Positions 1-22,872 of a stretch of 22,872 bases of DNA are shown one piece after another; within the stretch, counting starts at the first letter, position 1; every line of letters begins with the position of its first letter. A model generated the notes under the pieces. That model was not told the DNA's origin and ran no database searches. It saw only the letters and a program-made list of their open reading frames with translations. The stretch is taken from the IMG/VR virus record IMGVR_UViG_3300042892_003729, positions 1-22,872 of that record. One strand, written 5' to 3'. Both the position numbers and the translations under genes were made by a program. This DNA is from a virus.

Positions 1-1
1 A

Positions 2-184
2 ATTATTCGTAAGAATTTTGTGATTGACAATCAAACGGTTGCTGACCTGTTGTTCACTGCGGAAGATAAGAGTGTAGTATGTGAGAATGGTCCTGAGCGT
101 GAAGGACTTGTATTCAAGTGCAATGATGGTTCTGTATCGTTTAAGGCTATATCTAATAAATTTCTCATGAAGAATGGAGATTAA
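2..184 (+). CDS. RNA ligase, C-terminal fragment (5' truncated by window edge)
   Basis: This reading frame enters from the left edge and ends with TAA at 182-184; 60 residues are visible. It contains EGLVFK (about residues 37-42 of the fragment), then DGSVSFKAISNKFLMK. That is the layout of nucleotidyltransferase motif IV (EGLVFK) and motif V (SFKAIS-K-L) of the Rnl2-like RNA ligase family. Such enzymes seal RNA nicks through an enzyme-AMP intermediate, and phages use them to repair tRNA cut by host defences. The catalytic KxxG lysine would lie upstream, outside the window. The RNA ligase assignment is fairly safe from the two motifs; the exact subfamily is not decidable from this fragment. 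Confidence 0.72.
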   Translation: MIRKNFVIDNQTVADLLFTAEDKSVVCENGPEREGLVFKCNDGSVSFKAISNKFLMKNGD

Positions 185-188
185 CTTA

Positions 189-389
189 ATGGACATGAAT
201 AAACTAATGGAATTATATAAGGATCCTCGGCATGGTATCCTCAGTGAGGTACTCCGAGTATTGGATAGTCAACGAATATGGGCGGGTATGGAATATACAT
301 ACCATCCACTTTCTCCCAGGGTATATCGTCCTTTAAGGGACAAGGTATCAATAGAACTGGATAAGATTGCAAAAGAATATGGATTGTAG
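189..389 (+). CDS. Hypothetical small phage protein
   Basis: A 66-residue protein starting MDMNKLMELYKD. An in-frame ATG at 174 would lengthen it by five residues and overlap the ligase end. I prefer 189 because GGAGA at 177-181 lies at good Shine-Dalgarno distance. The protein is mixed-charge and soluble, with no membrane segment and no recognised motif. It lies just downstream of the RNA ligase fragment and is probably co-transcribed with it. Confidence 0.55.
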   Translation: MDMNKLMELYKDPRHGILSEVLRVLDSQRIWAGMEYTYHPLSPRVYRPLRDKVSIELDKIAKEYGL

Positions 390-397
390 AATGAATA

Positions 398-589
398 ATG
401 ACAGCAAAAAATAATCCCTGGGCAATAACAATGATCTTCAAGATTCAAAATACTAATCCACATTATGCCCCAATGGATACTATTAAAGTTACAGATTACA
501 GTTATCCACAAGTAGAAGATGCATTGGACAAGATGAAGGAATATCGTGATGCTGCTCAAGTGATTGCACATATTTCACGCAAGAGTTAA
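398..589 (+). CDS. Hypothetical small phage protein
   Basis: A 63-residue protein with the N-terminal stretch MTAKNNPWAITMIFKIQ and a lysine/glutamate-rich C-terminal helix (ALDKMKEYRDAAQVI). No domain is recognised. The ATG at 398 has only a weak ribosome-binding site; the ATG at 431 (Met12) is an alternative start. The next gene starts three bases after its stop, which suggests one transcript. Confidence 0.5.
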   Translation: MTAKNNPWAITMIFKIQNTNPHYAPMDTIKVTDYSYPQVEDALDKMKEYRDAAQVIAHISRKS

Positions 590-592
590 AGT

Positions 593-802
593 ATGAGATA
601 CTGGACTTTTGTTACTCCTGATGATAAAGGAGAACCAATACATGAAACTTTCAGTGATGATGAAATCATCACTACATACTATCCATACTGGTCTGAAAAG
701 ATGATTCAGAAATATGGAAGAGAAGAGTTTGCAAGGAATTGGTCTAAAATTGAATGTATTGAAGATTGGGTTACAGTTAACTGGGCCTGGGAATCAAAAT
801 GA
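593..802 (+). CDS. Conserved phage-type hypothetical protein
   Basis: A 69-residue protein, MRYWTFVTPDDKGEP..., rich in aromatic residues (seven Trp, several Tyr). I have the impression of similar MRYWTFV-type small proteins in T4-like phages, but no function is known to me. It ends with a TGA overlapping the ATG of the next gene (ATGA at 799-802), so the two are probably translationally coupled. No membrane segment is visible. Confidence 0.6.
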   Translation: MRYWTFVTPDDKGEPIHETFSDDEIITTYYPYWSEKMIQKYGREEFARNWSKIECIEDWVTVNWAWESK

Positions 803-975
803 TTGAAATGCGCTGGGTTGATGGAACTGAAAAAGTTTTACAATATCGTCAAAAAATAGCCAAGACTGATTATTCTGATTTTAAAACTTTGCCTCATCCA
901 CGAATTGTAAAAGAATGGTCAGATTGGATTGATATTCCAACTATTAAATTAGGAGATAAAAATGATGTTAGTTAA
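799..975 (+). CDS. Hypothetical 58-residue protein
   Basis: A short frame of 58 codons starting at the ATG of the ATGA overlap with the previous gene and ending TAA at 973-975. It begins MIEMRWVDGTEKVLQYRQK and contains WSDWIDIPTIK near the C-terminus. No family is recognised. The tight overlap on both sides (the next gene starts at 962 inside this one) supports it as a real coupled gene. Its last codons carry AGGAG (951-955), which can serve as ribosome-binding site for the next gene. Confidence 0.55.
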   Translation: MIEMRWVDGTEKVLQYRQKIAKTDYSDFKTLPHPRIVKEWSDWIDIPTIKLGDKNDVS

Positions 976-1156
976 GCGTGTTCTTATTGGATTAGTTATA
1001 TTACTGGTAATACTTTTGCTAGTATTACCGAATGATTATGCAGGTGAGAGAAATGAAAATAGAAAACTACAATCACAATGTGAAGCGGACAATGGAACAT
1101 TTGCCCGTAGCATTGATCCTGTACATAGTTTGTGCTATCTTACACCAAAAAAGTAG
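962..1156 (+). CDS. Small single-pass membrane or secreted protein
   Basis: A 64-residue protein with a strongly hydrophobic N-terminal segment (about residues 6-23, VLIGLVILLVILLLVLP) after a Lys/Arg-containing start, followed by a polar tail with two cysteines (in QCEADN and SLCYL). It reads as a signal anchor with a small periplasmic domain that could form one disulfide. ATG at 962 and 965 are both possible; AGGAG at 951-955 suits either. It overlaps the end of the previous gene by 14 bases. Function unknown. Confidence 0.55.
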   Translation: MMLVKRVLIGLVILLVILLLVLPNDYAGERNENRKLQSQCEADNGTFARSIDPVHSLCYLTPKK

Positions 1157-1178
1157 TTGTTTTATAGCAACACCGATC

Positions 1179-1207
1179 TTGCTTTCTTTTTGGTCCTATG
1201 TTATAAT
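1179..1207 (+). promoter_or_regulatory. Sigma70-type promoter with extended -10
   Basis: TTGCTT at 1179-1184, a 17-base spacer and TATAAT at 1202-1207, preceded by TG (TGTTATAAT, 1199-1207). It lies in the gap between two genes, with the next start 24 bases past the -10. It probably drives the small-gene array, and the same extended -10 recurs at 3726-3734. Confidence 0.7.
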
Positions 1208-1230
1208 AGTGTTATACACACAAAAGATTA

Positions 1231-1497
1231 ATGATGACTCAAAATCAACAACTCTTTATCAACAGCATCTGCACTGCTATAGTGGCAGGTGATTTTGCCA
1301 TGTTCACTAACCCGGCCAATTGTGGCGCTAACTTTAAGTGGGACGAGTTTGCTGACATGATGGCTAATAGGTGTCGCACTGATATCTTTATGTATGTCAA
1401 GTTGACCAAGAAGAACACTGCGGAAGTGCAGGCCCATGCTGAACTAGTTGGCCGAGGACGGGCTACAGAATTGATGTGGAGAGCGAGGACGGTATGA
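1231..1497 (+). CDS. Hypothetical protein, first gene of the array operon
   Basis: An 88-residue protein, MMTQNQQLFINSICTAIV..., with an N-terminal helix, FADMMANRCR in the middle and a basic end (GRGRATELMWRARTV). It is the first gene after the extended -10 promoter at 1179-1207, with a short leader of about 17 bases and no clear Shine-Dalgarno. ATG 1231 and 1234 are both possible. Its TGA overlaps the next ATG (1494-1497). The FADMM segment faintly recalls the FAELI core of the paralog family downstream, but I would not call it a member. Confidence 0.6.
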   Translation: MMTQNQQLFINSICTAIVAGDFAMFTNPANCGANFKWDEFADMMANRCRTDIFMYVKLTKKNTAEVQAHAELVGRGRATELMWRARTV

Positions 1498-1733
1498 ACA
1501 ACCACATTAAACAACTTGCTATACAGGCTGAATTAAATGTAACTTTACTATTCAATAAAGATAAACTAGAAAGGTTTGCAGAGTTAATTATTAGTGAGTG
1601 TGTTAATCAACTAACAAAACCAGAATATGCTATGAATCACCCCGAAGACCTTAGCTCCTACAATCGAGGGTGGGTGAATGGTCGGCTGTTAGGCATAGAA
1701 CATATTGAACAACATTTCAGAGGTAAAGAATGA
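1494..1733 (+). CDS. Array paralog 1 (FAELIVREC family)
   Basis: A 79-residue member of the paralog family that fills this region. The three family landmarks are present: MNNHIKQLAIQAEL at the N-terminus, ERFAELIISECVNQL in the middle and IEHIEQHFRGKE at the end. The middle is predicted helical; the insert after the core (PEYAMNHPEDLSSYNRGW) is specific to this copy. An ATG at 1476 is in frame, but 1494 forms the ATGA overlap and gives the family-typical start. The last codons (AGAGGTAAAGA) form the ribosome-binding site of the next gene. Function unknown. Confidence 0.75.
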   Translation: MNNHIKQLAIQAELNVTLLFNKDKLERFAELIISECVNQLTKPEYAMNHPEDLSSYNRGWVNGRLLGIEHIEQHFRGKE

Positions 1734-1969
1734 ACGAGAAGATTAAACTACTAGCTGAACAAGCTGGTTTAGGTCAGGAACGATGGAACACGACCGAACA
1801 GTTTAATTCTTTTCTAGAAAAGTTTGCCGAAAGAATTATTCAGGAATGTCTCAAAGAAATTGAAACTGCCGCTTATCACGATTCGTGTGAGAACTGGGAG
1901 TATGGGTATAACGCTGGCTTAAACAAAGCAAAAGAGTTGATTGTTAAACACTTTGAGGTGGAAGAATGA
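1730..1969 (+). CDS. Array paralog 2 (FAELIVREC family)
   Basis: 79 residues: MNEKIKLLAEQAGL at the start, EKFAERIIQECLKEIE in the core and ELIVKHFEVEE at the end. After the core comes AAYHDSCENWEYGYNAGLNKAKEL, which is nearly the same in the copy at 2734. My hand alignment of 1851-1969 with 2864-2982 gives 103 of 119 identical bases without gaps, so this half was copied between the two genes. It is coupled at both ends by ATGA overlaps. Function unknown. Confidence 0.75.
   Translation: MNEKIKLLAEQAGLGQERWNTTEQFNSFLEKFAERIIQECLKEIETAAYHDSCENWEYGYNAGLNKAKELIVKHFEVEE
1851..1969 (+). repeat. Duplicated segment, copy A
   Basis: 119 bases, the 3' half of the gene at 1730. Aligned by hand without gaps to 2864-2982, 103 of 119 bases agree, with identity highest in the first 60 and last 9 bases. 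Confidence 0.85.
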
Positions 1970-2367
1970 GTGCGTGGAGTCATCTGCCTAACGCGGCACA
2001 TATTGATCGTGTAATTGAATCCTCAAACTCATATCCTGAAGTTTGGAATGTGGCTTATGATTCGGCTTGGGATGCGGCTTGGGATGCGGCTTGGGATGCG
2101 GCTTATACTGCGGCTCGGGGTGGGGCTTATACTGCGGCTCGGGGTGCGGCTCGGGATGCGGCTCGGGGTGGGGCTTGGGATGCGGCTTGGAATGCGGCTT
2201 GGAATGCGGTTTTGGCATTTATTGCATACGATGATGCTGCCAACTACCTGGCTATGCCTAGTGATCAATTGAAGGCCTGGGCTATACTGAGTGAAAACCC
2301 AGCGGCGATCTTATTGTTGCCTGTAGTAATCGCATATGAACGAATTAGTGAATGGGAGTTGGCATGA
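1966..2367 (+). CDS. Ala-rich tetrapeptide-repeat protein
   Basis: 133 residues. The N-terminus (MSAWSHLPNAAHIDRVIES) is followed by 13 back-to-back four-residue units of the type A-A-[W/R/Y]-[D/G/T/N] (residues 29-80), then a conventional C-terminal region (LAFIAYDDAANYLAMPSDQL...). The repeat would form an Ala-rich helix with large side chains every fourth position. Proteins with AWDAAR-like repeats occur in phages and prophages, but I know of no function. It is coupled at both ends by ATGA to array paralogs. The repeat is built of GCG GCT codons and is far richer in G+C than its neighbours. Confidence 0.7.
   Translation: MSAWSHLPNAAHIDRVIESSNSYPEVWNVAYDSAWDAAWDAAWDAAYTAARGGAYTAARGAARDAARGGAWDAAWNAAWNAVLAFIAYDDAANYLAMPSDQLKAWAILSENPAAILLLPVVIAYERISEWELA
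2050..2205 (+). repeat. Thirteen in-frame 12-bp tandem units
   Basis: Units of the form gcg-gct-tgg-gat repeat 13 times in frame: VAYD, SAWD, AAWD, AAWD, AAYT, AARG, GAYT, AARG, AARD, AARG, GAWD, AAWN, AAWN. A 24-base higher-order unit (AAYT-AARG then GAYT-AARG) is visible. Because 12 is a multiple of 3, slippage would change length without breaking the frame. Confidence 0.9.
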
Positions 2368-2579
2368 ACGAACGAATTCGCAAGATAGCTATAGAGGCCG
2401 ATGCCTGGTGTGACAAATACTATTTCGGCGATAAATTCTATGATATTGAGTGGGAAAAAAAGTTTGCCGAACTTATTGTTCGGGAATGTGCTCATTTAGT
2501 TGACACTCTTAACGAAGCATACGGAGCACCTAGCACTGCTGGGAAATTTATCAAACAACAGTTCGGAGTTAAGGAATGA
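2364..2579 (+). CDS. Array paralog 3 (FAELIVREC family)
   Basis: 71 residues: MNERIRKIAIEADAWCDKYY at the start, KKFAELIVRECAHLV in the core and FIKQQFGVKE at the end. An upstream in-frame start at 2352 exists, but 2364 forms the ATGA overlap and matches the family start; GGGAG at 2354-2358 precedes it. TTC-GGA-GTT at its end places GGAG (2565-2568) 7 bases before the next ATG. Probably a small helical protein; function unknown. Confidence 0.75.
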   Translation: MNERIRKIAIEADAWCDKYYFGDKFYDIEWEKKFAELIVRECAHLVDTLNEAYGAPSTAGKFIKQQFGVKE

Positions 2580-2737
2580 ACGACAATAAAGAGTTGATTG
2601 ACCGAGGAACATACTACGAAATCAAAGATTACGAACCCGTGGTAGATCGTGATGAGAATGGTAATGTTGTCAGTGTAATTCACTGTCCGTATATTCCAAA
2701 GTCTCTTGTCGATGAACAAATTAAGGAAACAGAATGA
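2576..2737 (+). CDS. Hypothetical 53-residue array protein
   Basis: A frame of 53 codons with ATGA overlaps at both ends (2576-2579 and 2734-2737). It reads MNDNKELIDRGTYYEIKDYEP, then DENGNVVSVIHCPYIPKSL. The N-terminus resembles the family start (MND/MNE), but the FAELIVREC core is missing, so it is an unrelated passenger. The DENGNV segment suggests a small beta structure. Function unknown. Confidence 0.6.
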   Translation: MNDNKELIDRGTYYEIKDYEPVVDRDENGNVVSVIHCPYIPKSLVDEQIKETE

Positions 2738-2982
2738 ACGCACGAATAACAGCAATTATGCAAAAATGTTTTGACATCACGATTGATCAGCGCGGCCGCG
2801 AAGAATGCACCGCGGACTACACCAACATCCAGATGTTTGTTCAACTGATCGGGTTGGAGTGTATCAAGGAAATTGAAACTGCCGCTTATCATGATTCGTG
2901 TGAGGACTGGGAGTATGGTTATAACTCTGGGCTGCGCAAAGCAAAAGAGTTGATTGTTAGCACCTTCAAGGTGGAAGAATGA
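2734..2982 (+). CDS. Array paralog 4 (FAELIVREC family, mosaic)
   Basis: 82 residues. The C-terminal half (KEIETAAYHDSCEDWEYGYN...ELIVSTFKVEE) is a recent copy of that in the gene at 1730. The N-terminal half (MNARITAIMQKCFDITIDQRGREECTADY) is different, with a G+C-rich stretch around 2790-2816, and the core is diverged to MFVQLIGLECIKE. It looks like a mosaic made by recombination between paralogs. Coupled at both ends by ATGA. Confidence 0.72.
   Translation: MNARITAIMQKCFDITIDQRGREECTADYTNIQMFVQLIGLECIKEIETAAYHDSCEDWEYGYNSGLRKAKELIVSTFKVEE
2864..2982 (+). repeat. Duplicated segment, copy B
   Basis: The 3' half of the gene at 2734, matching 1851-1969. Most differences fall in the stretch encoding the GL-KAK-ELIV region and the bases just before the shared gaagaatga end. 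Confidence 0.85.
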
Positions 2983-3206
2983 ACGAACGAATTGAACAAC
3001 TTGCCGATGAGGCCGGTGCCGATATTTGGGGAGACCAAGTAATGGCTAGTCGGCATTTTGATATAGAAAAGTTCGCCGAACTTATTATTCGGGAATGTGT
3101 TGGAGTTGTAGAAGGTGGAAGGTTCCTACACGATCAGGCACCAACTGCTATCTTTGCTAAAGAATGTAGTGGTGCGATTAAACGACATTTTGGAGTTACG
3201 GAATGA
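2979..3206 (+). CDS. Array paralog 5 (FAELIVREC family)
   Basis: 75 residues: MNERIEQLADEAGADIWG, EKFAELIIRECVGVVEGG and AIKRHFGVTE. All three family landmarks are clear. The core DNA (3069-3098) is close to the same stretch in the genes at 2364 and 3370. Start and stop are both in ATGA overlaps; GGAG at 3192-3195 sits 7 bases before the next ATG. Function unknown. Confidence 0.77.
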   Translation: MNERIEQLADEAGADIWGDQVMASRHFDIEKFAELIIRECVGVVEGGRFLHDQAPTAIFAKECSGAIKRHFGVTE

Positions 3207-3373
3207 ACGAAAAATATATGGATTTACAACAAAAAGTGGTTTATGCAGTGCTAGAAATGCAGAAAGGCTCACCACTAACAGATTTCCTGACAGATAGCGA
3301 AATTGAAGAAGCACTAAGTATGTTCGCAGATGTGTTAATTTCTTTAGGTATTCAACTCAAAGGCGAAGAATGA
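3203..3373 (+). CDS. Short, possibly degenerate array member
   Basis: 56 codons bounded by ATGA overlaps at 3203 and 3370. It begins MNEKYMDLQQKVVYAVLEM and ends with SMFADVLISLGIQLKGEE. The MNE start, a FADVLI stretch where relatives have FAELIV, and the GEE end suggest a diverged member lacking the REC motif and the HFGV tail. It could instead be an unrelated helical protein. The end AAAGGCGAAGA still gives a usable ribosome-binding site. Confidence 0.6.
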   Translation: MNEKYMDLQQKVVYAVLEMQKGSPLTDFLTDSEIEEALSMFADVLISLGIQLKGEE

Positions 3374-3615
3374 ACGACAGAATTCGTGAACTATACCTAC
3401 AAGCCCATAGCATACGTCATTATGACGGTGATCCTATGCGTGAGGGTAATCCTCCTACTGTTTATTGGCAAGGTGAAAAGAGTGCTGAAAAGTTCGCCGA
3501 ACTGATTGTGCGGGAATGTTTGAATCAATGCTATAATCGTGGTATGAACGATGAATTGTACGAAGGGCAACTAAAAGCCGCAGCATATATTGAACAACAT
3601 TTCGGAGTCAAATAA
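3370..3615 (+). CDS. Array paralog 6 (FAELIVREC family)
   Basis: 81 residues: MNDRIRELYLQAHSIRHYDG, EKFAELIVRECLNQC and AAYIEQHFGVK. A copy-specific insert (DPMREGNPPTVYWQGEKS) separates start and core. The stop TAA overlaps the next ATG (TAATG at 3613-3617), and GGAG at 3604-3607 is 7 bases before that ATG. Function unknown. Confidence 0.77.
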   Translation: MNDRIRELYLQAHSIRHYDGDPMREGNPPTVYWQGEKSAEKFAELIVRECLNQCYNRGMNDELYEGQLKAAAYIEQHFGVK

Positions 3616-3758
3616 TGATTCGTGCTGCAGGTGACTACATCACCAACACCATAGCAACCCTGTTTATACTATGTGTTGTATTTGTACCACTGGGTATATG
3701 GAAACTTGCAGAAATATCTATTTGGTGTTATAATCATATCAGTATAGGAATCAAGTGA
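3615..3758 (+). CDS. Small single-pass membrane protein
   Basis: 47 codons, MIRAAGDYITNTIATLFILC..., with one hydrophobic segment at about residues 12-29 followed by Trp-rich residues. It starts in a TAATG overlap and ends in a TGATG overlap, which supports translation. The DNA also contains a good promoter (3706-3734), so part of this frame may be constrained by that element. Function unknown. Confidence 0.5.
   Translation: MIRAAGDYITNTIATLFILCVVFVPLGIWKLAEISIWCYNHISIGIK
3706..3734 (+). promoter_or_regulatory. Internal sigma70-type promoter with extended -10
   Basis: TTGCAG (3706-3711), a 17-base spacer and TATAAT (3729-3734) with upstream TG (TGTTATAAT from 3726). The same nine-base extended -10 and the same spacer length occur at 1179-1207. 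It lies 23 bases before the start at 3758 and would give the second half of the array its own transcript. Confidence 0.65.
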
Positions 3759-3979
3759 TGAACGAAAGAATTAGGCAACTTGCAGAAGAGTGTGGATTGT
3801 TATATAAGCTATCGGGTCCGTCAGTGGAAACACGCTATACGAAAAAGAAGGAAGAGACGCTTGCAGCCTTCGCCGATTTGATTGTTCGGGAATGCTTGTT
3901 GAAGATTGAAAATGAAAGGTATGAATTACCTGATTTTATTATTGATAACGTTAAACAACATTTCGGAGTTACGGAATGA
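3758..3979 (+). CDS. Array paralog 7 (FAELIVREC family)
   Basis: 73 residues from ATG 3758, which overlaps the previous stop (a GTG at 3755 is also in frame). It carries MNERIRQLAEECGLLYKL, LAAFADLIVRECLLKIE and NVKQHFGVTE. The middle insert (SVETRYTKKKEET) is basic. It is the first gene after the internal promoter at 3706-3734. GGAG at 3965-3968 is 7 bases before the next ATG, keeping the family arrangement even though the next gene is unrelated. Confidence 0.75.
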   Translation: MNERIRQLAEECGLLYKLSGPSVETRYTKKKEETLAAFADLIVRECLLKIENERYELPDFIIDNVKQHFGVTE

Positions 3980-4356
3980 TTTCAGACGAACTAAGAAAAT
4001 ATGTTAATATGGTTCTTAAGGAAGAACAAGATGATGTACTCCACGAAATGGCAAATCTAGGAAGTCATAATCATGGAATTTCTGATATTGTCATCTGGGT
4101 AGGTAAAGCGAATAAACAACACGGACTGCGAATCAAAGTATCTAATCTAAAAAATAGATGGAGCAATGATGACAATTTTGTAATTCAGTTACCAAATTTA
4201 GACTATGATCCATCTCAAGTTGCTCGTTGGATTACTTCAGATATTATGAAAAAAATTATGACTTGGATTAGGCTGAACCAACAAGTGTTGTACGATTTTG
4301 AAACTGATAAAATCATGTATACCGATCAATTTATTAATAAAATTTCAAAGGTGTAA
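3976..4356 (+). CDS. Conserved phage-type hypothetical protein
   Basis: 126 residues, MISDELRKYVNMVLKEEQDD..., with HGLRIKVSN, FVIQLPNLDYDPSQVARWI and a final MYTDQFINKI. It looks like a compact alpha/beta protein, and I have the impression of similar proteins in other large phages, with no known role. It begins in an ATGA overlap with the paralog before it, and the next paralog starts 2 bases after its stop. It is larger and less variable-looking than the array genes around it. Confidence 0.65.
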   Translation: MISDELRKYVNMVLKEEQDDVLHEMANLGSHNHGISDIVIWVGKANKQHGLRIKVSNLKNRWSNDDNFVIQLPNLDYDPSQVARWITSDIMKKIMTWIRLNQQVLYDFETDKIMYTDQFINKISKV

Positions 4357-4357
4357 T

Positions 4358-4603
4358 ATGAACGAAAGAATTGAACAGTGTTTATACCTGTCAGGGCTAA
4401 CTGCACAGGGGTGCTGGGACGAATTGGATGATTATGCTAAACAGGGTATATACAAGTTCGCCAAACTTATTGTTCGGGAATGTTTAGCACAATGTTTAGC
4501 ACAGGTTGATAAAGTAGATGAGATGCTTGAGGATGACAGCGAGAAAGCAGGCGTGGCCTGGGTAGGATATGCAATTGAAGAACATTTCGGAGTTGAAGAA
4601 TGA
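4358..4603 (+). CDS. Array paralog 8 (FAELIVREC family)
   Basis: 81 residues from ATG 4358 (an in-frame ATG at 4298 would run back into the previous gene and is unlikely). It carries MNERIEQCLYLSGLTAQG, YKFAKLIVRECLAQC and YAIEEHFGVEE. LAQCLAQV is a short in-frame duplication (tttagcacaatgtttagcaca). GGAG at 4589-4592 lies 7 bases before ATG 4600. Function unknown. Confidence 0.76.
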   Translation: MNERIEQCLYLSGLTAQGCWDELDDYAKQGIYKFAKLIVRECLAQCLAQVDKVDEMLEDDSEKAGVAWVGYAIEEHFGVEE

Positions 4604-4644
4604 TTACAGTTTTTGAAGCAACATACAATGGAGTTGAATTATGA
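4600..4644 (+). CDS. 14-codon mini-ORF bridging two genes
   Basis: MITVFEATYNGVEL, starting in an ATGA overlap with the previous gene and ending in an ATGA overlap with the next (4641-4644). The spacing to GGAG upstream is ideal, and its own end contains GGAG (4630-4633) at Shine-Dalgarno distance from ATG 4641. It may be only a relay for translational coupling, or the remnant of a deleted gene. No function is suggested. Confidence 0.35.
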   Translation: MITVFEATYNGVEL

Positions 4645-4880
4645 TTGATACTGAACAAATTTATTCGCAGTGTGTGTACGATGTTGACAACAGGTACGTT
4701 ATCCTGCGTTTGAAAAATTGTGGAGTTAGTCAAAGTGGTTCGTTCTGGCTCACAATGACCGACACATCCGACGATTCTAAATTGGATCAAGAAATCTCAA
4801 TTTTCTTGACTCCGGGTGATTTGAGGGAGGTCATCGCCAGTTTGATAGAGGCGTCGGAGAAAAATGAACCAAAGACTTAA
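4641..4880 (+). CDS. Hypothetical 79-residue protein
   Basis: MIDTEQIYSQCVYDVDNRYV, then ILRLKNCGVSQSGSFWLTM and FLTPGDLREVIASLIEAS. Alternating hydrophobic residues suggest beta strands followed by a C-terminal helix. No family is recognised. It starts in an ATGA overlap with the 14-codon frame, and its 3' end overlaps the next gene by 17 bases, where GGAG inside its last codons serves ATG 4864. Confidence 0.6.
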   Translation: MIDTEQIYSQCVYDVDNRYVILRLKNCGVSQSGSFWLTMTDTSDDSKLDQEISIFLTPGDLREVIASLIEASEKNEPKT

Positions 4881-5097
4881 ACTACTTGCCGAACAGGCTG
4901 ATTTTGCTTTATATGAAGACGGAAACTTTCGTTCTGACCCTGGACATTGGATCAACGAGGAACTGGAGAAGTTCGCTAAACTTATTATTCAGGAATGTTG
5001 TGACCAAGTTAGAGAAATTGATGCGATGGAAATCAGAAAACATTTTGGTATCACAACCAAACATCACGCTGCAGCAGAATGGCCGAGAGAACTATAA
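4864..5097 (+). CDS. Array paralog 9 (FAELIVREC family, C-terminal extension)
   Basis: 77 residues: MNQRLKLLAEQADFALYEDG, EKFAKLIIQECCDQV and EIRKHFGITTK. Unlike its relatives it does not stop after HFGV but runs on for about 14 residues (TTKHHAAAEWPREL). The usual downstream ribosome-binding arrangement is therefore lost and the next gene starts through a TAATG overlap at 5095-5099. This looks like read-through into former intergenic sequence after loss of the original stop. Function unknown. Confidence 0.74.
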   Translation: MNQRLKLLAEQADFALYEDGNFRSDPGHWINEELEKFAKLIIQECCDQVREIDAMEIRKHFGITTKHHAAAEWPREL

Positions 5098-5288
5098 TGA
5101 AAATAACTAAAAACGAGGTAGAAAGAATATTAGAGGTTATGGCACAGTTTCCAGAAGTTGATAAATTTGATTTGGATCAATATAATGATTCTGGAATTGG
5201 GTCACTAACTACTTTGATTGTTCATACCACCATTAATAGTATTAAAGGTAAATTCACGATTGAAATTTCTAATTTAGAGGATTGGTAA
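5097..5288 (+). CDS. Hypothetical 63-residue protein
   Basis: MKITKNEVERILEVMAQFPE, then DLDQYNDSGIGSLTTLIVHT and FTIEISNLEDW. An in-frame ATG at 5079 lies inside the previous gene; 5097, in the TAATG overlap, is preferred. A helix followed by beta strands is likely. It ends in another TAATG overlap with the lipoprotein gene. No family recognised. Confidence 0.58.
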   Translation: MKITKNEVERILEVMAQFPEVDKFDLDQYNDSGIGSLTTLIVHTTINSIKGKFTIEISNLEDW

Positions 5289-5527
5289 TGAAATATATTT
5301 TGATATTTTCGCTAGTATTACTAACAGGATGTGGGCCATATGCAAAAGAAACACGCTGGCCCGTTATGCCTGAAGGATTACAAGATTGTAAAATCTATAA
5401 TCTATCAGATGGTAATGGTCATGCGATTACAGTTGCTCGTTGTCCACTATCAGCGACAACGGTGAAGAATTCAACTAAGACTCCCTCCACATCTATCACC
5501 ATTGATAGTACGGAACCGGCAAAATGA
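5288..5527 (+). CDS. Small lipoprotein
   Basis: 79 residues from ATG 5288. The N-terminus MKYILIFSLVLLTGCGPYAK is a lipoprotein signal peptide with lipobox LLTGC, so the mature protein would begin at Cys15 and be lipid-anchored. The rest has WPVMPEGLQDCKIYNLSDGNG and ITVARCPLS, with two cysteines that could pair. Similar WPV...DCK...VRCP proteins exist in phages to my recollection, without known function. A spanin pair is encoded elsewhere (16234-16845), so this is probably not the o-spanin. It could act in superinfection exclusion; this is a guess from location only. Confidence 0.68.
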   Translation: MKYILIFSLVLLTGCGPYAKETRWPVMPEGLQDCKIYNLSDGNGHAITVARCPLSATTVKNSTKTPSTSITIDSTEPAK

Positions 5528-5544
5528 CAGTGGGGTATTGATCA

Positions 5545-5733
5545 ATGACCGTCATTAAAACTAGTATTGCAGAAGTAATGAATGATGATCCTAATAGTCC
5601 ATTTTGGAAAAGGATTTCTTCTACTCCAGAATTCAAAAAGTTTGAAAAAGAACTTGACAACATCATGTCTATCAGTGTAAAATACGGTAAACCATATAAC
5701 AACCTTACACCTGAGGAATTAAAGAATGATTGA
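5545..5733 (+). CDS. Hypothetical 62-residue protein
   Basis: MTVIKTSIAEVMNDDPNSPF, then FEKELDNIMSISVKYGKPYN and NLTPEELKND. Charged and soluble, with no recognised motif. Its last codons contain GAGGA (5713-5717), the ribosome-binding site of glyA, and its stop lies 8 bases inside glyA. Probably co-translated with glyA. Confidence 0.55.
   Translation: MTVIKTSIAEVMNDDPNSPFWKRISSTPEFKKFEKELDNIMSISVKYGKPYNNLTPEELKND
5711..5729 (+). repeat. 19-bp direct repeat, left of glyA
   Basis: ctgaggaattaaaNaatga at the glyA start, matching 6860-6878 at its end with a single mismatch. The two copies are read in different frames, so the likeness is at DNA level. Confidence 0.7.
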
Positions 5734-6871
5734 TCCAAAAATTAAATTAGCATTAGCTAACGAAGACCTTAGACAGCACAATACAATTGAACTTATTGCT
5801 AGTGAGAACTATACCAGTCAGGCAGTAATGGACCTGTGTGGTAGCATCTTAACTAACAAGTACGCAGAAGGCCTGCCAGGTAATCGTTACTATAACGGAT
5901 GTGTTAATGTTGATGTAATTGAAACATTGGCAATTGAATACGCTACCAAACTGTTTGGATGTGCATTTTCTAATGTACAACCACACTCTGGTGCAAATGC
6001 CAACCTAGCAGTATTCAAGGCTTTTCTAAAGCCAAATGATATTGTTGTAGGTATGGATTTGGCTTCCGGTGGACACTTGAGTCACGGTGCTAAAGTCAAT
6101 GTCAGCGGCAATTGGTTCACCTCACATACATACGGTGTTAACAAACACGGTTTTATTGACTATGATGAAGTAGCACAAGTGGTAGTAGAAAAGCAACCTA
6201 AATTATTAGTTGCTGGAGCAAGTGCATACAGTCAAGCAATTGATTGGGCTAAATTTAAAGAAATTGCTGACAGTGTAGATGCATTGCTATTTGCAGATAT
6301 TAGTCACTATAGTGGATTGATTGTTGCTGATGAATATCCAAATCCATTCCCCTATGCTGATGTTGTTTCCACCACTACACACAAAGGACTACGTGGGCCA
6401 AGAGGTGGAATGATTCTATGGAATAATCCAGAATATAGTAGGCGTATCAATAGTGCAGTGTTTCCTGGCACCCAGGGAGGACCACTTATGCATATCATTG
6501 CTGGTAAGGCACAATGCTTATATGAAGCCCTCCAACCAGAATTTAAACTGTATGCTCGTCAGGTTCGTATCAATGCAAATATCATGGCACAAACTTTTAT
6601 TGATGCAGGGGTCAGTATTGTAAGTGGTGGTACTGAATGCCATATGTTTACTGTTGACCTACGCAATCAAACTATGAGCGGACGAGAGTATGCAGACTTG
6701 TTGGAGAGACATGGTATTACTGTCAATAAGAACGGTGTACCTGGTGAACAACGAAGTTTTGCTGAAACATCAGGAGTACGAATTGGGGTAGCAGCAGAAA
6801 CTACTAGGGGTCACAATGAGCAATGGTTCAAAGATTTGGCTATCCGTATGGTACAATTACTGAGGAATTAA
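5726..6871 (+). CDS. glyA: Serine hydroxymethyltransferase
   Basis: 381 residues. SHMT is a PLP enzyme that interconverts serine and glycine while charging tetrahydrofolate with a one-carbon unit, feeding thymidylate and purine synthesis. Seen: ELIASENYTS (22-31), NKYAEGLPGNRYY (44-56), NVQPHSGANAN (83-93), the PLP-lysine motif STTTHKGLRGPRGG (K220), FPGTQGGPLMH (246-256) and TSGVRIG (R352). D191 and H194 fit E. coli D200 and H203. Odd points: DISHYSGL replaces the usual DMAH-AGL, GVAAETTRG replaces GTPA-TTRG, and the protein stops about 40 residues early, lacking the last C-terminal helices of the roughly 417-residue bacterial enzyme. It starts with a good GAGGA site, 8 bases inside the previous gene. 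Confidence 0.95.
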   Translation: MIDPKIKLALANEDLRQHNTIELIASENYTSQAVMDLCGSILTNKYAEGLPGNRYYNGCVNVDVIETLAIEYATKLFGCAFSNVQPHSGANANLAVFKAFLKPNDIVVGMDLASGGHLSHGAKVNVSGNWFTSHTYGVNKHGFIDYDEVAQVVVEKQPKLLVAGASAYSQAIDWAKFKEIADSVDALLFADISHYSGLIVADEYPNPFPYADVVSTTTHKGLRGPRGGMILWNNPEYSRRINSAVFPGTQGGPLMHIIAGKAQCLYEALQPEFKLYARQVRINANIMAQTFIDAGVSIVSGGTECHMFTVDLRNQTMSGREYADLLERHGITVNKNGVPGEQRSFAETSGVRIGVAAETTRGHNEQWFKDLAIRMVQLLRN

Positions 6872-6878
6872 AAAATGA
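6860..6878 (+). repeat. 19-bp direct repeat, right of glyA
   Basis: Second copy of the repeat at 5711-5729. It spans the glyA stop and the ribosome-binding site and start of the next gene. Confidence 0.7.
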
Positions 6879-7117
6879 ATCAAATAATGAAAGTAACTTC
6901 TGCAAACGGGGTAGAAGGTATGCTAATTTGGGTTCACTTTCTTGACAGGCTAATGTTTAGAGTGTATGATTTAGATCATACATTTAAAGACTATGACATT
7001 GATCATAGTGACTTGAGTGTAGTTATCAAAGATGAAGACGCTTACTTTTATGAACAAGATGACGGAGTAATGACATTGGATCACTCACCTGAAACATTGG
7101 GAAAAACTTATGACTAA
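6875..7117 (+). CDS. Hypothetical acidic protein
   Basis: 80 residues, MNQIMKVTSANGVEGMLIWV..., with DLDHTFKDYDIDHSDL and a C-terminal LDHSPETLGKTYD. Several His and Asp residues alternate, but no known metal motif is recognised. It starts 3 bases after glyA behind a GAGGA site and overlaps the next gene by 8 bases. It begins a run of Asp/Glu-rich small proteins. Confidence 0.6.
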   Translation: MNQIMKVTSANGVEGMLIWVHFLDRLMFRVYDLDHTFKDYDIDHSDLSVVIKDEDAYFYEQDDGVMTLDHSPETLGKTYD

Positions 7118-7757
7118 TGAACTGAAAACAACTTATCCTGCAGGTGAATATACCATTCGTATTTGGGGCCGTACTAGGGAAATTGGAGTACATAAGATTA
7201 TTAAAGCTCAATATGACTATTGGAGTCATGAAGATCATGAAGATGATCTTTCCGATGCACTAAACGAAAATTACGACTACGAAGAAAATAATACTCCAAA
7301 AAAGGCTCAATTTGATGCACCATATTATGAATATCAAGGTGTGCATTCATTTTGGGGATTTGATGCTGATGATACTTCCATGACTATCACCAATAGTGAT
7401 GGTGATGAAATTTATAATGGCACACTTGAATCTTTCATTGCAGAAGCACACGGCGACGATGATAGTCTATATGATGCTACTGAAGAATTGGAAGAACTGT
7501 ATCCTGAATATTTTGGCAAGGGTTACTTTTTATTCTGGACTCAAGGTGGTAAAGGAAGTTGTATTCAAACTACCATTGATACAGAAGATGAAGAATTTGA
7601 TCCTCGTAAGTTTAAGTATACATATTGGGATGTTCAAGGTACAGAAGTTGCAAATCGTCTTATCTATGACGGAGAAGAACTTGAGGATGAAGGAATGGAT
7701 AATGATAATTGGCGAGGACAATGGGCCTCATTCAGTGTTCACCACAACAAGAAATAA
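7110..7757 (+). CDS. Hypothetical acidic protein, 215 residues
   Basis: MTNELKTTYPAGEYTIRIWG..., strongly acidic along its length (runs such as HEDHEDDLSD, ATEELEELYPEYF and DGEELEDEGMDNDN), with several Trp and Tyr. SFWGFDADD and FLFWTQGGKGS suggest beta structure. I do not recognise a family. The next gene starts at the base after its stop. The acidity might point to DNA mimicry or simply to an acidic enzyme-like fold; the sequence alone does not decide. Confidence 0.65.
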   Translation: MTNELKTTYPAGEYTIRIWGRTREIGVHKIIKAQYDYWSHEDHEDDLSDALNENYDYEENNTPKKAQFDAPYYEYQGVHSFWGFDADDTSMTITNSDGDEIYNGTLESFIAEAHGDDDSLYDATEELEELYPEYFGKGYFLFWTQGGKGSCIQTTIDTEDEEFDPRKFKYTYWDVQGTEVANRLIYDGEELEDEGMDNDNWRGQWASFSVHHNKK

Positions 7758-8009
7758 ATGCACGAACGAATTAAACAATTTGCAAGAGAAGCCCACCTTG
7801 ATGTATACGGACTGGGCAAAGATCGTACCCAATGGGAAGATACATTGGACAAGTTTGCCATCTTCATTGTGCAAGATTGTATTGCACAAGTTCAGAGTCT
7901 CAGAGGTTACAGTGGGTATAATGATGAACATATCGTTTCCACTCCTGATTGGGGATTTACCTTGAAGGCTGTACAGGAATTACTTAACAACATGTATAAG
8001 GAATCATAA
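7758..8009 (+). CDS. Array paralog 10 (FAELIVREC family, detached)
   Basis: 83 residues, MHERIKQFAREAHLDVYGLG, DKFAIFIVQDCIAQV and a final VQELLNNMYKES. Start and core match the family (FAIFIVQDC for FAELIVREC), but the HFGV tail is replaced. It sits 2.7 kb beyond the main array, separated by glyA and the acidic genes, so it is either a relocated copy or an older branch. Its TAA overlaps the next ATG (8007-8011). Confidence 0.7.
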   Translation: MHERIKQFAREAHLDVYGLGKDRTQWEDTLDKFAIFIVQDCIAQVQSLRGYSGYNDEHIVSTPDWGFTLKAVQELLNNMYKES

Positions 8010-8299
8010 TGAAAAATGTATTTGAACTAGATGACGATGAACTTGAAGATTGCTTTGACGGTTCAAGTGATGTTGATATGGTTCGTGAAATCCTACAAAA
8101 ATCAAATGTTGTGGATGCAGAATCTAGACTAATTGATTGTGAGAACTTTGCACACTGGTTTGCTCAGGGTGTTGAAGGCTTCATTGATGAAGATGAAGAT
8201 ACTGCAGAATGGCAAGAAGCATGGGATAATAATTATGAATGGGGCATGTCAATTGCCGACAACATTAATGATTATTTAGAAGAAGAGGATGAAGAATAA
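8009..8299 (+). CDS. Very acidic hypothetical protein
   Basis: 96 residues with, by my count, 33 Asp/Glu against about 4 Lys/Arg. It begins MKNVFELDDDELEDCFDGSS and ends DYLEEEDEE, with AEWQEAWDNNYEWGMSIADN in the second half. No family recognised. Such a net charge is typical of phage DNA-mimic proteins that block nucleic-acid-binding host enzymes, and it directly precedes a Lar-like gene; both points make an anti-restriction role possible but unproven. Confidence 0.62.
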   Translation: MKNVFELDDDELEDCFDGSSDVDMVREILQKSNVVDAESRLIDCENFAHWFAQGVEGFIDEDEDTAEWQEAWDNNYEWGMSIADNINDYLEEEDEE

Positions 8300-8512
8300 A
8301 TGTCATCAAAACCACTCCGAACATTCCGCGATTGCCCATTCTGTGGACACGACCTCAACGGCCAAGACATTATGGATACCGTGTATCCTGCAAATAAACA
8401 ATATACACATTGGAATGTTGTCTGCACAGGATCCGCAGGTGGATGTGGTGCTACAGTGTACGGTGAAACTGAAGAAGAAGCTATGGACAATTGGAATCGT
8501 AGATACAAATAG
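8300..8512 (+). CDS. Lar-like restriction-alleviation zinc-ribbon protein
   Basis: 70 residues. A treble-clef-like zinc ribbon with DCPFCGHDL (C12, C15), HWNVVCTG and GGCGATVYGETEEEAMDNWNRR (C42, C49). This matches the Lar restriction-alleviation family layout: CPFCG, then W-V-C, CGA, then an EA--WN-R end. Lar of the Rac prophage modulates type I restriction-modification; many phage homologs are annotated from the fold only, and some may just be small zinc proteins. It starts directly after the previous stop. Confidence 0.72.
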   Translation: MSSKPLRTFRDCPFCGHDLNGQDIMDTVYPANKQYTHWNVVCTGSAGGCGATVYGETEEEAMDNWNRRYK

Positions 8513-8518
8513 TATGAT
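8491..8518 (+). promoter_or_regulatory. Probable sigma70-type promoter for the amino-acid cassette
   Basis: TTGGAA (8491-8496), a 16-base spacer and TATGAT (8513-8518), at the end of the Lar-like gene. It lies ahead of the solute-binding-protein gene, which starts at 8556 in a 43-base gap. It is weaker than the promoters at 1179 and 11288. Confidence 0.45.
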
Positions 8519-8555
8519 ATAGGTTAAATCGGGAGTAGTGCTAAATACTAGTACT

Positions 8556-9383
8556 ATGAAAAAACTACTTATTCTACTATTCCTTCTATTTTCATCAATT
8601 ACACATGCTCAACTAGCAACATCAACTGTACCATTACCAGCCGATGTAGCAGCAATCAAAAAGAAAAATGTCTTAGTTGTCGCAATGACTAAGAAAGATA
8701 ACCCACCATTCTTTAGTGGTGAGGGTGACGATATCAAAGGGCTTGATGTAGAAATTGCTCGCCGAATTGGTGTTATGTTAGGTGTGCCAGTACAATTTCG
8801 CAGAGATGCAGAAAGTTTTGCTGAAGTTGTAGAACAAGTTAGAACTAATGGTGCGGATATTGCTGTTAGCAAGCTATCAATCACTGGCCCTAGATTACTC
8901 GCTGTTAGATTTAGTGTGCCATACATTAAACTCAAACAAGCAATGATTATTAACCGTCTATGGTTAAGTAAAAATACTAAAGGAAGAGAAACCTACGAAG
9001 TTATTAGAAACTTTGATGGTAAGATTTCCTTTATCCGTAATAGTAGTTACGATACCTTTGCTCGTATTAACTTCCCAAATGCTAAATTTCTACCAGAAGA
9101 TAATTGGAGTACTATTATTGACAATGTAATGAGTGGAAAAATTGCTGCTGGATATAGAGACGAATTTGAGATTAAGAAAATTAGTTTTGAGAAGCCTGAT
9201 GCTGCCATTAGTACCAAAACAGTTACTATATCAGATTCAGTAGATAATATTGCAGTAGCAGTAAATTATAATTCAACTCATCTATTAAGCATTATAGATT
9301 TTGTCATCGGAAATGAATTCCACAATGTTGACACTAAACGGTTAATGGATAGATACAAAGCTGAAAGTGCAGTTAAGAAGTAA
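8556..9383 (+). CDS. Periplasmic amino-acid-binding protein (SBP family 3)
   Basis: 275 residues from ATG 8556 (a GTG at 8538 is in frame but would spoil the signal peptide). MKKLLILLFLLFSSITHA is a cleavable signal peptide, cut after A18. The mature part follows the family-3 solute-binding pattern: VLVVAMTKKDNPPFF, GLDVEIARRIGVMLGVPVQF, GADIAVSKLSITGPRLLAVR and FSVPYIKL, then the second lobe. These proteins bind amino acids in the periplasm, usually for an ABC transporter. No permease or ATPase gene is present here; an SDF symporter follows 15 bases later. Carriage by a phage is unusual. Ligand unknown. Confidence 0.82.
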   Translation: MKKLLILLFLLFSSITHAQLATSTVPLPADVAAIKKKNVLVVAMTKKDNPPFFSGEGDDIKGLDVEIARRIGVMLGVPVQFRRDAESFAEVVEQVRTNGADIAVSKLSITGPRLLAVRFSVPYIKLKQAMIINRLWLSKNTKGRETYEVIRNFDGKISFIRNSSYDTFARINFPNAKFLPEDNWSTIIDNVMSGKIAAGYRDEFEIKKISFEKPDAAISTKTVTISDSVDNIAVAVNYNSTHLLSIIDFVIGNEFHNVDTKRLMDRYKAESAVKK

Positions 9384-9398
9384 TCAAGAGGATACAAA

Positions 9399-10685
9399 AT
9401 GTCAATACATTTAAAAAGTTTTCTAGTTAGTCCGTGGACAATATTAAGTTCAATTATATTAGGAGTGTTAGCCGGAGTATATCTACCACAAGAAAGTATG
9501 GGATTTGAAAGTATAGGCGGAATTTATATTAGCTTACTTAAAGTTGTTGTACTTCCATTCTTACTGGCAACCATACTAGTAGGTGTAATAAGTTTATTAC
9601 AAAAAGAAGGTAGTGCTACTATGATAAAGCGTATTATTATAGGCTTTATTGGTAGTATGGTTATTGCAGGTGCTATTGGAGTAGGTTCAGTAGCTATAAC
9701 TGGTTCTGAAATGACCCAAGAGAAGAAAGTACAACTTGGTGCATTAGTTAATAATAAAGATCAAGGCAGTGATTTGAATATCACATTAAAAGAACCAATG
9801 CCGATTACTCCTACAGTTAGTCCGATGGAAGTAGCAGAGAAATTCATTCCGGAAAACATATTCAAGAGTTTGGACATGGGAGAAAGTCTGAAAGTAGTAA
9901 TCTTTTGTTTGATATTTGGCATTGCATTAGGTAATATCAAAACAGCAGGACAACAGATACTGGTTGATGTGCTAAAAAGCATACAACAAGCTAGTATTAG
10001 TATATTCAAGTTCTTAAACTATTTCTTACCATTTGCCTTATTAGCAATGATTAGTAGTCAAGTAGGTAAAGTAGGAGTTGGAATTTTTGGAACTCTATTA
10101 GAATTTATTTGTCAACAAGCCCTTGGCGGAATAGTTGTTATTGTATTAGCAACTATTGTAATTTGGATGAGAGCTAAAACAAGTATTATGGATGTGATTA
10201 GTGCAACAAAAGAAACATTAATCGTAGCAATAAGTTCACGCAGTTCATTAGCCTGTATACCATATGCACAAGAAGCATTAAACAAATTAAAGTTTGACCG
10301 GGCAGGTGTTGAATTAACTGTTCCGTTAAGTTTCACAGTTAATAGAATTGGTAGTATTGTATATTATGCTATCGCAACTGCATTTATTGCTAACATATAT
10401 GGTATGCCATTAGGTATATCTGGGTTACTAGTTATACTATTTGGTAGTGTATTAGCAGGATTAGCTAGTGCTGGTACTACTGGTATTCTAACAGTTGCTA
10501 CAGTTGCAATTGTATGCGATTTACTAAAATTGCCGAGCGAGGCTGTATTAGTATTGTTAATAGCAGTTGATCCATTAATGGATATGATAAGAACTGCTAG
10601 TCATGTTCATGGGAATGTAGCAGTTACTGCATTTGTATGTGATTTAGAAGCCGAGCATGGACAAGATCAAAGACTTCCTGCTTAG
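9399..10685 (+). CDS. Dicarboxylate/amino-acid symporter (SDF family) with altered cation sites
   Basis: 428 residues, close to the family's usual length, with about eight membrane segments and two re-entrant hairpins. Seen: LLKVVVLPFLLATILVG (46-62), the serine-rich hairpin AISSRSSLACIP (277-288), SFTVNRIGS (311-319), ASAGTTGILTVATVA (357-370) and DPLMDMIRTASHVHGN (391-406). Aligned with GltPh, substrate contacts D394 and R397 are kept (D395, R398). Sodium-site residues differ: D312 is I317, N401 is H402 and D405 is N406. It should import an acidic or neutral amino acid across the inner membrane, but the coupling ion is uncertain. A GAGGA site precedes it; the next gene overlaps by 29 bases. 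Confidence 0.88.
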   Translation: MSIHLKSFLVSPWTILSSIILGVLAGVYLPQESMGFESIGGIYISLLKVVVLPFLLATILVGVISLLQKEGSATMIKRIIIGFIGSMVIAGAIGVGSVAITGSEMTQEKKVQLGALVNNKDQGSDLNITLKEPMPITPTVSPMEVAEKFIPENIFKSLDMGESLKVVIFCLIFGIALGNIKTAGQQILVDVLKSIQQASISIFKFLNYFLPFALLAMISSQVGKVGVGIFGTLLEFICQQALGGIVVIVLATIVIWMRAKTSIMDVISATKETLIVAISSRSSLACIPYAQEALNKLKFDRAGVELTVPLSFTVNRIGSIVYYAIATAFIANIYGMPLGISGLLVILFGSVLAGLASAGTTGILTVATVAIVCDLLKLPSEAVLVLLIAVDPLMDMIRTASHVHGNVAVTAFVCDLEAEHGQDQRLPA

Positions 10686-11262
10686 TTTGTTAACCTGGAT
10701 TGGTGAAAGCCCATTCAGGTTATTCACAGTAGTATTACTGTGTGTTTTAGGACTGGCTGGATGGATTGTATATTCAGAAAAAGATGCATTTATGTCGTCC
10801 TATCGTGCTCAGCAAGCATTACCCAAGATGAATGGGAAATATGAAGAGACAACAAACTTCATAATGAAGAACACTACGGCTGAAATGGTAGCTATGTTTG
10901 AAGTAAACACCTTATTAAATACTAGAAAACTAGTATATTTGGTTACTAGAGGTGGAAATCATAATAAAGATTATAATGGATATGATGTTGGATTGTTTAC
11001 CAAGAATTATGATAACAATACTGATGTAATTGGATTAATGTCAGGTAAAGTTCCATGTAGTCCTTATTTAAAACCACAAAGTTATATTGGGTTTGTATAT
11101 AGAGAAGCTGGTGTTGTATATATGTGTCGCATTAGTGTTCCGGCAGAACCTGGTGTATTTATTGGTCAAATATCCGTAGGTTGGAAAGAACAATTAGATG
11201 AAGTAGAAGTTGCTCAAACAGTGTTGACAATTGCATCTAGTATGTTGTATGTCAAGAAATAA
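10657..11262 (+). CDS. Membrane-anchored protein with periplasmic domain, unknown
   Basis: 201 residues. One membrane segment at about 19-39 (SPFRLFTVVLLCVLGLAGW) and a large domain probably outside the membrane, with YRAQQALPKMNGKYEET, NTLLNTRKLVYLVTRGGN and two cysteines (KVPCSPY, YMCRISV) that could form a disulfide. The region after the anchor resembles a sensor-like alpha/beta domain, but I cannot assign a family. It starts 29 bases inside the symporter gene, so it is coupled to it and may partner the transporter. Confidence 0.68.
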   Translation: MDKIKDFLLSLLTWIGESPFRLFTVVLLCVLGLAGWIVYSEKDAFMSSYRAQQALPKMNGKYEETTNFIMKNTTAEMVAMFEVNTLLNTRKLVYLVTRGGNHNKDYNGYDVGLFTKNYDNNTDVIGLMSGKVPCSPYLKPQSYIGFVYREAGVVYMCRISVPAEPGVFIGQISVGWKEQLDEVEVAQTVLTIASSMLYVKK

Positions 11263-11287
11263 CGGCAACTAATCTGATCCCATTAAG

Positions 11288-11316
11288 TTGACTTCATCCT
11301 AAAAGTCGTCTATAAT
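11288..11316 (+). promoter_or_regulatory. Sigma70-type promoter of the dadA-like gene
   Basis: TTGACT (11288-11293), a 17-base spacer and TATAAT (11311-11316), in the 80-base gap before the gene at 11343; AGGA at 11331-11334 is its ribosome-binding site. A short inverted repeat GTCGT/ACGAC (11305-11309 and 11319-11323) brackets the -10. Confidence 0.75.
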
Positions 11317-11342
11317 ACACGACATATATGAGGAATCAATAA

Positions 11343-12518
11343 ATGAAGGTAGCAGTAATCGGTGCGGGTATTGCAGGAATAACTGCAGCTTACTACTTGG
11401 CACGACAAGGTAATGATGTTACCGTATATGAACAAGAACGATATCCTGCAATGCAAACTAGTTTTGCCAATGGCGGACAAGTATCTGTTTCCAATAGTGA
11501 AGTATGGACTACTTGGAGCAATGTATTTAAAGGTGCTAAATGGGTATTCCAAAAAGATGCACCTCTTCTAATTCGCCCCAGGCTAGACTGGCAAATGTTC
11601 AAATGGCTATCTAAATTCTTATTCCATACTGTCCGTGGTGATTATACAAAAAATACTAAAACAACTATCCAAATGGGATTAGCTTCTAGAGAACTATATA
11701 ACGAAATCATAAATGAAGAAAATTTAGAATCATTTGATCAAAGTTATAATGGTATCCTTCATTTTTATAAAGATGGTACATATTGGGATGCGGCAGTTAA
11801 AGCAAAAACTATATATGATGAGTCTAACTGTGAATGGTCACTAATTGATGGATTTCAAGTAAACACATATGATCCTGCATTAAAGGATATTCAAGGTGTA
11901 ATTGGTGGTGTAGTTACTAAGGATGATTGGACTGGTGACATACACAAATTCTGTAAATTACTAACCAATAAACTAATAACAAAATATAAAGTTGAATTTT
12001 GTTTTGATACTAAAATAACTCACCTTATTAAGGACCTAGCTGGTTATGATCGTATAGTAGTAGCAAATGGTGTAGGAAGTGTGGCTTTAGCTAACACTAT
12101 TGGTGATTCTTTGGACATTTATCCAGTAAAAGGATATAGTATTACTATTAATGCAACTGATAAAAAATCAATTGCTGCATTACCAACAGTTAGTCTATTA
12201 GATGATCAAGCAAAAATAGTAACTGCTACTTTAGGTACACGATTACGAGTGGCAGGGACTGCAGAATTTACTGGTGAGAATTATGATATTCGGCGTGATA
12301 GGATTGAACCATTATTGAATTGGGTTCATGAGAATTTACCTAATATTGATACTAGTAATTATTCAAGCTGGGCATGTTTGCGCCCCATGACTGCAAATAT
12401 GATGCCTATCGTTAGACAAAGTAAAAAGAATCCAAAAGTATTTTATCACACTGGGCATGGACATTTAGGATGGACATTAGCCCCATTTACAGCAAAACAA
12501 TTATCGGAGTTAATATGA
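11343..12518 (+). CDS. dadA: FAD-dependent amino-acid dehydrogenase, DadA-like
   Basis: 391 residues (bacterial DadA about 432). D-amino acid dehydrogenase oxidises D-amino acids to 2-oxo acids and ammonia and passes electrons to the respiratory chain. Seen: the dinucleotide fold GAGIAG (7-12) with E30 at the end of strand 2, QTSFANGGQVS (38-48), KWVFQKDAPLLIRPRLDW (66-83), YPVKGYSITI (260-269), CLRPMT (345-350) and TGHGHLGWTLA (370-380), all in DadA order. It lacks the C-terminal tail beyond that motif. Own promoter at 11288; the next gene overlaps by ATGA. Another DAO-family enzyme (for example a glycine or sarcosine oxidase relative) is possible, but the motifs favour DadA. Confidence 0.87.
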   Translation: MKVAVIGAGIAGITAAYYLARQGNDVTVYEQERYPAMQTSFANGGQVSVSNSEVWTTWSNVFKGAKWVFQKDAPLLIRPRLDWQMFKWLSKFLFHTVRGDYTKNTKTTIQMGLASRELYNEIINEENLESFDQSYNGILHFYKDGTYWDAAVKAKTIYDESNCEWSLIDGFQVNTYDPALKDIQGVIGGVVTKDDWTGDIHKFCKLLTNKLITKYKVEFCFDTKITHLIKDLAGYDRIVVANGVGSVALANTIGDSLDIYPVKGYSITINATDKKSIAALPTVSLLDDQAKIVTATLGTRLRVAGTAEFTGENYDIRRDRIEPLLNWVHENLPNIDTSNYSSWACLRPMTANMMPIVRQSKKNPKVFYHTGHGHLGWTLAPFTAKQLSELI

Positions 12519-12736
12519 TGTTTAATTGGTTCAACAACAGCAAATATCCAGAACATGTACCATATATTAATGGTACTACCCGCCAAATTGGAGGTGGATA
12601 TTCAGTTGGCATTGATAATGATGGAGATACTGTATTAACTATTAATATTGAGGGTGGTGGGAGTGTTAGTGTAACAATGAATGAAGCTTCAGTACAAGGA
12701 ATGATTAGGTTGCTTGAAGCAACTATTGAAGAATAA
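12515..12736 (+). CDS. Hypothetical 73-residue protein
   Basis: MMFNWFNNSKYPEHVPYING, then GGGYSVGIDNDGDTVLTINI and MIRLLEATIEE. A beta-rich middle and an amphipathic C-terminal helix. It starts in an ATGA overlap with dadA (ATG 12515; 12518 also possible) behind GGAG at 12506-12509. A longer frame from 12470 exists, but its extra residues read through the dadA end. No family recognised. Confidence 0.6.
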   Translation: MMFNWFNNSKYPEHVPYINGTTRQIGGGYSVGIDNDGDTVLTINIEGGGSVSVTMNEASVQGMIRLLEATIEE

Positions 12737-12737
12737 T

Positions 12738-13070
12738 ATGATTATTCCTGGGCGTAATAGTTTCTACCCGATCTCAGGATATATTGACACTAATATTAGC
12801 ACAGATAATCAAATGAAATCTGACAAAATACATAATATTGTGGTACATACTTTCAAAGTAGGAGATGTTGAGGACCCAATATTATATGCGGCCCCTAATA
12901 TTGCAGAATGGGAAGATAGTGAACAGGGGCAATGGATTATGATACATGCTGTTGAAAAACCAATTTGGCATAGACATACTGATCCGTCTCATTATTCATC
13001 ATATATTTTTAATATTACAGCTAAACTTAATGAAAGTGATTATGTTTTGTGGTTATTAAAATGGAAATAG
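12738..13070 (+). CDS. Conserved phage-type hypothetical protein
   Basis: 110 residues from ATG 12738 (an upstream in-frame start at 12714 lies inside the previous gene). It reads MIIPGRNSFYPISGYIDTNI, then NIVVHTFKVGDVEDPILYAA, WIMIHAVEKPIWHRHTDPS and YVLWLLKWK. Rich in aromatic residues and His. It resembles small proteins I associate with other large phages, but with no known function. It starts one base after the previous stop. Confidence 0.62.
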   Translation: MIIPGRNSFYPISGYIDTNISTDNQMKSDKIHNIVVHTFKVGDVEDPILYAAPNIAEWEDSEQGQWIMIHAVEKPIWHRHTDPSHYSSYIFNITAKLNESDYVLWLLKWK

Positions 13071-13072
13071 TA

Positions 13073-13101
13073 TTGACCTTCCAACTGTTTTATGATATTA
13101 T
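13073..13101 (+). promoter_or_regulatory. Sigma70-type promoter
   Basis: TTGACC (13073-13078), a 17-base spacer and TATTAT (13096-13101), in the gap between genes ending at 13070 and starting at 13120. Confidence 0.6.
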
Positions 13102-13119
13102 TAACAATAGGAATAAATT

Positions 13120-13635
13120 ATGACAAAAAATAAGATTGATGATAAACAAACAGCAGCAATTGTAGTTGATGAACTTAAAGCTGCCTTAATAAACAATATT
13201 GAAGCTACTGATGACCCATTATTGGTAGATAGTATCAAAATTGTTCTTGCATATTGGATGTTGCCTGAAGAATATAATGAATTTATTGATTCATTGGACA
13301 CGGATCAATATAAAACTTATGAACCTGATTATGAACCTGATGATGGACCTTTAACTGATGATCAGATGGCTCAGCTATACACTATTGCTCAGGCAGAGAT
13401 ACACCCTGTTCATTCAGAGAATAAGATTGATCGTTTTACCCTAGAACAGCAAATTCATTCAGCATGGGGTACAATAGATGATCTTAAAATGCTTACTAGT
13501 CATCTTACGAAACAGTTTAATAAACGCAGGGATGTTGATTCAGACATTGAGGCCATTGTTCGTATTGCTTCATTGCGATTTGAAACTTTGTGGGCTACAT
13601 TTGAAGAACTAATTCATCAGCGTAAAATTATTTAA
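13120..13635 (+). CDS. Hypothetical 171-residue protein
   Basis: MTKNKIDDKQTAAIVVDELK..., a helical protein with an acidic central linker (YEPDYEPDDGPLTDDQM) containing a YEPD duplication, followed by IHSAWGTIDDLKMLTSHLTK and a C-terminal helical part. No family recognised. It has its own promoter at 13073-13101 and is followed 15 bases later by the phosphatase gene, so the two are probably one operon ending at the terminator at 14154. Confidence 0.62.
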   Translation: MTKNKIDDKQTAAIVVDELKAALINNIEATDDPLLVDSIKIVLAYWMLPEEYNEFIDSLDTDQYKTYEPDYEPDDGPLTDDQMAQLYTIAQAEIHPVHSENKIDRFTLEQQIHSAWGTIDDLKMLTSHLTKQFNKRRDVDSDIEAIVRIASLRFETLWATFEELIHQRKII

Positions 13636-13650
13636 TTTGGAGTTTACCCA

Positions 13651-14133
13651 ATGTCTTGGATAGAAAATATTGCATTAACAGATGTTGCCAACGGATACCA
13701 TCATGAAGCTGGTATTAACAGTATGTTGATTAGGATTTATGACCCATGTCCTACTTGGAAACCAGAGCCTAAATACAAATTTAAAGAAGTGCATGAATTT
13801 GAATTTTTGGATTTGGAAGATGCTGATCCTATCAAGGATGAGGCATTGAAGATAACTGATAAGCAAGCTGAAGAACTGGTAAAGTTATTACGACATGCTC
13901 TTGCCAATCATATGAATGTAGTAGTTCATTGTGTGGCAGGAATTTGCCGCAGTGGGGCAATAGCCGAAGTAGGTGTTATGATGGGATTCAATGATGCTGG
14001 TAAGTGGCGAAGTCCAAATCGTAGGGTAAAGCACAAAATGATGAATGTGCTTGAATTACCCTACAATGAGTCAGAATCTCATAATTGGCGTGCAGATTAC
14101 AGGAAACTACTCCGAGAACAACCAGACAGTTGA
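13651..14133 (+). CDS. CX5R protein phosphatase (tyrosine/dual-specificity type)
   Basis: 160 residues. VVVHCVAGICRSGA (91-103) is the cysteine-phosphatase loop: C94 nucleophile, R100, S101, preceded by hydrophobic strand residues and followed by a helix. The acid Asp is probably one of D54, D57 or D59 in LDLEDADP. The length fits a small dual-specificity phosphatase. It would remove phosphate from Tyr/Ser/Thr or another phospho-substrate in the cytoplasm; the target is unknown. GGAG at 13639-13642 is the ribosome-binding site. It is the last + strand gene before the bidirectional terminator. Confidence 0.8.
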   Translation: MSWIENIALTDVANGYHHEAGINSMLIRIYDPCPTWKPEPKYKFKEVHEFEFLDLEDADPIKDEALKITDKQAEELVKLLRHALANHMNVVVHCVAGICRSGAIAEVGVMMGFNDAGKWRSPNRRVKHKMMNVLELPYNESESHNWRADYRKLLREQPDS

Positions 14134-14153
14134 ACTCAATATAAATGAATGAT

Positions 14154-14177
14154 AAACGGGCCTTTAAGGCCCGTTTT
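14154..14177. terminator. Bidirectional rho-independent terminator
   Basis: AAACGGGCCT (14154-14163), loop TTA (14164-14166), AGGCCCGTTT (14167-14176), then T and C. The 10-bp stem is perfect, with a T-run on the + strand and a matching A/T run on the minus strand. It lies between the convergent phosphatase (ends 14133) and phoH (ends 14184) and can serve both. Confidence 0.92.
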
Positions 14178-14183
14178 CTATGG

Positions 14184-14927
14184 TTAATCTTCTCCGTATA
14201 GCTTCAATACCTCCGCAACTACTGGATGCCGTTGAACATCTTTTCTAGCAAATTCAACACTAGCGATAGCATGACTTCTAGAAGCCGACAATTTTGCAAT
14301 GAAGTCTCTCAACCCATTGTCTGTTGTAAACTTTCTATCCATCTGATTTAAGTCTCCGGTTACTACCATTTTAGACCCTTCGCTGAGGCGAGTAAGAACC
14401 ATTTTCATTTGGTTAATTGTTGCATTTTGTGCTTCGTCAAAAATGATCCAGCTACGCTTAAAGTTTCTGCCTCTCATATATGCTAGGGGAGATATCTCTA
14501 TTGTTTGTTCTTCTAGCATACGCACGACTTCTTTGGGGTTATAGTATTCGCCGACTACATCCATTATTGGCCTTGTCCACGGGGCCATTTTAGCATTTAA
14601 ATCTCCTGGTAAAAATCCGTGTTGCTCATCATCAACCCCAACCGCGGGTCTTGTAATTATAATTTTATTTACTTTTCCTTCTTTGTAAGCCCTAATAGCA
14701 GCCATCACTGCCAACATAGTTTTACCAGTTCCAGCAGGACCTGTTGCAAATACTATTAGTTTTTTAGGGTCAGTCAATAAATCAATATACTCTTCTTGTT
14801 TCAAACTTTTTGGTAACAACACCACAGATTTCTTTTGTTGAACATAGTTATTGAAGCTGATGGTGTTGTTGGTTGGATCAACGTTATGGGCCATATGGGT
14901 AGCCCGGGTTTTACGTTTTGATGTCAA
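14184..14927 (-). CDS. phoH: PhoH-family ATPase
   Basis: 247 residues. Walker A GPAGTGKT (63-70), a TRPAVG segment (92-97), Walker B WIIFDEAQN (160-168), TGDLNQMD (190-197) and LRDFI (206-210) give a clear phage PhoH of P-loop fold. PhoH proteins are very common in phages; their role is unsettled, with RNA-linked helicase/nuclease activity proposed. The start is TTG at 14927: AGGAG lies 6 bases upstream, while the next ATG (Met12, 14894) lacks a site. It is the only minus-strand gene in the window, ending at the shared terminator. Confidence 0.94.
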   Translation of the reverse strand: MTSKRKTRATHMAHNVDPTNNTISFNNYVQQKKSVVLLPKSLKQEEYIDLLTDPKKLIVFATGPAGTGKTMLAVMAAIRAYKEGKVNKIIITRPAVGVDDEQHGFLPGDLNAKMAPWTRPIMDVVGEYYNPKEVVRMLEEQTIEISPLAYMRGRNFKRSWIIFDEAQNATINQMKMVLTRLSEGSKMVVTGDLNQMDRKFTTDNGLRDFIAKLSASRSHAIASVEFARKDVQRHPVVAEVLKLYGED

Positions 14928-15130
14928 GTGCGTCTCCTATCGCGGTTGCTATTTTTGACTTGTGTGAACTATTCACAAAAGTATTTAAGGTGTTTGCTGT
15001 CGGGTTTTTACTAGCATATAAATTATATTTTTCAAAGATAAGTATAGTTTCTGCTTCTACTTTTGTATTATATATTTTATAAAGGCAAAGCTATTGCAAA
15101 AATAATAAATAACTATAACTGAGAGAAGAT
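14928..15130. other. 203-base divergent intergenic region
   Basis: The largest non-coding gap. It separates phoH (minus) from the + strand gene at 15131 and should hold both promoters. I see the palindrome at 14959-14981, a minus-strand TATAAT (15022-15027) and very A/T-rich sequence from 15010 to 15120. I find no promoter with both boxes, no tRNA and no frame of note. Confidence 0.7.
14959..14981. promoter_or_regulatory. Operator-like palindrome upstream of phoH
   Basis: CTTgTGTGAA-cta-TTCACAaAAG: 10-base arms with one mismatched pair around a 3-base centre. It lies about 30 bases before the phoH start, in the leader or promoter zone. A -10-like TATAAT on the minus strand (15022-15027) has no good -35. 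It could be a repressor site or an RNA hairpin. Confidence 0.5.
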
Positions 15131-15694
15131 ATGACAACTCATATTAAAGACATTGTTAGTAATATAAAAAACATCTATATGTCCGATAGTTCATTGGAAA
15201 GCCTAATGGACTTTGAACGGGTAATAGATGAACTAGACCTGTATGTGTTTGAAAACTGGAATAAGGGTGAACTAGTTGAAGGGCCAATCTATGAAAAGTA
15301 TTTTGTAAAATGTACTTTTATGTGGCCGTACAAAATGATGCCCGATCCACGCGGTGGGGAAAGATTGCTTGATTATGACTGTGAAGTTAAGTATCGCAAG
15401 GATGTATTATTTTATCCAGTAAAAGTGAAGTCATATGATGATTTTAAACCTGGTACTAAAGTTCCTCGTATGGCAAAAAAACCAGTATGGCTTGTTGAAA
15501 TCATTATGCCTAAACAACTAATGCAAGATATTAACCGTGGTAGCTTAGAACTTGAAGCTGATACAGTTAATGTTGAAGATATTGAAAGTGCATATGAAAC
15601 AGGGGTAGATGATGATGTCTACAAAGCAGAAGATGAACAAATCCAAGGCATCGACCAAAATGAACAACAAATTGCGCCACCAGTCCCAGCTTAA
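15131..15694 (+). CDS. Conserved phage-type protein, possibly virion-related
   Basis: 187 residues. VFENWNKGELVEGPIYEKYF, then TFMWPYKMMPDPRGGERLLD, KYRKDVLFYPVKV and PVWLVEIIMPKQLM, with a low-complexity acidic, Gln-rich tail (DEQIQGIDQNEQQ). The ENW-GELV-GP and FMWPY-MPDPRG patterns are ones I associate with conserved proteins of large phages, sometimes called structural, but I cannot confirm a role. Its 3' end overlaps the next gene by about 80 bases in another frame. Confidence 0.65.
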   Translation: MTTHIKDIVSNIKNIYMSDSSLESLMDFERVIDELDLYVFENWNKGELVEGPIYEKYFVKCTFMWPYKMMPDPRGGERLLDYDCEVKYRKDVLFYPVKVKSYDDFKPGTKVPRMAKKPVWLVEIIMPKQLMQDINRGSLELEADTVNVEDIESAYETGVDDDVYKAEDEQIQGIDQNEQQIAPPVPA

Positions 15695-16232
15695 TGAAGG
15701 TTTAGAAGCCGGTGATCTTAAACGGTTAGTAAAACCTGTCGTTGTAATTGATGAATTCAAAAGTAAAATGGGATCCGATGAGGATATCCTAGTATTAAGT
15801 TTTGAAGTGCAAGGTAAGGAACCAGCACTTGATTTAGTCAACTTTGTGGAAAAGGGTTATGCTTGGGTGGCAGATGCCGATGTAAGTTCAGGTGAACTTG
15901 ATAATGGTTCATACATGGTATTCATTGAAGCCGAGAGACAAGAAGGAATTCTTGATAACATCTATGAATTGTTTGACGATTTAGTGCAGTTGACTTCAAT
16001 TGAAATTGATGAATGGACATTGGAATATTATAAACCATCACGCAGTGAACCTTTTAGTAAAGAATCACTTAATGATATAGTTCCTTCTACACCAGAAGAA
16101 TATAGAAAGTTGAAACACAAATCAACTGAAGAAGTTGATCAACTTAAAACAGCGGCTGGGGTTAAAGTTAATACCAAAGCACCAAAAAATGATTACACTG
16201 AAAGCTTACGAGTAATGGCGGGGTTAAAATAA
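15612..16232 (+). CDS. Conserved phage-type hypothetical protein
   Basis: About 206 residues. A basic leader (KQKMNKSKASTKMNNKLRHQ) precedes the folded part: LKRLVKPVVVIDEFKSKMGS, DEDILVLSFEVQGKEPALDL, FVEKGYAWVADADVSSGELD and GSYMVFIEAERQEGILDNIY. A beta-rich domain with DADVSSGE. ATG 15609, 15612 or 15615 could start it (AGGGG at 15601-15605), or Met at 15660 if the basic leader is not made. It overlaps the previous gene by about 80 bases, which is long for this genome. Paired with its neighbour it may be part of a two-gene set; function unknown. Confidence 0.62.
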   Translation: MMSTKQKMNKSKASTKMNNKLRHQSQLNEGLEAGDLKRLVKPVVVIDEFKSKMGSDEDILVLSFEVQGKEPALDLVNFVEKGYAWVADADVSSGELDNGSYMVFIEAERQEGILDNIYELFDDLVQLTSIEIDEWTLEYYKPSRSEPFSKESLNDIVPSTPEEYRKLKHKSTEEVDQLKTAAGVKVNTKAPKNDYTESLRVMAGLK

Positions 16233-16233
16233 C

Positions 16234-16845
16234 ATGTGGATAGTGCAATGGCTCCCAGATAGTTGGGTATTATTTTTTACTTATTTGATATTATCTATAG
16301 GCATTGCTTCATATATAGGAAGTAAATTACTAGTATGGGTTCCACCCGTTTACAAATACAAATTGGTTGTTGAAATATTAGGTGTATTACTGTTTAGTAG
16401 TGGGGCATATTTGTATGGTGGTAGAGTGGTTGAACAAATATGGCAGGCTAGAGTTACTGAGTTGGAAGCTAAATTAAAAGTCGCCGAAAACAAAAGTGCA
16501 GAAGTAAATACGGTAATACAAACCAAAATAATTACAAAAATCAAAGTTATCAAGGAAACAGTATATGCAAATAAAGAAATTATCAAAGAGGTTGTTGGTA
16601 AACAGCTTGATGCTAAGTGTGAGTTGCCTGTTTCTACAGTCCTGCTCCACAATAGTTCCAGTCAAAATGAAGTTTCCAGAGGCGCCGGCAGTACTGATGG
16701 AAGCCCCTCCGATGTTAAAGCCAGTGACCTCCTCACAACAGTCGTTGAAAACTACGGAACCTGCTACGAAATCAGAGAAAAATTAATCGGTTGGCAAACT
16801 TGGTATACGGAACAAAAGAAGATTTTTGAAGAAGCACAAAAATAA
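16234..16845 (+). CDS. Rz: Inner-membrane spanin (Rz-like)
   Basis: 203 residues. Two hydrophobic segments (about 10-32 and 44-63) are followed by a long charged coiled coil (about 68-125, TELEAKLKVAENKS...) and a C-terminal part with DAKCELPVSTVLLHNSS and a final helix. An i-spanin spans the periplasm and, with the o-spanin, fuses inner and outer membranes in the last step of lysis. Two N-terminal membrane segments instead of one is slightly unusual. The o-spanin is nested inside it at 16565-16786, and the endolysin follows. Confidence 0.8.
   Translation: MWIVQWLPDSWVLFFTYLILSIGIASYIGSKLLVWVPPVYKYKLVVEILGVLLFSSGAYLYGGRVVEQIWQARVTELEAKLKVAENKSAEVNTVIQTKIITKIKVIKETVYANKEIIKEVVGKQLDAKCELPVSTVLLHNSSSQNEVSRGAGSTDGSPSDVKASDLLTTVVENYGTCYEIREKLIGWQTWYTEQKKIFEEAQK
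16565..16786 (+). CDS. Rz1: Outer-membrane lipoprotein spanin (Rz1-like), nested
   Basis: 73 residues, wholly inside the Rz-like gene in the +1 frame. MQIKKLSKRLLVNSLMLSVS then CLFLQSC: a basic start, a hydrophobic core and lipobox LQSC with Cys27 as acylation site. The mature part is short and Pro-rich (FPEAPAVLMEAPPMLKPV), as in Rz1 proteins. It would sit in the outer membrane and pair with the i-spanin across the cell wall. The nested arrangement is the classic Rz/Rz1 layout. A shorter start at Met16 is possible. Confidence 0.82.
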   Translation: MQIKKLSKRLLVNSLMLSVSCLFLQSCSTIVPVKMKFPEAPAVLMEAPPMLKPVTSSQQSLKTTEPATKSEKN

Positions 16846-16863
16846 ATCAGGAAAGTATCAATT

Positions 16864-17475
16864 ATGTTAGAAAAAGAACAATTAGCTCAGATTATTCCAG
16901 GAAATCCCTACTTAGATCATTGGTATTCTGCATTGACTCAATGCTTGCCAGATTATGATATCACTAGTCCACAAAGAATGGCCGCATTTTTAGCTCAATG
17001 CGCTCATGAAAGTGGTGGGTTTCGTGCATTAAAAGAAAACCTAAATTATCGGGCAGAAACTTTAAGGAAAGTATTTCCAAAGTATTTTCCTAATGATGCA
17101 CTAGCACAACAATATGCTCACCATCAAGAGGCTATTGCTAATAAAGTATATGCCAATAGAATGGGCAATGGTGATGAAGCATCAGGAGATGGATTCCGTT
17201 ATTGTGGCCGTGGGTTAGTTCAACTCACTGGTAAAAATAACTATCAATCATTTGCTGATAGCATTGAAACTGCAGTAGAAGATGTTCCTGAATTCCTAGC
17301 TACATTTGAAGGTGCGGTGCAGTCTGCTTGCTGGTTCTGGGAAACTAATAATTTAAATAGATGGGCAGATGTTGGTGACATTGAAAAAATGACCAAGATT
17401 ATTAATGGCGGTGTCATTGGACTAGCTGATCGCATCAAGCATTACAATCATGCATTACATATATTAGGAGCATAA
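16864..17475 (+). CDS. Endolysin, glycoside hydrolase family 19 type
   Basis: 203 residues. The family-19 fold is visible: AAFLAQCAHESGGFRAL (40-56) with catalytic E49, RMGNGDEASGDGFRYCGRGL (99-118) with E105 as second acid, VQLTGKNNY (119-127), WFWETNNL and KIINGG near the end. Phage GH19 enzymes cut peptidoglycan glycan strands. No signal peptide, so a holin is needed for export, and a holin candidate follows two genes later. It starts 18 bases after the spanin gene. Confidence 0.9.
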   Translation: MLEKEQLAQIIPGNPYLDHWYSALTQCLPDYDITSPQRMAAFLAQCAHESGGFRALKENLNYRAETLRKVFPKYFPNDALAQQYAHHQEAIANKVYANRMGNGDEASGDGFRYCGRGLVQLTGKNNYQSFADSIETAVEDVPEFLATFEGAVQSACWFWETNNLNRWADVGDIEKMTKIINGGVIGLADRIKHYNHALHILGA

Positions 17476-17476
17476 A

Positions 17477-18025
17477 ATGTCAACAGCAATTAAACCATTA
17501 TCGCGGAGTGAACGTGAAGCGCAAATTAAGGACAAAGCCGGTTGGCTTATCACTGTTCTTGCTGCTCTCTTGGCCGTTACTACTCTTATTGGTGGCAGCA
17601 ATAGTAGTAAAGTGCTTAATAACACCCTAGCTATTAATGATACCTGGGGATTCTATCAAGCGAAAAGTATCAAACAAACTGCATATGAGTTAGCATCTGC
17701 CCAAGCAGCAGATAGTGGTAATGTAAAGAATGCAGAAAAATATGCTGCTAAAGCTGCTAGTTATGAAAGTGATACCGTTACTGGTGAAGGTAAAAAAGAG
17801 TTAATGCTAAAAGCTAGGACACTAGAAGCTGAGAGAACCTCTGCAAAACAGCGTAGTCCATTTTATACATATGCAGGTAGCTTGTTTCAAATCGCTATTG
17901 TATTATTAACTGCAAGTATTTTAGCAGTCTCAATGTCATTGTTTTGGGGCAGCATGGTAGTCGGTGCAATTGGTGCTATGGTTATGGCGCAGGCCATTTG
18001 GCTAGTGTTACCAATTACATTATAA
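17477..18025 (+). CDS. DUF4337-like membrane protein of the lysis block
   Basis: 182 residues. One membrane segment at about 23-43 (AGWLITVLAALLAVTTLIGG), an exposed segment with WGFYQAKSIKQTAYELASAQ followed by an Ala/Lys-rich coiled coil, and two C-terminal membrane segments (about 134-157 and 158-180). The W-YQAKSIKQ pattern is that of DUF4337, a small family without known function. The position between endolysin and holin candidate suggests a part in lysis or its timing, which is inference. It starts one base after the endolysin stop. Confidence 0.72.
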   Translation: MSTAIKPLSRSEREAQIKDKAGWLITVLAALLAVTTLIGGSNSSKVLNNTLAINDTWGFYQAKSIKQTAYELASAQAADSGNVKNAEKYAAKAASYESDTVTGEGKKELMLKARTLEAERTSAKQRSPFYTYAGSLFQIAIVLLTASILAVSMSLFWGSMVVGAIGAMVMAQAIWLVLPITL

Positions 18026-18037
18026 TCGGGGAATATC

Positions 18038-18613
18038 ATGGCAGAAAAGAAAAAAGAAGATTGGATGAATTCAAAGTGGCGTCCAACTATGGGATGGATG
18101 TATATGGGAATATGTACATTTGATTTCATGCTTGCACCTGTCTTATGGACTATGGTTCAAGCATTATTTCATGGTGGAATTACTTCACAATGGCAACCAT
18201 TAACACTACAAGGTGCCGGACTATTTCATCTTGCGATGGGCGCAGTGTTAGGCATTGCTGCACACGGTAGAACACAAGAGAAACTAAATGGTGCTGAAAC
18301 AGGTGGTATAGGAAGTTTTGGTCCAGGAGCAGGTACAACTTATGTTCCTCCAGGCCAAGGCTCAGTTACAGTAAATAATAGTAATCAACCAATGAACAGT
18401 GGTGGATTTGGAGGAAGTAATGGCAATTTCGGTTCATCAGGTGGAGCTCCATCATTTGGCGCTCCTCAAACAGGCGGATTCGGGTCACCCAGTGGTTTTG
18501 GTTCATCAGCACCAGCAAGTAGTTTTGGTTCCCCCTCTTCAGCAGCCCCACAAGTAATAACTGGGTTCGGTGGAAAACCAGGTCCTGCTCCAATACAGGA
18601 TCCAATTTTATAA
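18038..18613 (+). CDS. Putative holin (3TM gene-transfer-release type)
   Basis: 191 residues. SKWRPTMGWMYMGICTFDFM and LAPVLWTMVQALFHGG, then LTLQGAGLFHLAMGAVLGIA, give about two to three membrane segments and the WRPTMGWMY signature of the 3TM holin group. After AAHGRTQEKL comes an 80-residue tail of Gly, Ser, Phe, Asn and Pro (GGFGGSNGNFGSSGG and similar), low-complexity and disordered. Holins make membrane holes that release the endolysin. The long tail is unusual and could be a late add-on controlling timing. Its context in the lysis block supports the call. Confidence 0.7.
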   Translation: MAEKKKEDWMNSKWRPTMGWMYMGICTFDFMLAPVLWTMVQALFHGGITSQWQPLTLQGAGLFHLAMGAVLGIAAHGRTQEKLNGAETGGIGSFGPGAGTTYVPPGQGSVTVNNSNQPMNSGGFGGSNGNFGSSGGAPSFGAPQTGGFGSPSGFGSSAPASSFGSPSSAAPQVITGFGGKPGPAPIQDPIL

Positions 18614-18621
18614 GGAAAAAC

Positions 18622-18843
18622 ATGAAAAATTTATTTTGGTCAATATGTATAATTGCTGGCATCACTGCATTATCATTAAATAATCCAGTATATGCCGAAG
18701 CAGAAGTTAAAGAAGTCTGCCGTGATAAGGTAGATAAAGCAGGAGTACCAGTTAAAAATAAAGACGGTACTGTCAAACAAGATTGTAAGAAAATCAAAGT
18801 GCATAAAAAATTAGAAGGCACGAAAGTTCCAGAAAAGAAATAA
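18622..18843 (+). CDS. Small secreted protein, lysine-rich
   Basis: 73 residues. MKNLFWSICIIAGITALSLN and NPVYAEAE form a signal peptide, probably cut after VYA (residues 23-25). The mature part is short and basic, with two cysteines (EVCRDK, QDCKK) and KKIKVHKKLEGTKVPEKK at the end. No family recognised. It is the last gene of the lysis block before the palindromic promoter at 18850-18892. Confidence 0.65.
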   Translation: MKNLFWSICIIAGITALSLNNPVYAEAEVKEVCRDKVDKAGVPVKNKDGTVKQDCKKIKVHKKLEGTKVPEKK

Positions 18844-18849
18844 AAACAC

Positions 18850-18877
18850 TTGACAAACTCAAAAGGTATAGTATAAT
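18850..18877 (+). promoter_or_regulatory. Sigma70-type promoter of the dnaJ-clpA operon
   Basis: TTGACA (18850-18855), a perfect -35, a 16-base spacer and TATAAT (18872-18877). The next start is dnaJ at 18914. The -10 lies in the inverted repeat described for 18861-18892. Confidence 0.82.
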
Positions 18878-18892
18878 ACTACTATACCTTTT
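18861..18892. promoter_or_regulatory. Perfect 13-bp inverted repeat overlapping the -10
   Basis: AAAAGGTATAGTA (18861-18873), centre TAATAC (18874-18879), TACTATACCTTTT (18880-18892). The arms pair fully. The position over the promoter -10 suits a repressor or activator operator. As RNA it would also fold into a hairpin followed by TTCTCC, so a terminator for the upstream lysis genes is an alternative reading. Confidence 0.7.
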
Positions 18893-18913
18893 CTCCTATC
18901 AAAGATAAAAACT

Positions 18914-19741
18914 ATGAAAGATTACTTCAATATTTTAGGCGTGGACGAATCTGCATCACCAGATGAGATTAAAAAAGCCTACAAAAAATTAGCAATGCAA
19001 CACCACCCAGATCGTGGTGGTGAACAAACTAAATTCCAAGAAATTCAGGAAGCTTATGCAACATTAAGTGATCCAGAAAAACGAGCCCAATGGGTACATG
19101 GTAATCAACAACATCATCACGGTGGGCATCCAGGATTCCAATTCAACTTCGGACAAGGAATGGATTTCGGTGATATTCTGCGGGGATTCCAAAATGGTGA
19201 TCCATTCGGACAATTCCGTCAACCAGCAAAAAACCGAGATTTGCGTGTAATGATGGAAGTCTCATTAGAGTCTACATTAGAAAATCAAGCACAACATATC
19301 AATGTTCAACAAGGCAACGGTACCAGAACAGTAACAGTAGATGTCCCACGCGGTGTCATGACTGGTATGCAAATGCGATGCCCAGGGCATGGTGATCATT
19401 CTAATACTTCTCTACCACCTGGAGATTTGTATGTTGAATTCCGTGTTCGTCAACATCCAAACTTCCAAACTGCAGGAACAGACTTACTACAGACAGCTAC
19501 TATCAATTGTATTGATGCAATCATCGGCACAAAGCATACGGTAGTAGGACTTGATGGTAAAAACTTTGAAATCGTTATACCTTCAGGTACTCAACAAAGT
19601 ACCAAATTTAGAATTCAAGGACAAGGATTATGGGTAATTAATCAAGCAGTACGAGGGGATCTATATATAGAGATAGCAATAACAGTTCCACAAACTATAT
19701 CCGCAACTCAGCTTCAACAACTACAACAACTGGTAAAATAA
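18914..19741 (+). CDS. dnaJ: DnaJ/CbpA-type J-domain co-chaperone
   Basis: 275 residues. The J domain (1-60) has DYFNILGVDESASPDEIKKA, YKKLAMQHHPDRGG (HPD at 31-33) and AYATLSDPEKRAQW. A Gly/His/Phe/Gln-rich linker follows (about 63-105, HHHGGHPGFQFNFGQG). The C-terminal substrate-binding domains include VDVPRGVMTGMQMRCPGHGD, GDLYVEFRVRQHPNF, CIDAIIGTKHTVVGLDG and GDLYIEIAI. There is no CxxCxGxG zinc domain, so it is CbpA-like. It stimulates Hsp70 (host DnaK). Own promoter; clpA follows after 3 bases. Confidence 0.93.
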   Translation: MKDYFNILGVDESASPDEIKKAYKKLAMQHHPDRGGEQTKFQEIQEAYATLSDPEKRAQWVHGNQQHHHGGHPGFQFNFGQGMDFGDILRGFQNGDPFGQFRQPAKNRDLRVMMEVSLESTLENQAQHINVQQGNGTRTVTVDVPRGVMTGMQMRCPGHGDHSNTSLPPGDLYVEFRVRQHPNFQTAGTDLLQTATINCIDAIIGTKHTVVGLDGKNFEIVIPSGTQQSTKFRIQGQGLWVINQAVRGDLYIEIAITVPQTISATQLQQLQQLVK

Positions 19742-19744
19742 TAC

Positions 19745-22045
19745 ATGGCAACACAATCTAATACTGAAATTGAAACTATTATTTTAAATTCTAGCAACTC
19801 AGCCAAGAAATTTAAGCATGAATATGTAACTCTTGAACATCTTGCATTGGCTATTGCACAGTATGCTCCGTTCAAAGAGATTACACTAAAATATGGTGCC
19901 GATATTGATGGGCTAGTAACTGATTTGAGTCAGTATCTGAAGGACCAAACTTATTTGATTTCAACTACTAATTCTGCTCCACGGAAAACACAAAGTTTAG
20001 AACGAGTATTTAATCGTGCATTAACTCAAGTTCTTTTTGGTGGCCGAGGACAAATTAAAGTAGTTGATTTACTTCTTAGCATCCTAACTGAAACAAATAG
20101 CTATGCTGCATACTTCTTTATGAAATATGGATTTGATAGGGCAACCGTCGTTACGATGTATCATCAACATTATGCCGAATCTGGCGGTAACAATTCTGCA
20201 ATGAATGTACAAGCAGATGAAATTCTTGCTGAATATTGCACCAATCTAAATGAAATGGCTAAGGCTGGTGAAATTGATCCAATCATTGGGCGTGATGCTG
20301 AACTAACTGAAATGGCTCAGGTACTTGCTAAGCGTAACAAGGCCAATGTGTTACTAGTAGGTGATCCTGGTGTCGGTAAAACAGTTCTGGCTGAAGGACT
20401 AGCTCGTAATATCGTTAACGGAGATGTACCAGAATATCTCAAGGACTATGTAGTCTATAATCTTGACATTGGATCACTATTGGCAGGATCTAAGTATCGC
20501 GGTGAGTTTGAAGAAAAGCTAAAAGATGTACTCAAGGCACTAAACCTTAAAGGCAAGACCATTCTATTCATTGATGAAGCTCATCAAATGCGTGGCGCTG
20601 GCAGCGGTTCAGCAAGTTCAGTTGACTTTAGCAATATGATTAAACCAGCATTGACCCGTGGTAAGATCAAAGTAATTGCTAGTACTACTTGGGAAGAATA
20701 TAGTCAAAGCTTTGAAAAAGACCGTGGACTTATGCGTAGGTTCTATCGTCTAACTGTAGATGAACCTACTTCAGTAGCAGCAAAAGAAATCTTGCGTGGT
20801 ATCAAAAAACATTTTGAGAAATTCCACGGTGGTATTATAAGTGACGAAGCAATTGATGCCGCAGTTGACTACAGTGTACGCTATCAAACTGATAAGAAAC
20901 TACCTGACAAGGCGATTGACTTAATTGATACTGCTTGTGCTAAGCAAAAGATCATTCCTGAAAATATGGGAACATTTGTTATCAATAAAAGCCATATCGT
21001 AGAGGCTATCAGCAAGGTCACTAAGATTCCAGCAGATCAAATTGGGGCTGATGCACCAAACAGTTTGGTTAATCTTGAAGCTAATATTCGGCAAGGCCTG
21101 TATGGACAGGACTCTGTAATCAATGATGTACTAGAGAAGATTTATGTCGCTAAGGCTGGCATCAAGACTCTAAATCGTCCTATTGGTAGTTTCTTGTTTT
21201 TAGGACCAACTGGAACTGGAAAAACTCAACTAGCAAAACTATTATCAGAAAACCTTAGCATGAAAATGATCAGGTTTGATATGAGTGAATACCAAGAGAA
21301 ACACAGTGTAGCTAAACTCATTGGTGCTCCTCCAGGGTATGTTGGTTATGATGATGCTAATCTAGGTGGTGGATTACTGATTAGTGCATTGGAAAAGAAT
21401 CCCAATGCCATTGTATTGTTTGATGAAATTGAAAAGGCACATCCTGATGTGTCCAATATCTTGTTACAATTCATGGACGAAGGATTTGTTACTGCTAGTA
21501 ATGGTAAGCGAGCCGATGCCAGGAATTCTATCCTGGTAATGACTAGTAATCTTGGTGCGGCTGACAATGAACGCAATCAAATTGGATTCGGACAAGAATT
21601 GCAGCGTACTGGAGAAGATGACAAAGCGGTAAAGGACTTCTTCAAGCCTGAATTCCGAAATCGTATTGATGCTATTTGTAAATTCGATCATCTGGATCGC
21701 ATCAGCATGAAGAAAATTGTTGCAAAGTTCATAGTTGAGATCAATGATCTATTAGCCGAGAAGCAACTTAAAATTCGCCTAAGTGAAGCAGCAGTTGATC
21801 ATTTGTTAGTTAAGGGATTTGATCATAAAATGGGTGCAAGGCCACTAGCCAGAGCTATTAATGATCTTATTAAAGTTCCAGTTAGTAAGAAAATCTTGTT
21901 TGAAGGGCTACCCAATGGTTCTGTTGTTAATATTGATTGTGTTGATGAGAAATTGACCTTTGATACTATCACTTACAACTTAGCATTACCATTAGATACA
22001 ACATTACCATTGGTGGATGAGCATGGCTTTATACGATTGGACTAA
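19745..22045 (+). CDS. clpA: ClpA-type AAA+ protein unfoldase
   Basis: 766 residues (E. coli ClpA 758). N domain 1-145; AAA-1 with Walker A GDPGVGKT (206-213), Walker B LFIDEAH (274-280), pore loop KYRG (250-253) and Arg pair 331-332; AAA-2 with GPTGTGKT (487-494), VLFDEIEKAH (557-566), pore GYVG (531-534), PEFRNRID (635-642) and sensor-2 GARP (697-700). It lacks the long middle domain of ClpB, so it is ClpA/ClpC-like. The loop NQIGFGQ has IGF at 613-615, matching the ClpP-docking IGL of ClpA. It would unfold proteins and could hand them to host ClpP; no clpP is in the window. In an operon with dnaJ. Confidence 0.95.
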   Translation: MATQSNTEIETIILNSSNSAKKFKHEYVTLEHLALAIAQYAPFKEITLKYGADIDGLVTDLSQYLKDQTYLISTTNSAPRKTQSLERVFNRALTQVLFGGRGQIKVVDLLLSILTETNSYAAYFFMKYGFDRATVVTMYHQHYAESGGNNSAMNVQADEILAEYCTNLNEMAKAGEIDPIIGRDAELTEMAQVLAKRNKANVLLVGDPGVGKTVLAEGLARNIVNGDVPEYLKDYVVYNLDIGSLLAGSKYRGEFEEKLKDVLKALNLKGKTILFIDEAHQMRGAGSGSASSVDFSNMIKPALTRGKIKVIASTTWEEYSQSFEKDRGLMRRFYRLTVDEPTSVAAKEILRGIKKHFEKFHGGIISDEAIDAAVDYSVRYQTDKKLPDKAIDLIDTACAKQKIIPENMGTFVINKSHIVEAISKVTKIPADQIGADAPNSLVNLEANIRQGLYGQDSVINDVLEKIYVAKAGIKTLNRPIGSFLFLGPTGTGKTQLAKLLSENLSMKMIRFDMSEYQEKHSVAKLIGAPPGYVGYDDANLGGGLLISALEKNPNAIVLFDEIEKAHPDVSNILLQFMDEGFVTASNGKRADARNSILVMTSNLGAADNERNQIGFGQELQRTGEDDKAVKDFFKPEFRNRIDAICKFDHLDRISMKKIVAKFIVEINDLLAEKQLKIRLSEAAVDHLLVKGFDHKMGARPLARAINDLIKVPVSKKILFEGLPNGSVVNIDCVDEKLTFDTITYNLALPLDTTLPLVDEHGFIRLD

Positions 22046-22745
22046 GTTCAATCCAGGAGTAAAACTGGTTTCTACAAAGAAGAAATTCTTTAACCAGTTT
22101 TATTACTCATTGAAATATCATGTACCAAAATGCAGAATTATTTGTTATTGGTCGGAAACTGATGCTGATACGCTACGCGAGAGAGTAGCATGGGCTAATG
22201 ACAGCAACAAATATTTTTATCGTAGCTATACCACACAACATGCTAACTATGCTCAATTAATAGATTTTGCAAAGTTACACAGAGACAAAAACCTTGGGGT
22301 TAAATTCAGACTTGAGGGCAATTTTTTTACTATATATGCTAAGACCGAATCTGAATTATATGAAGTAGCTAATAATCAGTTACAAGAATGGGGCAATGAT
22401 ATCCTTCAAGTAACTAGATTAGAAGATAATTCAGACGCAGTAGTATTAGATGACGGTAACATTTTAGTAAAGAAATCAAATGGATATGAATGGAAAGTTT
22501 TAATTAAAGAAGGATTCTACAACTACCATGACAAAAATTCAGTTGCCAATTACTTAATTAGTCTTGGTGACCAGATAAAAATCTCAGCAAATTTATTACA
22601 CCGACTACGATCCTCGAGTAAATACCAACGAGGCGGATATTTTTATACTACTGATCCACGAATAGCGGACATGATTAAATTAATATCTCCAGGCCTAATA
22701 GGTACAATACACAAATTAGTTATTACACAACATCAACAAAGTTAA
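22023..22745 (+). CDS. Hypothetical phage protein
   Basis: About 240 residues: MALYDWTKFNPGVKLVSTKK, CRIICYWSETDADTLRER, FRLEGNFFTIYAKTESELYE and WKVLIKEGFYNYHDKNS. The C-terminal part has HRLRSSSKYQRGGYFYTTDP, basic and aromatic. The N-terminal ALYDWTKF-P-VKLVSTKKKF pattern is one I associate with proteins of large phages, function unknown. I prefer Met at 22023 (GGTGG at 22012-22016 upstream) over 22017; both lie inside clpA, so the two are coupled. Confidence 0.62.
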   Translation: MALYDWTKFNPGVKLVSTKKKFFNQFYYSLKYHVPKCRIICYWSETDADTLRERVAWANDSNKYFYRSYTTQHANYAQLIDFAKLHRDKNLGVKFRLEGNFFTIYAKTESELYEVANNQLQEWGNDILQVTRLEDNSDAVVLDDGNILVKKSNGYEWKVLIKEGFYNYHDKNSVANYLISLGDQIKISANLLHRLRSSSKYQRGGYFYTTDPRIADMIKLISPGLIGTIHKLVITQHQQS

Positions 22746-22749
22746 ATCA

Positions 22750-22872
22750 ATGGAAAACACTACACCTAATATTATCACAGCAATGCCAGAAAAACCTGAA
22801 ATTTCATTACCAGGTAAAGATGCCACTTCAGTAGTTCAGCAAATTACAGATATAATGAAACAAAATAGTGCG
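22750..22872 (+). CDS. Hypothetical protein, 3' truncated by window edge
   Basis: 41 codons visible: MENTTPNIITAMPEKPEISL, PGKDATSVVQQITDIMKQNS. The frame is open to the edge of the window. The Pro-containing, polar start is followed by what looks like the first turns of a helix. No function can be assigned. Confidence 0.5.
   Translation, partial: MENTTPNIITAMPEKPEISLPGKDATSVVQQITDIMKQNSA

Follow-up and report, generated by a model that had tools for sequence, protein, structure and literature searches.

Many uncultured giant phages carry an operon that encodes a family 3 solute-binding protein (SBP), a secondary carrier of the SDF (DAACS) family and a protein that resembles holin T of phage T4. 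To judge from their sequences and gene order, the SBP and the carrier likely form a binding-protein-dependent SDF importer. That phages have coupled this bacterial importer to the T-like holin is a proposition that we regard as evenly balanced between true and false. If it is true, then an amino acid that is imported, or sensed, by the pair may set the moment of lysis. The operon is described here from an IMG/VR virus record of 22,872 bases (G000), which is called the window throughout. Phage genes in the window include those for a virion protein (phrog_12928), PhoH, a GH19 lysozyme, DnaJ and a Clp ATPase. The features most relevant to the argument are the following.

8556 to 9383, plus strand: family 3 SBP (PF00497; 275 aa)
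9399 to 10685, plus strand: SDF (DAACS) carrier (PF00375; 428 aa)
10657 to 11262, plus strand: T4-holin-T-like protein, orf201 (from its model and structure matches; 201 aa)
11343 to 12518, plus strand: DadA-like FAD D-amino-acid dehydrogenase (PF01266, E = 8.3e-55)
16234 to 18613, plus strand: lysis-type region with a signal-peptide-motif protein, a GH19 endolysin (16864 to 17475), a 182-aa membrane protein and a phrog_3427 holin-like protein

The SBP and SDF genes are separated by exactly 15 bases (9384 to 9398), as the original prediction had stated, and the third gene overlaps the SDF gene by 29 nt. When 2.9 million viral contigs were scanned for the SBP, for an SDF alignment and for the third protein, 82 viral cassettes were left once copies with identical cassette DNA had been collapsed. 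The order and strand of the three genes are constant across this set. Counted as sequences rather than independent events, by pattern scans biased to close relatives and on contigs many of which are fragmentary, an SBP gene lies directly upstream of every viral SDF gene that has 900 nt or more of sequence before it (64/64), an SDF gene is downstream of all 65 viral SBP genes with 400 nt or more after them, and the third gene is downstream of each of the 59 viral SDF genes followed by 700 nt or more. Both genes of the proposed two-gene unit are real and their pairing stands; the unit itself is larger, because the linkage of the third gene is equally strict. The product encoded from 10657 had been named in the prediction, which missed its T4-holin-like identity and the racemase described below.

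SBP and SDF protein identities are about 50-81% among the tabulated loci, near-copies of the window aside. Purifying selection is strong, with median dN/dS values of 0.09 for the SBP, 0.06 for the SDF, 0.07 for the third gene and 0.13 for the racemase, and the genes that flank the cassette vary between contigs. The combination of invariant linkage, low dN/dS and varied flanks indicates that the three-gene cassette is under selection as one unit. Its large carrier contigs (G003-G008, 331-525 kb) possess a terminase, and the record of 524,565 bases (G003) holds two diverged cassette copies (L043 and L045) with a single terminase match. No cultured phage with the SBP-SDF cassette was found in INPHARED, where tblastn with the SBP and SDF gave weak matches below 60% identity, many of the SDF matches sitting in records of bacterial sequence. 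One probable promoter had also been proposed for the pair. However, sigma-70-like matches in the region number 20 against 20.9 expected from shuffles, and promoter evidence for a single transcript was rejected since the scan is at chance level.

The first protein of the cassette matches PF00497 (SBP_bac_3) with E = 2.6e-15 and 56.8 bits (cut-off 26.4), and it is hydrophobic near the N-terminus in the manner of a signal peptide. Its AlphaFold model (pLDDT 84.6) has amino-acid SBPs as best structural neighbors, with Z values that reach 20.0 and an rmsd of 4.6 over 242 residues. Two residues that are invariant in 22 relatives, R113 and D202, align with the canonical alpha-carboxylate Arg and the amino-group Asp, respectively, of solved amino-acid SBPs. 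Given these aligned residues and the modeled fold, the SBP should bind an amino acid.

SDF carriers are textbook elevators. The carrier of the window scores 220.7 bits against PF00375 (E = 4.1e-65, cut-off 27.9) over profile positions 3-384 of 387, and among the families considered only SDF matched; it does not belong to TRAP, TTT or GltS. It aligns over its full length with solved aspartate transporters and keeps the HP1 and TM8 substrate motif. The D-M-x-R-T of TM8 is invariant in phage SDFs, and D395, R398 and T399, which correspond to GltPh D394, R397 and T398, do not vary among 22 phage sequences. In its HMM score, full-length alignment and HP1/TM8 motif, the carrier resembles known SDF/DAACS proteins (E. 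coli GltP, GltPh/GltTk and DctA). It differs from them in a TM7 motif that reads NRIG, in His and Asn at the N401 and D405 equivalents, and in always being accompanied by an SBP in phages.

The same pair occurs on bacterial chromosomes. Several hundred genomes were sampled from Burkholderiales, Rhizobiales and at class level; in these too, the most closely related SDFs adjoin an SBP, with chromosomal pairs in both Rhizobiales and Burkholderiales. In one Burkholderiales MAG (L103), an SBP of 65% identity is immediately followed by an SDF of 67% identity. In the SDF tree the phage sequences fall to the same side of a single branch and this MAG is their neighbor, with modest support (66/76). Seven bacterial loci (L107, L263-L267 and L269) have the order SBP-SDF-racemase, and at two loci (L277 and L280) there is an overlap of a few bases between the SDF gene and the racemase gene. 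None of the bacterial SBP-SDF loci examined contains the third phage gene, and five bacterial regions of 13-14 kb show no consistent catabolic partner besides the racemase. Our reading is that the phage cassette is a bacterial SBP-SDF-racemase operon into which a phage gene has been placed, between the SDF and the racemase, transfer having presumably run from bacteria to phages. The SBP-SDF pair would then be a binding-protein-dependent secondary importer that phages inherited.

Two Burkholderiales loci (L108, 2-316; L109, 11-241) have a small PAAR-like protein (DUF4280-type, by eye) ahead of an SBP-SDF-SDF arrangement. PAAR-like proteins are of a kind linked to type VI secretion, and this neighbor is a possible wider context of SBP-SDF pairs. 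An SBP-SDF fusion considered for the first of these loci (L108, a 726-aa frame) was rejected, as the SBP and SDF are in different frames. PHROG 10776 (674 positions, matched at 25-252) might represent an SBP-SDF fusion.

A 2025 paper on TAXI-GltS gives the SBP-dependent secondary transporters as TRAP, TTT and then TAXI-GltS itself; it counts only TRAP and TTT as previously known and does not mention SDF (PMC12344293). Its authors called for more such classes, as a test of whether it is the elevator mechanism that permits an SBP, and they proposed TAXI-GltS on the same kind of evidence as is given here for SBP-SDF (PMC12344293). As in all three systems, the gene for a periplasmic SBP stands beside, and is apparently translationally coupled to, the gene for an elevator-type secondary carrier that lacks an ATPase. 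The phage pair differs in that its SBP is of family 3 (PF00497) and its carrier is of the SDF/DAACS family (PF00375). An SBP gene invariably beside the carrier with no ABC permease, which is what distinguishes SBP-dependent secondary transporters, is the arrangement found, and the cognate permease encoded with the SBP that would identify an ABC importer is absent from the ten phage records searched. The SBP_bac_3-SDF pair would add a class of SBP-dependent secondary transporter whose carrier has the archetypal elevator fold. In the open-access literature we found no paper that pairs SBP_bac_3 with SDF, none that links a holin with a phage racemase or symporter, and no report of the cassette itself.

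Toward its N-terminus the third protein has an amphipathic stretch; a single TM helix and a GAF-like domain in the periplasm follow. In its model (pLDDT 85.6) the helix spans residues 21-53 and the domain comes after it. Top PDB matches by Foldseek include the periplasmic domain of T4 holin T (6psk_T, E = 3.5e-5), and VIA-align superimposes the model on T4 T (6px4_B) with rmsd 3.2 over 132 residues and Z 12.8, a Z that unrelated GAF domains equal. Annotated class III holins are among its viral matches. Alignment to T4 T homologs by hhalign is colinear and full length (E = 9.5e-4) with a probability of only 22%. At E up to 10, the T4 holin Pfam (PF11031) matches none of 24 family members and the T4 holin PHROG (860) does not match the family. 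PDB sequence searches with orf201, alone and as a profile, gave nothing meaningful. Because PF11031 and PHROG 860 do not match, we describe the protein as one that would work like T and do not file it under PF11031.

The strongest support for a T-like identity comes from gene placement. In a 44-kb record that has no SDF (L210), the gene for a 73%-identical relative is flanked by those for an Rz-like spanin and a GH19 endolysin (phrog_181, 9.4e-77). In MW202825 the gene for a more distant relative is found two genes ahead of a lysozyme, and two cassette loci (L026 and L028) have a second, divergent copy of the T-like gene near GH19. Four large contigs (G004-G007, 331-353 kb) have no T-like match other than the cassette protein. 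Unlike the L210 relative, the window copy stands outside a lysis cassette: the lysis-type region at 16234-18613 lacks a T-like holin, and the T-like gene is part of the SBP-SDF operon. The phrog_3427 holin-like gene beside the endolysin of the window implies that the T-like protein of the operon may not be the lysis holin.

In T4, the periplasmic antiholin RI binds T (PMC11413866), and lysis inhibition in T4 and ICP1 responds to superinfection (PMC11413866, PMC7182436). The phage protein shares with T an N-in single TM helix, a periplasmic GAF-like domain and a close relative in a lysis cassette. It differs from the T/RI system in the missing PF11031 match and in having no RI-like gene, with an SBP and a carrier in the neighboring places. 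Small secreted proteins are encoded directly after T-like holin genes outside the cassette (L223, L224 and L244, a 98-aa ORF; L026 at 11620-11901, 93 aa). These are candidates for RI-type antiholins, and the SBP-SDF cassette is without such a gene.

Of the 62 phage loci with room, 43 have a racemase gene no more than 3 kb beyond the third gene, and in 40 of those 43 it comes within 65 nt. The phage cassette racemases match PF01177 and have both catalytic cysteines in 44/44 complete copies. Those tested from phage and bacterial cassettes pass the NCBIfam model for CuyB, a cysteate racemase, with 196-227 bits (cut-off 190), so in these two respects they resemble CuyB and aspartate racemases. The window differs in having no racemase. 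There, and in one near relative (L185), the DadA-like dehydrogenase (434 bits for NF009074, under its cut-off of 494) takes the place of the Asp/Glu-type racemase. A promoter-like 11/12 match at 11288-11316, in the 80-nt gap before the window dehydrogenase, suggests that this gene probably has its own promoter. The near relative has an extra 234-aa gene (793-1497) between the holin-like gene and the dehydrogenase, which indicates that the spot after the holin-like gene is exchanged among phages and can hold a racemase, a dehydrogenase or another gene.

These parts can be assembled into a mechanism. The SBP would capture an alpha-amino acid in the periplasm and hand it to the SDF elevator carrier, a step that is well supported by the genomics. 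Its ligand would probably be an acidic amino acid (aspartate, glutamate or cysteate), possibly in the D-form. The third protein, for which a T4 T architecture is supported, would act as a holin. From the fact that phages always add this gene to the importer, we infer that the holin is acted on at its periplasmic GAF-like domain, either by the ligand or by the liganded SBP/SDF, in the way that antiholin RI acts on T4 T. Amino-acid availability could then delay or trigger lysis, which would place lysis under the control of the importer, and the racemase or dehydrogenase might make or remove the ligand in its D-form. If the T-like holin is functionally linked to the importer, then phages read an amino acid to time lysis, and an amino-acid input would be new.

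The original reading of the pair as a transporter survives to the extent that an importer is supported, and the T4-holin-like third gene and the racemase move the likely function away from plain uptake, toward one tied to lysis. A more specific version has the amino-acid receptor and SDF directly controlling the T4-type holin as a nutrient-gated clock, with the racemase or dehydrogenase setting a D-amino-acid signal. We put this version forward tentatively, as a real possibility that falls short of probable. If correct, it would combine a new SBP-dependent transporter class with a new form of phage lysis control or of phage-phage communication.

The cassette could also be a nutritional auxiliary metabolic operon, in which the importer feeds the infected cell and the holin-like gene is carried for late co-expression with no regulatory tie. 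The bacterial SBP-SDF-racemase operons that occur without a holin favor this explanation, as do the racemase scores above the CuyB cut-off, which fit acidic amino-acid catabolism, and the presence in the window phage of a serine hydroxymethyltransferase in addition to the D-amino-acid dehydrogenase. A passenger holin should, however, have been lost or moved somewhere, and this never happened in 59 loci. The lysis genes of the large phages (GH19) are also far from the cassette, which argues that late co-expression is not what keeps the holin gene. We consider a purely nutritional role possible and somewhat doubtful.

A second alternative is suggested by the cation sites of the carrier. Residue numbers and ion-site roles follow established GltPh work, in which D312 is a Na+ ligand of the aspartate transporters. 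The TM7 'NMDG' motif is replaced by NRIG in the window SDF and by NRIG, NRLG or NRVG in phage SDFs generally. In these phage carriers the equivalent of D312 is Ile, Leu or Val, and the N401 and D405 equivalents are mostly His and Asn, so that the Na+-site carboxylates looked for (D312 and D405) are not present. By alignment, ligands are missing at two of the three Na+ sites of GltPh, and an Arg occupies the M311 position. Bacterial SBP-adjacent SDFs have NRIG, LRIG, LRAG, LRTG or CRYG at the TM7 motif, with one NPGG. Nearly all SBP-linked SDFs thus have an Arg in this motif and lack its Asp. The form N-[ML]-[DN]-G is kept in two of three sampled SBP-less homologs (L274 and L275) and in E. coli GltP; the third homolog (L104) has NRAG, with no SBP detected. 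Since the bacterial SBP-adjacent SDFs are altered as well, the changed TM7 sequence marks an SBP-associated SDF subfamily rather than phage decay. This is a distinct subfamily, accompanied by an SBP in bacteria and phages alike, with a common change in its cation sites.

The degenerate Na+ ligands might instead reflect an SDF that no longer transports. Without ion-coupled transport, the SDF could serve as a membrane receptor or antiholin scaffold that restrains the T-like holin together with the SBP, and the missing ligands at two of three sites, the Arg at M311 and the holin-like third partner are all in keeping with such a sensor. The same motif changes occur in holin-less bacterial SBP-SDF pairs, for which uptake is the simpler role, and the equivalents of D394, R397 and T398 remain invariant in the phage carriers. 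A sensor that does not import is unlikely on these grounds, and an importer inherited from bacteria is the better explanation of the pair.

The involvement of an ABC transporter was evaluated by searching for its other components. PF00528, the ABC permease family, is absent from the window and from nine related phage records (77-525 kb), and the same search was positive in 14/14 control genomes. The window also has no ABC ATPase above cut-off, in agreement with the claim that it contains neither component. Matching permease genes elsewhere in the genome had been named as the finding that would overturn the proposed secondary transporter, and on the phage side, in the window and the nine related records, there are none. 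A stand-alone ABC ATPase scores above cut-off in one of the nine related records checked. A 217-aa protein of this kind, without a permease, is encoded in a 236-kb phage record (G310 C1:63454-63912), about 8 kb from the cassette.

The original prediction had offered two options, a binding-protein-dependent secondary transporter or an SBP that serves host permeases. The first is now the better one, and the second leaves the invariant SDF partner unexplained. That the SBP delivers to host ABC permeases while the SDF works alone is very improbable: family 3 SBPs normally deliver to ABC permeases and a host permease would be needed where the phage has none, but in phages the SBP always comes with the SDF (65/65), and SBP-SDF pairs are also found on bacterial chromosomes.

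Several other features of the window were observed. The serine hydroxymethyltransferase gene (5726-6871; NCBIfam 534 bits, cut-off 335) lies about 1.7 kb before the cassette. Five small ORFs (1476-1733, 2734-2982, 3370-3615, 4298-4603 and 7758-8009) have in common a motif similar to FAELIVRECLxQ...IEQHFGVE and constitute a multicopy paralogous family. The ORF at 1966-2367 consists mostly of AWDAAWDAAYTAARGGA-type repeats. The genes for DnaJ and a ClpB-like ATPase adjoin at 18914-22045.
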